Assembly (NCBI GenBank): GCA_007833815.1
Contig: CP033464.1
Span: 1,341,001-1,405,000 of the forward strand
From: Brevibacillus laterosporus
Lineage (GTDB): Bacteria; Bacillota; Bacilli; Brevibacillales; Brevibacillaceae
Reading direction: 5' to 3'
Length of the DNA: 64,000 nt
Positions 1 to 64,000 of this stretch are shown here, piece after piece (within the stretch, counting starts at the first letter, position 1; each line of letters starts with the position of its first letter). Position numbers and translations under genes: made by a program. The notes under the pieces are model-generated. The model saw only the letters and a list, made by a program, of their open reading frames with translations, searched no databases and was not told where the DNA came from.

Positions 1-17
1 TGTCCATCGTCTCTTTT

Positions 18-54
18 CTGGAAATCGTCCATATTGATTCCGGAAATCGTTCAT
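18..54 (+). promoter_or_regulatory. Tandem direct repeats, likely AraC-type (Btr-like) activator site for feuABC
   Basis: Two near-identical 15-mers, CTGGAAATCGTCCAT (18-32) and CCGGAAATCGTTCAT (40-54), differ at two positions and are spaced 22 nt apart, that is two helical turns. They end where the -35 element of the feuA promoter should be. In Bacillus subtilis feuABC is activated by the AraC-family protein Btr bound to direct repeats. The assignment to a Btr homologue is inference; the regulator gene is not in the window. Confidence 0.6.
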
Positions 55-82
55 GGTCGGGCAGACTCTACTCCTCTATAAT
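54..82 (+). promoter_or_regulatory. feuA promoter with consensus -10 and no recognisable -35
   Basis: TATAAT lies at 77-82. Seventeen bases upstream (54-59) there is no TTGACA-like hexamer, which fits an activator-dependent promoter whose activator occupies the repeats at 18-54. Confidence 0.55.
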
Positions 83-88
83 CGTAAA

Positions 89-103
89 TGAGAATTATTA
101 TCA
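89..103 (+). promoter_or_regulatory. Fur box upstream of feuA
   Basis: TGAGAATTATTATCA matches the 7-1-7 Fur consensus TGATAATNATTATCA with one mismatch. It lies just downstream of the -10 element, where bound Fur would block transcription under iron-replete conditions. Confidence 0.75.
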
Positions 104-143
104 AATATTTCAGCTGGTCTTATCGAGAGGGGACATTATAAAC

Positions 144-1145
144 ATGAATAAACGTAAATATCTTGGAGTAGGGCTAGTAGCCTTTTTGGCTCTCATGGTA
201 ACAGCTTGCGGTGCGAAAACAGAGACAACAGCACCTACCAATGCACAAAGTACGGCAGCTACTAGTGGCGACAGTCAAAAAGCATCAGAATCAGCAACAG
301 GCGAAACAAGAACGGTCAAGTATCTTGATCAGGAATATAAAATTCCAGCTAAGACAGAACGCATTGTCATTACAGGTAGTATGGAATCTATGGAGGATGC
401 TGTGGTTCTAGGTGTACAACCAGTAGGTGCGATATCTGTAGGTGGAAAGTTCCCAGATATTTTTGCTAGTATTACTGGTTCAGCAGAATCCATTGGTGAA
501 AAAATGCAACCAAATATGGAAACCATCCTGAAATTAAAACCAGATGTGATCCTGGGATCGTCAAAATTTAAGCCGGAAGTATATGAGAAATTTGGTAAAA
601 TTGCGCCAACGTTCCCAGTTTCTCATATCTCAAGCAATTGGGAAGCCAACTTGCACCTGTTGGCTGAATTAACAGGTAAGCAAGCAGAGGCAGAAAATGA
701 GCTTAAGAAATACAAAGAAAGCGTAGTAGCGGCAAAAGCGTCTTTGGGCGATAAGCTAAAGGATAAAAAAGTGGTAGCGATACGTCTTCGTCAAGGCAAT
801 ATCAATATTTACCCAGAGAAGGTGTTCTTTAACCCATCCTTGTATGCAGAATTAGGTTTTACTGCACCGGCAGAAGTTAAAGCAGCAAAAGCACAAGAGA
901 TTGTGTCTTTAGAAAAATTTAGTGAAATAAATCCAGATTATATCTTCGTGCAATTTTCACCGGATGAAAACAAAGATCAACCTAAATATTTAGAAGATAT
1001 GGAGAAAAATCCGATCTGGCAAAGCATGAGTGCCGTGAAAAATGGTCATGTCTACGTGAATGTAGTAGATCCACTTGCACAAGGTGGTACAGCATGGAGC
1101 AAAATCAACTTCTTGAAAGCTGCGGTGGAAAAGCTGTCCAAGTAG
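144..1145 (+). CDS. feuA: Ferri-siderophore ABC transporter substrate-binding lipoprotein FeuA
   Basis: Captures catecholate ferri-siderophores (bacillibactin/enterobactin type) at the outer face of the membrane and delivers them to FeuBC. The 333-residue protein has a lipoprotein signal ending in a lipobox with Cys22, a Ser/Thr-rich linker to about residue 55, then a class III binding-protein fold. Stretches such as SHISSNW, RQGNI.IYPE and DPLAQGGTAWSK resemble B. subtilis FeuA closely. It is first in a three-gene operon with two permease genes and no ATPase, as in Bacillus, where an ATPase encoded elsewhere is used. Fur box and activator repeats lie upstream. Exact ligand is inferred from similarity. 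Confidence 0.9.
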   Translation: MNKRKYLGVGLVAFLALMVTACGAKTETTAPTNAQSTAATSGDSQKASESATGETRTVKYLDQEYKIPAKTERIVITGSMESMEDAVVLGVQPVGAISVGGKFPDIFASITGSAESIGEKMQPNMETILKLKPDVILGSSKFKPEVYEKFGKIAPTFPVSHISSNWEANLHLLAELTGKQAEAENELKKYKESVVAAKASLGDKLKDKKVVAIRLRQGNINIYPEKVFFNPSLYAELGFTAPAEVKAAKAQEIVSLEKFSEINPDYIFVQFSPDENKDQPKYLEDMEKNPIWQSMSAVKNGHVYVNVVDPLAQGGTAWSKINFLKAAVEKLSK

Positions 1146-1167
1146 ATAAAAAGGCGAGAAGAGTGCT

Positions 1168-2178
1168 ATGAGAGTAAAAAAATCAATACCAGTTATCATT
1201 TTGTTGACGTCACCGGTTTTTATTGTGCTCTTGATGGCACTATCCATCTTCTATGGCGCTAAGAACATAGAGATAAGCACAATACAGGATGCCATTTTTC
1301 AGTTCGATTCCGGTAATGTTGATCATCAGATTATTATGCATTCCAGATTGCCAAGAGCAATAGGTTCACTACTGATTGGTGCATTTTTAGCGATATCGGG
1401 AGCCCTGATGCAGGGGATGACCAGAAACTTTCTGGCATCTCCCTCTATTATGGGGGTATCAGATGGCTCAGCATTTGTTATTACGGTGTGTATGATCTTT
1501 ATGCCAAACACATCTTCCCTGCACATGATTTTGTATTCCCTGGTTGGTTCAGCGATAGGGGTAGGAATTGTTTTTGGTTTTGCTTCCCTACTACCCAATG
1601 GAATGACCCCAGTCAGATTGGCTATTATTGGAACAGTTATTGGAACAGTCCTAAGTAGCATATCGCAAGCCTTATCCACTTATTATCAAATATCGCAGAA
1701 CGTTAGTTTTTGGTATAACGCGAGATTACATCAGATTGATCCAGGATTGATTACATTAGCAATTCCGTTTGCTCTAGTTGGTATTTTGCTTGCGTTATTT
1801 TTGTCTAAATCCATTACGATCCTGTCATTAGGAGAAGAGTTAGCGGTTAATTTAGGACAGCGTACAGCTTTGATTAAAGGGCTGACTATGCTGACTGTTG
1901 TGATTTTGACCGGTATTTCTGTTGCCTTAGTAGGTAAGATTGGGTTTGTTGGACTAATCGTTCCACATATTGCTCGTTTTTTGGTAGGAATAGATTATCG
2001 TTGGGTCCTACCCTGTTCAGCAGTGATTGGTGGTATATCCTTAGCATTTTGCGATATCATTAGCCGCTTTATTAATTACCCCTTTGAAACACCAATCGGG
2101 GTGGTTACCTCGTTGTTTGGTATCCCATTCTTCCTCTATTTGATTGTTAAAAAAGGGGGAGAAAAACATGGTTCCTAG
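1168..2178 (+). CDS. feuB: Ferri-siderophore ABC transporter permease FeuB
   Basis: FecCD-family permease of 336 residues with about nine to ten membrane segments. It forms the transmembrane channel with FeuC for siderophore import. Conserved FecCD motifs are visible: SRLPRAIGSLLIGAFLA near residue 57, GALMQG.TRN.LASPSIMGVSDGSA around 80-105, and GKIGFVGLIVPHI.R near 258. Similarity to B. subtilis FeuB is clear by eye. The ATG follows the feuA stop by 22 nt, and its 3' end overlaps the start of the next gene by 11 nt, indicating translational coupling. Confidence 0.9.
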   Translation: MRVKKSIPVIILLTSPVFIVLLMALSIFYGAKNIEISTIQDAIFQFDSGNVDHQIIMHSRLPRAIGSLLIGAFLAISGALMQGMTRNFLASPSIMGVSDGSAFVITVCMIFMPNTSSLHMILYSLVGSAIGVGIVFGFASLLPNGMTPVRLAIIGTVIGTVLSSISQALSTYYQISQNVSFWYNARLHQIDPGLITLAIPFALVGILLALFLSKSITILSLGEELAVNLGQRTALIKGLTMLTVVILTGISVALVGKIGFVGLIVPHIARFLVGIDYRWVLPCSAVIGGISLAFCDIISRFINYPFETPIGVVTSLFGIPFFLYLIVKKGGEKHGS

Positions 2179-3220
2179 CAAAAAAAAATCGCATGCTTTT
2201 GCCAAGAAGTCAACGGCTCGTTTCTGGATGGTTGTTGTAACAAGCATTTTTCTTGGATTGGTAGCGATTTATGTCAGTGTTACAAATGGCGAATTTGATA
2301 TGACGATCAAAGACGTAATAAACACACTACTGCGTAATGATCCTAAACCTGAATTTGATCTGGTGATTTTTGAATTTCGTTTACCTCGTATTGTGATTGC
2401 GGCGCTTGTTGGTATGGGACTAGGTTTGGCGGGTACCGTTGTTCAGGCAATTACGCGAAATGGACTTGCTGATCCCGGAATACTAGGCATTAATGCTGGT
2501 GCAGGGGCCACTATTGTATTATTTATCTATCTGTTTGAAGGGAAAATGGGTGGCAACGGCTTGTTGACAACATTAGCCATGCCTTTGTTTGGTTTGGTGG
2601 GGGGCTTACTCTCTGCCTTGCTAATCTATCTATTTGCTTGGCAAAAGGGAAAATTAGACCCACAACGTCTTATCTTAGTTGGGATCGCCGTTGGGACGGG
2701 GTTAGGGGCGTTTACTCTCTATCTGTCTCTACGCATGGACGCAAAGGATTTTGAGATGGCAACGGTTTGGATGACAGGTAGTATTTGGAGTGCAAACTGG
2801 ATCTATATTCTGGCTATGCTACCTTGGTTTATCCTGTTTATCCCGATCCTTTTCCGTAAAGCCAACATCTTAAATTTATTGCAGCTAGATGAAGGTAGCG
2901 TTAGAGGACTAGGTGTGTCTACAGAAAAAGAAAAAATGGTGCTCTTACTTGCTAGTGTCGGGATCATTAGTGCATGTGTATCTGTGTCAGGTAGCATTGG
3001 TTTCATTGGATTAATGGCTCCGCATATTGCCAAAGCTCTAGTAGGAAATCATCATGCACGTATATTGCCCATGTCTGCTTTGATGGGAATGCTGTTGGTT
3101 CTAGTGTCTGATTTTATTGCCAAGACCGTATTCTCACCTGCGGAACTTCCTGTAGGTATAGTGGTTGCTATTATAGGGGGACCATACTTCCTTTATTTGT
3201 TGTACAAAGCAAGGGCGTAG
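2168..3220 (+). CDS. feuC: Ferri-siderophore ABC transporter permease FeuC
   Basis: Second FecCD-family permease of the Feu importer, 350 residues. ATG 2168 is preferred over the upstream TTG at 2144 because AAGGGGGA sits at the right distance before it. Family features include FRLPRIVIAALVGMGLGLAGTVVQ near residue 75, ADPGILGINAGAGA near 100 and GFIGLMAPHIAKALVG near 285. The basic N-terminus rich in Lys precedes the first membrane segment. It is the last gene of feuABC; a strong terminator follows 30 nt after the stop. Confidence 0.88.
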   Translation: MVPSKKKSHAFAKKSTARFWMVVVTSIFLGLVAIYVSVTNGEFDMTIKDVINTLLRNDPKPEFDLVIFEFRLPRIVIAALVGMGLGLAGTVVQAITRNGLADPGILGINAGAGATIVLFIYLFEGKMGGNGLLTTLAMPLFGLVGGLLSALLIYLFAWQKGKLDPQRLILVGIAVGTGLGAFTLYLSLRMDAKDFEMATVWMTGSIWSANWIYILAMLPWFILFIPILFRKANILNLLQLDEGSVRGLGVSTEKEKMVLLLASVGIISACVSVSGSIGFIGLMAPHIAKALVGNHHARILPMSALMGMLLVLVSDFIAKTVFSPAELPVGIVVAIIGGPYFLYLLYKARA

Positions 3221-3248
3221 AGGGTTATCGATTCAATATTTCATTAAT

Positions 3249-3280
3249 AAAAGCCTGGAGCATATAACTCCAGGCTTTTG
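3249..3280. terminator. Bidirectional terminator between feuC and the DoxX gene
   Basis: A hairpin AAAAGCCTGGAG - CATATAA - CTCCAGGCTTTT has a 12-bp stem with T-rich flanks on both strands. It can end feuABC from the left and the DoxX gene from the right. Confidence 0.85.
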
Positions 3281-3331
3281 CATACAAAAAGAAATGTTCT
3301 CTTATGTTAGGAAAAGCGTTAGTACAGCAAT

Positions 3332-3730
3332 TTACGCGCTCTCTTTTTTCCCATAAGGAAGTAAGCTGTCTACGGCTGCCATACTACTGCCATTCAATGT
3401 AAGATATAGCCCCATTGTGAAGAGTGCTAGATCAAATTCATAGCCACCTATGAAACCAGCTGCCAATTTTACTTTTAAGGTAGCTCCTACCATAATGACC
3501 ATGAGTAAAAATGAAATGACACGAGTTCCTAGTCCTAGAATTAATAGAATACCTCCTACTAATTCGATGGTTCCGACTACATAAGCTAGGAAGCCTGGTA
3601 GGCCGATACTTTCGAAAAATCCTACAATGTTTTCAATGCCCCCCTGGAATTTATCAAGACCGTGTAGCAAGAAGGTTAAACCTAGTACAACACGAAGAAT
3701 GAGTGCGCCAAGCTGTTGTTTGTTTACCAC
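3332..3730 (-). CDS. DoxX family membrane protein
   Basis: Small integral membrane protein of 132 residues with four predicted hydrophobic segments. The N-terminal LGALILRVVLGLTFLLHGLDKFQGG and GFFESIGLPGFLAYVVGTIELVGGILLILGLGTR are typical of the DoxX/DoxD-like family, whose members take part in membrane redox or thiol homeostasis in some bacteria, although most have no assigned reaction. It is a single-gene unit convergent with feuABC. A role in quinone or thiol chemistry here is not shown by the sequence. Confidence 0.85.
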   Translation of the reverse strand: MVNKQQLGALILRVVLGLTFLLHGLDKFQGGIENIVGFFESIGLPGFLAYVVGTIELVGGILLILGLGTRVISFLLMVIMVGATLKVKLAAGFIGGYEFDLALFTMGLYLTLNGSSMAAVDSLLPYGKKESA

Positions 3731-3949
3731 TTTTGTTTATCCCCTTTCGGATAATATTTAGTTACTTACTAATTACAAGTATAATAATGTTATTGTTTAT
3801 TTTTGTCAAGGGTCTAACTATAATGTTGATTTTTTCCTGTCAGGTCCTATCTATATGCACATAAAATGCTCTTCATAACTTCTTTATATTTACTACATAA
3901 GTTCCACACTTCTTTTTCGTATGCTAGAAAAAAAAGGGGAGGAACAAAT

Positions 3950-4201
3950 ATGAAAAAAATGATCTTCACTCTAACATCACTTGCACTAGTCTTGGGGATA
4001 GGTACAGGGGTATACGCAAGTACGTCACAGGTAACACCAGATCAAAAAGAATTTGAGCAGATGCGTCCCTTCATGCAACAAATGCATCCACAAATGACAG
4101 ATGCACAAATCTCTTCTATGTACGAAACGTGTCACGGACCAAATGGCATGCATAATAGAATGATGAAGAATGATGAAGATCAGAACTCAAATCGTAAATA
4201 A
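3950..4201 (+). CDS. Small secreted Met-rich protein
   Basis: An 83-residue protein with a Sec signal peptide (about residues 1-23, cleavage after VYA) and a mature part rich in Met, His and Gln, including MRPFMQQMHPQM and MYETCHGPNGMHNRMM. The ATG at 3950 is chosen because it is preceded by AGGGGAGGAACAAAT and begins a clean signal peptide; the frame is open further upstream but without a ribosome site. Similar short proteins in Bacillus are often mislabelled FAD/FMN-containing dehydrogenase; no such domain fits here. Met and His clustering suggests binding of a soft metal such as copper or silver, an inference supported by the Met/His-rich sensor kinase next door. Confidence 0.75.
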   Translation: MKKMIFTLTSLALVLGIGTGVYASTSQVTPDQKEFEQMRPFMQQMHPQMTDAQISSMYETCHGPNGMHNRMMKNDEDQNSNRK

Positions 4202-4231
4202 TCGCTTATAATAAAAGAAGAAAACAGGATA

Positions 4232-4281
4232 AGGCAGACTTTCCGTAAAGGAGGGGCTGCCTACTTGTGCATTTTTGCACA
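4232..4281 (+). repeat. Two inverted repeats upstream of the response regulator
   Basis: AGGCAG (4232-4237) can pair with CTGCCT (4257-4262), enclosing a small CTTT-CCGT-AAAG hairpin, and is followed at once by TGTGC-ATTTTT-GCACA (4266-4281). Neither has a T-tract typical of a terminator. They lie in the leader or promoter region of the two-component operon and may be a regulator binding site or an mRNA structure. Confidence 0.45.
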
Positions 4282-4307
4282 TAGTAAGCAAGGCGGGTGA
4301 AGGAATA

Positions 4308-5012
4308 ATGAATCAACAAAAGATATTGGTTGTTGATGATGAAGAAAATATTTTGCAAGTGATTCGTGCCTATCTTGAGAGGAGCGGTTACATCGTATAC
4401 GTAGCAGAGACGGGTGAGATAGCCCTCCAGCTCCATCAACTTTTACAGCCGGATCTCCTGATTTTAGATTTGATGTTACCTGATATGTCGGGTGAGGACA
4501 TATGCCGCCAGTTACGGAAAATATCGGATACTCCTATTATCATGCTGACAGCAAAAAGTAGTGAGGATGACAAAATTAATGGACTATTAATGGGAGCCGA
4601 CGATTATGTCATTAAACCGTTTAGCCCACGGGAGTTAGTAGCCCGGGTTATTACTTTACTGAGACGGACAAACACTACAAAGAAACAAGAGCACGTCCTT
4701 ACCTTTCTGAAAAAACGCCTTTGTGTGGAACCAGAATTACATCAGGTCACGCTAGATCAGGCTATCATCACACTAACTCCAATTGAATTCAAACTGCTGT
4801 ATACATTAGCTAGTCAACCCAAAAGAGTGTTTAGTCGTCTGGAATTGGTTAACCAGATACAGGGGTATGGATTTGATGGGTACGAACGAACCATTGATGT
4901 ACACATCAAAAACGTAAGGCAAAAATTACATGATGATCCCAAACACCCCTCCTTTATTTCAACAGTGTTTGGTGTCGGCTATAAATTTATGGTGAACCGC
5001 GATGAAGCATAG
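4308..5012 (+). CDS. OmpR/PhoB-family response regulator
   Basis: A 234-residue response regulator: receiver domain at residues 5-115 with acidic pocket D10/D11, phospho-acceptor D54 in LILDLMLPD and the conserved Lys in MLTAKSS, then an OmpR-type winged helix (about 130-230) with the ERTIDVHIKNVRQKL recognition region. Start at 4308 is favoured by the GGCGGGTGAAGGA ribosome site. It overlaps its partner kinase gene by 11 nt. Targets are unknown; the adjacent Met-rich secreted protein and DedA gene are obvious candidates. Confidence 0.9.
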   Translation: MNQQKILVVDDEENILQVIRAYLERSGYIVYVAETGEIALQLHQLLQPDLLILDLMLPDMSGEDICRQLRKISDTPIIMLTAKSSEDDKINGLLMGADDYVIKPFSPRELVARVITLLRRTNTTKKQEHVLTFLKKRLCVEPELHQVTLDQAIITLTPIEFKLLYTLASQPKRVFSRLELVNQIQGYGFDGYERTIDVHIKNVRQKLHDDPKHPSFISTVFGVGYKFMVNRDEA

Positions 5013-6390
5013 AGGAATGAAACGAAAGCTATTCTTCTCCCATCTTGGTGTTGCACTCATTTCACTGTTAGTCATCATCATTATTGTTAATATCTCTGTT
5101 TCTTTTACGTTTGGAAAATACGTAGAGAATCAGCTTAAAGGAGAGGCGGATGCGATCCTAAAAGACCTGACTGAATCTTATGTAGAAATGAATGGATGGA
5201 ATAAACATATGCTTATGGGGACAGCACATCGGGCCATGCAACGGGAGATGACTGTCATTTTACTTGATGCAGAAGGTAGACTTATCTGGGACTCTACCAC
5301 GATGGGCATGCATATGAGTAGCTCGCATTCAGGTCATTCCTGTGCCGTAGAAGATGCGCTTCCTCAGTCAACCTACTCTACTCCTATCATCATTGCGGAC
5401 CGGCAGGTAGGTACGTTACATGTTTCGCTTTCCGATGGACAATTTCAACTACAGGAGCGAGAATTCATTACCAGATTCAATGGGATGGTCGGAGTAGCGC
5501 TCCTCTTTGTCATTGTTGGCGTTTATTATTACAGTGTTCGTATCTCTCGCGGTATTAGCCATCCACTACTTCATATTAAGGAAAAAGCCAATCGAATGCG
5601 GACAGGAGATCTCACAGCACGAGTTGAAACAGGCACGTTACATGGAGAAATACAGGAACTTGGTCAGGCACTGAATCATTTGGCAGAAAGCTTGCAAAAA
5701 CAAGAGAGATTACGCAAAAATTTAACAGCAGATATTGCCCATGAGCTGCGGACGCCTCTTGCTACGATTCAAAGCTATATGGAAGCTTTTGAAGATGGTG
5801 TATGGGAACCGACCACAGACAAATTACGAATTTGTCAGGAACAGACCCTGCAGCTTGTTCTGCTGATTCGGGATTTGGAGAAATTGACGGAAGCTGAGAA
5901 CCCCATGCTTCGGTTGCAAAAGGATCAGGTTAACTTATCCGAGATCATATCGGAAGCACAAAAAAGTATTGCAGAGTTATGGGACAATAAAAGGATTAGC
6001 TACGTTCCACCTTCACAGAAAGAGGTCATTTTGAATGCTGACTATCGTAGACTGTTGCAGGTTTTTACGAATCTACTAAGCAATGCATATAAATATACCC
6101 CCGAATATGGAGAAGTTCACGTTACAATCAAGGAACAACAGTCAGATATTGTTATCCAAGTAATAGATACAGGAGTTGGAATCAAGAAAGAAGAGCTACC
6201 CTATATCTTTGAACGATTTTATCGTGGTGAAAAGTCACGTAGTCGTAAATCAGGTGGGGCAGGAATTGGACTGGCTATCGTAAAAGCCATCGTAGAAGCA
6301 CATGATGGAGAGGTGCAGGTCGAGAGCGATGTGCATAAGGGTACTACATGTTGTGTGCGTTTACCTGTTACAAGGAGCATGGGAGTATGA
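5002..6390 (+). CDS. Sensor histidine kinase with Met/His-rich extracellular loop
   Basis: A 462-residue membrane kinase partnered with the preceding response regulator. Membrane segments lie at about 14-36 and 166-185, with an extracytoplasmic domain between them, then HAMP (about 186-240), HisKA with phospho-acceptor His247 in DIAHELRTPL, and HATPase_c with N (LLSNAYKYTP), G1 (DTGVGI) and G2 (GAGIGLAI) boxes. The sensor loop contains KHMLMGTAHRAMQREM near residue 65 and MGMHMSSSHSGHSC at about 101-114. These Met, His and Cys clusters suggest metal sensing, an inference. The alternative ATG at 5017 is too close to its purine run to be preferred. Confidence 0.88.
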   Translation: MKHRGMKRKLFFSHLGVALISLLVIIIIVNISVSFTFGKYVENQLKGEADAILKDLTESYVEMNGWNKHMLMGTAHRAMQREMTVILLDAEGRLIWDSTTMGMHMSSSHSGHSCAVEDALPQSTYSTPIIIADRQVGTLHVSLSDGQFQLQEREFITRFNGMVGVALLFVIVGVYYYSVRISRGISHPLLHIKEKANRMRTGDLTARVETGTLHGEIQELGQALNHLAESLQKQERLRKNLTADIAHELRTPLATIQSYMEAFEDGVWEPTTDKLRICQEQTLQLVLLIRDLEKLTEAENPMLRLQKDQVNLSEIISEAQKSIAELWDNKRISYVPPSQKEVILNADYRRLLQVFTNLLSNAYKYTPEYGEVHVTIKEQQSDIVIQVIDTGVGIKKEELPYIFERFYRGEKSRSRKSGGAGIGLAIVKAIVEAHDGEVQVESDVHKGTTCCVRLPVTRSMGV

Positions 6391-6548
6391 TTCAGGATGA
6401 TCCTTCAGAGAATATGTAAGAAATTCTTTAGAACTCTGTGATAAAAAAGATAAGAATTGTTGGATATCATATAGCTATAAGCAAAAATGACAGAGTTACA
6501 TCCAGATTTGTTCCCTTCTTTGCTCTCATGAATTCAGGAGGTTATTAC

Positions 6549-7163
6549 GTGCAGTTGGACACGATACTTGAGTTAATTAATCAATATGGCTATTTTGCTT
6601 TGTTTTTTGCCCTATGGTTAGGCATTGTTGGTATGCCGATTCCAGATGAAGTAATTGTCATGACGGGCGGTATGGTTGGATCGTTTGGTATTCTACATAC
6701 AGTTCCGGCGTTTTTGGTCACCTATTTAGGGGTTATTTCCGGGCTGTCTCTTGGATATGTCTTAGGATATAAGGTTGGCGTTCCGGTGATAGATCGCATT
6801 CGGCGTAAAAAGCACATGGATATTTATATTGTACGAGCGGAACATCTCTTGCAAAAGTATGGGAGTCAGGCGTTGGTGATTAGTTATTTTCTACCGGTTG
6901 TACGCCATGTAGTACCGTATTTAGTCGGGATTAGCAAAATGTCTTTTCGTCGGTATGCTTTATTCTCCTTTACGACTGGATTTCTTTGGACATTATTATT
7001 TTTTATCCTCGGACACTTTTTAGGGAGCAACGCTGCTTCAGTAGGGTACCTGATTGCTGAATATAGTAAATATCTCCTGATTTTTCTTCCTGTAATAGCG
7101 GTAGTTGTCTTTTTTTTGATGAGCAAGAGGAGGAGAAATAAGATAAATGCGGCAAAAGGATAG
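6549..7163 (+). CDS. DedA/SNARE-associated family membrane protein
   Basis: A 204-residue DedA-family protein. These are membrane proteins with re-entrant helices implicated in phospholipid or undecaprenyl-phosphate flipping and in envelope homeostasis. GTG 6549 is chosen because AGGAGG lies seven bases upstream; the frame is open upstream but lacks a ribosome site. Family motifs seen: GMPIPDEVIVMTGG near residue 28 and the conserved R.VRH.VPYLVGISKMSFRRY region near 115-135 (here PVVRHVVPYLVG). It follows the two-component system in the same direction and may be a target of it. Confidence 0.85.
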   Translation: MQLDTILELINQYGYFALFFALWLGIVGMPIPDEVIVMTGGMVGSFGILHTVPAFLVTYLGVISGLSLGYVLGYKVGVPVIDRIRRKKHMDIYIVRAEHLLQKYGSQALVISYFLPVVRHVVPYLVGISKMSFRRYALFSFTTGFLWTLLFFILGHFLGSNAASVGYLIAEYSKYLLIFLPVIAVVVFFLMSKRRRNKINAAKG

Positions 7164-7219
7164 AGAGTAACAAAAGAGATAACGTTAGCTATGAAGACTA
7201 AAGAATAACCAGAATATAG

Positions 7220-7263
7220 AGGAATCGATTCTGCCTAGATATAGGTATGTCGAGTCCTTTTTT
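7220..7263 (+). terminator. Terminator after the DedA gene
   Basis: Long imperfect hairpin GGAATCGA...CCTA - GATA - TAGG...TCGAGTCC followed by TTTTTT. Confidence 0.75.
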
Positions 7264-7308
7264 GGTTGAAAGGTTATATATACCAATTGCTTCTTGGCAA
7301 GCCAGAAC

Positions 7309-7337
7309 TTGCACCTTAACTAATGAGGGAGTATAAT
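7309..7337 (+). promoter_or_regulatory. Promoter of the MarR/ABC exporter operon
   Basis: TTGCAC (7309-7314) and TATAAT (7332-7337) are separated by 17 bp. A short palindrome TAGC-TG-GCTA (7356-7365) sits near the expected transcription start and could be a MarR half-operator, which is weak evidence. Confidence 0.65.
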
Positions 7338-7384
7338 CCTGTTTATCATAATATATAGCTGGCTAACTAAATGAGGTGAGAAGT

Positions 7385-7816
7385 GTGGAAGAGACCCCTT
7401 ATCTAGATTCTCTAGAACTGTTATTATCGCGCGTGGTGCGAACGTATAATTATCAAATGTGGCAAATGTCTCATGAAGTGGGAATCTATCCGGGACAATT
7501 GCCGGTTTTATTTCTGCTGAAAAAGAAAAATGGAAGGGTACAAAAAGAACTGGTCCATAAGATGAAGGTAAAGGCAGCAACGATAACGGTCATGCTTAAT
7601 CGCATGGAGAAATCTGGCTTGATTGAACGTCAACCTGACCCAGATGATTTAAGAGCTTCTCGGGTTTATTTGACTGAACTGGGAAGAGAGAAATTAGAAC
7701 GGATAGAAGAAGTTATTAAAGAGATTGAGAAAAAATGTTTTGAGGGTTTTCGGGATGAGGAGAAAGTCTTGCTTCGACGATTTTTAACACATATGCATCG
7801 TAATTTAACGGAATGA
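7385..7816 (+). CDS. MarR family transcriptional regulator
   Basis: A 143-residue MarR-type winged-helix repressor. GTG 7385 is preferred, with GAGGTGAG just upstream; an in-frame GTG at 7376 lies inside that ribosome site. The winged helix is visible in KKKNGRVQKELVHKMKVKAATITVMLNRMEKSGLIERQPDPDDLRASRVYLTELGR type segments (residues about 48-110), with the basic wing DPDDLRASRV. It heads an operon with two ABC exporter genes, so it probably represses drug efflux and is released by an exporter substrate, an inference from the common MarR-exporter arrangement. Confidence 0.88.
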   Translation: MEETPYLDSLELLLSRVVRTYNYQMWQMSHEVGIYPGQLPVLFLLKKKNGRVQKELVHKMKVKAATITVMLNRMEKSGLIERQPDPDDLRASRVYLTELGREKLERIEEVIKEIEKKCFEGFRDEEKVLLRRFLTHMHRNLTE

Positions 7817-7876
7817 GCTCAGAAATAGATTTTTATGTAGCTAACAAAATAAATTGCCAGAGGGGATGCTAAGCGT

Positions 7877-9601
7877 ATGGGTAAACTTTTTACGTATATT
7901 CTACCTTACAAGAAATATGCGGCAGCAGCTATTGTGCTAATGTTTCTTGAGGTTGTTATGGATTTACTCCAGCCGACGCTGATGGCTCATATTATAGACC
8001 GAGGTATCGCGAATGGAGACGTAAATTACATCATCCAAACAGGGATGATTATGGTGGGGGTTGCCCTTTTGGGGATTGTTGGCGGAGTAGGCTGTATTTA
8101 CTTTGCCAGTATCGCTTCCCAAAATTTTGGTGCAGATGTAAGACAAGATCTGTTTAGCCATATACAGAGCTTTTCTTTTGACAAACTGGATCAGTTCAAA
8201 ACCTCCTCTTTAATTACCCGACTTACTAATGATGTAACGCAGGTACAAACCGTGGTATTGATGATGTTACGCATGTTAACACGATTTCCGCTTCTGTTTA
8301 TAGGTGGGATAATCATGGCTTTTTCACTGAATGCCAAAATGGCCCTTGTGTTGCTTGTGACGGTACCTCTTCTAATAATAGCGCTTGCTTTAATCATCAA
8401 AAAGGGCTTTCCTTTGTTTAAAAAAGTGCAGGCTAGTTTGGATAAAGTAAACGGAGTTACACGAGAAAATTTGGCGGGAGTAAGGGTAGTAAAAGCTTTT
8501 GTTCGTTCTGATTATGAAAAGGAACGTTTTCAAACAGAGAATGAGCAGTTAGCTGATGTATCTGTAAAGGCTGCACGGACAATGGCCTTGATGATGCCGA
8601 TTATGATGTTGTTAATGAATATAAGTATTGTCGCGATTATCTGGTTTGGTGGTTTTCAAGTGAATGTAGGTAACATGCAGCTTGGAGAAGTAATTGCTTT
8701 TACAAACTACATGACGCAAATTTTGTTCGCGTTAATGATGGCTGGAATGATGTTGATGATGGTGTCACGGGCGAAAGTATCTGCCGATCGGATCGTGGAG
8801 GTAATGGATACCAAAACCACCATTAAAGATGTTGGGCAAAAAAACGTTCAAGCGCATACAGGAAAAGTTGAATTCGACAATGTATCCTTTCAATATACGG
8901 GAGCTAGTGGTGAGCCAGTACTGAAAGACTTATCGTTTACGGCTACTCCAGGAGAAAGAATTGCTATCTTGGGTGCTACAGGTTCAGGTAAATCTACGTT
9001 GGTCAATCTACTTCCGCGTTTTTATGATGTGACGGAAGGTCGCATTTTATTGGATGGAACGGATATTCGTGAGCTGAAGCTCCAGGAACTTCGCAAAAAC
9101 ATCGGAATGGTTCTACAGGAGGCTGTACTGTTCTCAGGTACCATTCGCGACAATATCCGCTGGGGTGATCCCGAGGCTTCGGAAGCTCAGGTGATAGCCG
9201 CAGCAAAGGCAGCTCAAGCTGATGAATTTATTGATAAATTGCCTGCTGGCTATGATACAGTGGTCGGTCAACGCGGGGTCAATCTTTCGGGTGGGCAAAA
9301 ACAGCGTTTGTCTATTGCTCGTGCCCTACTAACAAAGCCAGACATTCTTATTTTGGACGATAGCACTAGTGCGGTTGATTTGACGACGGAAGCCCGTATT
9401 CAAAGTGCGTTAAAAGAACAATTAGGGCATGCGACTTGTTTTATCGTTGCGCAACGCATTAGCTCCGTGCTGGAGGCAGATAAAATCATTGTGTTAGACA
9501 ACGGACAGATTACAGATATCGGAACTCACCAAGAGCTGCTAGAACGTTCGGACGTTTATCAGGATATCTATCGTTCCCAAGTAAGAGAGGAGGCGATCTA
9601 G
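7877..9601 (+). CDS. ABC exporter half-transporter with degenerate Walker B and switch (YfiB/BmrC-like)
   Basis: A 574-residue half-transporter: six membrane helices (about 1-310) fused to a nucleotide-binding domain. Walker A starts at about Gly366 (GATGSGKS) and the signature LSGGQ is canonical. The residue after Walker B Asp494 is Asp495, not the catalytic Glu, and the H-loop has Gln526 in VAQRISS, not His. This is the typical degenerate-site partner of heterodimeric exporters such as BmrCD or TM287/288. The stop codon abuts the ATG of the partner gene. Likely exports drugs or amphiphiles; substrate unknown. Confidence 0.9.
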   Translation: MGKLFTYILPYKKYAAAAIVLMFLEVVMDLLQPTLMAHIIDRGIANGDVNYIIQTGMIMVGVALLGIVGGVGCIYFASIASQNFGADVRQDLFSHIQSFSFDKLDQFKTSSLITRLTNDVTQVQTVVLMMLRMLTRFPLLFIGGIIMAFSLNAKMALVLLVTVPLLIIALALIIKKGFPLFKKVQASLDKVNGVTRENLAGVRVVKAFVRSDYEKERFQTENEQLADVSVKAARTMALMMPIMMLLMNISIVAIIWFGGFQVNVGNMQLGEVIAFTNYMTQILFALMMAGMMLMMVSRAKVSADRIVEVMDTKTTIKDVGQKNVQAHTGKVEFDNVSFQYTGASGEPVLKDLSFTATPGERIAILGATGSGKSTLVNLLPRFYDVTEGRILLDGTDIRELKLQELRKNIGMVLQEAVLFSGTIRDNIRWGDPEASEAQVIAAAKAAQADEFIDKLPAGYDTVVGQRGVNLSGGQKQRLSIARALLTKPDILILDDSTSAVDLTTEARIQSALKEQLGHATCFIVAQRISSVLEADKIIVLDNGQITDIGTHQELLERSDVYQDIYRSQVREEAI

Positions 9602-11416
9602 ATGAATAGAGGGGTATCGAGACCAGGTCGTTCAAAAGAAATGACAGGGATGCCGATTGTTAAACCGAAAAATTCCATGGAGGCCCTTAAGCGGCTATGG
9701 AGGTATTTACAGGAGCAGCGATGGTCGTTATTCTTTGTGTTTTTTCTAGTGTTGGCTAGTTCTGGCTTTGCTTTGATGGGTCCCTTACTGATTGGAAAGG
9801 CCATTGATAGCATGGGAATAACCACTGGGCAGGTTCAGTTTCCTTTATTAGCTAAAATTGTTGTTGGTTTAATTGCCGTATATATTTTAGGTGCACTTGC
9901 TTCTTGGTTACAAACCTATTTAATGGCAAGCGTGTCTCAAAAAACAGTCAAGAATATGCGAAAAGATATTTTTGATAAAGTACAAACGTTGCCTCTGCGC
10001 TTTTTTGATGAAAAGCCTCGTGGTGATTTGATGAGCCGTCTAACCAATGACGTTGAGAATATTAACAACACACTCTCGCAAGCAACAACACAAATTTTCT
10101 CCAGCCTCATTACCGTTATAGGGGCCATTGGAATGATGCTGATGCTAAGCCCTTCTTTAACGTTAGTTAGTCTCATCGTGGTTCCACTTGGTTTATTTAT
10201 TACCAAAAAAATTGCAGAACGCACCCGTAAGCTCTTTTTGGAACAACAGACAGAGCTAGGTCAATTAAATGGGTATATAGAAGAAATGATTTCGGGACAA
10301 CGGGTGGTTAAAGCTTTTAATCGTGAACAAGAAACCATCGAGCAATTCGCAGAAAAAAATCAACGTTTGAAAAAAGTGGGTGCTCAAGCTCAGGTGTTCT
10401 CAGGGATCATTCCCCCACTGATGAATGCTATTAATAATCTAAGCTTTGCACTGGTTGCATGTGTTGGTGGATACATGGCTGTGCAAGGGGCTATCACGAT
10501 CGGGATCATAACTGCCTTTTTAAATTACTCTAAGCAGTTTGCTCGTCCGTTAAATGAGATGGCCAATCAATTTAACATGCTACAATCAGCTTTTGCTGGT
10601 GCAGAACGTGTATTTGAGGTATTGGATGAAGAACCAGAATTCGCTGATCAAACGGTGGCACATCCCCTTGAACAAGTGGCAGGCAAAGTAGAGTTTAAGG
10701 ATGTTACCTTTGGCTATAAATCGGATGAACCTGTCTTGAAGGGGATTCATCTGACAGCGGAACCTGGGCAGATGATCGCGTTGGTTGGGCCTACAGGTTC
10801 AGGAAAAACAACAATTGTAAATCTATTGATGAGATTCTACGATGTTCAGAAGGGGAGTGTCACTGTGGATGGGCAGGATGTACGTCAGATTGAAAAAGAG
10901 AATCTGCGTTCATCTATTGGAATGGTGTTGCAAGATACCTATCTATTTGCAGGTACTGTAAAAGAAAACATTCGCTACGGTAGACTTGATGCTACAGACG
11001 AGCAAGTCATGCATGCAGCCCATATGGCGAATGCCCATTCTTTTATTGAACGCTTGCCAGAAGGCTACGATACGAAGCTTACGGAGGACGCTAGCAATAT
11101 CAGTCAAGGACAGCGCCAATTGCTGACCATTGCACGGGCAATTCTAGCAGACCCATCCATTTTGATTCTGGACGAAGCGACCAGTAGTATTGATACCAGA
11201 ACTGAGATGCAAATACAGAAAGCATTGAAAGTATTAATGCAAGGTCGTACTAGCTTTGTGATTGCCCACCGTTTAAGTACTATTCGGGAAGCGGATCAAA
11301 TCCTGGTAATTAACCAAGGGGAGATTATCGAGCGTGGCAGTCATGAAGAATTATTGAAACAGAAAGGCTTTTACTATAATCTGTATCATACACAATTTAA
11401 GAATCAAGCTTCTTGA
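9602..11416 (+). CDS. ABC exporter half-transporter, catalytic partner (YfiC/BmrD-like)
   Basis: A 604-residue half-transporter: N-terminal six-helix domain (about 35-330) and nucleotide-binding domain (about 360-600). Walker A GPTGSGKTT, Walker B LILDEATSS with the catalytic Glu, and H-loop IAHRLST are canonical, but the signature is SQGQ instead of SGGQ. Since ATP sites form between Walker motifs of one chain and the signature of the other, the non-canonical signature here pairs with the Asp/Gln site of the upstream protein. The two chains thus build one active and one degenerate site. ATG 9602 follows directly after the upstream stop. Confidence 0.9.
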   Translation: MNRGVSRPGRSKEMTGMPIVKPKNSMEALKRLWRYLQEQRWSLFFVFFLVLASSGFALMGPLLIGKAIDSMGITTGQVQFPLLAKIVVGLIAVYILGALASWLQTYLMASVSQKTVKNMRKDIFDKVQTLPLRFFDEKPRGDLMSRLTNDVENINNTLSQATTQIFSSLITVIGAIGMMLMLSPSLTLVSLIVVPLGLFITKKIAERTRKLFLEQQTELGQLNGYIEEMISGQRVVKAFNREQETIEQFAEKNQRLKKVGAQAQVFSGIIPPLMNAINNLSFALVACVGGYMAVQGAITIGIITAFLNYSKQFARPLNEMANQFNMLQSAFAGAERVFEVLDEEPEFADQTVAHPLEQVAGKVEFKDVTFGYKSDEPVLKGIHLTAEPGQMIALVGPTGSGKTTIVNLLMRFYDVQKGSVTVDGQDVRQIEKENLRSSIGMVLQDTYLFAGTVKENIRYGRLDATDEQVMHAAHMANAHSFIERLPEGYDTKLTEDASNISQGQRQLLTIARAILADPSILILDEATSSIDTRTEMQIQKALKVLMQGRTSFVIAHRLSTIREADQILVINQGEIIERGSHEELLKQKGFYYNLYHTQFKNQAS

Positions 11417-11419
11417 GAG

Positions 11420-11456
11420 AAAAGCTGTCCAGCGAAATCCTGGGCAGCTTTTTTTA
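11420..11456 (+). terminator. Terminator of the MarR/ABC exporter operon
   Basis: AAAGCTGTCCAG - CGAAAT - CCTGGGCAGCTTTTTTT hairpin with T-tract, directly after the exporter stop. Confidence 0.88.
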
Positions 11457-11486
11457 AAAAGCTAGTAATCATATAAATTCTAGAAA

Positions 11487-11533
11487 AGGTTCTCTTCTCT
11501 TTACCAAATCGGTAAGAAAGAGAGCTTTTTTCG
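11487..11533 (+). terminator. Second terminator-like hairpin
   Basis: GGTTCTCTTCTCTTTACC pairs imperfectly with GGTAAGAAAGAGAGC, followed by TTTTTT. It may back up the preceding terminator or attenuate a transcript into the next gene. Confidence 0.55.
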
Positions 11534-11690
11534 TTTATTTGTTGAGGGTCTGGTCTAAAAATCAAACCTTACAATTATGTAAGGGGCATGTAATCTTTTT
11601 GCATAGGTAAAAAATCTAGTAACAACTAGAATAAACACAAAGGTTACTAGAGAACACAACTACTATGAGTTTAGAAAGGATTGATATCTT

Positions 11691-12767
11691 ATGACCGCAC
11701 TTTCGGTCACGAAAAAAGAGCGTATCGTTTCCATGGATATCTTGCGTGGAATTGCTCTAATGGGCATTTTGCTGGTGAATGCACCGGCCTACATGGTTTA
11801 TATTGAAGGACAAAGCATAAGTCAGCAGGCTTTTGATCCTACCTTACGCCTTCTATATAATTTATTCATTACAACGAAATTTTTCAGTATTTTTTCGTTC
11901 CTGTTTGGACTTGGTTTCTATATATTCATGAGTCGTGCAGAAGCGCGTGGAGATAAACCGTTTATTCTTTTTGTCCGTCGTCTGGCGGCACTCTTTTTGT
12001 TTGGTATTTTGCACATGCTTACCTGGTTTGGAGATATTCTAGCCTATTATGCTATTTTGGGATTTGTGTTGATGCCTTTCTATCGTAGGTCTGCACGAAC
12101 CATCCTGAGTTGGTCAATGGGGCTTTTTGCTACAACAGTATTAGCTAGTGGGATTGCTGCCCTACAAACATATCTTGGTACTCCAGTGCCAGAGTTTATC
12201 GGTTCTTTAAAGAGTGATACTTTTGCCATTTTGGGAATGTTTTTACTGGGACTCTATGTGGGTAAACAAAATATTATAGCGGAAGTGGATAAACACGTAC
12301 ATCTGTTGAGACGTACACAGATTATTACATTCATCCTGAGTATCATTCCTTTTGTAGGTATTCTGTGGTGCCATTTTACAGATAACCCTATAAAAGAAAT
12401 ACTCCAACCATTTTTCTCCCGTATGGATACCTATCCAATGGCGTTGCTATACATGAGTAGTTTATTCCTTGGGCTACGCAATGAGAGATTGGCTAATGCT
12501 TTGAAACCATTTGCCAATTACGGTCGACTGGGTCTAACCGCATATTTTACACAAAATATATTCGGATCTATTCTGATTTCCCTGTTTGGTTGGTCAAACG
12601 GATATACGTTAGTCCAATCCTTCTACATGGCGATGATCATTCTTATCGTTCAGTTGATTTTAAGTAACCTGTATTTCTTGAAGTTCAAACAAGGTCCTTT
12701 GGAGTTTATTTGGAGAAAAATGACGTACGGTTTTAAACGTAAGGAAAAAGCGACAGCCTCATTTTAA
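11691..12767 (+). CDS. DUF418 domain-containing membrane protein (YeiB-like)
   Basis: A 358-residue integral membrane protein with about nine to ten hydrophobic segments. The opening RIVSMDILRGIALMGILLVN and the C-terminal region with GRLGLTAYFTQN are characteristic of the YeiB/DUF418 family, often described as acyltransferase- or transporter-like without proven activity. GAAAGGATTG gives the ribosome site for ATG 11691. It stands alone between terminators. The function is unknown; the conserved SMDILRG opening recalls heparan-alpha-glucosaminide acetyltransferase-like proteins. Confidence 0.8.
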   Translation: MTALSVTKKERIVSMDILRGIALMGILLVNAPAYMVYIEGQSISQQAFDPTLRLLYNLFITTKFFSIFSFLFGLGFYIFMSRAEARGDKPFILFVRRLAALFLFGILHMLTWFGDILAYYAILGFVLMPFYRRSARTILSWSMGLFATTVLASGIAALQTYLGTPVPEFIGSLKSDTFAILGMFLLGLYVGKQNIIAEVDKHVHLLRRTQIITFILSIIPFVGILWCHFTDNPIKEILQPFFSRMDTYPMALLYMSSLFLGLRNERLANALKPFANYGRLGLTAYFTQNIFGSILISLFGWSNGYTLVQSFYMAMIILIVQLILSNLYFLKFKQGPLEFIWRKMTYGFKRKEKATASF

Positions 12768-12776
12768 TTGAGAATC

Positions 12777-12829
12777 AAAAACAGCCGATTGCGTAGCAGT
12801 AAGAGCAAAGCAATCGGCTGTTTTTTTTC
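12777..12829. terminator. Terminator between the DUF418 gene and the BceB-type permease gene
   Basis: AAACAGCCGATTGC ... GCAATCGGCTGTTT stem followed by TTTTTTTT. The genes converge on it, so it can serve both. Confidence 0.85.
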
Positions 12830-12835
12830 ATTCCT

Positions 12836-14728
12836 CTAAACAAGGTGTCTTTTTAGTTTTTGTAAAAAGTGAGAGCGAACAATTAGGAAATAGACGAGCT
12901 GAAGCACAAAGAAGATCAGAATGCTTAGAATCGACGTTTTAAAGATGGAAAAAACGAAGGTACTACTAGCATATACCTTTTGAAGACCAACTAATGCCAC
13001 TGACGTGTGGACGATAGCCAATGTGAACGGGACAAAGAACAGCAGAGCAATCTGGACAGTCATGCTTTTTTGCCATTCTTCTACTGACAAGCCAATCTTA
13101 GAGATCGTTTGATAGTATTGTTTATCCCGATCAAGATCCATATAGAGTCGGAAGTATAAAAAGCTCCCTGCACAAACATAGAATATCACGGCTACAAATA
13201 AGCCTATGAATAACATACTACCAACGGCCTGCTTAGCTTCAGCATAGTAGGCGTCACGCACTAAGGGATGTTGATTGGGTACCTTTTCATTAATTTCTTT
13301 GGAAAAGGCTACCGCCTCTTTATTGATAGGTTCATCATTTTTCCAAGCAGGAACAACATAACCTACAACCATATAGCTAGTGGATGCTTTTTCTTTCAAA
13401 TTGGTAAAGTCTTCATCGGACACAGCTAACGTATTCCATTGAAAAGAAAGAATGGGTTTGTCCACCTTGTTTACAATGCGAAAGGGTCTACCGCTTTGAT
13501 CAGGAAGTAAAGGGGTTCCTTCATGTGGTAAATAGTTCGCTCGTATCCAAAGAGCCTCTCCCTTCTTGACTTGATAAGTCTCTCGATCTAGAAGCGTTGC
13601 TAATTGATTATAAGCTGATATTTTTATCACATCTACACGTGAGGGTTTGGTAAAATATAAATCTTCTACATCTACGCGTTGATAGTTTACATGGTAATTA
13701 GCTAGATGGTTTTCAATTATTTGTTTCGTCTTTTTACCCTCTTGTTGGTTTTGGTTGTTATACGTATATTCGACTGTTAATGGAAGAGTCTCTTTGACCA
13801 TACCAAGTACACCTAGGACACTGATCAGGGTTCCTGCCGAAGTAAAGGCGACGGTGGAAACAATCGTTACCATAAAAAACATTTGTGCATTATCCTTAAT
13901 GCGATAAGCTAGATCAGATAGCCAGATGATTCGGGTTCCACGCCAGTAGAGAATTGGTGTTTTCTTAACCCAATTAATCAGGAATCCCCCAAACTGTGAG
14001 TAGAAGAAGTAAGTACCAACACAGGTTAATAGGATGACAATAAACATCCACTTTATCACTTCAATGATATCGTTTTTGAGTGTAAACGTGATATAGTAGG
14101 CTGATCCAATGCAAAGGATAGAGAAAAGGGATAAAATAACGGAACCTTTAGGCTCCTTTTTAGGTTTGCGTGACTCATCAAGTAAAACCTTGATACTCCG
14201 GTGCTTCGTTGTAAACAAAGTAAACAAAGAGATAAGCAAAAATGCAGTATAAAATGAAACAATCGTAAGCACAAGTGCCTCGGTAGGTATATAAAATGGA
14301 ATTTCTTCGATATCAAGAATGGCCGCAGCGAATATGAAGAAGGATTTGGAGAATAACAGTCCAAATCCAATACCAACCACCATGGATAAAGTGACTAACA
14401 ACAGGTTTTCCATAAATATCATAAAATTAATTTGCCAACGCGAAATACCAAGTATAGCTAAAACGGCAAACTCTTTTTTACGCATCTTAAGAAAGATATT
14501 CGTAGAGTACCAAATGAAAGCAAAGGAAAAACAAAAAATGATTACTTCGGCTGCAGTCATCCCATTAACCACCAGGTAATGTAGACCTTGTGTGGCTGTT
14601 CCTGGATGATAAATAAACATGCCATAGGTAAAATAAATCATAATGACAAAAGTAATACTTAAAAAGTAAGCTAGATAAAACCTGAATTTACGCCGCACAT
14701 TAGTTGCGATGAACTGTAGAAAAGTCAT
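12836..14728 (-). CDS. BceB-type ABC transporter permease (FtsX-like)
   Basis: A 630-residue permease of the bacitracin/lantibiotic-resistance type. The opening TFLQFIATNVRRKFRFYLAYFLS is typical, followed by FtsX-like membrane segments and a large extracytoplasmic loop (about 320-500) between helices, as in BceB. Such transporters release antimicrobial peptides or bacitracin from lipid II-cycle intermediates and also signal to a BceS-type kinase. It overlaps the upstream ATPase gene by 29 nt. No BceRS-type two-component genes are adjacent, which is unusual for this family. Confidence 0.88.
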   Translation of the reverse strand: MTFLQFIATNVRRKFRFYLAYFLSITFVIMIYFTYGMFIYHPGTATQGLHYLVVNGMTAAEVIIFCFSFAFIWYSTNIFLKMRKKEFAVLAILGISRWQINFMIFMENLLLVTLSMVVGIGFGLLFSKSFFIFAAAILDIEEIPFYIPTEALVLTIVSFYTAFLLISLFTLFTTKHRSIKVLLDESRKPKKEPKGSVILSLFSILCIGSAYYITFTLKNDIIEVIKWMFIVILLTCVGTYFFYSQFGGFLINWVKKTPILYWRGTRIIWLSDLAYRIKDNAQMFFMVTIVSTVAFTSAGTLISVLGVLGMVKETLPLTVEYTYNNQNQQEGKKTKQIIENHLANYHVNYQRVDVEDLYFTKPSRVDVIKISAYNQLATLLDRETYQVKKGEALWIRANYLPHEGTPLLPDQSGRPFRIVNKVDKPILSFQWNTLAVSDEDFTNLKEKASTSYMVVGYVVPAWKNDEPINKEAVAFSKEINEKVPNQHPLVRDAYYAEAKQAVGSMLFIGLFVAVIFYVCAGSFLYFRLYMDLDRDKQYYQTISKIGLSVEEWQKSMTVQIALLFFVPFTLAIVHTSVALVGLQKVYASSTFVFSIFKTSILSILIFFVLQLVYFLIVRSHFLQKLKRHLV

Positions 14729-15482
14729 AGGTACTTCCCCCTAAAAGCGCAAGAACATCTAAAATTTGTTGGAAGAACACCTGACGGCTTTCTCCACGCT
14801 GAATCTCATTATATAGCTTGCCATCCTTGATAAATAAGACGCGATCACAGTAACTAGCTGCTACAGGATCATGTGTCACCATCATCATGGTTGTTTTCTT
14901 TGTGATGTTAATGTTTTGCAAGGTTTCCATGACGATACGAGCTGATTTGGAGTCCAGGTTGCCTGTAGGCTCGTCTGCTAGCAAAAGCGAGGGAGAATGA
15001 ATGATAGCTCTGGCAATGGCAGCACGCTGATTCTGACCACCTGACACCTCGTAGGGACGTTTTTGTAATATATGACTAATCTCTAGCTGAGTAGATATCT
15101 CGTCCAATTTTTGTTTCATATCAGGAATCTTGTAGTAATCAAGAGCGAGCGGCAACAAGATATTTTCGCCCAGCGTCAATGTATCTAATAGATTATAATC
15201 CTGAAAAACAAAGCCTAGATTGCGTCTTCGAAATAGTGCTAGTTTTGATTTTTTTATTTTATGTGGATTTTCACCATCTAATAAAATATGTCCAGTGGTA
15301 GGGATATCAATCGTAGCGATAAGATTCAACAAGGTCGTTTTGCCACTACCAGATGGACCCATTATGGCAATAAACTCTCCCTCTTCTATGTGAAAATTCA
15401 CGTCGGTTAAAGCCCGATATGGAATTCTTCCTCCATATATTTTGCTAAGGTTTGTCACCTGAAGCAGTCCCATGCCACACAT
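14700..15482 (-). CDS. BceA-type ABC transporter ATP-binding protein
   Basis: ATPase partner of the BceB-type permease, up to 260 residues. Walker [11 protein letters not shown]-loop in VFQDYNLLDTLT, signature SGGQNQRAAIARAI and Walker B LLLADEPTGNLDS are intact, as in the MacB/LolD/BceA group. GGAGGTG lies 3 nt before ATG 15482 and 12 nt before an internal ATG at 15473, so the start could be either. It is transcribed divergently from the class D beta-lactamase gene. Likely role: resistance to a cell-wall-directed peptide antibiotic. Confidence 0.9.
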   Translation of the reverse strand: MCGMGLLQVTNLSKIYGGRIPYRALTDVNFHIEEGEFIAIMGPSGSGKTTLLNLIATIDIPTTGHILLDGENPHKIKKSKLALFRRRNLGFVFQDYNLLDTLTLGENILLPLALDYYKIPDMKQKLDEISTQLEISHILQKRPYEVSGGQNQRAAIARAIIHSPSLLLADEPTGNLDSKSARIVMETLQNINITKKTTMMMVTHDPVAASYCDRVLFIKDGKLYNEIQRGESRQVFFQQILDVLALLGGSTYDFSTVHRN

Positions 15483-15725
15483 ACACCTCCACTTATTTCA
15501 TTTATTCCGGTCAAGAGACGCGTTTAGAGTATCATCCCGTTAGGTGCCAGTCAAGTTGAGCGTCCTATCATGGATTTATCATCAGGTTCTCATCGATTTG
15601 TAACGAGTTAAGCATGTTTTCAACGTTCTTATTAGCATATATTGGTATAGACAGGAAGCGATGGTGAACAATTCTAAATATATACAAATAGAAAGTGATA
15701 TAAAAAATAGAGTGGAGTGTCGATG

Positions 15726-16580
15726 ATGAACCTATTTAAATATGGTGCGGTCTTACTACTAAGTGTGGCAATGGCTGGATGTTCGGTAATGGCAAAGGAG
15801 TCTGAGCTACAAAAACCGGCAAGTATACCAGAGCAAAAACAGATCGTTGATTTGACCAAAATGGAAGTGAAAGAATTTTTCCCGAACGATGAAGGGGCGT
15901 TTATCCTACGTGATCTGGAGAAAAATACGACATTTATCTTCAATGAAGAAAGAGCGAAACAATCGCAAGCACCACAGTCTACTTTTAAAATCATGAATGC
16001 TTTGATTGGTCTTCAAGTAAAAGCGGTGGACGATGAATATACTGTGAAGCGCTGGGATGGCGTGAAGCGTGATCTTGATGCCTGGAACAAGGATCATACG
16101 CTTGGTTCGGCGATGCGCCATTCAGCAGTCTGGTATTATCAGCAGTTGGCCCGTGATATCGGTGCAGAACAGATGAAAGAATGGTTGCATAAAGCTTCAT
16201 ATGGAAATCAGGATATCAGTGGTGGTATTGATAAGTTTTGGCTAAACAGTTCATTAAAGATTACTCCGCTTGAACAAGCTGATTTTCTAGAGAAGCTATA
16301 TAAAGAACAATTACCTTTTGACAAACAAGTGATGAAGACAGTTAAACGTATGATTATCCAGCAAGATGAAGATCTATATACGCTTTATGGTAAAACAGGT
16401 ACACGTGCCACACCGCCAGCTGGTTGGTTTGTAGGTTTTGTTAAAGTAGAGGGACATCCTTATGTCTTTGTTACCACTGTGAATGGAGAAGGAGATTCTT
16501 CGGGGGTAAAAGCTAAAAACGTTACATTACAAATCCTTAAAAAATATAACATGTTACCAATGCCATCCCAAAACAAATAG
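15726..16580 (+). CDS. Class D beta-lactamase, predicted lipoprotein
   Basis: A 284-residue serine beta-lactamase. Numbered from ATG 15726: lipobox ending at Cys19 (SVAMAGC), catalytic Ser85 and Lys88 in STFK, SAV at 133-135, YGN at 159-161 and KTG at 223-225. This set and spacing defines class D enzymes (OXA-like). Gram-positive class D enzymes such as those of Bacillus form a known intrinsic branch. Lipoprotein anchoring at the outer membrane face fits a Gram-positive cell. ATG 15723 is equally possible. Next to it are an FHA regulator and two PBPs, so the neighbourhood concerns beta-lactam targets and defence. Activity spectrum cannot be read from sequence. Confidence 0.88.
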   Translation: MNLFKYGAVLLLSVAMAGCSVMAKESELQKPASIPEQKQIVDLTKMEVKEFFPNDEGAFILRDLEKNTTFIFNEERAKQSQAPQSTFKIMNALIGLQVKAVDDEYTVKRWDGVKRDLDAWNKDHTLGSAMRHSAVWYYQQLARDIGAEQMKEWLHKASYGNQDISGGIDKFWLNSSLKITPLEQADFLEKLYKEQLPFDKQVMKTVKRMIIQQDEDLYTLYGKTGTRATPPAGWFVGFVKVEGHPYVFVTTVNGEGDSSGVKAKNVTLQILKKYNMLPMPSQNK

Positions 16581-16684
16581 GATGATAATGAAAAGAACAA
16601 GGGCTGCAAACTAAGCAGCTCTTGTTGACGTATCAGAATCGTTTATAATAGAGAGAAGGATTAACTGTTATATGGAGTGATATC

Positions 16685-17410
16685 ATGTTGGGAGTAGAAG
16701 CATATCTCTTCATTAAAAAGGGAGATTCCAACCAGACAACGGTAAAGAAATTCATTACAGAGACTGAATGCACAATTGGTAGACGTGGGGCGACGTATCA
16801 ACCAGATTTATCTTTTACCAGTTTATTTATATCCAGACAGCATGCTGTCATCCGCCAAGAGAGGGATCAGTACGTTCTTTATGACCTGAACAGCAAACAT
16901 GGCACTGAGGTAAATGGACAGCCGCTCCAGAATACCCCGCATCTTTTGCAATACGGAGATCGTATTACTTTAGCAAAAGGGGAGGCAGAATTTATTTTCT
17001 TTACATTGGAAAATGAATTGGATGTAACGCGGGAGTTTATAAGACCATTGGTGGCTACTAAGGATCAGGTGGCTGAACAGATTGAGATGACACCGGTGAA
17101 TACGGTTGTGAAAGGTTTGACCATCAATGTGGAGAGAAGAGAAATCTTACTGGATGGAGTTCGCCTTTATTTATCGGGAAAAGATATTGATTTGTTGATG
17201 CTCATGTACGAACGTGTAAATCAAGCTGTTAGCTATGATGAGATGAAAGTACATGTTTGGCCAGAACGAACATCTACCGAAGTAGATGGGTTGCCAGATG
17301 TAGGCCGAGCTGAAATTAATGCATTAGTTTACCGTTTGCGTAAAAGGTTGGGCGAGTACGGTGATAAAATTATTACCATACCGCGGTACGGATATATGTT
17401 GGACTTATAA
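16685..17410 (+). CDS. FHA domain protein with OmpR-type winged-helix DNA-binding domain
   Basis: A 241-residue protein with two domains. The FHA domain (about 8-108) shows the phosphothreonine-binding landmarks IGRRG, SRQHA and NSKHGTEVNG. The C-terminal half (about 140-241) is a Trans_reg_C winged helix: VERREILLDGVRLYLSGKDIDLLMLM, then EINALVYRLRKRL and IITIPRYGYML. There is no receiver domain. The layout implies DNA binding controlled by docking on a Thr-phosphorylated partner, perhaps through a PASTA-type Ser/Thr kinase, which is inference. It is placed between a class D beta-lactamase and two PBP genes, so control of those genes is plausible. Confidence 0.82.
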   Translation: MLGVEAYLFIKKGDSNQTTVKKFITETECTIGRRGATYQPDLSFTSLFISRQHAVIRQERDQYVLYDLNSKHGTEVNGQPLQNTPHLLQYGDRITLAKGEAEFIFFTLENELDVTREFIRPLVATKDQVAEQIEMTPVNTVVKGLTINVERREILLDGVRLYLSGKDIDLLMLMYERVNQAVSYDEMKVHVWPERTSTEVDGLPDVGRAEINALVYRLRKRLGEYGDKIITIPRYGYMLDL

Positions 17411-17419
17411 AAAGACAAA

Positions 17420-17494
17420 AGAGCCAGAGGGCAAAACAATCGATTTCCTTTCTTATAAAAGAAAGGAGTCCGGCGTTTTCCTTCTGGTTTTTTT
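17420..17494 (+). terminator. Terminator after the FHA regulator
   Basis: Branched hairpin: outer stem CCAGAGGGCAAAAC with GTTTTCCTTCTGG enclosing a small CTTTC/GAAAG hairpin, ending in TTTTTTTG. Confidence 0.7.
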
Positions 17495-17628
17495 GTTGTG
17501 TACTTATTTTGATATGTATGGATGTTATCTCATGTATATATGAGCGATTTATCAGCGATTTGATGGTTAAGCAATATGTTTATTGGGAGGCTTATGACCT
17601 ATCTTAAAGAGAAGGGAGTGGATTTATC

Positions 17629-19692
17629 ATGAAAAGAATACTCTTTTTTTCAATAATAGGAGTCCTTCTTGCGGCAGGAGGCATTTTCATTTATGCCCAT
17701 TTGATGGAAAATGACCCACGTGTTGTAAAGGATCGGGCAGAAAAACGGTTTGGGGATTATCTTGATAGCTGGAGTAAACAGGATTTTGCCCAAATGTACG
17801 AGCAACTATCGATGGATACAAAAAAGAATATGACAAAGGCTGATTTCATAGGTCGCTATGAGACCATTTATAACGGGATGGAAGCAAATCACTTGCAAAT
17901 GAAAGATACATCAAAGGGACGTGAATCCATCACCGAAAAAGAGGAGATTCACCTGCCCTATCAAGTTAGTATGGATACGGTAGCTGGTTCACTCACCTTT
18001 ACACATCAACTAACCATGGTGCGTGAAAACCAGAGTGGAAAAAAAGATTGGTACATCAAATGGAACGAATCCCTCATTTTTCCTAGCATGAAGGAGAAAG
18101 ATAAGGTGAGGGTCCAAACAATCCTGCCACAGCGGGGAGAAATTGTAGATCGACAAGGCAAGCTATTAGCTACAACAGGGATTGCTTATGAAATCGGGTT
18201 ATTACCTGCAAAATGGGACAATAACTCAGATGATAAAAAACAAAAGGCGGCCGCTCTACTAGATATGACCATGGAACAGATTGACGCAAAACGTAAGGCG
18301 AAATGGGTAAAGCCGGAGTTATTTGTTCCATTAGCTACTCAAGCAAAGGAAGATGAGCGATTGGATCAATTGGAAAAGATTAATGGATTGATGATACGCA
18401 AGAAAGAGGTGCGTTACTATCCTTATCGCCAAGCTACCGCTCATTTGATCGGTTACATCGGCAGTATGGGTGAAGAACAATGGAAGCTGTATCAACCAAA
18501 AGGTTATCGCTCCACTGATCTGGTGGGGAAGGCGGGCGTGGAGCAGGTCTATGAGGAACAATTACACGGTACTCCAGGTGCGCGCATTATTATAGCCGAT
18601 GAAGAGGGACAAGAAAAGGAAGTGTTAGCAAAAAAGCTGGCACAAGACGGACAGAAGCTCTCTCTAACAATTGATGGTGACCTACAGTTTTCTATTTACG
18701 AGGAAATGAAGGGTGATGCAGGAACAGCAGCGGCTATTCATCCACTCACTGGGGAAGTACTAGCTATGTTAAGTACACCAGCGTATGACCCCAATGCTTT
18801 TATCCGTGGATTATCCAACAAGCAGTGGACGGAATTAAATAACAATCCGGCTAAACCTTTGCTAAATCGTTTTGCCATTGGATTCGCACCGGGCTCTACC
18901 TTTAAGCCTATTACGGCAGCGATAGGACTTGAACAAGGAAGTATTCAGCCTGAGCAAGGCATGCTGGTCAAGGGATTACACTGGCAAAAAGATACGTCAT
19001 GGGGCAAGTACGAGGTAACGCGAGTAAAGGATCCATACAGTCCCGTTACTTTAGAAAAAGCACTTATGTATTCAGATAATATTTATTTCGCGCAAGCCGC
19101 TTTACAGATGGGACAGCAAGTTTTTTTAGAAGGGACAGAAAAGTTTGGTATAGGTGAAAGTTTACCGCTCACATATCCATTAAAAAGATCAAAAATAGCT
19201 AACAAAGAGATTAGAAATGAGATTCAGCTAGCTGATTCTGGGTACGGACAAGGGGAGGTTACGATGACACCACTTCATCTCGCGTTGACGTATAGCACGT
19301 TTTTAAATGAGGGCAATATGATCTACCCCACTTTGATCCAGCAAGAAGCTAAGCCACAAGCTTATTGGAAAGAAGGTGTGATGTCCAAAGAAACGGCAGC
19401 ATTGATTAGAGATGACTTGATTCAAGTAATGGAAAACCCTCAAGGAACAGGACGGTTTGCTAAACCAGCAGGTATTCGCGTGGCGGGTAAAACAGGTACA
19501 GCCGAATTAAAGGCTAAAAAGGGTGAGGACGGAATGGAATATGGTTGGATGGCGGTTTTTAATGTAGATAAACCCAAGCTATTGCTTACTATGATGGTGG
19601 AAAATGTAAAAGGTCGGGGCGGAAGTCATTATCTTGATCCAAAGGTAAAACGAATTTTTTCGCAAGCGGTAAGAGGAGACTCCAGTGAATAG
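17629..19692 (+). CDS. pbpC: Class B penicillin-binding protein with MecA-like N-terminal domain (PbpC-type)
   Basis: A 687-residue peptidoglycan DD-transpeptidase anchored by one N-terminal helix (5-24). An NTF2-like MecA_N domain covers about 30-150, then the dimerisation domain, then the transpeptidase with Ser423/Lys426 (STFK), SDN at 482-484 and KTG at 621-623. Overall similarity to B. subtilis PBP3 (PbpC) is clear, including the GYGQG.V.MTPLHLA and RGGSHY regions. This subclass contains low-affinity PBPs such as MecA, so it may contribute to beta-lactam tolerance, an inference. The next PBP gene starts 27 nt downstream, probably one operon. Confidence 0.88.
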   Translation: MKRILFFSIIGVLLAAGGIFIYAHLMENDPRVVKDRAEKRFGDYLDSWSKQDFAQMYEQLSMDTKKNMTKADFIGRYETIYNGMEANHLQMKDTSKGRESITEKEEIHLPYQVSMDTVAGSLTFTHQLTMVRENQSGKKDWYIKWNESLIFPSMKEKDKVRVQTILPQRGEIVDRQGKLLATTGIAYEIGLLPAKWDNNSDDKKQKAAALLDMTMEQIDAKRKAKWVKPELFVPLATQAKEDERLDQLEKINGLMIRKKEVRYYPYRQATAHLIGYIGSMGEEQWKLYQPKGYRSTDLVGKAGVEQVYEEQLHGTPGARIIIADEEGQEKEVLAKKLAQDGQKLSLTIDGDLQFSIYEEMKGDAGTAAAIHPLTGEVLAMLSTPAYDPNAFIRGLSNKQWTELNNNPAKPLLNRFAIGFAPGSTFKPITAAIGLEQGSIQPEQGMLVKGLHWQKDTSWGKYEVTRVKDPYSPVTLEKALMYSDNIYFAQAALQMGQQVFLEGTEKFGIGESLPLTYPLKRSKIANKEIRNEIQLADSGYGQGEVTMTPLHLALTYSTFLNEGNMIYPTLIQQEAKPQAYWKEGVMSKETAALIRDDLIQVMENPQGTGRFAKPAGIRVAGKTGTAELKAKKGEDGMEYGWMAVFNVDKPKLLLTMMVENVKGRGGSHYLDPKVKRIFSQAVRGDSSE

Positions 19693-19719
19693 ACAGCAGA
19701 AAGATAAGGTGAGCCTTTT

Positions 19720-21750
19720 GTGGATAAAGCAGAACAAGAACTGCAACAGAAACAGCGGTTAAAACGTATGCAATTGATTTTTCTCGTTACTTTCTTTTTG
19801 TTTTCGGCGATTATTCTTCGATTGGCCCAAATACAGATTGTGGAGGGAAGCGAGTTTGAGAAGGTTCTCAGCTCTCGCTCCCTCAAAAAAGACCCAATCC
19901 CCGCAGTCCGTGGAAATATTTATGATCGCAATGCCAAGCTATTGGTACATAGTAGAGCTTCATTTACAGCAGTCTTTCATGAACCAGAGGGTATCAAGCA
20001 ACAGGAGCTTGTTGAACTAGCTGGGAAACTAGAAAAAGTCTTACATGGCATGACACAAAGCACGATTGTGAAAAAGCTAGATGTAGGCTTTACTTGGGAG
20101 AATGGACGGCGGAAAGACATCGCTCGAAATGCCCCTAAGTATATGGAAAAAGAAATTAAGTATGACCTTACACCCGAAGAGATTGCTTATCTAGAAGAGC
20201 ACCGAGAAGATTTGCCAGGGATAGACGTCGTAACAAAATCCATAAGGGAGTACGACACTAAGCAGGTAGCTGTACAAACGATTGGCTATGTTCGTCCCTA
20301 TCATGTGGCCCAAAATCTGAACAGTACGTTTTATAAAACGGAGCAAACGAATTATCTTCCTGATCAGCTTGTTGGATTAGACGGTATTGAACGTAGTTAT
20401 GAAAAAGAACTACGTGGGAAAAATGGCTATCGTCTGTATGAGGTGGCAGCCAATCAATCCGTGCAACGTGAGGTAAAGAAAGAGTCTCCCGTACGTGGGC
20501 AAAGTCTCTATTTAACGATTGATGAGCGTGTACAGACAGAAACTAGAGATTTCATTAAAGGGTTCCTACCGAAATTACGAGGTAGTGTTTCATTGGCTGC
20601 TGGAGCTAAAACAGCCTATGTCGTGGCGATGGAAGTGGACACAGGTAAGGTAGTTACGATGGTTAGCTATCCTGAATATGATTCTAATGTTTGGGTGCAT
20701 GGACCCGATCAAGCTACTTATGAGCAGATGAAATACTCTGTTACCAATGGAACCATTCGTGAAGCCCCGTATGATGTTCGTCCATTAACAGGCCTTTTGG
20801 CGGAACAGGAAAATAATAAACACCCCAAATCAATCGTGCCCTCAGGCTCTGTCATGAAACCGGTTACAGTTTTGCTTGGCCTACATGGGGGAATCATTAC
20901 ACCAAACGATCAATGGACAGATCCGGTCACATACTATTATGGTCGTGGAAACGATCGAGTCAAGAACGATAGCGGTCATAATTATGGGGTGCTCAACCCA
21001 GTTAAGGCAATTGCCAAATCCTCGAATACATATATGGCACGGATTGGAGAAGGTGTTGCCAAAAAGGAGGGTAACAAAGCCGTTTCTCTGTTGCAGGAAT
21101 ACTACCATCAATTCGGATTAGGAGTGTTAACCGAAATAGATCTACCTAGTGAGAATAAAGGAAAAGAAGATTATCTGGTCATGAATGAGAACTATGGACC
21201 ACTCGCTGCGATGGTGCAGGCTTCTTTTGGGCAACAGATTCGAGCTACAACTGTTCAATTGGCTCAATACGCAGCTACCTTGGCTAACAATGGTATTCGT
21301 TTACAACCTCAACTTGTAGATAAAATTGTAGATGAAGCAGGGAGGATTGTTGTTCAGCCCAAACCTAAGATTTTAAATAAAATAGATCAACCCCAAACGT
21401 ATTGGAACATTTTGCGTAACGGAATGGTGCAGGTAACACAACCAGGTGGAACCTCTGTCAATGCATTTCGTGGTCTTCCCTATCAAGTGGCAGCAAAGAC
21501 GGGTACGTCCGAACAAGATATTTATGTTCCAGTGACTTCTACGAATACGAAAGGAGAATCCATTACCAAATGGCAAAAACATGCCAGAGTCAACAATGGA
21601 GTCATTATCGCCTATGCGCCTGCTGATAAACCTAAGCTGGCAGTAGCTGTTGTTGTACCAGAAGGTGGTTATGGAGGGCGTTCTGCGTCGAACATCAGTC
21701 GAGCTGTTTTTCAAGCATATGATAAGTATGTGGGTCTTAGGGGAGAGTAG
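19720..21750 (+). CDS. Class B penicillin-binding protein (monofunctional transpeptidase)
   Basis: A 676-residue DD-transpeptidase with one N-terminal membrane helix (about 18-38), a dimerisation domain starting with the conserved PAVRGNIYDRN region, and a transpeptidase domain with Ser377/Lys380 (SVMK), SSN at 434-436 and KTG at 593-595. GTG 19720 has AAGGTGAG upstream. It resembles elongation- or spore-type class B PBPs (PbpA/PBP2b group), but I cannot assign an exact orthologue. It forms an operon with the MecA-like PBP directly upstream. Confidence 0.85.
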   Translation: MDKAEQELQQKQRLKRMQLIFLVTFFLFSAIILRLAQIQIVEGSEFEKVLSSRSLKKDPIPAVRGNIYDRNAKLLVHSRASFTAVFHEPEGIKQQELVELAGKLEKVLHGMTQSTIVKKLDVGFTWENGRRKDIARNAPKYMEKEIKYDLTPEEIAYLEEHREDLPGIDVVTKSIREYDTKQVAVQTIGYVRPYHVAQNLNSTFYKTEQTNYLPDQLVGLDGIERSYEKELRGKNGYRLYEVAANQSVQREVKKESPVRGQSLYLTIDERVQTETRDFIKGFLPKLRGSVSLAAGAKTAYVVAMEVDTGKVVTMVSYPEYDSNVWVHGPDQATYEQMKYSVTNGTIREAPYDVRPLTGLLAEQENNKHPKSIVPSGSVMKPVTVLLGLHGGIITPNDQWTDPVTYYYGRGNDRVKNDSGHNYGVLNPVKAIAKSSNTYMARIGEGVAKKEGNKAVSLLQEYYHQFGLGVLTEIDLPSENKGKEDYLVMNENYGPLAAMVQASFGQQIRATTVQLAQYAATLANNGIRLQPQLVDKIVDEAGRIVVQPKPKILNKIDQPQTYWNILRNGMVQVTQPGGTSVNAFRGLPYQVAAKTGTSEQDIYVPVTSTNTKGESITKWQKHARVNNGVIIAYAPADKPKLAVAVVVPEGGYGGRSASNISRAVFQAYDKYVGLRGE

Positions 21751-21798
21751 CTACTAGGTTCTATCATGGATTCCTGATGAAGACAAATAAAGAAAATG

Positions 21799-21838
21799 AC
21801 AAAATAAAGTATCCGTTCTGGGTACTTTGTTTTGTTTT
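21799..21838 (+). terminator. Terminator after the PBP operon
   Basis: ACAAAATAAAGTA ... TACTTTGTTTTGT hairpin, T-rich 3' side. Confidence 0.65.
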
Positions 21839-21944
21839 ATCATAGCGAAATAGCTTGGCACACCACTTCCCTCTGTAATAAGATATGTCATAATAATATA
21901 AAATTTCATGAGTAGCTTATAAATATAGAAAGGATGAGGAGAAG

Positions 21945-22733
21945 GTGCAACAAAAAAATAAGACAGTGGTGAAAGCATTAGATTTACTTTCTCTATTTCT
22001 TACTCATCCATATTTAACGTTAGCCCAATTAGTAGAGTTATCCGAGAAACCTAAGACCTCTGTGCATCGTATGGTCGGGTCACTGGAGGAGATGGGATTC
22101 CTACGAAAGGATGAGGACGGTCGCTTTGCGCTTGGTTTAACTTTTCTGCAATACGGTCAACTGGTGTCGGATCGGTTAGATATTCGCCAAACGGCCCTTC
22201 CATGGATGAATCAGTTACGGGATGAGATGGGAGAAGCCGTTCATCTCATTATGAAGGATGGTGTGGATGCCATTTACATAGAAAAGCTAGATACCAAGCA
22301 TCCGGTGCGGTTATATACCAAGGTGGGGAGACGTTCTCCTCTGTATGCAGGGGCTTGTTCACGCATTGTTTTAGCTTTTTTACCAGATGCAGAGATTGAG
22401 GAATATTTGGAAAATGTTCAATTTGAGCGTATCGCAAAAGGTACGATTACTACTTGTAAAGAGTTAGTTGAGAAGCTGGAAGAGTCCCGTAGGAATTACT
22501 ACACGATTAGTTACTCGGAATTGGAGAATGAGACTGTTTCTGTAGCAGCTCCTATTTTTGATCATCGGGGAAAACTATTGGCTGGTCTTAGTGTTGCAGG
22601 TCCAGAGGTGCGCTTTCAAGCTAATAAATTACCTTTGCTTATTAAAGAGACAATGGAAACGGCTGAACGAATCTCGCGCTCACTTGGTGGGCAGAAGGAG
22701 TATCCACGACATCAATGGACACAGTTGGTGTAG
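21945..22733 (+). CDS. IclR family transcriptional regulator, probable regulator of pyroglutamate use
   Basis: A 262-residue IclR regulator: N-terminal winged helix (about 5-65; LAQLVELSEKPKTSVHRMVGSLEEMGFL) and an effector-binding domain (about 80-250). GTG 21945 has a strong AGGATGAGGAG site. It lies immediately upstream of, and co-directional with, the pyroglutamate operon, whose promoter carries an IclR-type palindrome. Inferred role: sensing pyroglutamate or a related metabolite and controlling pxpA onward. Ligand not determinable here. Confidence 0.88.
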   Translation: MQQKNKTVVKALDLLSLFLTHPYLTLAQLVELSEKPKTSVHRMVGSLEEMGFLRKDEDGRFALGLTFLQYGQLVSDRLDIRQTALPWMNQLRDEMGEAVHLIMKDGVDAIYIEKLDTKHPVRLYTKVGRRSPLYAGACSRIVLAFLPDAEIEEYLENVQFERIAKGTITTCKELVEKLEESRRNYYTISYSELENETVSVAAPIFDHRGKLLAGLSVAGPEVRFQANKLPLLIKETMETAERISRSLGGQKEYPRHQWTQLV

Positions 22734-22763
22734 CCTTGTCTCTTACTAATAGTAAGGAATAAC

Positions 22764-22797
22764 AAAACTACCTAGCGATACGCTGGGTAGTTTTTTC
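22764..22797 (+). terminator. Terminator after the IclR gene
   Basis: AAAACTACCTAGCG - ATA - CGCTGGGTAGTTTT followed by TT; separates the regulator from the pxp operon. Confidence 0.85.
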
Positions 22798-22810
22798 TGT
22801 AAATTGCTTC

Positions 22811-22839
22811 TTGTCAATCTATTGAACTAAATCTATAAT
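22811..22839 (+). promoter_or_regulatory. Promoter of the pyroglutamate operon
   Basis: TTGTCA (22811-22816) and TATAAT (22834-22839) with a 17-bp spacer. Confidence 0.7.
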
Positions 22840-22867
22840 GATTAAAAATATAAAAATGGAACCACTA

Positions 22868-22882
22868 TTCCGAATTGCGGAA
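22868..22882 (+). promoter_or_regulatory. Probable IclR operator
   Basis: Perfect 15-bp inverted repeat TTCCG-AATTG-CGGAA, about 22-30 nt downstream of the expected start point. Length and sequence resemble operators of IclR-family proteins. Its position fits transcriptional blocking by the adjacent regulator. Confidence 0.65.
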
Positions 22883-22940
22883 CAAATCGCGCGACATTTA
22901 CACGTATCACAAAGAACACAAGACAAAAAGGAGGGGAAGT

Positions 22941-23708
22941 ATGTATCGCGTAGATTTGAATTGTGATTTGGGAGAGAGCTTTGGTGCTTATCGGATGGGG
23001 AACGATGAGGAAATTCTGGCTTTCATCAGCTCAGCAAATATCGCCTGTGGCTATCATGCAGGAGATCCATCTACCATGCGTCATACGGTTCAAATGGCGC
23101 TGGAAAAAGGGGTAGCTATTGGAGCACACCCAGGTTTACCTGATTTAATCGGTTTTGGACGCCGTACGATGGACATTTCACAACGTGAGGCACATGATAT
23201 AGTGCTATATCAGATGGGAGCCCTACATGCCTTTGTTAAAGCGCAAGGGGGGATTATGCACCATGTAAAGCCACATGGAGCCTTGTACAATATGGCGGCA
23301 CAAAATGACAGCTTGGCGGAAGCAATAGCAGAAGCTGTATATAGCTTAGATACAGAGCTAATCTTGTACGGTTTGTCAGGAAGTCGATTGGTGAAGGCGG
23401 CTGAGAAGATTGGTTTACGCAGTGCACATGAGGTTTTTGCCGATCGTACCTATCAAAATGATGGATCACTTACCTCACGCCGACAGCCTAATGCCGTTCT
23501 AACTGACACGGATGAGGCAGTTAGCCAAGTCATTCGAATGGTTAAAGAGGGCAAAGTCACCTCCCAACAAGGAACAGATGTCATGATTAAAGCTGATACA
23601 GTATGCATTCACGGCGATGGTGTTCACGCCCTATCTTTTGCCAAACAAATCCGTTCACAGTTAGAAAATGAACAGATCACGATTGAAACGGTGTCACATC
23701 AAACATAG
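22941..23708 (+). CDS. pxpA: 5-oxoprolinase subunit PxpA
   Basis: LamB/YcsF-family subunit of the ATP-dependent bacterial 5-oxoprolinase PxpABC, which opens 5-oxoproline (pyroglutamate) to glutamate. The 255-residue protein starts at ATG 22941 behind GGAGGGG, with the hallmark [15 protein letters not shown], then [13 protein letters not shown] and [10 protein letters not shown], and EVFADRTY. The frame is open upstream to 22875 but that part is not protein-like. It is first gene of an operon with DUF969, DUF979, pcp, pxpB and pxpC. Confidence 0.93.
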
Positions 23709-23787
23709 TGACGTGTAACGACTAAACAGAGTTTTATACCAGATATAGATGAACACGTAGATTCCAACAGACAAAGGGAGGTTTTAC

Positions 23788-24462
23788 ATGTTATCACTGA
23801 TCGGGATTCTAATCGTTATTGTCGGTTTCGCTTTGCGCTTTAATCCGTTACTTGTTGTTACAGTGGCGGGAATTGCTACGGGGCTAGCAGGAAATTTATC
23901 GTTTGAACAAATAGTTATTACGTTCGGAGAAGCTTTTGAAAAAAATCGCTATTTATCGTTGTTCATTCTAACTTTACCAATTATTGGGTTATTGGAGCGG
24001 TACGGTTTAAAGGAGCAGTCGCAACGATTGATTCGTAAAGTAAAAGCAGCGACTACAGGTCGACTGTTGATTTTGTATCTGTTTGTGCGGGAAGTGACTG
24101 CCATGATGGGACTAACTAGCTTGGGTGGACATGCTCAGATGGTACGCCCATTGGTGGCACCGATGGCAGAAGGAGCAGCCGAAAATAAGCACGGCCAACT
24201 GCCCAAGGAACTAAGCGACAAAATTAAAGCACAATCGGCAGCTACGGATAATGTAGGTTTATTTTTTGGAGAAGACATTTTTATTGCTTTTGGAGCCGTT
24301 CTGTTAATGCATGGATTTTTCCAACAGAATGGTATCTCGCTCGAACCGCTTCAGATCGCAGTATGGGGAATTCCTACGGCAATTGCGGCCTTCCTGATTC
24401 ATGGAACAAGATTATATTTATTTGATGGAAAAATCAAAAGATATATGGAAGAAAGCAAATAA
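23788..24462 (+). CDS. DUF969 membrane protein, candidate pyroglutamate transporter subunit
   Basis: A 224-residue protein with five to six hydrophobic segments, belonging to the DUF969 family. Distinctive segments are LPIIGLLERYGLKEQ, REVTAMMGLTSLGGHAQMVRPLVAPMAEGAA and AATDNVGLFFGEDIF. It is always read here as a pair with the following DUF979 gene. Lying between pxpA and pcp/pxpBC, the pair probably imports 5-oxoproline or pyroglutamyl peptides. That role is inferred from operon context; the family has no biochemistry I can cite. GGGAGGTTTTAC precedes ATG 23788. Confidence 0.8.
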   Translation: MLSLIGILIVIVGFALRFNPLLVVTVAGIATGLAGNLSFEQIVITFGEAFEKNRYLSLFILTLPIIGLLERYGLKEQSQRLIRKVKAATTGRLLILYLFVREVTAMMGLTSLGGHAQMVRPLVAPMAEGAAENKHGQLPKELSDKIKAQSAATDNVGLFFGEDIFIAFGAVLLMHGFFQQNGISLEPLQIAVWGIPTAIAAFLIHGTRLYLFDGKIKRYMEESK

Positions 24463-24507
24463 CTGCGCAAAAGCGCGTAGAAATACGTAGAAGGGAAGGT
24501 GACCGCT

Positions 24508-25461
24508 ATGTTAATCAAATTGGATTTTATCTATTATCTTGCAGGCGCTTTTCTTGTCATTATTGCTGTTCTAGCGTGGAGAGATAAAAGCAATTCTCGC
24601 CGTTTCACCACGTCCCTTTTCTGGGCGTTATTTGCCTTTTCCTTTCTAGGAGGTAAGCTGGTTTCCTCACTAGTGATGGGGATTGTCGTGTTGCTGATGG
24701 CGCTTATTGCTGGTTTGGGCGGGGTTCGACTGGGATCGTATCAACAAACAACGGATGAACAAAGAGAGACGAGCGCTAAACGTTTTGGGAATCGATTGTT
24801 TATCCCTGCTTTATTGATACCAATTGTTACAGTGATTGGTAGCGTGTTGTTGAAAAATGTAAAAATAGGTGAAATCTTTTTACTCGATCAACAGAATGTT
24901 ACACTGGTGAGCTTGGGAGTAGCCTGCTTAGTATCGTTGGTGGTAGCGATGGGGATTACGAAAACGAAAGGCATTCAGCCAGTAAAAGAGTCGCGTCGCT
25001 TGCTGGATGCGATTGGTTGGGCAGCTGTTTTACCTCAAATGCTAGCCACACTAGGAGCGTTATTTGGAGCAGCGGGAGTGGGTAAAGTGATTGCTGACTT
25101 AGTAAGCTCTGCGATCCCGGTAGATAATCGTTTTCTTGTAGTCGTCGCTTACGTACTGGGAATGGCCTTGTTCACGATGGTTATGGGTAATGCTTTTGCA
25201 GCCTTTCCGGTCATGACTGCTGGTATTGGTCTACCTTTGTTAGTGCAAATGCATGGTGGAAATCCAGCTGTGTTAGGGGCAATTGGTATGTTTTCTGGTT
25301 ATTGTGGCACATTGCTTACCCCGATGGCAGCTAATTTTAATATCGTGCCAGCAGCCCTACTAGATTTACCTGATAAAAATGCAGTCATAAAAGCGCAGGC
25401 TCCAACTGCTTTGCTACTGTTGGGTATTAATATCTTTTTGATGTACTACTTGTTGTTCTAG
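24508..25461 (+). CDS. DUF979 membrane protein, candidate pyroglutamate transporter subunit
   Basis: A 317-residue protein with about eight to nine hydrophobic segments, of the DUF979 family. Segments such as [28 protein letters not shown] and [26 protein letters not shown] recall ion/organic-acid permeases with helical re-entrant loops. ATG 24508 has GGAAGGTG upstream; an in-frame GTG at 24499 overlaps that site. Partner of DUF969 upstream. Substrate inferred from context as pyroglutamate or its peptides. Confidence 0.8.
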
Positions 25462-25472
25462 GGGGGATCATT

Positions 25473-26120
25473 GTGAAAAAAGTTCTGTTAACTGGTTTTG
25501 ATCCCTTTGGTGGGGAACCAATTAATCCTGCATGGAAGGCAGTAAAGCAATGTCAACAGCTAGAACTTCCCGATGTCCAAGTAATCATCAAACAAATTCC
25601 AACCGTGTTTCATCGCTCTCTGGAAGTCTTGGCAGCCATCATGGAAGAGGTACAGCCTGACGTAGTTATCTGCGTCGGACAGGCAGGAGGGCGTGCAGAT
25701 ATCACTGTGGAACGGGTAGCCCTTAATACAGATGATGCACGCATCCCGGATAATGAGGGGAATCAACCAATCGATCAGCCTATTGTTGAAGAGGGACCGG
25801 TAGCTTACTGGTCTACGTTACCGATCAAGGCTATTGTCAAAGAAGTCCGTCTGGCAGGGATACCGGCGTCAGTTTCCCAGACAGCAGGCACGTTCGTTTG
25901 TAATCATCTCTTTTATGGATTGGCTCATCTGATCTCCACGCGTTATACAGGGACAAAAGGCGGGTTTATTCATATTCCCTATTTACCTGAACAGGCTGTA
26001 CGTTTTCCTGGTCAGCCTAGTATGAGTGTAACGTGCGTGAAAAAGGCCTTGGCGGTAGCTATACGTACCAGTTTGCAAGTGGAGCAAGATATTAAGGCTG
26101 TAGAAGGGCAAATCAGTTAG
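25473..26120 (+). CDS. pcp: Pyroglutamyl-peptidase I (pyrrolidone-carboxylate peptidase)
   Basis: Cysteine peptidase (family C15) that removes N-terminal pyroglutamate from peptides, producing the substrate of PxpABC. The 215-residue chain has the expected length, the opening [15 protein letters not shown], and the catalytic triad Glu80 (TVERVALN), Cys143 ([11 protein letters not shown]) and His167 ([10 protein letters not shown]). GTG 25473 is preceded by GGGGGGAT. Its place in the operon links peptide-derived pyroglutamate release, possible uptake and ring opening. Confidence 0.95.
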
Positions 26121-26139
26121 AGATGGTAGAGGTGATCAG

Positions 26140-26916
26140 GTGAAAAATCAGCCAGAAAAACAGAGAGAAGCACAAGCAATCGAGCAAAAGTGGCCTGTTC
26201 AAATTCTACCGCTTGGAGATGCGGCTGTGTTGGTGCAATTTAAATCTGTAGGTAATGAGAGCGCGGAGATTTACCAATTTGTGCAGGCTTTTGCGAGTCA
26301 TATCGAACAGCATCCGTTTCCAGGCATGATTGAATTTGTACCAGCTTTTACAAGTGTGGCGATCTATTACGATCCTGTTACCGTTAAACAGGTATCGAAT
26401 CAAAAGCCAGAAAGCACTGCGTATGAGATCGTACTGAATAATGTACGTAGGTTGTTAGCAGGGCAAACTAGTCAACTAGAGGTTCACACACGATTGATTG
26501 AAATTCCGGTCTGCTATGGGGGAGAGTATGGACCTGATTTGGAGGAGGTAGCCAAGTATCATCAGATCACTCCTGAAGAAGTCATTCGTATTCATACATC
26601 CGCTATGTACAAGGTATTTATGATTGGTTTTGCACCCGGCTTTCCGTATCTAGGAGGAATGTCTGCTGAGCTTGCGACTCCAAGGAGGGCTTCTCCACGG
26701 TTACAGATTCCCATGGGCTCAGTCGGCATAGGTGGTGAGCAAACGGGCGTCTATCCTATAGTGACCCCAGGTGGCTGGCAGTTGATTGGTCGGACACCGC
26801 TTGCGCTATTTCGTCCCAAGCAGAATCCACCCAGCTACTTACAGGCAGGTGATACTGTCCACTTTCGTCCGATTACCCAACAGGAATATCTGGAGTGGGA
26901 AGGGGAGGAGTCATGA
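26140..26916 (+). CDS. pxpB: 5-oxoprolinase subunit PxpB (KipI family)
   Basis: A 258-residue KipI/PxpB-family protein (allophanate hydrolase subunit 1 type). It complexes with PxpC and PxpA to hydrolyse 5-oxoproline with ATP. Family motifs seen: LGDAAVLVQF near residue 24, ICYGG-type VCYGGEYGPDLEEVA, FMIGFAPGFPYLGG, and GSVGIGGEQTGVYPIVTPGGWQLIGRTP. Homologues were named KipI for inhibiting the sporulation kinase KinA, but the operon argues for the metabolic role. GTG 26140 has AGAGGTGATCAG upstream. Stop overlaps the pxpC start as ATGA. Confidence 0.93.
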   Translation: MKNQPEKQREAQAIEQKWPVQILPLGDAAVLVQFKSVGNESAEIYQFVQAFASHIEQHPFPGMIEFVPAFTSVAIYYDPVTVKQVSNQKPESTAYEIVLNNVRRLLAGQTSQLEVHTRLIEIPVCYGGEYGPDLEEVAKYHQITPEEVIRIHTSAMYKVFMIGFAPGFPYLGGMSAELATPRRASPRLQIPMGSVGIGGEQTGVYPIVTPGGWQLIGRTPLALFRPKQNPPSYLQAGDTVHFRPITQQEYLEWEGEES

Positions 26917-27938
26917 GTATACGTGTTATAAAGCCTGGCTTGCTTACTTTGATTCAAGATCAGGGGCGGTTTGGTTTTCGGAAGTATGGGGTTGTCACCA
27001 GCGAAGCGATGGACCCCATGGCCTTGCGTATTGCCAATATGCTGGTGGGCAATGCAGAGCATCTCGCTACTCTAGAGATGACGCTTACGGGTGCAGAGTT
27101 ATCTTTTGAGACCGATAGTCTTATAGCGATTACCGGCGGGGATTTATCTTTTACCATCAATGGTGAGCGTTTGCCCATGTGGCGTCCCGTTTTTATTAGA
27201 GCTGGTACGGTTATGAAAGGTGGAGGTTGTCGGACGGGCTGTCGTGCCTATCTCGCTATTGCAGGAGGTATTGAAGTCGAGCAGGTGCTAGGGAGTCGCA
27301 GTACGTATGCTCGTGCAGGAATGGGAGGCTACCAAGGCAGAAGCTTACAGGCAGATGACTACATATCGGCCGGTGTTCCATCAGATGTGACGCTCTCTTT
27401 TCAGGAGAAATGGTGCTGGAAGCTGGAAAGGCAGACGGCATTGAGAAATTGGACAAGCGTAGATTGGAGTGTTAGCTCCGATTGCTTAGCAACGTACCGA
27501 AGATATCCGCATGTGCGTATTAGTCGAGGAACACATTTCTCCTTGTTTACACAAAAGAGCCAACAGCAATTATTTCACTCCTCCTACAAAATCACATCCC
27601 AATCAGATCGGATGGGCTATCGCCTACAAGGAGCTACGCTTAGCATGGTAGAACCGATTGAACTATTATCGGAGGCTGTAGCCTTTGGTACGATTCAAGT
27701 ACCGGCAGAGGGATACCCTATAATTTTACTTGCTGATCGGCAGACGACAGGAGGTTATCCACGGATTGGTCAAGTTGCTACAGTAGATCTACCAATTCTG
27801 GCACAGATGAGGCCGGGGGAAGAGATCAAGTTTACAGAGATAGCAAGGGATGAATCTGAAAAGCTGCTCATAGAGCGAGATCAATTTTTACATGAACTAC
27901 AACAAGGAATTCATTTGCAAATGAAGCGGTACTCTTAG
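26913..27938 (+). CDS. pxpC: 5-oxoprolinase subunit PxpC (KipA family)
   Basis: A 341-residue KipA/PxpC protein (allophanate hydrolase subunit 2 type), third component of 5-oxoprolinase. Seen are IKPGLLTLIQDQGRFGFRKYGV at the N-terminus, AYLAIAGGIEVEQVLGSRSTY, SDRMGYRLQG and VPAEGYPIILLADRQTTGGYPRIGQVATVD. ATG 26913 overlaps the pxpB stop and has GGGGAGGAG upstream, indicating coupling. Last gene of the operon; a 17-bp-stem terminator follows. Confidence 0.93.
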   Translation: MSIRVIKPGLLTLIQDQGRFGFRKYGVVTSEAMDPMALRIANMLVGNAEHLATLEMTLTGAELSFETDSLIAITGGDLSFTINGERLPMWRPVFIRAGTVMKGGGCRTGCRAYLAIAGGIEVEQVLGSRSTYARAGMGGYQGRSLQADDYISAGVPSDVTLSFQEKWCWKLERQTALRNWTSVDWSVSSDCLATYRRYPHVRISRGTHFSLFTQKSQQQLFHSSYKITSQSDRMGYRLQGATLSMVEPIELLSEAVAFGTIQVPAEGYPIILLADRQTTGGYPRIGQVATVDLPILAQMRPGEEIKFTEIARDESEKLLIERDQFLHELQQGIHLQMKRYS

Positions 27939-27975
27939 GGGCAATCCGCATAGTAGAAATCCTTTTTGTCACAGC

Positions 27976-28020
27976 TAAGCATATTCTCGTGCCTATCGCA
28001 CGAAATATGCTTATTTTGTT
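27976..28020 (+). terminator. Terminator of the pyroglutamate operon
   Basis: TAAGCATATT-C-TCGTGC - CTATC - GCACGA-AATATGCTTA followed by TTTTGTT; long almost perfect stem. Confidence 0.88.
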
Positions 28021-28021
28021 C

Positions 28022-28059
28022 AATTCCAACTTGACAGATAGGAATTATGTGATTAAACT
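28022..28059 (+). promoter_or_regulatory. Promoter with overlapping inverted repeat before the sulfate genes (possible CymR-type operator)
   Basis: TTGACA (28031-28036) and TAAACT (28054-28059) have a 17-bp spacer. A perfect inverted repeat AATTCC (28022-28027) and GGAATT (28041-28046) straddles the -35. The placement suggests a repressor site. AGGAATT-type elements occur in CymR operators controlling cysteine/sulfur genes in Bacillota; the assignment is inference. Confidence 0.55.
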
Positions 28060-28128
28060 CAAATACAAAGTTTCCTAATTTTTGGTGCCTATCAAAAAAG
28101 CGGAACAGGCATGAAGGAGGCAAACGGT

Positions 28129-28314
28129 ATGTCTGAGCAACAGGCAAGTCGACAAGACCTATTGATGCAGAAGATTTTAGACGCCATGAAAGGCATTGAG
28201 TATGGCTCTGTGCATATTACAATTCATGATTCAAACATTACGCAAATTGAACGCGTGGAGCGTCATCGTTATTCGTTAGAAAAGAGGGAATTTTCGAAAA
28301 AACAAAAAGAATAA
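28129..28314 (+). CDS. YezD family (DUF2292) small protein
   Basis: A 61-residue protein whose core, [32 protein letters not shown], matches the YezD/DUF2292 family of small soluble proteins often found beside sulfur-assimilation genes. ATG 28129 has AAGGAGG eight bases upstream; the frame extends upstream but that ribosome site decides the start. Its biochemical function is unknown. It is the first gene after a strong promoter and is separated from cysP by an intrinsic terminator, so sulfate transporter expression may depend on read-through. Confidence 0.82.
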
Positions 28315-28333
28315 AGTGCCGATCGGACATCCG

Positions 28334-28385
28334 AAGGCTCCTTACGTTTGCTATGGAAGGGCGAGCGATAGGAGCCTTTTTTGTA
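28334..28385 (+). terminator. Internal terminator or attenuator between yezD-like gene and cysP
   Basis: AAGGCTCCT pairs with AGGAGCCTT across a second helix CGTTTGC/GCGAGCG, then TTTTTG. It sits inside the apparent sulfate operon, so it may set the ratio of the small protein to the transporter. Confidence 0.78.
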
Positions 28386-28441
28386 TACATGTACAAAATG
28401 GCTCATTTGATAGAACAGAGAAGATTAGGAGGAGTAAATCA

Positions 28442-29584
28442 ATGAAAGAAAAACCTAACATCGTAACCAAAACGAACTTTCTCAACAATAAAAAGCGACT
28501 AACATGGCTGACCTGTCTACTTACCGGTAGCTTAGCATTTGCGTTGGCAGGTTGCGGAGGAGGGGCATCTTCCGCTGGTTCAGAAACAGGTAAAGTGACC
28601 AATGAATCAGGTACAACCACAACTGTTTCTAGCAATGACAAATCCGTATCAAAACCAATTGAGCTTTTAAATGTCTCCTACGATCCGACACGAGAGTTAT
28701 ATCAGGCGTATAACAAAAGCTTTACTGATTACTGGCAAAACAAGACAGGTCAAACAGTCACAATTAAGCAATCTCATGGTGGCTCCGGCAAACAGTCACG
28801 CTCGGTTATTGATGGATTGGAAGCGGACATCGTCACGCTGGCTCTTGCATATGACATTGATGCTATCGCGAGTAAAGGACTTATCCAACAGGATTGGCAA
28901 TCGCGCTTGGAACAAAAAAGCGCCCCTTACACCTCAACCATTGTGTTTCTCGTTCGTAAAGGTAATCCAAAGCAGATCAAGGATTGGAACGATTTAATAA
29001 AACAAGACGTTCAAGTGATTACACCTAATCCGAAGACTTCAGGAGGGGCTAGATGGAACTATTTAGCTGCTTGGGGCTATGCCAAACAACTCAACCAGAA
29101 CAGCGATGAGAAGGCAAAGGAATTTGTGCAACAGCTATATAAGCATGTGCCTGTTCTCGATTCTGGAGCGCGCGGCTCCACAACAACTTTTGTAGAGCGG
29201 GGTATTGGAGATGTACTTCTTGCTTGGGAAAATGAAGCATTTTTGGCCGTTAATGAAATCGGGAAAGACAAAGTGGAAATCGTTGTACCATCCGTCAGTA
29301 TTTTAGCGGAACCGCCGGTGACAGTCGTTGATAAAGTCGTTGATAAAAAAGGCACAAAGGAAGTAGCAGAGGCTTATCTGAAATACTTGTATTCGGAGGA
29401 AGGACAGAAGATTGCGGCAAAGAATTTTTACCGACCACGACTAGAGTCAGTGGCCAAAGCATATGAAAGTCAATTTCCTACGATCAAGCTATTCACAATT
29501 GAAGAGACAGCTGGAAATTGGCAGGAAGCTCATAAAACCCATTTTGCTGATGGGGGGATTTTTGATCAAATATACCAACCATAA
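28442..29584 (+). CDS. cysP: Sulfate ABC transporter substrate-binding lipoprotein
   Basis: Sulfate/thiosulfate-binding protein of 380 residues. Start at ATG 28442 behind AGGAGGAG. The N-terminus is a lipoprotein signal with a long basic leader and lipobox ending at Cys38 (FALAGC). The mature part has the sulfate-binding pattern [45 protein letters not shown] and [11 protein letters not shown]. It precedes cysT, cysW and cysA. It could equally be called Sbp; thiosulfate versus sulfate preference is not decidable. Confidence 0.92.
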
Positions 29585-29624
29585 ATGAGAATATAACGAA
29601 CTGACACACAGGGGAGTGTAAATC

Positions 29625-30461
29625 ATGAAAAACAGCTGGAAACAGTCGAGTATCATACCAGGATTTGGCCTTTCGCTGGGGTATACGGTTGTCTATGTGA
29701 GTCTCCTTGTTCTATTTCCCTTGACTGTGCTCTTACTGTCGACCAGCTCCCTTAGTTGGGATCAATTCCTATCCATTGTACTTGCCGATCGAGTGATTGA
29801 ATCCTATAAACTTAGTTTTTTAGCTTCTTTGGTCGCCGCCCTAGTGAATACGGTGTTTGGGCTAATGATAGCCTGGGTGCTGGTGCGCTACCGCTTCCCG
29901 GGTAAAAAAATCCTTGATGGACTAGTTGATCTTCCCTTTGCCTTGCCCACTGCGGTAGCAGGTATTTCACTCACGGCGGTCTACGCTCCTAATGGGTGGA
30001 TTGGTCAATATATAGAGCCGCTAGGCATTAAGGTTGCGTTTACTCCACTTGGAGTAACAGTTGCCTTCATTTTCATTGGAATTCCGTTCGTGATCCGCAC
30101 CGTCCAACCCGTATTGCAGGATGTGGATCGGCAAATGGAAGAAGCCGCCGCTAGTCTCGGTGCTTCACGTTGGATTACTTTTTGGCGGATTATTTTTCCC
30201 CAGCTCTTACCTGCCTTGCTGACTGGCTTCACGCTGGCCTTAGCTAGAGCAGTAGGGGAATATGGCTCTGTCGTATTTATTTCAGGCAATATGCCGATGA
30301 AAACGGAAATAACCCCACTTTTAATCATGACAAAGCTGGAGCAATTTGACTATGCAGGGGCAACAGCAATCGCCTCGGTAATGCTACTGTTATCGTTTCT
30401 TATCTTGCTATCGACCAATGTTCTACAGTGGTGGAGTCGGAAAATGTATCGGATGGACTAA
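29625..30461 (+). CDS. cysT: Sulfate ABC transporter permease CysT
   Basis: Permease of 278 residues with about six membrane helices, part of the CysPTWA sulfate importer. The cytoplasmic EAA loop is visible as [30 protein letters not shown] (residues about 170-200) and ends in [20 protein letters not shown] 29625 is preceded by GGGGAGTG. Co-directional with cysP and cysW. Confidence 0.92.
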
Positions 30462-30481
30462 TAGAAAAGGAGAGGAAGCAT

Positions 30482-31375
30482 ATGTCGTTATCTACTCAAT
30501 CTGATACCGCTAAACATCCAGGAGCTTGGATCATGATTGTTCTCTCCTTACTGTTTTTGGGGCTGTTTTTAATTGTGCCGCTGTTATCGGTGTTTACGGA
30601 GGCAATAAAACATGGATTACAACCGTTTTGGGATGCGATCGTCGAACCAGATGCGTTAGCAGCTATACGGCTTACCCTGTTGGTTGCTGTGATTGCTGTT
30701 CCACTGAATGCGGTGTTTGGGATTGCTGCTGCTTGGGCGATTGCCAAATATCAGTTCCGGGGGAAAAACATTCTACTGACCCTAATTGATTTGCCTGTAG
30801 CTGTCTCGCCAGTTATCTCTGGATTCTTGTTTGTACTGTTGTTTGGTACGCAAGGATTGCTGGGACCTTGGTTAGAAACCTACGATATTAAAATTATATT
30901 TGCGGTGCCCGGCATTATTTTAGCTACCATTTTCGTTACCTTTCCCTATGTGGCACGTGAACTGATCCCAGCCATGCAATCGTTGGGTAATGATGAAGAA
31001 GAAGCAGCGTTGTCCCTTGGAGCAACGGGGTGGCAAACCTTCTGGCGCGTTACATTACCTAATCTCAAATGGGGACTGTTGTATGGGATTATATTATGTA
31101 ATGCGCGTGCCATGGGCGAATTTGGTGCTGTCTCTGTCGTGTCGGGGCATATCCGTGGTATGACCAACACGGTGCCACTGCAAGTAGAGATTTTGTATAA
31201 CGAATATAATTTTGTAGCAGCCTTTGCTGTAGCTACCTTATTAGCAGGTTTAGCTATCGTGACACTGATCATCAAGAGCTTACTGGAATGGAAAGCGGAG
31301 CGGCAATACAAACAGAAGAAATCAGATGTAGCTGTCTGGGGTTATGAAAAGGGGGAGAGTTTACATGGGCATTGA
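30482..31375 (+). CDS. cysW: Sulfate ABC transporter permease CysW
   Basis: Second permease of the sulfate importer, 297 residues with six to seven hydrophobic helices. EAA loop: [31 protein letters not shown], followed by [21 protein letters not shown], typical of CysW. ATG 30482 lies behind AAGGAGAGGAAG. Its end overlaps the start of cysA by 11 nt, so translation is coupled. Confidence 0.92.
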
Positions 31376-32498
31376 AATTAAACAGGTATCCAAAAGCTTT
31401 GGGACGTTTTCTGCCCTTGATTATATTAATTTACAAATTCCAAGTGGAGAGTTAGTTGCTTTACTGGGTCCCTCAGGATCGGGAAAAACTACCTTGCTTC
31501 GACTGATTGCAGGTCTTGAACAGATGGAACAAGGGATCATACGGTTTGATGGAGTAGATGCTACTCGGAAAAGTGTTCAGGAGAGAAAGGTTGGTTTTGT
31601 TTTCCAACATTATGCTTTATTTCGGCATATGAGCGTTTTTGATAATATCGCTTTTGGCTTACAGGTGCGTCCGCGTGGAGAGCGTCCTTCTAAAGCCAGA
31701 ATTCGAGCAAAAGTAATGGAGTTGTTGCGTTTAGTTCAATTAGATGGGCTAGAATCGCGTTTTCCTGGTCAATTGTCTGGTGGGCAACGACAGCGGGTTG
31801 CACTGGCTCGTGCATTGGCCATTGAACCAAATGTATTATTATTGGATGAACCCTTTGGAGCACTGGATGCGCAGGTGCGCCAGGAGCTACGGCGGTGGCT
31901 CAAACAATTGCATCATACACTTAAAATTACCACCGTGTTTGTGACACATGATCAAGAGGAAGCCTTGGAGATGGCGGATCAGGTGGTAATTGTAAACAAG
32001 GGTAGAATTGAACAAGTCGGATCGCCAATGGAAGTCTATCAGAATCCTAGTAATCCCTTTGTCTATAATTTTTTAGGTAGAGTGAACAAATTTCATGTTC
32101 GTGTTCATGGAGGAACTGTTCAAATTGGGCAACTAGCATGGAAGTCGGAAGAGGTTCTGGACTGGAACCATACAGAAGCGACTGGCTACATACGCCCTCA
32201 TCAAATGGAGATTTCACACATTTCAAAAGGGGATAGCTGGGCTGAAGCTACTTTGTTGCATGTCTCTGAATTGGGGCCACTTCTACGTCTCGATTGTCAG
32301 TTGAAGACAGATGGTACTTTGTTTGAGTTAGAGCTAAGTGGTGAGCAATATCGGGAGCTTTGGGGAGATTCTCCTGAGCATCTGTATGTAAATCTCAGCT
32401 CAATTCGATTGTTCCCAGCTCAGCAGTTCTATCAGCAACCAATCAAAAGGATGAACGCACAGTCTCTTTCGATTACCATGTCAGAAGTGAAGGTGTAA
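31365..32498 (+). CDS. cysA: Sulfate/thiosulfate import ATP-binding protein CysA
   Basis: ATPase of the sulfate importer, 377 residues. ATG 31365 has GGGGGAGAG upstream. Walker [10 protein letters not shown] at about 32-40, Q-loop FVFQHYALF, signature [16 protein letters not shown], Walker [12 protein letters not shown] and H-loop [13 protein letters not shown] are intact. Residues beyond about 240 form the regulatory domain. It ends the operon before a terminator. Confidence 0.93.
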
Positions 32499-32506
32499 GG
32501 AGGATC

Positions 32507-32543
32507 AAAAAAACCAACCATCGCTAATGCTTTGGTTGGTTTT
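32507..32543. terminator. Terminator between cysA and the PRD regulator gene
   Basis: AAAACCAACCA - TCGCTAATGCTT - TGGTTGGTTTT; convergent genes, usable from both sides. Confidence 0.82.
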
Positions 32544-32549
32544 GGCTAT

Positions 32550-34700
32550 TTACAATCCAGCAGGCAATTGATGTTGTGAGTAAATCTCCAATAATCGAAG
32601 GACATCATCAATATGATCCGTCTGCAACAAGGTTTGCAGCGTTTCTGGAGAAGATAGCACTGCTGTTAGCTGAGCCAGCGCACGCAGATGCGTCTCATTA
32701 TCTACAGCTGCCAGTACAATAAACAACTGTGCAGAATGCTCTGGTCTTTCTGAGAAGGACACGGGATGCTTCAATTGTAGGAAACTCATGCTTAGTCGTT
32801 GGACACCATCTTGTGGCCGAGAATGCGGAATAGCAATTTTGGGAGCAATGACGATGTACGGGCCATGTTCATACACAGAGCGAATCATGGCGTCCACATA
32901 AGAAGGTAGAATACTTCCATTGCGTACTAAAGGTGCTGAAGCGAGTCGGATCGCTTCTTCCCAATTAGCGACGGTTTGGGCTACCTGAATCTGGTCTTTT
33001 GTCAGTAAATCTGAGACGGTCGGCTTGTAAGTAAGCTCTTTACTTAAAGAAGCAGGTTCCAACAGATATTCTTTTAACTCTTGTTGTAGGGCTTCCTCAT
33101 TTTCTATCACCGCGTGTCGACGGATAATAGACATCATGCCTTCCAACGACTCTGTTGGCTGTTTTTCTTTATCACCGATATAAGCACCTACTCGTTTTAA
33201 TAAGCGCGCTTTTTCAGCATCGTTAAGAATTGGATTTACTACATACACGGGCGCATCGCTTTTTGTCAAAGTGGTGGTAGAAAAAATTAGGTCAACCTCA
33301 TAGGATTGGGATTCATACTCCCGTAGAGAAACCGTTTTACAAATATCAATGGACGAGAATAGGTTTTCCAACTGATTTTGCAGAATGAGTGAGGTACCAA
33401 TGCCGTTTGGACATACGATCAGTGCTTTTTTACGCGGTGCAGGATTCGCTCCTTGTTTTCGCAACCATGCGCCAAAGTGCATTGCTATATAAGCGATCTC
33501 ATCTTCACATACCTGTTGCCCCACCAACTGTTCAAAATGAAAAATAACTTTCTGGGTCAGCAAGAAGATTTCATGATAGTGCGTTTTAATTGAATCAATC
33601 AGCGGATTGTCCATGTTAATACCATACTTAATTCGGTAGAAGGCGGGCTTGAGATGTAGCATTAAATCACGTTTTAGACCTTCCTGATCTTCAAACATAA
33701 TGCAGGCGAACTTTTGAAAATCAGTAACCATGCGCCGGACTGTTTCTAATAGCATTTGAGTATGGGTATTTTCATGATCCGGATGATATTGGTTCATCAC
33801 ACGAGCACCTAAGAGATGCGTGGCAATGTAATAGGTTTCGTCTTCAGGTATATCGATTTGCAGGGTTTTAGACAGCTCATTGCTAATGTAGGTCGCTGCT
33901 TCAAAATGCTTCGTTTTTTTCAAGACCTCTTTTTCTTCCATATCAATTGTGACGTGCTGACCACGACTAAATCGCTTGCGGAACAAATGGATGTGAATAC
34001 TCAAACTCTCTAGGACTTCATCGGTATATTGAATACCTAATAGGCGTTCACAAACAGATAGGGCTTCGCGGATCACCTGAATTTCCTTTGTTTTCAAAAA
34101 ATCTTCTTGCTGTTCCTCTGCTACCAGTGAAGTAGAGTGCGCCATGGTCTGAATGTGGGAGATTAGTTGATTCCAGCTTTGGGTTGTTACTGCTTGAGAG
34201 AGATAGAAGATGAGAGCTTTTCGTTTATCCTGTTCTTCACCCTGAATGAAGTAGCCTTGCTTGCGGTCAAAATTGAGCGATACATGAAAGGAGTGTAGCT
34301 CCACCTTTAGTTTCTTCAGATCGTCTAAAGTGGTATTGCGACTAACACCTAGCCGATTCATCAAATCCTCTAGCAAGATGCGCCCTTCTCGTGTTAATAG
34401 ATAGATGGTTAGCCAAGCCTTACGTTCCTTGACGGAATACTCATATTGCCATTTCTTCATACCTTGAATTTTGTCAGGAATTTTTTGTTTGGTCAGTTCG
34501 TCTATATAGTAGCCGGTGGTTCGGACATATTGAACAGCAGGGAGTTGATTTTCTTCCAGCCAATCGTTAATTTTGTTCATATCATAATAAAGCGTACGTT
34601 TAGAAATTCCTTGAGATTCTAAGAGCTCCTGTACCGTTACATATGAGTCTGCTTGCATGATTTTATGCAAAATTGCAGCGCTTCGCTTATCGAGCGACAT
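32550..34700 (-). CDS. PRD-containing PTS transcriptional regulator (BglG/MtlR/ManR-like)
   Basis: A 716-residue modular regulator. Two N-terminal helix-turn-helix regions (about 1-170), two PTS regulation domains (about 190-400), an EIIB-like domain with CPNGIGTS near residue 410 and a C-terminal EIIA-like domain with the phosphorylatable His in IAPKIAIPHSRP near 625. Such activators are switched by PTS phosphorylation and control sugar transport genes by binding DNA. ATG 34700 is behind AAAGGAGG; a TTG 21 nt upstream lacks one. The controlled PTS is not adjacent; an oxidoreductase is transcribed divergently. Confidence 0.87.
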   Translation of the reverse strand: MSLDKRSAAILHKIMQADSYVTVQELLESQGISKRTLYYDMNKINDWLEENQLPAVQYVRTTGYYIDELTKQKIPDKIQGMKKWQYEYSVKERKAWLTIYLLTREGRILLEDLMNRLGVSRNTTLDDLKKLKVELHSFHVSLNFDRKQGYFIQGEEQDKRKALIFYLSQAVTTQSWNQLISHIQTMAHSTSLVAEEQQEDFLKTKEIQVIREALSVCERLLGIQYTDEVLESLSIHIHLFRKRFSRGQHVTIDMEEKEVLKKTKHFEAATYISNELSKTLQIDIPEDETYYIATHLLGARVMNQYHPDHENTHTQMLLETVRRMVTDFQKFACIMFEDQEGLKRDLMLHLKPAFYRIKYGINMDNPLIDSIKTHYHEIFLLTQKVIFHFEQLVGQQVCEDEIAYIAMHFGAWLRKQGANPAPRKKALIVCPNGIGTSLILQNQLENLFSSIDICKTVSLREYESQSYEVDLIFSTTTLTKSDAPVYVVNPILNDAEKARLLKRVGAYIGDKEKQPTESLEGMMSIIRRHAVIENEEALQQELKEYLLEPASLSKELTYKPTVSDLLTKDQIQVAQTVANWEEAIRLASAPLVRNGSILPSYVDAMIRSVYEHGPYIVIAPKIAIPHSRPQDGVQRLSMSFLQLKHPVSFSERPEHSAQLFIVLAAVDNETHLRALAQLTAVLSSPETLQTLLQTDHIDDVLRLLEIYSQHQLPAGL

Positions 34701-34990
34701 GGGTATAACCTCCTTTGCCAATTGATCTGTTGCTAAGTAAATTGCAAAGATTGGATAGAAGAAAAAGACGATCGATTCGAATACGTTCTGTTAGGCTTAT
34801 TATAAAGCAGGATGCCATGATTAGAGAAGACCAAAAACTAACAATCTTTTGTGCATAAGTTGGACTATTATAAACAAGACGATTCAGTAGGTGTCCAATC
34901 TTGGAAACTCTATTTTTTTCATTTATGATAAAGAAGCAAGATGAGCAGATATAACATAGGAATAGGATTACATCAGCAGGAGGAATGAAA

Positions 34991-36034
34991 ATGCAGAAAA
35001 TTGGAGTTGGTATTGTCGGATATGGTCCGTCAGCTACCACCTTTCATGTTCCTTTTTTACAAGTGTCAGAGCATTATGAGATTGTAGCTGTCCTCTCTTC
35101 CAAACCTGAAAAGGTAAAAGGAGATTTGGGAGATGTACAGGTGGTGTCTCAGCTACAAGAGTTACTACAGCATCCCAAACTAGAACTGGTCGTCATTACC
35201 GCTCCTACATCGCTTCATTATGAAATGGTAAAAGAAGCAATACTTGCGGGTGTTCATATTGTTGTTGAAAAACCGTTTGTCGTGACAACCAAAGAAGCAG
35301 ATGAATTAATTGAGCTGAACAAACCAACAGGCAAGGTGTTAAGCGTCTATCAAAACAGACGATGGGATAATTACTTTTTGACCATTCAACGTCTGCAACA
35401 GGAAGGACGATTGGGTGAAGTCTATCATTTTGAATCCCATTATGATCGATATCGTCCAGAGGTTCGTGATCGTTGGAGAGAAAATGCAGGACCAGGCTCT
35501 GGAATTTTGTATGATCTAGGTTCTCACTTGCTGGATCAAGCGATTATGATGTTTGGTATGCCTAAAGCAGTTACTGCCGATGTGCAGGCACAACGTCCAG
35601 GGGCTAAAACAGACGATTATTTCCACGTCATTTTGCAGTATGAGCGTTTGCGAGTGATTTTACACGCTGGCATGTTGACGGTTCAACCGGGTCCACGTTT
35701 TCAGGTGCATGGTGATAAAGGTAGTTATATTAAATATGGATTTGACGTGCAGGAAGGTGCAATCCGTGACAATCAACCGCTAACCGCTCCCAATTGGGGT
35801 CAGGAACAGAAAGATTGGTATGGGGAATTAACCACGATGGTAGAAGGTCAGCCTGTAACAGAAAAAATTGTGTCGGAAAAGGGTTCCTATCAGCGTTATT
35901 ACGACAAGTTGTACGAGGCAATTCGCCTAGGTAAAAATGTGCCCGTTCGTGCAGAGCAGGCGCGCATGAATATTTTGCTAATTGAAGCGGCTTTCAAAAG
36001 CAGTAAGGAAGGTCGTACTATTTTTATGAATTGA
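34991..36034 (+). CDS. Gfo/Idh/MocA family oxidoreductase
   Basis: NAD(P)-dependent oxidoreductase of 347 residues. N-terminal Rossmann fold (1-120) with GIVGYGPSA near residue 7 and the EKPFVVTTKEADEL lysine motif near 92; C-terminal substrate domain with GSGILYDLGSHLLDQA around 170. Members oxidise sugars or inositols; YulF/YrbE/IolX-like proteins are comparable. Substrate unknown. ATG 34991 is chosen since AGGAGG is best spaced for it; ATG 34985 is also possible. It is divergent from the PRD regulator, which may control it. Confidence 0.85.
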   Translation: MQKIGVGIVGYGPSATTFHVPFLQVSEHYEIVAVLSSKPEKVKGDLGDVQVVSQLQELLQHPKLELVVITAPTSLHYEMVKEAILAGVHIVVEKPFVVTTKEADELIELNKPTGKVLSVYQNRRWDNYFLTIQRLQQEGRLGEVYHFESHYDRYRPEVRDRWRENAGPGSGILYDLGSHLLDQAIMMFGMPKAVTADVQAQRPGAKTDDYFHVILQYERLRVILHAGMLTVQPGPRFQVHGDKGSYIKYGFDVQEGAIRDNQPLTAPNWGQEQKDWYGELTTMVEGQPVTEKIVSEKGSYQRYYDKLYEAIRLGKNVPVRAEQARMNILLIEAAFKSSKEGRTIFMN

Positions 36035-36060
36035 TCCACTGATATTGTGGATCTTTTTTA
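36033..36060 (+). terminator. Terminator after the oxidoreductase gene
   Basis: GATCCAC - TGATATT - GTGGATC followed by TTTTTT. Confidence 0.83.
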
Positions 36061-36140
36061 TTTTATACGATCGAAAAATGGGATATTGATCATAGCCCTG
36101 TGATATTTTCTTAACGCTTGTGCAATTCTTCACAGAACGG

Positions 36141-36182
36141 ACATCCATATGAACATGTACGGATGTTTTCTCCTTCTATAAT
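36141..36182 (+). promoter_or_regulatory. Promoter region of the 31-residue membrane protein
   Basis: TATAAT at 36177-36182. An inverted repeat ACATCC (36141-36146) / GGATGT (36161-36166) lies over the -35 position and may be a regulator site. Confidence 0.45.
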
Positions 36183-36226
36183 AGGGGTAACCTAAAAGGA
36201 ATGGTGTAAGGAAATGGGGCGAAGAT

Positions 36227-36322
36227 ATGGATCCATTTAAAAAACAAGAAAAAGGTTTATTTATTCTTTGTATGGTGGTAGCTGTGATCATGCTGCTATC
36301 CTTTGCAAGGAAGTTCTTTTAA
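36227..36322 (+). CDS. Small single-helix membrane protein, hypothetical
   Basis: A 31-residue open frame, ATG 36227 to TAA 36322, with charged N-terminus (MDPFKKQEKG), one hydrophobic helix (LFILCMVVAVIMLLSF) and a basic tail (ARKFF). A GGGG-type ribosome site, consensus -10 upstream and no overlap with any other gene make it plausible. I do not recognise a family. Function unknown. Confidence 0.5.
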   Translation: MDPFKKQEKGLFILCMVVAVIMLLSFARKFF

Positions 36323-36398
36323 CTTATATAGTACGTTTTTTTATGTGAAAATGTTTCCAGATTCTTCATAAATGTGCAAAATCTTTGCCGATCTGGCA

Positions 36399-36407
36399 TG
36401 TTACAAT
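36399..36407 (+). promoter_or_regulatory. Extended -10 promoter of the UspA gene
   Basis: TG-T-TACAAT forms an extended -10 element 38 nt before the start codon; no clear -35. Confidence 0.45.
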
Positions 36408-36444
36408 GATAATAAAGAACCGATATTACAAGGAGGCCATACGT

Positions 36445-36885
36445 ATGTTTGATAAAATGGTGACAGCTTTGGATGGTTCACAGTTAAGCCCGAAAGTACA
36501 GGAAGCGGCGATTTTATTTGCCCGCGAAAATAAAGCATCCCTCACTTTTGTGCATGTTGTAAAAGAATTACCTGCCTATGTTGCCAGTCAACTAGTGTTT
36601 ATGGTCCATGATGTTCAATCTGATTATTTACAAGAAGCAAAAAAATATGGTCAAGAATTGCTGGATCAGGCATGCGAGGCGGCAGAAAAAGAGGGAGTTC
36701 AGTGTGAAGCTGTTCTGCTTCAAGGGGAGCCGTCCAGCGAATTGCTTGCTTTAGTTAAAGAAAAGAACGCGGATCTAATCATGATGGGCAGTCGCGGATT
36801 GGGAGATTTTAAAGAACTGATGCTAGGTAGCGTGAGTCACCGTATTACACAATTAGCACCATGCCCAGTCTTTATCATTAAATAA
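36445..36885 (+). CDS. UspA family universal stress protein
   Basis: A 146-residue single-domain universal stress protein, a cytoplasmic nucleotide-binding protein induced in many bacteria by growth arrest or stress. The ATP-binding signature MGSRGLGDFKELMLGSVSHRI (G-2x-G-9x-G-S pattern) is intact near residues 113-133, and VTALDGSQLS opens the fold. ATG 36445 is behind AAGGAGG; the longer upstream frame has no ribosome site. Monocistronic, with its own terminator. Confidence 0.9.
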   Translation: MFDKMVTALDGSQLSPKVQEAAILFARENKASLTFVHVVKELPAYVASQLVFMVHDVQSDYLQEAKKYGQELLDQACEAAEKEGVQCEAVLLQGEPSSELLALVKEKNADLIMMGSRGLGDFKELMLGSVSHRITQLAPCPVFIIK

Positions 36886-36896
36886 GTAGCTACTAG

Positions 36897-36935
36897 AGCT
36901 TTATCACGCAGAAGAGCGCGATAAAGCTTTTTTAT
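36897..36935 (+). terminator. Terminator after the UspA gene
   Basis: AGAGCTTTATCACGC - AGAAGA - GCGCGATAAAGCTTTTTTA. Confidence 0.88.
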
Positions 36936-36974
36936 TGGATAATTATTGACTCGGGAGATGGTTAGAGCTTATTA

Positions 36975-36992
36975 TATACCCATGGGGGTATA
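36975..36992 (+). promoter_or_regulatory. CstR-type operator, upstream copy
   Basis: TATACCC-AT-GGGGGTATA, a near-palindrome of the CsoR/CstR operator class, about 145 nt before the fusion enzyme start. Confidence 0.75.
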
Positions 36993-37049
36993 AAAAACAC
37001 TCACGTATAGGCGGAAATCAGCTAAGTCATATTTTTTTTAATCTATTTA

Positions 37050-37065
37050 ATACCCCTTGGGGTAT
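37050..37065 (+). promoter_or_regulatory. CstR-type operator, downstream copy
   Basis: ATACCCC-TT-GGGGTAT, a perfect 7-bp inverted repeat, 75 nt downstream of the first copy. The pair brackets the probable promoter of the persulfide operon, and the CstR homologue is the second gene of that operon. Confidence 0.8.
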
Positions 37066-37135
37066 AAGTTATACAATGACAGAAAAATTTACATGCAACA
37101 TAACAAAAGCTAAAAACAAAAGGGGCAAACAACTT

Positions 37136-39658
37136 ATGAAGAAAAAAATCATTATAGTAGGTGGAGTTGCAGGTGGAGCAACAGCGGCAGCAAGATTACG
37201 TCGGTTAAGTGAGAAACATGAGTTGATTATGGTTGAACGTGGAGAACATATTTCTTATGCCAATTGCGGTCTCCCTTATTATATTGGCGAGGTCATCGAG
37301 CAACGAAGCAAGCTCTTTTTACAAACAGTAGAGGGAATGTCACAACGTTTTCACATGGACATTCGAATTCGAAGCGAGGTAACTCACATTAATCGAGAAC
37401 AAAAGAAGGTTACGATTCACAATCTGCAATCGGGAGAGAGATACGAAGAAACCTATGACATTCTTATTCTGTCTCCTGGCGCGAAGCCGATTCGACCAGC
37501 TATTCCGGGCATCGATGAGGCAAAACAGCTATTTACACTACGCAGTGTTCCAGATACAGATGCGATTAAAACCTATGTAGATGAACAACAGCCTACACGC
37601 GCGGTTGTCATCGGAGGTGGATTTATTGGTGTGGAAATGGCTGAAAATCTACGTGAGCGTGGACTTGATGTTACGCTTGTCGAGATGGGTAAGCAGGTCA
37701 TGGCACCACTCGATATTGAAATGGCTGCTGTGGTACATGAGCATATGAGGGCTAAAGGCGTTACGTTACTGCTTCAGGATGGTGTAGAAGCATTTGCCGA
37801 TCAAGGGAGGATTGTTCGTTTAAGCAGTGGTCGTGAATTAGTGACAGACATGATTATTTTAGCCATTGGTGTACAACCAGAGTCTCAGCTAGCAAAGGAA
37901 GCAGGACTTTCCTTGGGAGTACGCGGAGCTGTTCGGGTCAATAAACAGATGCAAACCGATGATCCAGCGATTTACGCCATTGGTGATGCAGTAGAAGTAA
38001 CAGACTATATAAATGGTCAAGCAACGCACATACCGTTAGCTTGGCCAGCCAATCGACAAGGACGCTTAGTAGCGGATCATATTAATGGACTTGATGTTCA
38101 ATACAACGGCACGCTAGGTACTTCCATAGCCAAAGTATTTGATCTCACTGTAGCTACAACAGGAAATAACGAAAAAACGTTATTGCGCACTGGACTTGAA
38201 TATACAGCAATCCATGTACATCCAAGTTCTCATGCTGGTTATTACCCCGGGGCAGCACCTATCTGGATGAAACTATTATTTGATAAAACCACAGGTAAAA
38301 TCTACGGAGCGCAGGCAATTTCAGCGGATGGGGCCGACAAACGGATCGACGTGCTTGCAACAGCGATTAAAGGTGGTTTAACCATTCATGATCTACCTGA
38401 TCTGGAATTGGCTTATGCACCTCCGTATTCCTCTGCTAAAGATCCCGTTAATATGGTAGGGTACGTAGCGAGCAACATTGCTTATGGCTTAGTAGATATT
38501 GTCCAGTGGCATGAGATTGATCAGATTGTGGCAGATGGTGGTTTGCTGGTTGATGTACGTGAGCCAATTGAAAGAGAAACAGGCTTTATTAAAGGCTCTA
38601 TCAATATTCCACTACCAGAGCTACGCAATCGTCTAACTGAACTGCCAAAGGATCAAACCATCTATGTATCCTGCCAAGTAGGATTGCGCGGATACTTAGC
38701 CGCACGTCTGCTTAGCGAGTACGGCTATCAGGTGAAAAATGTAGATGGTGGCTTTAAAACATATCGTATGGGAAAATCGATAGAAGAGACGTTTACCCCT
38801 GATAAAGAAGAAGGAACACCAGTGGTAAGCAATCAACCTGTGAATCATTCATTAAAGGACCAATCAAAGCAACCCGAATTATCACTATCCAACATAGACA
38901 AATCGACAATTACCATTGACGCATGTGGGTTACAATGCCCAGGACCAATTATGCAAGTCTTCCAAGCTGTATCACGCGCTCAGGAGGGGCAAACAATTGA
39001 AGTGAAAGCCACTGATCCTGGATTCATGGCTGATATTGCAGCATGGTGCGACAAAACAGGGAATACCCTCCTTTCCTCCGAATATAGCAATAAAGTAGCC
39101 CATGTTTTTATTCAAAAAGGTACAAATAAGCCTTCATCTATCGCAGAAGCTGCTATACAAAAGGCAAGCTATGAAAAGCAAATAGATAAAGATGGGGCGA
39201 CGATGGTCGTGTTTAGTGGTGACTTAGATAAAGCGATGGCTTCGTTTATCATTGCCTCAGGAGCGGCTGCCATGGGTAAAAAGGTGACAATGTTCTTCAC
39301 TTTTTGGGGACTAAACATTTTGCGCCGCGAACATGCTCCGGTTGTGGAGAAGGATACGCTTGAAAAGATGTTTGGAATGATGATGCCAAAAGGGGCAAAT
39401 AAACTAACCTTGTCGAAAATGAACATGGCAGGAATGGGTACGAAAATGATGCAACATGTAATGGAAAAGAAAAATGTAGACTCCTTGGAGACGTTAATGA
39501 AGAATGCCCAAGCAGCAGGCGTCAAATTGGTAGCTTGCGCCATGAGTATGGATATCATGGGGATTAAACAAGAAGAATTAATTGACGGAGTAGATGTAGC
39601 GGGCGTTGCTTCGTACTTGAGCGATGCGCAGGACTCTGGACTTAATCTATTTATCTAA
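37136..39658 (+). CDS. CoA-disulfide reductase / rhodanese / TusA / DsrE-like fusion protein
   Basis: An 840-residue multidomain protein for reactive sulfur handling. Residues 1-450: FAD/NAD(P)H pyridine nucleotide-disulfide oxidoreductase with GGVAGGATAAARLRR and the single active Cys44 of CoA-disulfide reductases (NCGLPYY). About 470-560: rhodanese domain with Cys513 (SCQVGLRGY). About 590-665: TusA-like carrier with Cys597 and Cys601 (CGLQCPGP). About 680-840: DsrE/DsrF-like domain with Cys801 (KLVACAMSMDIMG). Inferred task: reduce CoA per- or disulfides and relay sulfane sulfur between domains. ATG 37136 follows AAAAGGGG; the frame opens earlier at 37076, inside the operator region. Confidence 0.88.
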   Translation: MKKKIIIVGGVAGGATAAARLRRLSEKHELIMVERGEHISYANCGLPYYIGEVIEQRSKLFLQTVEGMSQRFHMDIRIRSEVTHINREQKKVTIHNLQSGERYEETYDILILSPGAKPIRPAIPGIDEAKQLFTLRSVPDTDAIKTYVDEQQPTRAVVIGGGFIGVEMAENLRERGLDVTLVEMGKQVMAPLDIEMAAVVHEHMRAKGVTLLLQDGVEAFADQGRIVRLSSGRELVTDMIILAIGVQPESQLAKEAGLSLGVRGAVRVNKQMQTDDPAIYAIGDAVEVTDYINGQATHIPLAWPANRQGRLVADHINGLDVQYNGTLGTSIAKVFDLTVATTGNNEKTLLRTGLEYTAIHVHPSSHAGYYPGAAPIWMKLLFDKTTGKIYGAQAISADGADKRIDVLATAIKGGLTIHDLPDLELAYAPPYSSAKDPVNMVGYVASNIAYGLVDIVQWHEIDQIVADGGLLVDVREPIERETGFIKGSINIPLPELRNRLTELPKDQTIYVSCQVGLRGYLAARLLSEYGYQVKNVDGGFKTYRMGKSIEETFTPDKEEGTPVVSNQPVNHSLKDQSKQPELSLSNIDKSTITIDACGLQCPGPIMQVFQAVSRAQEGQTIEVKATDPGFMADIAAWCDKTGNTLLSSEYSNKVAHVFIQKGTNKPSSIAEAAIQKASYEKQIDKDGATMVVFSGDLDKAMASFIIASGAAAMGKKVTMFFTFWGLNILRREHAPVVEKDTLEKMFGMMMPKGANKLTLSKMNMAGMGTKMMQHVMEKKNVDSLETLMKNAQAAGVKLVACAMSMDIMGIKQEELIDGVDVAGVASYLSDAQDSGLNLFI

Positions 39659-39701
39659 AGAGAACAGACAAACAAAGAATGAATAAGCGAGGTGAAACGG
39701 T

Positions 39702-39962
39702 ATGGACTATAATGATTCCGTAAAAAACCGCTTGAAACGAGTCGAAGGTCAAGTACGCGGCGTGCTGAAGATGATGGAAGAAGATAAGGATTGTCGAGAT
39801 GTCGTTACGCAACTCTCTGCCGTCCGCACTGCTGTAGATCGTGTTATTGGATTAGTCGTAGCGAGTAATCTGGAGCATTGTATTCGGGAAGAGTTAGAAA
39901 AGGGAAATGATCCTGAGCAGGTCATTAAACAAGCGGTAGATATACTGGTTAAAAGTAGATAG
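39702..39962 (+). CDS. cstR: CstR-type persulfide-sensing repressor (CsoR family)
   Basis: An 86-residue DUF156/CsoR-family four-helix repressor. Cys31 (KDCRD) and Cys60 (LEHCIRE) match CstR, and position 56, which is His in copper-sensing CsoR, is Asn as in CstR. It should therefore respond to persulfides or polysulfides by Cys31-Cys60' crosslinking, and not to Cu(I). It follows the sulfur-relay fusion enzyme by 43 nt, and two matching operators precede that enzyme. The gene name rests on these residues plus context. Confidence 0.87.
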   Translation: MDYNDSVKNRLKRVEGQVRGVLKMMEEDKDCRDVVTQLSAVRTAVDRVIGLVVASNLEHCIREELEKGNDPEQVIKQAVDILVKSR

Positions 39963-39992
39963 ATTTCATATAGGTTATTGTTTTGTGTACAC

Positions 39993-40027
39993 AACCCGGA
40001 CGCAGCTCCGGGTTATTTTATTTTTTC
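39993..40027 (+). terminator. Terminator after cstR
   Basis: AACCCGGA - CGCAGC - TCCGGGTT followed by ATTTTATTTTTT. Confidence 0.85.
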
Positions 40028-40125
40028 TAAAAGGACATGGACGTAAGCAGCATCTCGGTTCATTCTTTTCAAATAAGTAGCAACTATATTATTTTACAAA
40101 TAAACATACTATTTGATGTGAAGTT

Positions 40126-40134
40126 TGTTATAAT
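40126..40134 (+). promoter_or_regulatory. Extended -10 promoter of the NSS transporter gene
   Basis: TG-T-TATAAT extended -10 element, 33 nt before the start codon. Confidence 0.6.
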
Positions 40135-40166
40135 GTACGGAAATCAAATGCAATGAGGAGAAAAAA

Positions 40167-41507
40167 ATGTCAAAAAGTGAACAGTGGACTTCAAAGTTAG
40201 GTTTTATTTTGGCTGCCGCAGGATCAGCAATTGGACTAGGGGCTATTTGGAAATTCCCTTATGTCGCTGGTACGAGTGGAGGAGGGGCCTTTTTCTTACT
40301 GTTTTTGTTATTTACGCTGTTGCTAGGTACTCCTTTATTATTAGGAGAACTAATTGTTGGACGCAGCACAGGAAAAGATGCTGTTTCCGCCTACAAAGCC
40401 ATCGCTCCTAATACTCCATGGCACTGGGTCGGTAGATTAGGCATCGCTACTTGTTTTATTTTGCTATCATTCTACAGTGTTGTAGGTGGCTGGATTCTTC
40501 TTTATTTTATTAAAAGCATAACGGGACAATTGATTGGCCAAGGACTAGATTATAATCAATTGTTCGGTCAAACCATTTCGGACTCATGGTTAGTGTTATC
40601 TGTTCAATTTTTATTTATGATGATTACGATTTTGGTTGTGTCCCGAGGAGTTTCGAATGGGATCGAAAAAGCTAATAAATATATGATGCCTGCACTATTT
40701 GTGATTTTTATTGCTCTTATTTTTCGCTCAGTTACGTTGCCAGGAGCTTGGGAAGGAATTACATTCTTCCTACAACCAGATTTTAGTGAACTATCTTCTA
40801 AATCAATTTTGTATGCGCTAGGCCAAGCTTTCTTCTCGTTAAGTATAGGTGTGTCGGTGATGGTTACATTCAGCTCCTACCTGCCAAAGAACGAGAGCTT
40901 GCCAAAGTCCACAGTTTCTATTGTAAGTTTAACCATTGTTATCTCATTGCTAGCTGGATTGGCGATCTTCCCAGCAGTTTTCTCACTAGGAATGAAGCCA
41001 ACGGAGGGGCCTGGGCTTTTATTTGTGGTCTTGCCAGCAGTGTTTGAACATATTCCGTTCGGAGCATTTTTCTTGACCATATTCTTGTTATTGTTCTTGT
41101 TTGCTACCTTAACTTCAGCATTCTCCATGCTAGAAATTAGTGTAGCAGCGATTACAAAGGGCAATCAGGCAAAACGCGCTTCAGCTGCTTGGAAAGTGGG
41201 CCTATTGATTTTTGTGTTAGGAATTCCTTCTGCATTAGCATTTGGAGTACTAAGTGATGTAACGATTTTCGGAAAAAGCTTCTTTGATGCAGCCGACTTT
41301 TTAGTAAGTAATATCTTAATGCCTCTTGGGGCTTTGCTTATCTCTATTTTTGTGGCGTGGAAAATGAAACGAGATATCTTGCTAGCAGAAGTAAAACAAG
41401 GTACAACAGGTAGCTTCGTCTGGTTCAAAGCTTGGTATTTTCTCTTAAAATATGTAGTCCCTGTAGCTATTATCGTTGTATTTATTAGCTTGGTATTCGG
41501 ATTGTAG
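40167..41507 (+). CDS. Sodium-dependent NSS/SNF family transporter
   Basis: A 446-residue sodium-coupled symporter of the neurotransmitter:sodium symporter (LeuT) family. About eleven to twelve helices; the unwound TM1 signature [20 protein letters not shown] is at about 15-35, followed by [31 protein letters not shown]6-like region and the C-terminal end are complete. Likely imports an amino acid; the exact substrate is not predictable. Single-gene unit with own promoter and terminator; AATGAGGAG precedes ATG 40167. Confidence 0.9.
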
Positions 41508-41540
41508 AATAACCTACCAGAAAACAGATTATCGATATAA

Positions 41541-41583
41541 AAAAGCTCTCCCCGTAGTGTAATTGCTATGTGGAGAGCTTTTG
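41541..41583. terminator. Terminator between the NSS transporter gene and dps
   Basis: AAAAGCTCTCC ... GGAGAGCTTTT stem with T/A flanks on both sides; convergent genes. Confidence 0.85.
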
Positions 41584-41613
41584 TATCTATTTAAGGGTGC
41601 TACAGATTACTTA

Positions 41614-42075
41614 TTATTTACCGAGATAGGAGTTTAACATCCAAATATGTTTTTGCAGATCAGTAAGAGTACCGAGCAACATATCGCTAGTGCTCTCATC
41701 ACCAGCTTCTTGAGCGACTTCCATGCCTTTTTGGCACTCATTGCTCAAAGTTTGGAAGTCAACAATGATTGCTTGTACCATTTCTTCAGCGGATTCCTTA
41801 CAGGAAGACTCTTGAATAGTTGAAAGTGTTGCGTATTCTGTTAATGTCGCTGCTGGCTTACCACCAATAGCTAGAACGCGCTCACCCAAATCATCAATTC
41901 TAGTTGTTGCTTCGTTAAACAATTCTTCAAATTTTTCATGTAAAGTGAAGAAGTGAGGGCCTTTCACATACCAGTGATAGTTATGCAATTTAACAAATAG
42001 AACATTCCAGTTTGCTACTTGGCGATTAAGAACGTCGATTACTTTCTGATTGCTTACCATTACTTGTTGTGCCAT
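41614..42075 (-). CDS. dps: Dps family ferritin-like DNA-protection protein
   Basis: A 153-residue Dps/MrgA-type miniferritin that oxidises Fe(II) with hydrogen peroxide and shields DNA. The intersubunit ferroxidase residues are in [42 protein letters not shown] (residues about 26-67), with His31, His34, Asp/Glu in HEKFEE. A PerR-type box covers its promoter region. RBS GGGAGC precedes the ATG. MrgA or Dps naming is interchangeable on this evidence. Confidence 0.92.
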
Positions 42076-42109
42076 AGAAGAACAGCTCCCTTTTATAATT
42101 TGTATTACT

Positions 42110-42124
42110 TTATATTAATTATAA
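42110..42124 (-). promoter_or_regulatory. PerR box upstream of dps
   Basis: Read on the minus strand, TTATAATTAATATAA matches the PerR consensus TTATAATNATTATAA with one mismatch. It overlaps a possible -10 hexamer (TATAAT) of dps. Confidence 0.72.
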
Positions 42125-42190
42125 ATTAATAATAATACTAATTAACTCTAATGTCCAGTCTTTTTTGTGAAAAGAATGTGAAGTTTGACC

Positions 42191-42226
42191 AAGACCTTCT
42201 CCTCACATAAGATGGTCTTTTTTTAT
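42191..42226 (+). terminator. Orphan terminator on the plus strand
   Basis: AAGACC-T-TCT ... AAGA-T-GGTCTT followed by TTTTTTA. No plus-strand gene ends here; the gene to the left is dps, transcribed leftward. Confidence 0.65.
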
Positions 42227-42350
42227 GTTTTCATGCATGTAAGACAGGTAAATTACTGAGTACCATAATGAGTAATTATATACTTATATGTAATGGAGTA
42301 TTTTGGTGAAAAGTTATCATTTTAAAAACAGACATATGGATATCGAATGT

Positions 42351-42379
42351 TTGGAAAGGTAAGACTCGTATGATATGAT
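42351..42379 (+). promoter_or_regulatory. Promoter of the YisL-like gene
   Basis: TTGGAA (42351-42356) and TATGAT (42374-42379), 17-bp spacer. Confidence 0.55.
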
Positions 42380-42423
42380 TAGCTGGAAATGAAAAAATGG
42401 AAAAAAGCATAGGGGGTTACTAA

Positions 42424-42777
42424 ATGAGGTATGAAGCTATATTGGCATCGCATGTAGGTGGCTGGGAAGCTGCACTTGTATTACTGATTCTTGCCTATGT
42501 ACTTTACAGATTAGATAAAAACAAAATTGCTAAAATCCTACATATGATACTTCGACTCATGTATATCATAATCGTAGTATTCGGAGCCATGCTCTTGTTC
42601 AAATTTTACATGGGAGACTTCCGACTCATCATAAAAGGTATCTTGGGTGTCTGTACTATCGGCTTGATGGAAATGGCACTTGTGCGTGCAGATAAACGTA
42701 AGCCGAATTTTGTTTTCTTTATTGGTTCATTAGTTTTGCTAGTGATCGTTGTATTAATTGGCTACAGAATTTTTTAG
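42424..42777 (+). CDS. yisL: YisL family (DUF1516) membrane protein
   Basis: A 117-residue integral membrane protein with four hydrophobic segments. The chain HVGGWEAALVLLILAYVL, KILHMILRLMYIIIVVFGAMLLF and FRLIIKGILGVCTIGLMEMALVRADK matches the DUF1516/YisL family, of unknown function and largely restricted to Bacillales. AGGGGG precedes ATG 42424. It stands alone between a promoter and a terminator. Confidence 0.85.
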   Translation: MRYEAILASHVGGWEAALVLLILAYVLYRLDKNKIAKILHMILRLMYIIIVVFGAMLLFKFYMGDFRLIIKGILGVCTIGLMEMALVRADKRKPNFVFFIGSLVLLVIVVLIGYRIF

Positions 42778-42800
42778 TTATAGGTAACAGAATAATTGAT

Positions 42801-42843
42801 CAAAGGGATGATTCTACTTTTGGTAGGGTGATCCTTTTTATTT
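42801..42843 (+). terminator. Terminator after the YisL-like gene
   Basis: AAAGGGATGATTCTAC - TTTTG - GTAGGGTGATCCTTTTT, imperfect stem with T-tract. Confidence 0.7.
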
Positions 42844-43041
42844 TGCTTACTAATATCATCTTTATATTACCTATTTGAACAAAATTTATAATTGTTCTTA
42901 ATTTCGTGACTTTGACATCTTGTTTTTTGCCCAAATCTCTTTTATGGTTTAAATTGACAAAATTTCTATTACGTAAGCTTCAAAAAGGAATGCAATCATT
43001 ATTTTTTGTTTACTTACATAGTAGGTTTGTCCAATAGGCAT

Positions 43042-43083
43042 ACTTCAAATGACCACATGATTAATGTAAACGGCGTTTGAAGT
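43042..43083 (+). promoter_or_regulatory. Inverted repeat abutting the ptsG ribosome site
   Basis: ACTTCAAA (43042-43049) is repeated inverted as TTTGAAGT (43076-43083), with an inner ACAT-GATTA-ATGT hairpin. The 3' arm adjoins the AGAGGAGG ribosome site, so the fold could modulate translation or be an operator. AAACG-G-CGTTT inside it recalls a catabolite-response element but misses key positions. Confidence 0.45.
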
Positions 43084-43098
43084 AGAGGAGGTTCGTAC

Positions 43099-45126
43099 AT
43101 GTTCAAAAAGATCTTTGGGGTGTTGCAACAAGTAGGAAAAGCACTTATGCTTCCAGTTGCCATCCTGCCAGCAGCTGGGATTCTCCTAGCATTCGGTAAT
43201 GCTTTGCAAAATCCGGCTTTGTTGGAGCAATTACCTTTCTTATCAGGACCAGCGCTCCAGTTAGTCGCAAAAGTAATGGAAGAAGCGGGCTCCATCATTT
43301 TTGGAAACCTAGCTCTCTTATTTGCGGTTGGTGTAGCCATTGGATTAGCAGGTGGTGAAGGTGTAGCTGGATTAGCTGCAATCATTGGTTTTTTAATTAT
43401 GAATCAGGTTATGGGTGTCTTCCTTGGTGTTACTGCTGAAATGGCACAGACTGATAAAGCCTATGCGATGGTGCTTGGAATTCCTACCCTGCAAACAGGC
43501 GTATTCGGCGGGATTATTATGGGTGTCATTGCCGCCAATCTTTACCGGAAATTTTATAACATTGAATTACCTCCATTCCTAGGCTTCTTTGCCGGAAAAC
43601 GCTTTGTTCCGATTGTTACAGCGGTTGCAGCTTTAGTGACAGGTCTTATACTTATCTTTATTTGGCCGCCTATTCAAGCAGGTCTTAATGCGTTTTCACA
43701 TGTCATGCTGGATTCTAATCCAACCTTGGCTGCATTTGTGTTTGGTCTTATAGAACGTTCTCTTATTCCGTTTGGTTTACATCATATCTTCTATTCACCA
43801 TTCTGGTTTGAGTTCGGGGAGTACGTAAATAAAGCAGGACAAGTTGTCCGCGGGGATCAAGCGATCTTTTTTGCCCAAGTGAAGGATAATGTACAGTTAA
43901 CAGCAGGAACATTTATGACAGGAAAGTATCCGTTTATGATGTTCGGCTTGCCAGCAGCGGCTTTGGCTATTTACCATACAGCTCGTCCTGAAAATAAGAA
44001 AATGGTAGCTGGGATTATGGGATCGGCTGCCCTTACCGCCTTCTTGACCGGGATTACAGAGCCGATCGAATTCTCATTCTTATTCGTAGCCCCCGTATTA
44101 TTTGCTATTCATGCTGTTTTTGCTGGGCTTTCTTTCATGGTAATGCAAATCCTGAATGTTAAGATTGGTATGACCTTCTCTGGGGGGATTATTGACTACT
44201 TATTGTTCGGTGTGTTGCCTAATAAAACACAGTGGTGGTTAGTAATTCCAGTAGGTTTAGTACTTGCTGTTATCTATTATTTCGGATTCCGTTTTGCTAT
44301 TCAAAAGTGGAATCTAAAAACACCGGGCCGACAAGATGAGGTAGAGGTTCAAAGTGGTAATATCCAATCCTCGGGACTAGCAGCAGATGTATTGGAAGCA
44401 TTGGGTGGTAGTCCTAATATTAGTAATCTAGATGCATGTATTACTCGTTTACGAGTATCCGTTAAAGATAGTAAGAATGTAAATAAGGAACAATTGAAAA
44501 GGCTTGGAGCAGCGGGAGTTCTAGAGGTTGGTAACAATATTCAAGCGATCTTTGGACCAAAATCAGATCAATTAAAGGAACAGATTAAGGATGTTATGGC
44601 AGGACGTACGCCGGTTGAGAAATCAGCTAGTAAGCCAGCTCCACAACATGCACCGGCGGAGACGAAAGCATCTACAATCTTTGTTTCACCATTGGAAGGC
44701 AAGATGTTAGAGTTAACAGAGGTGCCAGACCAAGTCTTCTCGCAAAAGATGATGGGTGATGGTTTTGCTATTGAACCTACCAATGGAGAGGTTGTATCTC
44801 CTGTGGATGGGACAATCGTTACCTTCTTCCCGACCAAGCATGCGATTGGTATCGCTGCAAATGATGGCCGTGAAATTTTGATCCACTTTGGACTTGATAC
44901 GGTGAAACTAGAGGGAGAAGGTTTTGAGGCTCTAGCTCAAGAAGGAGATAAGGTCACAGCAGGACAACCATTACTACGTGTTCAATTAGCGGATGTAAAG
45001 GGAAAAGTACCGTCAGTGATTACACCAGTTATCTTTACCAATTTACAAGAAGGGGAAAAGGTTATTTTTAAACCTGGTTCCTTGGTAAAACGTGGAGAAG
45101 AAAATATCATTTCCATAGAAAAATAG
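43099..45126 (+). CDS. ptsG: Glucose-specific PTS enzyme IICBA (PtsG)
   Basis: A 675-residue membrane permease that imports and phosphorylates glucose. EIIC covers about 1-400, with the close Bacillus-like [30 protein letters not shown] start and [22 protein letters not shown] has phosphocysteine Cys447 (DACITRLRV); EIIA has the phospho-His596 ([10 protein letters not shown]). Domain order C-B-A is that of PtsG. AGGAGG precedes ATG 43099. A related sugar such as N-acetylglucosamine cannot be wholly excluded, but similarity points to glucose. Confidence 0.93.
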
Positions 45127-45159
45127 TCAGCTATAGCAAGCTAAAAGGCTATAAGTATA

Positions 45160-45196
45160 AAAAAATCGGCAGAGCATAGTAGCTCTGCCGATTTTT
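45160..45196. terminator. Terminator between ptsG and the histidine kinase gene
   Basis: AAAAATCGGCAGAGC - ATAGTA - GCTCTGCCGATTTTT; perfect 15-bp stem usable in both directions. Confidence 0.9.
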
Positions 45197-45207
45197 AGTT
45201 TGGTGCA

Positions 45208-46635
45208 TTAAATAATTGGTTTGGGTAAACGAATAACCAAAATGGTAGTTTCGGTGTCATTAGAGGTGAGTTTGATTGTCCCCCCATGCTTGGTCACGAT
45301 TCGTTTAGCAATAGATAAGCCAAGACCTGTTCCACCTTCACTTGCTCGGGAAGAATCAGCTCGAACAAATGGTTCAAAAATATTTTCTTTAATATCTTCG
45401 GAAATACCGATTCCATCATCAGCAATCATAATAACTACGTGATATTTTTCTTCTGATAACGATATGCGCATGGTTGTTCCAGCAGGGTTATATTTAATCG
45501 CATTTACCAATAAATTACTTAATACGCGAGTTATTTGAATACGGTCAAAGTACAGATATATTTCTCGTTCCGGTATATCTAATTGTAAATGAAATTGCTT
45601 ATCCAGCATTTCTGTATAATGCAACACAACCATATCACGGACAAACTCTGTAATCTCTTCTAGACGTAAATGTAATTTGTACTCCGGGGCATCTAATGTA
45701 AGAAGTTCAAACAGGTTGTTAATGAGATGGTTTACCCGAATTGATTTTTGATAGATATACTCTAAATATCGCTGTTTTCGCTCTTCGTCCGTGGCCATGC
45801 CTTCTTTCAAGGCCTTGGCATACCCTTGAATACTGGTGATCGGTGTTTTCAAATCATGGGAGATATCCATTAACATACGCTGTTTGCCTTTTTCCAACAC
45901 TTCATTTTCGCGGCGCGTCTCTTCCAATACATTCGCCATATAGTTAAAAGTATCACGGATTTGCACGAATTCATGCTCGGCCTTTAAGTGAATGCGGGCA
46001 CTATAGTCACCATCCGTCATCTTTGTCAGTGCATCTAAAATGATAATCAGTGGATTTTTGATACGGCGAGCGGTCCAGTAAATATATAACACAATGAAAA
46101 CAAGCATAATCATAGCGAACATGCCTAAATAGGACATAAAGCTTTTAGCAAACGGATCAAAAATATATGCCTGTTTAATATCCTTAGATACGAGTATATT
46201 ATCTCTAGGTATTTTTAGTAATAAATACTGCTTTCCTTGATCAAAAGTATTCTGGTACATCGAGTAGTAATAGGGCTGTTGATCATGATTTTGTAAAAGA
46301 TCGAATAATTGGTTCTCTGAATAGTGATTCATATCATCAGATTTTTTACCATAAACCTGTACGAGTTGTTTATTAGAATCAAGATGTTCTAGCCAGCCTC
46401 CGATACTTTCCAATTGAGGAAGTAGCTCTTTACGTTGATCTTCCTGTTTGTAATTAGAAGCGTCAATCTTTACATCAACAATATCCATATTTTCTAGACG
46501 GTTGGCAGCAACGTTGAGAATATAGATGGCAAGTCCAATTAAAACAACCATGAGTAAAAAATTAAAGATAAAGTAATCAAGGATGAGGGAAGTATAGAGG
46601 CTTCGTGATTTTTTACGCTCCAACCATTTTTTCAA
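45208..46635 (-). CDS. Sensor histidine kinase (OmpR-partner type)
   Basis: A 475-residue membrane kinase read from TTG 46635; the frame is open to GTG 46704, but that start has no ribosome site and lies deep in the response regulator gene. TTG 46623 is another option; no ATG is available. Two membrane segments (about 20-45 and 160-180) flank a roughly 115-residue extracytoplasmic sensor, then HAMP, HisKA (DISHDLKTPITSI) and HATPase_c (NLLVNAIKYNP, DDGIGI, GTGLGLSIAKRI). Translationally coupled to the upstream regulator, whose end it overlaps. Signal unknown. Confidence 0.87.
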   Translation of the reverse strand: MKKWLERKKSRSLYTSLILDYFIFNFLLMVVLIGLAIYILNVAANRLENMDIVDVKIDASNYKQEDQRKELLPQLESIGGWLEHLDSNKQLVQVYGKKSDDMNHYSENQLFDLLQNHDQQPYYYSMYQNTFDQGKQYLLLKIPRDNILVSKDIKQAYIFDPFAKSFMSYLGMFAMIMLVFIVLYIYWTARRIKNPLIIILDALTKMTDGDYSARIHLKAEHEFVQIRDTFNYMANVLEETRRENEVLEKGKQRMLMDISHDLKTPITSIQGYAKALKEGMATDEERKQRYLEYIYQKSIRVNHLINNLFELLTLDAPEYKLHLRLEEITEFVRDMVVLHYTEMLDKQFHLQLDIPEREIYLYFDRIQITRVLSNLLVNAIKYNPAGTTMRISLSEEKYHVVIMIADDGIGISEDIKENIFEPFVRADSSRASEGGTGLGLSIAKRIVTKHGGTIKLTSNDTETTILVIRLPKPII

Positions 46636-47329
46636 ATTTATACCCCAATCCTCGAATGGTTTTAATATAAGTTGGTTGTTTTGGATCATCCTCGATTTTT
46701 TCACGCAATTTGCTTATATGCACCATGATGGTATTATCATCATTGGCATAAAAATCACCCCATACTGCTTCATATATCTTCTTTTTGGTAAATACTTGTC
46801 CTGCACTAACCATTAAGAGTTCTAGAATTTTGTATTCAATAGAAGTGAGAGAGATGGTTTCCTCTTTACGATAGACGAGACAGCTTGTCTTATCTAGAGT
46901 CATTTTCCCGATTTTAATGAGTTGGTCCTCAGGATTAACGGTTACTTCAAAAGTAGGAGTAAATTCATGGACACGGCGAAGGAGAGCCTGAATACGTGCG
47001 ATGACTTCTAGAGGATTAAACGGTTTTGTAATGTAGTCATCTGCTCCAAGTCCAAGACCTAAAATTACATCATGATCTTGGGTACGAGCTGACAAAAACA
47101 TGATGGGAATATTATAGAATTGCCTAATCTCCTTAATAAGCTGAAACCCATCTTTACCGGGCATCATAATATCAAGGATAGCCAAGTCAACTTTTTTTTG
47201 AGCCAAAATAGGTAAAACGCTATCGCCATTATGAACTTCTATCACATGAAAATCTTCCTTCTCCAGATAGAGTGTTAAAAGTTCAACGATCTCTCTCTCA
47301 TCATCAGCGATTAGTATGGTATATGACAC
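46613..47329 (-). CDS. OmpR/PhoB-family response regulator
   Basis: A 238-residue response regulator read from GTG 47329, which has GGAGGAG nearby; the frame extends upstream without a ribosome site. Receiver domain with acidic pair in ADDERE, phospho-Asp in DLAILDIMMPG and Lys in MFLSARTQ region (here SARTQDHD), then winged helix ending GLGYKFEKM. Partner kinase overlaps its 3' end. It lies divergently from the DUF1189 gene, a possible target. Confidence 0.9.
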   Translation of the reverse strand: MSYTILIADDEREIVELLTLYLEKEDFHVIEVHNGDSVLPILAQKKVDLAILDIMMPGKDGFQLIKEIRQFYNIPIMFLSARTQDHDVILGLGLGADDYITKPFNPLEVIARIQALLRRVHEFTPTFEVTVNPEDQLIKIGKMTLDKTSCLVYRKEETISLTSIEYKILELLMVSAGQVFTKKKIYEAVWGDFYANDDNTIMVHISKLREKIEDDPKQPTYIKTIRGLGYKFEKMVGA

Positions 47330-47650
47330 GTTTTCTCCTCCGTTCTTTTCTAAGCAAAACGATATCTTTAGAGTAACACGTACAAAAGACATAGATGTTA
47401 CATTTTAAACAAAAAATAAAACAAATGTATTCTCTTATTCTAATATTTACATGTAGTGGGAAGTTGATTACTTATCTTTGTTCAACGAGGGAAATGATAA
47501 TTTTAAGATAACTTTTAGATTGTGATAAGGTGAACAGAAGGTTTCTCCTCTATAATATAAGAAGGTAAATATTATCTCGATTTCGAGGGGATAAGCAGAT
47601 GGATGAACATGTTATATAACAATCTAACTGCTAAAAAGGAGGATATTATT
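47330..47650. other. Divergent intergenic region, response regulator / DUF1189
   Basis: About 320 nt. Contains GTAACA (47373-47378) and TGTTAC (47396-47401), an inverted repeat close to the response regulator start, and TATAAT (47551-47556) as probable -10 for the DUF1189 gene with no good -35. No gene seen. Confidence 0.5.
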
Positions 47651-48397
47651 TTGTTTGATTCATTAAAAATGAGCTTGTTGAAACCGAAAGACCTAGGTCA
47701 GCTCGTGCACAAGAAAGCTGGGGTCGTATTCGGATTTATCTTATTTCTCGCGTTACTTATTAGCGTGTTTGGTTTTTTCAGTTTCTATAATACAACGAAT
47801 ACGTTCTTAAAAGAGGCACAGGCAGTACTAAATAGCACACCTGATTTTACTTTTAAAGATGATGTTCTGAACATGCAGACTGATCAACCAATTTTTTCGC
47901 CTAACAACATGCTGGTCTTTGACCCTAACAATCAAGTAAAAGCAGAGGGTTATCCAAAAGGCCCATATGTAGTGATTTTTGGAAAAGTAAAGGCGACCTT
48001 TGTAGAACATGGAGTTTTTGTAAGAGAAGTTAATTATATTGATTCTGGCTTGGGAAATATGACTAAACAAGAATTTGTCGGACTTGTAGATTGGTTAGTG
48101 AGTAAAGAAAACATGATCTGGGCTATCATATTTGCTTGTATCTTTATTTACATGATCTTCAGCACCTTGTTTACTGCGTTTATCATTGGCATATTCGGCT
48201 ACATTGTCAGCAACATAACTAAAAAGGAACTATCATTTGGTCAAACCTTTAAAATGGCTGTCTTTAGCCTACCAGTTCCTTTCCTTATCAAAGGAATTAT
48301 GGTGTTATTGGCACTTTCTATTCCTATTGGTGCGATCACGTGGGGGCTAGCTGCTGTGTATATTGTCATGGCTGTTCGTAACGTAAAAACAAGCTGA
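47651..48397 (+). CDS. DUF1189 family membrane protein
   Basis: A 248-residue membrane protein with four hydrophobic segments. TTG 47651 is chosen because AAAAAGGAGG lies nine bases upstream; the earlier in-frame ATG 47609 region lacks one. The layout, a short N-terminal cytoplasmic segment SLLKPKDLGQL, a first helix, an extracytoplasmic part with LNSTPDFTFKDDVL and three helices toward the C-terminus, fits DUF1189. Function unknown. It may be controlled by the divergent two-component system. Confidence 0.65.
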   Translation: MFDSLKMSLLKPKDLGQLVHKKAGVVFGFILFLALLISVFGFFSFYNTTNTFLKEAQAVLNSTPDFTFKDDVLNMQTDQPIFSPNNMLVFDPNNQVKAEGYPKGPYVVIFGKVKATFVEHGVFVREVNYIDSGLGNMTKQEFVGLVDWLVSKENMIWAIIFACIFIYMIFSTLFTAFIIGIFGYIVSNITKKELSFGQTFKMAVFSLPVPFLIKGIMVLLALSIPIGAITWGLAAVYIVMAVRNVKTS

Positions 48398-48458
48398 TCT
48401 AGGCAGTCATACCCTGTATAATGGCTAGTAATAGATAGCCAAGGAGGAAAAAACAACC

Positions 48459-49145
48459 ATGTCACAGGTACAAGCTAGAATCCTTTCTGTAAATGTAGGA
48501 CAGCCTCAAGTTCTTTCTTATAAAGAGCAAGAGGTAGTAACAGGCATATGTAAACAACCGGTAACAGGCCCCCTCTATCTTTCTAAAACACAGTTGCAAG
48601 GTGATGCTCAAGCAGATTTGAAGTATCACGGTGGGGTAGATAAAGCGGTATGCGTCTATGCAGCTGAGCATTATCCTTATTGGGAGAAGACTCTTGGTAG
48701 ATCAATGCCCGTTTCTGCATTTGGAGAAAATTTAACCATAGAAGGATTGCTAGAAGATGAAGTGTGTATCGGGGATATTTATCAGATCGGCGATGCTGTG
48801 GTGCAGGTTACCCAACCAAGGCAGCCTTGTCATAAATTGGCGAAACGCTACGATGTGAACGACCTAGCAGTACAAGTGCAGGATACAGGTTATACGGGTT
48901 TTTATCTACGGGTTTTACAAGAAGGAGAAATTTCACAGGAAGACCCTATGACATTGATTGAAAAAGATCCTCATGGTGTGACGATTGCATTTGCCAATCA
49001 AATTATGCATCGCGATAAAAAGAACAAGCAAGCGATAAAGAGAATATTAATGGTAGAAGCATTATCTGCTAGTTGGCGCCTAAGCTTTACGAAGAGATTA
49101 GGAGACGAGGAGATAGACACAGCTCCACGCTTGCAAGGTTCATAA
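48459..49145 (+). CDS. MOSC domain-containing protein (YiiM-like)
   Basis: A 228-residue protein with a MOSC domain (about 20-165): DLKYHGGVDKAVCVYAAEHYPYW, FGENLTIEGLLEDEVCIGDIYQIGDAVVQVTQPRQPCHKLAKR with the conserved Cys in QPCHK, then a C-terminal helical 3-alpha-type segment. MOSC proteins are related to molybdenum cofactor sulfurases and to amidoxime- or hydroxylamine-reducing molybdoenzymes; YiiM of E. coli is comparable. Precise substrate unknown. AAGGAGG precedes ATG 48459. Note the mobA/mobB genes elsewhere in the window. Confidence 0.87.
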   Translation: MSQVQARILSVNVGQPQVLSYKEQEVVTGICKQPVTGPLYLSKTQLQGDAQADLKYHGGVDKAVCVYAAEHYPYWEKTLGRSMPVSAFGENLTIEGLLEDEVCIGDIYQIGDAVVQVTQPRQPCHKLAKRYDVNDLAVQVQDTGYTGFYLRVLQEGEISQEDPMTLIEKDPHGVTIAFANQIMHRDKKNKQAIKRILMVEALSASWRLSFTKRLGDEEIDTAPRLQGS

Positions 49146-49158
49146 ATAGAAGAGAATG

Positions 49159-49193
49159 AAAAAATCCAGGGCGTTTATACCCTGGATTTTTTG
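49159..49193 (+). terminator. Terminator after the MOSC gene
   Basis: AAAATCCAGGG - CGTTTATA - CCCTGGATTTT plus TTG; strong stem. Confidence 0.87.
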
Positions 49194-49301
49194 TTATACA
49201 TACATAAACATGCGTGAAAATTTTCTTCGATACAGACCATACAAAACTTTGCCGTGTGCCTATCATCAGCAAAGCTTATACTTATTGCGATTCTACGTTA
49301 C

Positions 49302-49394
49302 CTAGTTATTACACCAGCAAACAACAATTACCAATAGAATAAATAGAACCAAGACGATTTCAAAGTTGTTGCGGCATCCATCGAAAACACTCAT
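49302..49394 (-). CDS. YjcZ-like small hydrophobic protein
   Basis: A 30-residue protein from ATG at 49394 to TAG at 49302. GGGAGGG is eight bases upstream of the start. The sequence has a Cys-containing N-terminus (FDGCRNN) and one helix (FEIVLVLFILLVIVV) ending in CWCNN. It recalls the YjcZ family of tiny sporulation-associated proteins of Bacillales, with the FALIVVLFILLIIV-type core. Family assignment is by eye. Too short for routine gene finding. Confidence 0.6.
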   Translation of the reverse strand: MSVFDGCRNNFEIVLVLFILLVIVVCWCNN

Positions 49395-49482
49395 GGCTTA
49401 ATCCCTCCCAATAAGATGTACTTTATCCTATGTTTTCATAAATAAAGTGCTTGGGTAGGGGCCTCACTACTAAAAAAATGGA

Positions 49483-49704
49483 CTATTCTTGGTAATGATG
49501 CTGTTCATTGTTGTTCAACCAAATTATAAATAAGATGAAGTAAAATGGAACGCCAGATGTGTTATAGACAAAGAAGATATTCATGATATCTTGGGAAGTT
49601 GTGACCCCACTGGAATAAGCTACAAAGCCAACTGTAAGGACAGCCAGCGTATTTATGATGAGAGCCAATAGTAGAAATAGTCCGGCGATTTTCTTTCTAG
49701 TCAT
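49483..49704 (-). CDS. Small two-helix membrane protein, hypothetical
   Basis: A 73-residue protein with a basic start (MTRKK), a first helix (IAGLFLLLALIINTLAVLTVGFVAY) and a second (VPFYFILFIIWL) separated by a polar stretch, ending in a His-rich tail. GAAGGGGAG gives a good ribosome site. I do not recognise the family. It stands alone between intergenic stretches, so it is more likely real than a shadow of another gene. Confidence 0.6.
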   Translation of the reverse strand: MTRKKIAGLFLLLALIINTLAVLTVGFVAYSSGVTTSQDIMNIFFVYNTSGVPFYFILFIIWLNNNEQHHYQE

Positions 49705-49853
49705 TGTGATACTCCCCTTCTTTCTATTTAAAAGTAGTTAAAAGATTTCTTTCCCATCCAGTATAGCCCATTTATGTTAGGTAAACAACAAACAGAAACA
49801 CCTTTATGTGAATAGGATGAGGGAGTAGGCTATTTACATTTTAATTGAGGTGT

Positions 49854-49868
49854 TTATAATAATTATCA
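49854..49868 (+). promoter_or_regulatory. Fur/PerR-family box upstream of mntH
   Basis: TTATAATAATTATCA matches both the PerR consensus TTATAATNATTATAA and the Fur consensus TGATAATNATTATCA with one mismatch each. Which regulator binds cannot be decided by eye. Confidence 0.62.
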
Positions 49869-49988
49869 TAAAGTTTCCCTATTACAAAAAATGGGCGTCA
49901 AGGAAAAGGAGTAACCGAAGATACTCATTATAGTGAGGAAAGAAAGCACGTGAAAATAAAAGAAGAGAAGTGGGAAGAGTGATCTCAG

Positions 49989-51347
49989 ATGGCTGATCAA
50001 CAACAAGAATCAGTAGTATTGGAACAGGAAAAGGGATGGAGAAGAGGAATTACCCAGCCTTCCTTACAAGAAGTACACAGCTCGATGCGTGTACCCAAAA
50101 ATGCGTCTAAATTTCGTAAATTTTTAGCCTTTGCAGGGCCTGGATATCTGGTCGCTGTTGGATATATGGACCCTGGAAATTGGGCGACCGACTTGGCAGG
50201 AGGTTCTCAATTTGGTTATACACTTTTATCAGTGATTCTTCTTTCAAATTTGATGGCGATGTTTTTACAAGCCTTGGCAGGTAAATTGGGTATCGTAACG
50301 GGTCGTGATTTAGCTCAGGCTTGCCGTGATCATTATTCCAAACCAGTATCCATGGGCTTATGGGTCCTATGTGAGATAGCCATTGCCGCTTGCGATTTAG
50401 CAGAGGTGATTGGATCAGCTATTGCGTTAAATTTGTTGTTTGGAATCCCGCTAATTTATGGTGTGCTGATTACAGCAATAGATGTTTTGCTGGTGTTGTT
50501 TTTACAAAATAAAGGATTCAGATATATAGAAGCTATTGTTATTGCCTTAATAGGTACTATCGGAGTTTGTTTCGGAGTTGAAATACTATTGGCTCAGCCT
50601 CAAATAGGTGAGGTCATGCAAGGATTTATCCCACGTACAGAAGTGGTGACGAACCCTGCGATGCTATATATCGCCATTGGTATTATTGGTGCTACTGTCA
50701 TGCCACATAATCTTTATCTGCACTCCTCTATTGTTCAGACTCGTGATTTCGAACGGACACAGAGTGGGAAACGGGAAGCGATTAAATATGCTCGATTGGA
50801 CTCTACGATTGCTCTATTCTTTGCCTTGTTCATCAATGCATCTATCTTAATTTTGTCAGCTTCTACGTTTCATCAGGCTGGCATGAAGGATGTAGCGGAG
50901 ATTGGAGACGCGTATCATTTACTTACCCCTGTGCTTGGAACGACAGCAGCAAGTATCTTTTTTGGTGTAGCTTTACTAGCATCTGGTCAAAATTCTACTC
51001 TAACTGGAACATTAGCAGGTCAGATTGTTATGGAGGGTTTTATCAATTTCCGCATTACACCTTGGTTGCGCCGCTTGATCACACGCTTGATCGCTATAGT
51101 GCCGACGGTGATTGTTACTGCGTTATACGGAGAAAAAGGAACCACAGAATTACTCATTTTAAGCCAAGTGATTCTATCTATTCAGCTACCCTTTGCGATC
51201 ATACCTCTTGTGCAGTTTACCAGTAACAAAACCAAAATGGGTGAGTTCGTCAATAAGAAGTGGGTTACCGCCATTGCGTGGCTGGTGAGTGGTGTCATTA
51301 TTGCACTAAATGTTTTCTTGATCTATCAAACATTTACACAGTTGTAG
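49989..51347 (+). CDS. mntH: Nramp-family divalent metal transporter MntH
   Basis: A 452-residue proton-coupled Mn(II)/Fe(II) importer with eleven membrane helices. Hallmarks: [20 protein letters not shown] near residue 61 for metal binding in TM1, and [10 protein letters not shown] near 235 in TM6. AAAAAATGGG...GAAGAG-type ribosome sites precede ATG 49989. It sits behind a Fur/PerR-type box and so may be tied to peroxide or iron status. Confidence 0.92.
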
Positions 51348-51477
51348 TTTTTACACCCACAAAAAGGTATTGAACAGGTAAATCACGAAAATAATAAGGT
51401 ACAAAAGAGAACATATAATAGGCATAGTATGTGAGTTAGTGGGCCAGCCAATATGAGAAAAGTCGAGGTGAAGAAGC

Positions 51478-52044
51478 GTGGGAAAACTTGAGGAGATTTT
51501 AGATTACAATCAAAAGTTCGTAGAAAATCAGAAATATACGGAGTTCACAACAACCAAGTTTCCTGATAAGCGGTTGGTTGTCATTTCATGTATGGACACG
51601 AGACTGGTAGAACTTCTTCCTCACGCAATGAACGTCAAAAATGGGGATGTTAAGATCATTAAGACAGCAGGAGCTATCGTCTCTCATCCATTTGGGGCGG
51701 TTATGAGAAGTATCTTAGTGGCTATCTATGAATTACAAGCAGAAGAGGTCATGGTGGTAGGGCATTATGATTGTGGAATGAGTGCGATCAATCCTACACA
51801 CTTTTTGGAAAAGGTTCGAGAGAGAGGCGTTTCACCAGATTCCTTAGATCTACTAAAAAATGCAGGGATTAAATTAGAAAAATGGTTGCGGGGTTTTGAT
51901 AATGTGACCGATGCAGTGAAAGAGAGTGTAGATATGATTAGTAATCATCCTATACTGCCTCCTGGAATACCGATTCATGGTTTAATCATTGATCCAAGTA
52001 CAGGTAAACTAGATGTAGTTATAAATGGGTATGAAAAAAAATAA
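51478..52044 (+). CDS. Beta-class carbonic anhydrase
   Basis: A 188-residue zinc enzyme converting CO2 and bicarbonate. Zinc ligands are Cys38 in SCMDTR, His and Cys in VGHYDCGM (about 97-100). The Asp-Arg dyad Asp40/Arg42 is present. GTG 51478 has GAGGTGAAGAAG upstream. It resembles the short beta-type proteins of Bacillus (YtiB-like). No operon partner. Confidence 0.92.
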   Translation: MGKLEEILDYNQKFVENQKYTEFTTTKFPDKRLVVISCMDTRLVELLPHAMNVKNGDVKIIKTAGAIVSHPFGAVMRSILVAIYELQAEEVMVVGHYDCGMSAINPTHFLEKVRERGVSPDSLDLLKNAGIKLEKWLRGFDNVTDAVKESVDMISNHPILPPGIPIHGLIIDPSTGKLDVVINGYEKK

Positions 52045-52050
52045 AATGAA

Positions 52051-52095
52051 AGTAAGAGCAATCGCATGTATGTAGCGAACGCTCTTTTATTTTCG
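52051..52095 (+). terminator. Terminator after the carbonic anhydrase gene
   Basis: AAGAGC-AAT-CGC ... GCG-AAC-GCTCTT followed by TTATTTT. Confidence 0.65.
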
Positions 52096-52208
52096 TTAAT
52101 ACAGTTCATAATGTTTAATTTTGTTTTATTTGATAAAACCTAAAAATAAAATTAGTATAAACTTTATTCATGTCTATCGTTATAAACATAAAAGGGGGAT
52201 TTACAACT

Positions 52209-53852
52209 ATGAAGAAAAATATATTTGTGCTGATGAGTTCCGTACTTGTATTAGGTACTGCTCTTGCAGGCTGTGGTACAAGTAACGGTAACGGAGCCGC
52301 TCCAGCTAATAACGAATCTAAAAAGTCTGAAGATTCAAAAGCTGGTGGCAACCAATCCCTTCATTTAAACCTTGCATCTGAACCTCCGACGCTTGATCCG
52401 GGTCTTACAGAGGATGCTACTTCTGGGGCAATTGTTCGTTCTACTTTCGATGGTTTAACTCGTGTAGGTGAAGACGGCAAGCCCCATAATTCTGTTGCTG
52501 CTGACATTAAAATTTCTGATGATTTAAAAACATATACATTCACATTGCGTGATTCAAAATGGTCAAATGGTGAACCTGTTACTGCCAAAGACTATGAATA
52601 TGCTTGGAAGCGTGTTCTAACTCCAAAAACAGCAGCTAGCTATGCTTATCAGCTTTATTATATTAAAGGTGCTGAAGCCTACCATAAGAATAAAGGGAAA
52701 TTAGAAGACGTAGGTGTTAAAGCTCTTGATGATAAAACATTAGAAGTTACTTTAGAAAATCCTACTCCATTCTTCCTGGAGCTAACAGCTTTCTACACAT
52801 ACTACCCTGTTAATCAAAAATTAGATACTGCAAATCCAGATTGGGCGAAAGATGCAAAAACCCATTTAGGTAATGGCCCGTTCAAGCTAGATACTTGGGA
52901 ACATAAGAGTAAAATTGTGTTGACCAAGAATGAAAACTACTGGGATAAAGATTCTGTAAAAATGGAGAAAATCGAGTTCTCTATGATCGATGATGGCAAC
53001 ACGGAGCTTTCCATGTTTGATAATGGTGATCTGGATTGGGCAGGTAAACCAGTTGGAGATTTACCAACAGATGCTGTGCCTATTAAGAAAGCAGATGGTA
53101 GCCTTAAGGTGAAGCCTACTGCCTCTATCTATTGGTACAAGTTCAACACAGAAAAAGCACCGTTTACTAACGCAAAAATCCGTAAAGCTTTTGCCTATGC
53201 AATGGATCGTAAAGCGATTGTAGACAACATTACACAAGCTGGAGAGCGACCAGCAATGGGTATCTTGCCTCCAACTATGGCAATTAAACCAGAAGGCTAC
53301 TTTAAAGATAACGATGCAGATACAGCTAAAAAATTATTGGATGAGGGTATGAAAGAGCTTGGTATCAGCAAGCTACCTCCAATTACACTGTCCTTCAATA
53401 CATTGGAAGGTAACAAAAAAATTGCTGAAGCGATTCAGGATCAATGGAAAAAGAATCTGAACGTAGATGTTAGATTAGAAAACACTGAGTGGAAAGTATA
53501 CATTGATAGGTTGCACCAAGGTAGCTATCAAATCGGTCGTATGGCTTGGTCTGCTGACTTCAATGATCCAATCAACTTCTTAGAACAGTACCGTGATAAA
53601 AAAGGCGGTAATAACGATACAAACTGGGAAAATGCAAAATACAAAGAGTTGTTGATCAAGTCCGCATCTGAAACAGATCCAGCGAAACGTACGCAATTGT
53701 TTGCAGAAGCAGAGCAAATCATCATGGATGAAATGCCAGTAATTCCAATCTACTACCGTACACAAAACTGGATTCAAAACGAAAAAGTAAAAGGCGTATT
53801 TCTTGATGCACTTGGCTTCGTCGATTACAAATGGTCTTACATTGCTGAATAA
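52209..53852 (+). CDS. Oligopeptide ABC transporter substrate-binding lipoprotein (OppA-like)
   Basis: A 547-residue family 5 extracellular solute-binding lipoprotein: ATG 52209 behind AGGGGG, lipobox ending at Cys22 (LGTALAGC), then a mature chain with LASEPPTLDPGLTEDATSGAIVRSTFDGL, DSKWSNGEPVTAKDYEYAWKRVL, and C-terminal EAEQIIMDEMPVIPIYY. Binds peptides for an Opp-type importer. No permease or ATPase genes are adjacent, so it presumably serves a transporter encoded elsewhere. OppA/DppE-type distinction unresolved. Confidence 0.9.
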   Translation: MKKNIFVLMSSVLVLGTALAGCGTSNGNGAAPANNESKKSEDSKAGGNQSLHLNLASEPPTLDPGLTEDATSGAIVRSTFDGLTRVGEDGKPHNSVAADIKISDDLKTYTFTLRDSKWSNGEPVTAKDYEYAWKRVLTPKTAASYAYQLYYIKGAEAYHKNKGKLEDVGVKALDDKTLEVTLENPTPFFLELTAFYTYYPVNQKLDTANPDWAKDAKTHLGNGPFKLDTWEHKSKIVLTKNENYWDKDSVKMEKIEFSMIDDGNTELSMFDNGDLDWAGKPVGDLPTDAVPIKKADGSLKVKPTASIYWYKFNTEKAPFTNAKIRKAFAYAMDRKAIVDNITQAGERPAMGILPPTMAIKPEGYFKDNDADTAKKLLDEGMKELGISKLPPITLSFNTLEGNKKIAEAIQDQWKKNLNVDVRLENTEWKVYIDRLHQGSYQIGRMAWSADFNDPINFLEQYRDKKGGNNDTNWENAKYKELLIKSASETDPAKRTQLFAEAEQIIMDEMPVIPIYYRTQNWIQNEKVKGVFLDALGFVDYKWSYIAE

Positions 53853-53867
53853 GAAATAGTGGAATAG

Positions 53868-53907
53868 AAAGAAGCCTGTTGAGTATTATTCAACAGGCTT
53901 TTCTTCA
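53868..53907. terminator. Terminator after the OppA-like gene
   Basis: AAGAAGCCTGTTGA - GTATTA - TTCAACAGGCTTTTCTT. Confidence 0.87.
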
Positions 53908-53987
53908 TTGATCGTGTATAGTACGTAATCATGATTTAGAGATAAGTGAGATCTAGCAGATTATCATCCTGTTACACTTTTACAAGA

Positions 53988-54021
53988 AAAAAATCCCCTT
54001 TTTCGACAAAAGAGGATTTTC
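53988..54021 (-). terminator. Terminator of fnr
   Basis: Minus strand: AAAATCCTCTTTT - GTCG - AAAAAGGGGATTTTTTT. Confidence 0.75.
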
Positions 54022-54051
54022 AAAATCGCTATAGATAGTAATGCTACTATG

Positions 54052-54759
54052 TTACAAACGACAAATATCTGGTGGACAATCATCGCAACATATTTTTTCA
54101 CGTAAATAGTGAATGTCTTTGACCAAAATGTAGCCATTTGGCAGAGGTTCAATCACATCTAATTTTTTTAATTCACCTAATAAACGATTAACACTTTCGC
54201 GAGTAAGTCCAATAAATTGAGCCAAATCTTTATTGGTTAGCGATAGGTCAATTAGGATACCATTAGGATGTTGGCGACCATATGTGTTACACATGCGGAT
54301 TAAGGTCGAATAGAGAGCGCCCGTTTTTCCATTTAGCAACAGATCACGGAACTTAGATTGCATGCGACGGTTCTCTAGACTCATCCAGCGCAGAAATTCT
54401 ACGCAATAGTCCCCTTTTGCAGTGAGAAGTTCTTCTAGAGACGTACGTGAGATGACCCGTAGTTCTCCGGGTTGCAGGACAACAGCAGTAGCACTATAGC
54501 ATAAAGATGAATTAAACAAACCGAACAGACCAAATAACTCACCAGGATTGTATACTTGAAGGGTTAGTTCCTTTCCGTCTGTACTTGTCTTTGACAGACG
54601 AACTTTACCGCTTTCCACTAAATAAACGTAATCAGCAGGGTCCCCGTCAAAAAATAACGGTTTACCCGGAATGCTTTCAACAAGGGTAGAGATACGTTTC
54701 ATATCCTCCCAGAATGCTCGAGAAATCTGATCCACGAAGGTTTTCATTTCTATAGGCAT
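54052..54759 (-). CDS. fnr: Fnr-type oxygen-sensing transcriptional regulator
   Basis: A 235-residue Crp/Fnr regulator: cyclic-nucleotide-binding-like domain (about 15-145), Crp-type helix-turn-helix with LTNKDLAQFIGLTRESVNRLLGELKK near 173-200. The C-terminus carries CCDDCPPDIC with Cys225, Cys228 and Cys233, the spacing of the [4Fe-4S] ligands Cys227/230/235 of B. subtilis Fnr, and Asp139 is placed as its fourth ligand Asp141. Both offsets are two residues. Likely activates anaerobic respiration genes. Divergent from mobA/mobB, which supply the cofactor of nitrate reductase, a typical Fnr target. Confidence 0.92.
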   Translation of the reverse strand: MPIEMKTFVDQISRAFWEDMKRISTLVESIPGKPLFFDGDPADYVYLVESGKVRLSKTSTDGKELTLQVYNPGELFGLFGLFNSSLCYSATAVVLQPGELRVISRTSLEELLTAKGDYCVEFLRWMSLENRRMQSKFRDLLLNGKTGALYSTLIRMCNTYGRQHPNGILIDLSLTNKDLAQFIGLTRESVNRLLGELKKLDVIEPLPNGYILVKDIHYLREKICCDDCPPDICRL

Positions 54760-54790
54760 GAAGATTTTCCCTCACTTCATACTTTTCTCT

Positions 54791-54814
54791 CTTGTAAGTG
54801 ATACTTGTTACAAG
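54791..54814 (+). promoter_or_regulatory. Inverted repeat between fnr and mobA
   Basis: CTTGTAA - N10 - TTACAAG, perfect 7-bp arms, in the divergent promoter region. It may be an operator for fnr or mobA. It does not match the usual TGTGA-N6-TCACA Fnr site. Confidence 0.5.
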
Positions 54815-54928
54815 GTACGGTCTTAGTATATCAATTACTTATACATATGAATATAGCATCATAACTATTTTGCCATTTATCCATAAATGTATGAAAGAAG
54901 TATGAAAAAATAAGCGAGGTGACGAAAA

Positions 54929-55567
54929 ATGGTGAATTCATTATGTATTGTGATTTTAGCTGGAGGGCAAAGCAGTCGCATGGGTAAGCCAAAAGAACTA
55001 CTGAAATGGCAAGGTAAACCACTACTTATGCATATGCTAGATCAAATAATTCCACTGCATTACCCTTGTGTGATTGTCTCGAATGAACCTGAAAGATTGC
55101 CTCAAATAAATGAGCTTGGCACAAAGGTGTTTATCACACGAGATATTGTAGCTTCACATGGCCCGATTAGCGGTATTTATTCTGGCATGTCTATTCGACA
55201 GGAAGAGTGGTATTTGGTTGTATCCTGTGATTTACCATTTTTACGTACAGTGCATTTGCAACACTTACTAGAGAATTTAAACGATCGTTTAGATGAAAAT
55301 AGAAGAATGAATGCTGTAGTACCTAAAACGGGAGGCCGATTGCAACCGTTATTAGCACTTTATCATAAACAAACAAAAGAAATTTGGAAGGATGCACTAG
55401 ATCGTGGAGATTACCGGGTAATGAAGGTACTGGAAAGGATGACTGTAAAAGAAGTAACGGATGAATCGTGGGATGACATGACCGCTTTTAATATGAATAC
55501 ACCTGCCGATTACGAAGAGGCAATAAAAGAATGGAACAGCAAAAATTTGTTAGGAGGAGAAAAATGA
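54929..55567 (+). CDS. mobA: Molybdenum cofactor guanylyltransferase MobA
   Basis: A 212-residue enzyme that links GMP to molybdopterin to give the guanine dinucleotide cofactor. The nucleotide-binding signature VILAGGQSSRMGKPKELLKW lies at about 8-27, and the VVSCDLPFL metal-binding region at about 92-100. ATG 54929 follows AAGCGAGGTGACG. Its TGA overlaps the mobB start, indicating coupling. Confidence 0.92.
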   Translation: MVNSLCIVILAGGQSSRMGKPKELLKWQGKPLLMHMLDQIIPLHYPCVIVSNEPERLPQINELGTKVFITRDIVASHGPISGIYSGMSIRQEEWYLVVSCDLPFLRTVHLQHLLENLNDRLDENRRMNAVVPKTGGRLQPLLALYHKQTKEIWKDALDRGDYRVMKVLERMTVKEVTDESWDDMTAFNMNTPADYEEAIKEWNSKNLLGGEK

Positions 55568-56109
55568 ACAATGAATTAAGTAGACTAGACCCTACAACTA
55601 TCGTTATGCAATTTGTGGGGTACTCTAATTCTGGAAAAACAACATTGCTATGCAAGCTAATTGAGCGATTTACACAAGCGGGAGTACGACTGGGTGTAAT
55701 CAAACATGATGGTCATGATTTTGAATTAGATCAGCGTGGAAAAGATACGTGGAACTTCCGGCAGGCAGGGGCTCCCATGGTGGCTATTCAATCCGCTACT
55801 CAAACAGCTTGGATGGAGAATGATGCGGTGCCTCTCCCACAGCTTATCTCGAGGATGAGCCAGCAAGGAGCCGATCTAATTTTGGTGGAGGGCTTTAAAC
55901 AGGAGTCCTACCCGAAAATTGTGGTTATCCGTCGGGAGGCAGATCTGGAGCTATTAGATAAGCTACATAACATCGTCGCGATGGTAAGTTGGCTGCCAAC
56001 GCAAAAGATGTCCATTCCTGTTTTTTCGATCGATCAGGAAGATGAGATTTTTCAATTTATACAGACATACAAGCTTGTACAAAAAGAGAAAACAAAAGAT
56101 AATAGATAA
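55564..56109 (+). CDS. mobB: Molybdopterin-guanine dinucleotide biosynthesis adapter MobB
   Basis: A 181-residue P-loop GTPase-like protein that assists MobA in cofactor assembly. Walker A GYSNSGKTT at about 19-27; VIKHDGHDFELDQRGKDTWNFRQAGA and LILVEGFKQESYPKIVVIRR follow as in MobB. ATG 55564 has AGGAGG upstream and overlaps the mobA stop as ATGA. Confidence 0.9.
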   Translation: MNNELSRLDPTTIVMQFVGYSNSGKTTLLCKLIERFTQAGVRLGVIKHDGHDFELDQRGKDTWNFRQAGAPMVAIQSATQTAWMENDAVPLPQLISRMSQQGADLILVEGFKQESYPKIVVIRREADLELLDKLHNIVAMVSWLPTQKMSIPVFSIDQEDEIFQFIQTYKLVQKEKTKDNR

Positions 56110-56124
56110 AATAATGAGATTGGC

Positions 56125-56150
56125 TGAGGAAACATGAGATTGTTTCCTCA
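56125..56150 (+). terminator. Weak terminator-like hairpin after mobB
   Basis: TGAGGAAACA - TGAGAT - TGTTTCCTCA, perfect 10-bp stem, but the following bases are not a clean T-tract. Confidence 0.45.
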
Positions 56151-56200
56151 AAAATGCTTAATTTTACGCAAAATTGCCAGTTTTTGTCGCTAGATCGCTG

Positions 56201-56229
56201 TTAACAGAATAAAATAATGGACGTATAAT
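56201..56229 (+). promoter_or_regulatory. Promoter of the kdp operon leader
   Basis: TTAACA (56201-56206) and TATAAT (56224-56229) with a 17-bp spacer; transcript would start near 56236, just before the riboswitch. Confidence 0.7.
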
Positions 56230-56235
56230 AAGACT

Positions 56236-56404
56236 CGTAAGCAACAGCATAACGGCCAAATCCCGAGGCATTCGGGAACGGAGGACCCACTTTTTACTGG
56301 GGTTAATTCTACAAGTTGTAGAAGGGATGAGTAACTCTTTCGCCATCCTACCCGTCAGCTAACTTCGTCGGCTAAAGCGAAGGAGGTCAATGAGACCACC
56401 TGTA
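56236..56404 (+). ncRNA. Cyclic di-AMP riboswitch (ydaO/yuaA type)
   Basis: The segments CATAACGGCCAAATCCCGA, GGAACGGAGGACCC, GGGGTTAATTCT, AGAAGGGATGAGTAACTCTTTC, CATCCTACCCGTCAGCTAA and TTCGTCGGCTAAAGCGAAGGAGG occur in the order and form of the ydaO consensus. These RNAs bind cyclic di-AMP and turn off downstream K+ uptake genes at high levels. Placed before kdp, it fits a negative feedback on potassium import. The expression platform lies right after (GGTC-AATGA-GACC hairpin and T-rich run at 56414-56428). Confidence 0.87.
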
Positions 56405-56430
56405 TTTACTGAGGGTTTTTTTCTTTTTCC
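56384..56430 (+). terminator. Probable expression platform of the c-di-AMP riboswitch
   Basis: AGG-A-GGTC-AATGA-GACC-A-CCT hairpin followed about 14 nt later by GTTTTTTTC. The T-tract is not directly adjacent, so whether this is the regulatory terminator or overlaps part of the aptamer is uncertain. Confidence 0.5.
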
Positions 56431-56559
56431 CTCAAGCGTGAACGTGTAGGTCTTTTTGTTTTGCTTGCATTTACTTTTTTAACATAACACGTACAACTGT
56501 ACGAAAGAGGATTAGGGAGACAGAACGCAAAGAGAGCGTATTGCTAGCTGGGCGTTAGG

Positions 56560-56721
56560 TAGACCAATGAGTGCTTCTTTCTTGACGGTTGAACATTGAA
56601 ACAAATGGGTATGCTCTGGTGATGCAATAATTGCTTCGCTAGGGAGAAGGTATGACTTGCCCCGTTTGTTATCATGTTCACTTTTACCGTTGAGATAGGG
56701 GCAAGCATTGGTCTATTTTTT
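56560..56721 (+). ncRNA. Unrecognised structured leader element ending in a terminator-like T-tract
   Basis: TAGACCAATG (56560-56569) pairs perfectly over 136 nt with CATTGGTCTA (56706-56715), and TTTTTT follows immediately. Nested directly inside is CTTGCCCC (56656-56663) with GGGGCAAG (56698-56705), so the two helices can stack on each other. GCAAT-A-ATTGC is another small hairpin inside. This is the geometry of a multibranched regulatory RNA with an outer helix that would double as terminator. I do not recognise the class. Confidence 0.5.
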
Positions 56722-56819
56722 GTTCCAAGGTGAACTTCATTTGTAGAGTAAAGGAAGAACACAGGGGAAGCACAGATTGTCAAACGTTGATCAGACAGTT
56801 GGCAGAGGAGGAAAAAAGG

Positions 56820-56927
56820 ATGGATATGGTTGCAATTTTACTAGTAGCAGGTGCATTTGGTCTGTTTTATGGAATGATGGCATTCTGCGATAAAGTGGTA
56901 ACAGAAGAAGGGAGAGAAAAGCGTTGA
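56820..56927 (+). CDS. Small membrane protein upstream of kdpF
   Basis: A 35-residue protein from ATG 56820, behind AGAGGAGG. It has one helix (MVAILLVAGAFGLFYGMMAF) followed by CDKVV and a charged tail (TEEGREKR). Short proteins with a helix ending in a Cys-Asp/Glu-Lys/Arg motif occur before kdpF in several kdp operons, as far as I recall; no name is known to me. Its TGA overlaps the TTG start of kdpF. Possible role: accessory subunit of the Kdp complex, unproven. Confidence 0.65.
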   Translation: MDMVAILLVAGAFGLFYGMMAFCDKVVTEEGREKR

Positions 56928-57001
56928 TTATACTCATGATCATCGTTGCAGGGGTTATCCTCTATCTCATTGATGCATTGATTCATCCTGAAAAGTATTA
57001 A
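56924..57001 (+). CDS. kdpF: K+-transporting ATPase subunit KdpF
   Basis: A 25-residue single-helix protein, TTG 56924 to TAA 57001: hydrophobic MIILMIIVAGVILYLID then ALIHPEKY, the usual LYxLxxPExF-type ending of KdpF, a small stabilising subunit of the KdpFABC complex. Translation is coupled to the upstream small gene by a TTGA overlap. kdpA follows 42 nt later. Confidence 0.82.
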   Translation: MIILMIIVAGVILYLIDALIHPEKY

Positions 57002-57043
57002 TAAAACCAACTGTAATCTGAAGAAACGTTAGGAGGAACTGTT

Positions 57044-58717
57044 GTGGATCTGTTGCAAATTGCTGTAGTGTTAGGGATTTTGCTCATCCTGGCCATATTA
57101 TGTGGCCGTTACTTGGCGCAGGCCTTTTCATGGGAGGTCACCAAACTAGACCGAATATTTGGAGGGTTTGAACGATTGATATATAGAGCTTCTGGCATCC
57201 AAATAAAAGCAATGACATGGAAACAGTACGCAGGAGCAGTTTTACTTAGCAATTTAGTCATGTTTGTAATTGGGTATTTGATTGTGAGAATGCAAGGTTT
57301 CTTGCCGGGGAATCCCAGTAAGATTGAAGGCATGGAACCATTACTTGCTTTTAATACAGTAGCTAGTTTTTTAACAAATACCAACCTACAACATTATAGC
57401 GGGGAGTCAGGATTGTCCTACCTGTCCCAAATGACGGTTATTATCTATTTGATGTTTACTACCCCCGCTACTGGCATAGCTGTTGTGATGGCCTTTATGA
57501 GAGGAATTACAGGACAAAAGCAGATTGGAAACTTCTATGTAGATTTGATTCGAGCGCATACTCGTGTGTTATTACCATTGGCTGTGTTTGTTACCTTGCT
57601 GTTGGTAGCTCTAGGGGTGCCTCAAACCATGAGTCCAACAGTAACGGCTACTACGTTACAAGGAGCAGAACAACAAATCGCTCGTGGACCTGTGGCTTCC
57701 TTGGAATCAATTAAGCATATTGGCACAAACGGAGGTGGATTCTTCGGGGTTAACTCTTCGCATCCCTTTGAGAACCCTACACCTCTAACAAATGTTATTG
57801 AAATCTTATCTATGTTTCTCATCCCGGCCTCCTTACCGTTTACTTTTAGTGCTATGACACGCAATAAAAAGCAGGGCCTTATGATATTTGTTGCCATGTT
57901 TCTAATGTTCCTGACTTTCTTGACGATTGTGTATGTAGCAGAATCGAACGGAAATCCAGCGTTAGCACAAGCAGGCCTGTCACAGGCAAACGGTAGTATG
58001 GAGGGAAAAGAAGTACGCTTTGGTATTGCACAGTCGGCTCTGTTTACCGCAGTGACCACAGCAGCTACTACAGGAACAGTTAATAACATGCATGATACCT
58101 TAACGCCGATCGGTGGAATGGTTCCTTTAGCTCAAATGATGCTAAATTGCGTGTTTGGCGGCGAGGGTGTTGGCACAATGAACATTCTGATGTATGCCAT
58201 GATGGCCGTGTTCATTGCAGGATTAATGGTTGGTCGTACACCAGAATACTTGGGACGTAAGATTGAAAGTAAAGAGATGAAATTAATAGCTATTACTATT
58301 TTAATTCATCCTTTGATTATCCTAGCTCCATCTGCTATTGCTCTGGCTAGCGAGATGGGCACAAGCTCCATTTCTAATGCGGGCTTCCATGGTATCTCCC
58401 AAGTGGTGTATGAATTTACGTCTTCAGCCGCTAATAACGGTTCAGGATTTGAAGGCTTGGCAGACAACACACCATTCTGGAATATTTCCACAGGTCTAGT
58501 TATGTTATTTGGACGTTACTTTTCTATCATATTAATGCTTGCTGTAGCAGGCTCACTTATGATGAAAAAACCTGTACCGGAAACAATTGGTACTTTCCGC
58601 ACGGATAATACAGTATTTATGGGAATCTTGCTTGCCACTGTACTCATTGTGGGTGCGTTAACATTCTTCCCTGTGATTGCACTTGGTCCTGTTGCTGAGT
58701 GGCTGTCCATACGTTAA
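57044..58717 (+). CDS. kdpA: K+-transporting ATPase subunit KdpA
   Basis: The 557-residue channel-like, K+-translocating subunit of the KdpFABC pump. Selectivity-filter-type motifs are [19 protein letters not shown] near residue 110, [20 protein letters not shown] near 225, TTGTVNN region near 345 and [10 protein letters not shown] near 465. GTG 57044 has AGGAGGAAC upstream. Second structural gene in the operon. Confidence 0.95.
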
Positions 58718-58739
58718 TGAAGAAAAGGAGTCTTTCTCT

Positions 58740-60779
58740 ATGAGTAATCAACGAACATCCTTGGTCACCAAGGAGATAGTCTGGCAGGCGATCATCAATG
58801 CCTTCAAAAAATTAGATCCACGATTAATGATTAAAAATCCCGTCATGTTTGTGGTGGAAATAGGCTTTGTTATTACGCTATTTTTAAGCGTTATGCCAAG
58901 TGCTTTTGGTGGCGAGTCCAATGCCTTTTACAACAGTATCGTGAGCATCATTTTATTCGTAACCATCCTGTTTGCCAATTTTTCCGAGGCTTTGGCAGAA
59001 GGACGCGGTAAGGCACAGGCTGATAGTTTGAAAAAAAGCAAACAAGATATGAAAGCGAATCTGTTACAAAAAAATGGATTGATAAAAGTGGTCAATTCCA
59101 CAGAGCTACGCAAAGGTGACATAGTCATCATCAACACCAATGAGTTAATACCAAGTGATGGTGAAATTATTGAAGGAGTGGCATCCGTCGATGAGTCGGC
59201 CATTACGGGAGAATCAGCTCCAGTCATTAAAGAAGCAGGGGGAGATTTTAGCTCTGTTACTGGCGGGACTCGCGTGGTGAGTGACCGAATTACGGTGCGT
59301 GTAACCACAGATCCTGGGGAATCTTTCTTAGACCGAATGATCAGTTTGGTTGAAGGAGCGAAACGCCAAAAAACACCTAACGAGCTAGCTTTAAATACGC
59401 TATTGGTTAGCTTAACATTAATTTTTTTAATCGTGTGCACGACATTGATACCTATTGCTTCCTATGTAAACGTGGTGATTCCGGTCGCAACTTTGGTAGC
59501 TTTGCTGGTTTGCCTCATCCCAACGACCATTGGTGGATTGTTATCTGCCATTGGGATAGCTGGAATGGATCGGGTCACTCAATATAATGTAATTGCCATG
59601 TCAGGTAAAGCGGTCGAAGCAGCGGGTGATATTAATACCATCATCTTGGATAAGACGGGAACAATTACGTACGGAAACCGTATGGCCTCTGTAATCGTGG
59701 CGGTGGGGGGCATAAAGCTAGAAGAGTTATATCGGGCGGCTCTACACAGCTCCCTACATGACGAAACACCAGAGGGACGCTCCATTGTGGAACTAGCTAA
59801 AAAATTGGGAGTTCCTCAATCAGAATGGCAGATTTCAGGAACAGAAGGAGTGGAATTTAAAGCGGAAACCCGTATGAGTGGTACAAATTTTCCAAATGGT
59901 CGCATGGTAAGAAAAGGGGCCGTTGATGCAATTAAAAACTATGTTGTAGAAAGCGGTGGTCGGGTTCCTAGCGATTTGGAGAATACAGCGAATCAAATTG
60001 CTAGAGAAGGTGGTACTCCATTAGCGGTGGTAGATGATAATCGTGTACTGGGCGTCATTTATTTGAAAGATACAGTAAAGGCAGGCATGCGTGAGCGCTT
60101 TGAAGAGTTACGCCGTATGGGGATTAGGACTGTTATGTGTACGGGTGATAATCCATTAACAGCGGCTACCATTGCACGTGAAGCTGGTGTAGATGATTTT
60201 ATTGCGGAAGCGAAACCAGAGGATAAGATTGCGGTCATTCGTCAGGAACAGGCACAAGGAAAATTGGTAGCTATGTCAGGCGATGGTACCAATGACGCAC
60301 CTGCTTTGGCTCAAGCAGATGTGGGCTTGGCAATGAATAGCGGTACAATTGCCGCAAAAGAAGCAGCGAACATGGTAGATCTAGATTCTGATCCGACCAA
60401 AATCATTGAGGTAGTAGCTATAGGGAAACAGCTTCTCATGACTCGCGGAGCTCTTACTACCTTCAGCATCGCAAATGATATTGCGAAGTATTTTGCCATT
60501 ATCCCTGCGATGCTCATGGTAGCAATTCCTCAGATGCAAGCTTTGAACATCATGCAGCTAGCTACTCCACAGAGCGCAATTTTGTCAGCATTGCTGTTTA
60601 ACGCGATTATTATCCCGCTGTTAATACCGTTGGCAATGAAAGGTGTCAAATATACACCAATGAGTGCTACCAAGCTATTATCTCGCAATCTGTTTATTTA
60701 CGGATTGGGGGGTGTCATTGCTCCTTTTGTCGGTATTAAGCTGTTGGATATGCTTCTGGTGGTAGTTGGTTTGCACTAG
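58740..60779 (+). CDS. kdpB: K+-transporting ATPase ATP-binding subunit KdpB
   Basis: A 679-residue P-type ATPase (type IA) that powers K+ import. Phosphorylated Asp304 in [14 protein letters not shown] in [19 protein letters not shown] and [10 protein letters not shown] motifs are present. ATG 58740 follows AAAAGGAG; the frame extends upstream into kdpA but without protein-like sequence. It acts with KdpA, KdpC and KdpF in the plasma membrane. Confidence 0.96.
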
Positions 60780-60809
60780 AAAAAATAAGGAAAGAAAAGG
60801 TGAGTTATC

Positions 60810-61367
60810 ATGTTAAAAAATATACGCGTCAGTCTTGTGTTGCTACTGATCTGCGGCGTTATTTATCCCTTGCTCATGACGGGTATCGCGCAGGCTCTAA
60901 TGCCAATACAAGCAAATGGAAGTCTAATTACTGATGCAAACGGTAATGTAGTAGGATCGAAGCTGATTGGTCAAACGTTTACAGACCCTAAATACTTTTC
61001 TGGACGTGTTTCTTCTATAGAATATAATGCAGCTGGTTCAGGTTCTAATAACTATGCTCCTTCTAATCCAGAACTAATAGAACGAACCAAAAAAGATGTA
61101 GCGGCTTTCTTAGTTGCGAATCCTATTATTGTGCAAGCAGCAGTACCAGCTGACTTAGTAACAAACTCAGCTTCAGGACTTGATCCGCATATTACACCAG
61201 AAGCGGCTCGTGTTCAGGTGCCACGCATTGCAGCAGTACGCAATTTGACTATTGAGCAACTTAATCAGCTCATTAGTAAGCACACAGAAGATCGATCCTT
61301 GGGCTTGTTTGGTGAAAAACGAGTAAATGTATTGGAGCTAAACATAGCGTTGGATCAGGTGAAGTAA
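60810..61367 (+). CDS. kdpC: K+-transporting ATPase subunit KdpC
   Basis: A 185-residue subunit with one N-terminal helix (about 8-28; LVLLLICGVIYPLLMTGIAQAL) and an extracytoplasmic domain. Conserved are GSKLIGQTFTDPKYFSGRVS, SGLDPHITPEAARVQVPRIA and TEDRSLGLFGEKRVNVLELN. It supports K+ affinity and assembly of the pump. Its stop directly abuts the ATG of the KdpD-like gene. Confidence 0.95.
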   Translation: MLKNIRVSLVLLLICGVIYPLLMTGIAQALMPIQANGSLITDANGNVVGSKLIGQTFTDPKYFSGRVSSIEYNAAGSGSNNYAPSNPELIERTKKDVAAFLVANPIIVQAAVPADLVTNSASGLDPHITPEAARVQVPRIAAVRNLTIEQLNQLISKHTEDRSLGLFGEKRVNVLELNIALDQVK

Positions 61368-63737
61368 ATGGAAGACTTTCGCCGAAAAACGCCAGAGGAA
61401 ATCTTGCGCTCCATTTCGGAAATCCATAAAGGTCGCTTGCAAATTATTTTGGGTGCTGTGAGTGGCTCAGGAAAAACCTATCACATGCTGTTAGAAGGGC
61501 AACGTCTCCGAAAAAAAGGCTTGGATGTGGTTATTGGGGTCATTCGTACGCATGCAATGAATCAAGGGAAGAATCAAGAGAAGCTAGAGGGACTCGATGT
61601 AATACCTGCTATGGTCTGGTGTGATAAAGGTGTTCAGAGAGAGGACCTTGATGTCGAGGAGATCGTGAGACGTGATCCAGAGGTTGTCTTGGTAGATGAG
61701 TTGGCGCATCGTAATCGACCGGAAGCAATGCGCCGTACCCGAATCGAGGACGTACGTTATCTATTGGAACACAATATTAGTGTTATCACTACAGTAAATA
61801 TCTATGAGCTTGAGGGGATGAAAGGAATAGCCCAGCGATTAACGGGAGTACCCGTTCCTGTAGAAGATTGTGTAGCCAATGAGACTCTAGCCGAAGCAGA
61901 CGAGGTAAAGCTACTTGATGTGACACCGGAAGTAATTCTAAAAAGATTGCAAGAGGGGAGTATTTCCCCCAACTCGCCTAGTCAGGGAGAAGGATGGTCC
62001 AAACCTAAGTCAAAGCATCAACGTTTGTACCGCCATGATAATCTGGCTGTGCTAAGAGAATTAGCGCTACGATTTGTGGCAGGAGAAGTGAATGATGATT
62101 TAGATGAATATAGGGAACAGCAAGGAATACTTGGGCCTTCTGGGGCTAGTGAGCGAATTCTGGTTACTGTGCAATATCATTGGAATGGTTCGATCTTGAT
62201 TCGTCGTGGTCAACAGGTAGCCAAACGATTGGGAGCTGAGCTGGTCGTCGCTTGCTTTCGTGATAGCAAACAGGTGATGTCTAAGGAAGAGGCAACCTTT
62301 AAACGGTCTATGGTGACTTTAACGGAAAAAGTGGGGGGGAGCTTTGAAGAAGTCCCGCTATCTAAGGAAAGTGACGTTGCCAAAGAAATTGTGCGGCACG
62401 CGATGCAACGTAACATTACCCGTATCGTAATGGGGCAGTCCAAACGAAGCCGGTGGGAAGAAATTTTGCATGGCTCCATTATTAACAAGATTTTGCGCAA
62501 AAGCAAAAATACAGATGTCTTAATTGTGGCGGATCGTGCGGCGACAAGCGGGGGGCGAGTTCTTCCTGCTAAACGCCATCGCGGAATTGTTAGCCATCCT
62601 TTTCGCCGTCTTTCTGCTGAGGAGATGGAAAGGGAAATTAAGCGAATTAAGCGTGGAAAATTAAAAATCTATGTAGGTGCAGCTCCTGGTGTAGGAAAGA
62701 CGTACACGATGCTTCGTGAGGCGAATGAACTTTTACACAGTGGTATTGATGTTGTAATTGGACTATTGGAAACTCATGGACGAAAAGAGACCCACGAGCA
62801 AATAGATAAGCTGACTATTATCCCAAGAAAGGTGATTCCTTATAAGAATGTTCTTTTGGAAGAGATGGATACAGCGGCTATTATTAAACGCAATCCGGAA
62901 GTGGTTCTAGTGGATGAATTAGCCCATACCAATGTGCCCAATAGTCGATTTCTAAAAAGATATGAAGATGTCGAGAAAATTTTGCAAGCTGGCATTTCTG
63001 TCATTTCAACCATGAATATTCAGCATGTAGAGAGTTTGAATGACAGCGTTGAGCAAATAACAGGTATTCGAATACGGGAAACGGTTCCTGATCACATTCT
63101 ACATGAAGCAGATGAGATAGAACTGGTCGACATTGCACCAAGATCCTTACAAGAGAGGATGAGAGAAGGCAATATCTATGCCCTAGATAAAGTGGAGCAG
63201 TCATTGAATCACTTTTTTCAGATGGGAAATCTGATTGCATTACGAGAGCTCGCCTTGCGTGAAGTAGCGGATGATGTGGATGAGCGTCTGGAAGCTTGGG
63301 AGCGAAAAGGTGCGCTGCGTGGACCATGGCGAAAACAAGAAACCATTTTTGTCTGTGTAAATTTACGAAATGACAGTGAACGATTGATACGACGTGGATT
63401 TCGTATTGCTTATCGATTAAAGGCGGACTGGTATGTGGCGTATGTACAGGAGCATTACCCCCTTACCCAAGAGGAGGTTAGCTTGTTAGACAAACTTAGG
63501 TTATTAACGGAACGTATGGGTGGAGCCTTTGAAATATATCAGGTACAGGAACGAAGACAAATTTTTCGTGAATTAGTCATGCAGATGGATCGCAAAAATG
63601 TTACACAAGTCATCATCGGCCATTCTGCTCGGACGAGATGGGAAGAGATAAGAACGGGCTCTGTTTTACAAAAATTATTAAGGCAAATACGTCATATGGA
63701 TGTTCTCGTTGTTGCTGATCATAAGCCAGTTATGTAG
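61368..63737 (+). CDS. Kinase-less KdpD-like protein with two tandem KdpD sensor/Usp modules
   Basis: A 789-residue soluble protein made of two copies of the KdpD N-terminal half. Copy 1 (about 1-385): Walker A GAVSGSGKT at 29-37, VVLVDELAHRNRPEA, Usp-like domain from ILVTVQYHWNGS. Copy 2 (about 405-789): Walker A GAAPGVGKT at 437-445, VLVDELAHTNVPNSR, ISTMNIQHVESLND, Usp-like domain from TIFVCVNLRNDSERL. No membrane helices, HisKA or HATPase_c. Copy 1 is more diverged. Truncated KdpD proteins exist in Bacillota and the Usp part of KdpD binds cyclic di-AMP in Staphylococcus; the tandem form is unusual. Starts directly after kdpC. Confidence 0.85.
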   Translation: MEDFRRKTPEEILRSISEIHKGRLQIILGAVSGSGKTYHMLLEGQRLRKKGLDVVIGVIRTHAMNQGKNQEKLEGLDVIPAMVWCDKGVQREDLDVEEIVRRDPEVVLVDELAHRNRPEAMRRTRIEDVRYLLEHNISVITTVNIYELEGMKGIAQRLTGVPVPVEDCVANETLAEADEVKLLDVTPEVILKRLQEGSISPNSPSQGEGWSKPKSKHQRLYRHDNLAVLRELALRFVAGEVNDDLDEYREQQGILGPSGASERILVTVQYHWNGSILIRRGQQVAKRLGAELVVACFRDSKQVMSKEEATFKRSMVTLTEKVGGSFEEVPLSKESDVAKEIVRHAMQRNITRIVMGQSKRSRWEEILHGSIINKILRKSKNTDVLIVADRAATSGGRVLPAKRHRGIVSHPFRRLSAEEMEREIKRIKRGKLKIYVGAAPGVGKTYTMLREANELLHSGIDVVIGLLETHGRKETHEQIDKLTIIPRKVIPYKNVLLEEMDTAAIIKRNPEVVLVDELAHTNVPNSRFLKRYEDVEKILQAGISVISTMNIQHVESLNDSVEQITGIRIRETVPDHILHEADEIELVDIAPRSLQERMREGNIYALDKVEQSLNHFFQMGNLIALRELALREVADDVDERLEAWERKGALRGPWRKQETIFVCVNLRNDSERLIRRGFRIAYRLKADWYVAYVQEHYPLTQEEVSLLDKLRLLTERMGGAFEIYQVQERRQIFRELVMQMDRKNVTQVIIGHSARTRWEEIRTGSVLQKLLRQIRHMDVLVVADHKPVM

Positions 63738-63765
63738 TCATTCGAATGAGTGGGGCGGGAGCAAG

Positions 63766-64000
63766 ATGAAGAGTATGCTTATTGTGGGACGTGGAGAAGC
63801 TTTTTGTAACTTTGTTCAAATCGCTAGCCAACATGAGATCAATCGAAATTTGATGGATGGTTTGCAGATTGTTGCCTTTTATCGAGAATCAATGAGAAAT
63901 GACCAGATTCGAGAAGGGTTTCGTCTAGTGGCTACGCAAGGGTTTGCTCCTGACGCAACGGAACTTGCCTCTTATGAGCAGGTTTACCTGTTTCCAGATG
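63766..64000 (+). CDS. Unidentified gene, 3' end beyond the window
   Basis: Open frame from ATG 63766, with GGGGCGGGAGC upstream, running off the right edge; 78 residues are visible. It begins MKSMLIVGRGEAFCNFVQIA, with a VGRG glycine-rich stretch after a beta-strand, then alternating charged helices (SMRNDQIREGFRLVATQG). It follows the KdpD-like gene by 28 nt and is probably part of the same operon. I do not recognise the family; a KdpE- or sensor-like role cannot be judged from this part. Confidence 0.6.
   Translation, partial: MKSMLIVGRGEAFCNFVQIASQHEINRNLMDGLQIVAFYRESMRNDQIREGFRLVATQGFAPDATELASYEQVYLFPD

Follow-up and report, generated by a model that had tools for sequence, protein, structure and literature searches.

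A tandem short KdpD in the kdp operon of Brevibacillus laterosporus, a candidate pump-inhibiting serine kinase with a specialized first copy

According to the available text of Silberberg et al. (2024, PMC11018627), the KdpD domain of Escherichia coli acts as an atypical serine kinase whose target is KdpB Ser162, and this phosphorylation inhibits the pump. The kinase activity needs the Walker A motif, D109, E110 and the W39/R190 pair, E110 being essential. The same text reports that c-di-AMP stimulates a short KdpD/Usp protein of Deinococcus geothermalis, a link between c-di-AMP and Kdp shut-off through short KdpDs that was described only in that year. In Bacillus thuringiensis, a c-di-AMP riboswitch precedes kdpFABC and a truncated KdpD of 365 amino acids is encoded after it; deletion of this truncated kdpD left kdp transcription unchanged, as stated in the accessible part of the paper (PMC6488665). 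The short KdpD of Bacillus anthracis is reported, again in the part of the paper that was accessible, to bind c-di-AMP (PMC11302148). There, overexpression and inactivation of kdpD both raised some kdp transcripts under some conditions, with no significant change under another, and overexpression lowered intracellular c-di-AMP as well as changing kdp transcripts. Because altering kdpD changed some kdp transcripts in B. anthracis, short KdpDs may have an effect on transcription. We know of no structural mechanism by which short KdpDs couple c-di-AMP to the shut-off of the Kdp pump.

We analyzed a 64,000-nucleotide stretch of the Brevibacillus laterosporus genome (GCA_007833815.1, contig CP033464.1, positions 1,341,001 to 1,405,000), here called the window. 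It carries, on the forward strand at 61368..63737, a kdpD gene that consists of one unbroken open reading frame (ORF) of 789 codons, with its ATG at 61368 and its stop at 63737. Pfam matched KdpD (PF02702) twice and Usp (PF00582) twice in the protein, in the order KdpD-Usp-KdpD-Usp, and the starts of the two copies lie about 408 residues apart, as an earlier note on this DNA had read from the letters. The NCBIfam model NF038185 (KdpD-like non-kinase) also matched in two stretches, with 807.6 bits against a curated cutoff of 550. The halves aligned over 386 columns with 37.6% identity (E value of 2.6e-84).

No histidine-kinase or transmembrane family was among the seven Pfam families matched by the protein at E values up to 1, and it had neither the PF13493 membrane domain nor the histidine-kinase domains that mark a KdpDE sensor histidine kinase. 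No membrane segment is indicated either, since the highest 19-residue hydropathy mean was only 0.88. The earlier note had described the modules as being without kinase. This holds for the histidine kinase and the membrane part but is misleading for the KdpD domain, which is itself a serine kinase in the available text of PMC11018627. Compared with the full-length E. coli sensor histidine kinase, then, the tandem lacks the transmembrane, GAF and histidine-kinase domains and has the module doubled. Its nearest described relatives are the short KdpD/Usp serine kinases of the D. geothermalis type (NF038185). It shares with them the KdpD and Usp domains, the absence of transmembrane and histidine-kinase parts, a gene position after kdpC and, in its C copy, the catalytic and ATP-site residues; it differs in having two modules in one chain, of which the N copy has an altered and, across relatives, mostly Glu-less active site. 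With the locus of B. thuringiensis described in the available text of PMC6488665, it shares the riboswitch before the operon and the short KdpD after it, but the protein there has a single module.

The N-copy KdpD domain (61428..62090; PF02702, 210.6 bits) has an altered P-loop, GAVSGSGKT (61452..61478), and the Walker B motif VLVDELAHRN (61686..61715), with the Glu retained in this gene; at 61803..61817 it reads YELEG where the C copy has QHVES. It is followed by a Usp domain (PF00582; 62148..62534 by our own boundaries) with the conserved signature QYHWNGS. The C-copy KdpD domain (62649..63278; PF02702, 320.3 bits) has a canonical Walker A motif, GAAPGVGKT (62676..62702), and the Walker B motif VLVDELAHTN (62904..62933), in which the catalytic Glu codon is at 62916. 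Its Usp domain spans 63336..63722 (PF00582; again our own boundaries). The statement in the earlier note that copy 2 has canonical Walker motifs and copy 1 changed ones thus stands, with the correction that the motifs of copy 1 are not destroyed: GKT and DE are kept, and DELAHRN replaces DELAHTN. Overall, the serine-kinase residue set (Walker A, the Walker B Asp and Glu, the aromatic residue and Arg190) is present in both copies of the window protein, Tyr replacing Trp39.

An AlphaFold model of the whole chain, built from three sequences, was unusable (mean pLDDT of 39), and modeling the N half alone on six rows gave a mean pLDDT of 57. This half model still matched 2r8r, a crystal structure of KdpD (E value of 1.1e-18), and 7ji4, a KdpD Usp structure with bound c-di-AMP (E value of 2.8e-7), with a TM score on the target of 0.81 in both cases. 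The modeling supports the presence of both the KdpD and the Usp fold in the N half and is too coarse for finer detail.

All the other features of the operon lie on the same strand. A c-di-AMP riboswitch aptamer (ydaO/yuaA, RF00379) forms the kdp leader at 56244..56388, with an Rfam score of 72.6 bits against a gathering score of 38. Just upstream, at 56201..56229, is a sigma-70-like promoter, TTAACA and TATAAT separated by 17 nt, with 11 of 12 consensus matches; since the scan found 4 promoter-like sites in the region where 2.9 were expected, the match alone is weak evidence. Then come a kdpF-like peptide of 25 residues with a TTG start, recognized by its position and membrane-peptide look only (56924..57001), kdpA (57044..58717), which was identified as an ORF in the same gene order as in relatives, kdpB (58677..60779), whose true start is probably within the listed ORF, and kdpC (60810..61367), whose stop codon is followed immediately by the tandem gene. 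The serine of the KdpB TGES motif, equivalent to E. coli Ser162, is encoded at 59214 (TGESAP). Of 40 KdpB sequences compared, among them those of the window and of E. coli, 39 kept TGES, and the 40th is a fragment without this region. Two diadenylate cyclase genes are present in the window genome. A further ORF, at 56820-56927 (+), just 5′ of the kdpF-like peptide, would encode a membrane-like peptide of 35 residues.

A KdpD domain was found in 28 of 40 genomes of the window's family, in all 28 as a tandem in one ORF, and tandems also occurred in other Bacilli families among the matches listed. The distribution check proposed in the earlier note accordingly gave a conserved architecture that is not peculiar to the window genome. 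The same note had allowed that a corrected frameshift might split the gene in two; the single ORF is intact, and because an ORF with both modules recurs across 28 genomes of the family, a frameshift or assembly artifact is unlikely. As to whether such a fusion had been described, no title or abstract opening in the literature searched, whose reach stops short of most subscription papers, concerned a tandem KdpD, in agreement with the earlier note. The main text of PMC11018627, as far as available, makes no mention of a doubled or duplicated KdpD, of Brevibacillus or of Paenibacillus. What appears to be new here is a double short KdpD with a specialized, mostly Glu-less first copy.

The tandems fell into two kinds. 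Asymmetric tandems were found in the window's family f1, in f4, f3, f27 and f33, and in one f48 gene (the family and genome numbers are our own). The P-loop of their N copies departs from the canonical one and commonly reads GAVSGSGKTYHML or GAVSGSGKTYHLL; their C copies have the canonical GAAPGVGKTYTML or a sequence near it. Symmetric tandems, with both copies canonical, were found in f7, f16 and f48. In two genomes (G216 and G206; loci L061 and L062), the symmetric pair is encoded by two adjoining genes, which group in the tree with the N half and the C half of the fused protein. Next to the symmetric tandem at L060 and at L067 (G376) is an ORF of 662 or 653 amino acids that matches Usp and the membrane and histidine-kinase parts of KdpD, without the serine-kinase domain. 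A split kdpD in Alicyclobacillus acidocaldarius was reportedly described by Schleussinger and coworkers in 2006. There, as in the window tandem, the N-terminal part of KdpD is on a chain separate from the kinase. It may, at a guess, be the symmetric tandem type of the f7 genomes, which has both halves canonical, unlike the window type.

We compared residues, in E. coli KdpD numbering, across the 42 asymmetric tandem genes fetched; a first table of 32 of these genes was repeated on all 42. G36, K37, T38, D109 and R190 were retained in every N copy and every C copy. E110 was likewise retained in all 42 C copies, where either Tyr (38 genes) or Phe (4 genes) is the adenine-contact aromatic residue, but was missing from 36 of the 42 N copies (29 Gly, 2 Asp, 2 His and one each of Gln, Ser and Asn). 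The six N copies that keep it include that of the window gene, which could therefore be catalytic; the full pseudokinase-kinase residue pattern is seen in the other 36 genes and only partly in the window gene. Four further positions were replaced in all 42 N copies: K123 (40 Thr, 1 Asp and 1 Gly), Q145 (Tyr throughout), H146 (40 Glu and 2 Asp) and S/T114 (37 Arg and 5 other). The window N copy has Arg115, Thr124, Tyr146 and Glu147 at the positions equivalent to E. coli 114, 123, 145 and 146. These four positions are all canonical in 14 short nonfused KdpDs and in the symmetric tandems; among seven full-length KdpDs, K123 and Q145 are canonical in all seven and H146 and S/T114 in six.

The rate of nonsynonymous to synonymous change (dN/dS) was 0.040 to 0.092 for the N half in 12 of 15 asymmetric pairs, the other three being saturated, and 0.014 to 0.089 for the C half in 11 of the 15, often below the N half; the pairs share members. 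On these sequence comparisons, the N copy is under strong purifying selection and appears specialized rather than decaying. The low dN/dS, the kept ATP-site residues and the fixation of new residues together indicate that it is selected for a role other than canonical catalysis.

The best tree of the domains placed the N and C copies of the symmetric tandems together (support of 98.8) and, weakly, those of the asymmetric tandems (support of 68). This tree was built from 63 of 109 domain rows, with the long branches L052 and L058 left out; another domain tree took 106 of the 109. Separate origins of the two tandem types are thus favored, though not proven, since the AU tests did not reject holding together all N copies (P = 0.128) or all C copies (P = 0.056). 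A single origin of both types is disfavored by the best tree, although those tests leave it standing. Parsimony on a tree of 29 of the 42 tandem genes needed two changes between Glu and not-Glu at position 110, so the Glu of the window lineage may have been either kept or regained.

The transcriptional setting of the tandem varies. A c-di-AMP riboswitch lay 5′ of kdp in 28 of the 33 asymmetric-tandem genomes examined, a count made up of the window, G015, 15 of the 20 regions of one set and 11 more, with eight further asymmetric-tandem genomes standing outside it. Three of the five riboswitch-less genomes (G065, G184 and G302) encode a histidine kinase and KdpE next to kdp and retain the tandem. 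In the fourth (G118, locus L088), the tandem kdpD is intact and only fragments of kdpA and kdpB lie beside it, with extra kdpB and kdpC pieces nearby and no masked bases; the stretch fetched from the fifth (G178) includes pieces of two kdp clusters, and the leader may lie outside it. Three near-identical loci (G011, G022 and G034) have both the riboswitch and, nearby, a 575-amino-acid ORF with PF13493, which speaks against a strict either-or. PF13493, the KdpD-type membrane domain, was matched in 4 of the 28 genomes of the window's family that have the tandem (one of them weakly). It was also matched in 11 of 12 genomes with a symmetric tandem or split pair, and in none of nine with a single-module KdpD. 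That transcriptional control varies while the tandem stays argues for a posttranslational role of the tandem.

Neither Usp domain of the window protein has the c-di-AMP motif of Staphylococcus aureus, SXS-X20-FTAXY, given in the accessible part of PMC4686210. This motif was present in only one of the 109 domain sequences, a full-length KdpD, and the short KdpDs therefore lack it; nor was it seen in the short KdpD of Deinococcus radiodurans. Its absence is not decisive, because one short KdpD reportedly binds c-di-AMP and another responds to it, although their own sequences lay outside the motif check. The suggestion in the earlier note of an internal pseudodimer that binds c-di-AMP is plausible. 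Its suggestion that the protein acts on the pump agrees with inhibition of the pump by the KdpD domain kinase through a KdpB serine (PMC11018627, in its available text) and with the presence of the TGES serine in the KdpB of the window.

On balance we consider it likely that the tandem is a c-di-AMP-responsive serine kinase that inhibits the pump, with an N half that is an ATP-binding and mostly pseudokinase regulatory partner. In this proposal, a soluble, covalent two-module short KdpD would inhibit the KdpFABC potassium pump after translation. At high potassium, and hence high c-di-AMP, the C-terminal KdpD domain would use ATP to phosphorylate the TGES serine of KdpB and shut the pump, while the c-di-AMP riboswitch would halt further kdp transcription. 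The N-terminal module would be an ATP-binding partner rather than a spare kinase, its catalytic Glu lost or free to be lost, and would probably hold and regulate the C-terminal kinase in the manner of a pseudokinase. We infer that the published serine-kinase activity of the KdpD domain and the c-di-AMP stimulation of a single-module homolog both apply to the tandem and that its N half regulates its C half.

It is also conceivable, but in our judgment unlikely, that in the window lineage both halves are active serine kinases, fused for dose or as a fixed dimer, and that relatives lost the Glu in a lineage-specific way. The window N copy does retain GKT, D, E and R, and in the symmetric tandems and split pairs all 14 N copies and all 14 C copies keep the Glu, but the window N copy also has Arg115, Thr124, Tyr146 and Glu147 at positions that are canonical or nearly so in the other aligned KdpDs. 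Those same fixed residues, together with ATP-site residues invariant in 42 of 42 genes, make it very improbable that the tandem is a neutral duplication and fusion whose N half is decaying. Pfam does score the N half lower (193 to 235 bits, against 315 to 331 for the C half), but its dN/dS is near that of the C half and the tandem has been retained across several families.

A c-di-AMP receptor acting in transcription, either through an unlinked histidine kinase, as the earlier note had entertained, or by titrating c-di-AMP from the riboswitch, is improbable, though less so than decay. A KdpD-type histidine kinase and KdpE do adjoin tandems in some genomes, and the effects of overexpression in B. 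anthracis (PMC11302148, in its accessible part) count in its favor. Against this, a profile search of the window genome gave no PF13493 match, which leaves the unlinked kinase without a candidate of the KdpD type; the tandem is kept with either the riboswitch or KdpDE genes beside kdp; and the B. thuringiensis deletion, in the available text of PMC6488665, was without effect on kdp transcription.

The covalent unit with apparently split roles, as the pump-inhibiting reading has it, makes it possible to test if the kinase functions as a pair, which of the two Usp domains senses the signal and what role the ATP site has beyond catalysis. Eukaryotic pseudokinase-kinase tandems of the JAK type pair a catalytically altered copy of a duplicated kinase with an active copy; their fold is unrelated, and the likeness to the KdpD tandem is one of analogy only. 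A wider proposal, which we hold tentatively and at somewhat less than even confidence, is that a bacterial pseudokinase-kinase tandem regulates a P-type ATPase: the N module would bind ATP and a nucleotide signal without phosphorylating KdpB and would gate the C-terminal serine kinase through a fixed intramolecular interface, and covalent KdpD pairs would have arisen twice in the Bacilli, once asymmetric and once symmetric. If true, this would add a bacterial P-loop protein to the examples of the pseudokinase principle.

Directly 3′ of the tandem gene in the window's genus is a conserved small ORF of about 140 amino acids, whose window copy (63767-64000, +) is cut by the window end. It is also present at L034 (10399-10830) and L035 (10438-10872). 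In other members of the family (L083, L093, L094, L095 and L111) it lies 5′ of kdpA, and there are relatives in L073 and L104, with a weak one in L050. The ORF gave no significant Pfam or NCBIfam match (best E value of 0.06) and looks Rossmann-like by eye. Finally, six genomes (G032, G036, G083, G144, G286 and G326) had two c-di-AMP aptamers in tandem and in the same orientation ahead of the kdp operon, as did G170 and G090, both with a single-module KdpD. This double aptamer is possibly a two-step or sharper switch.
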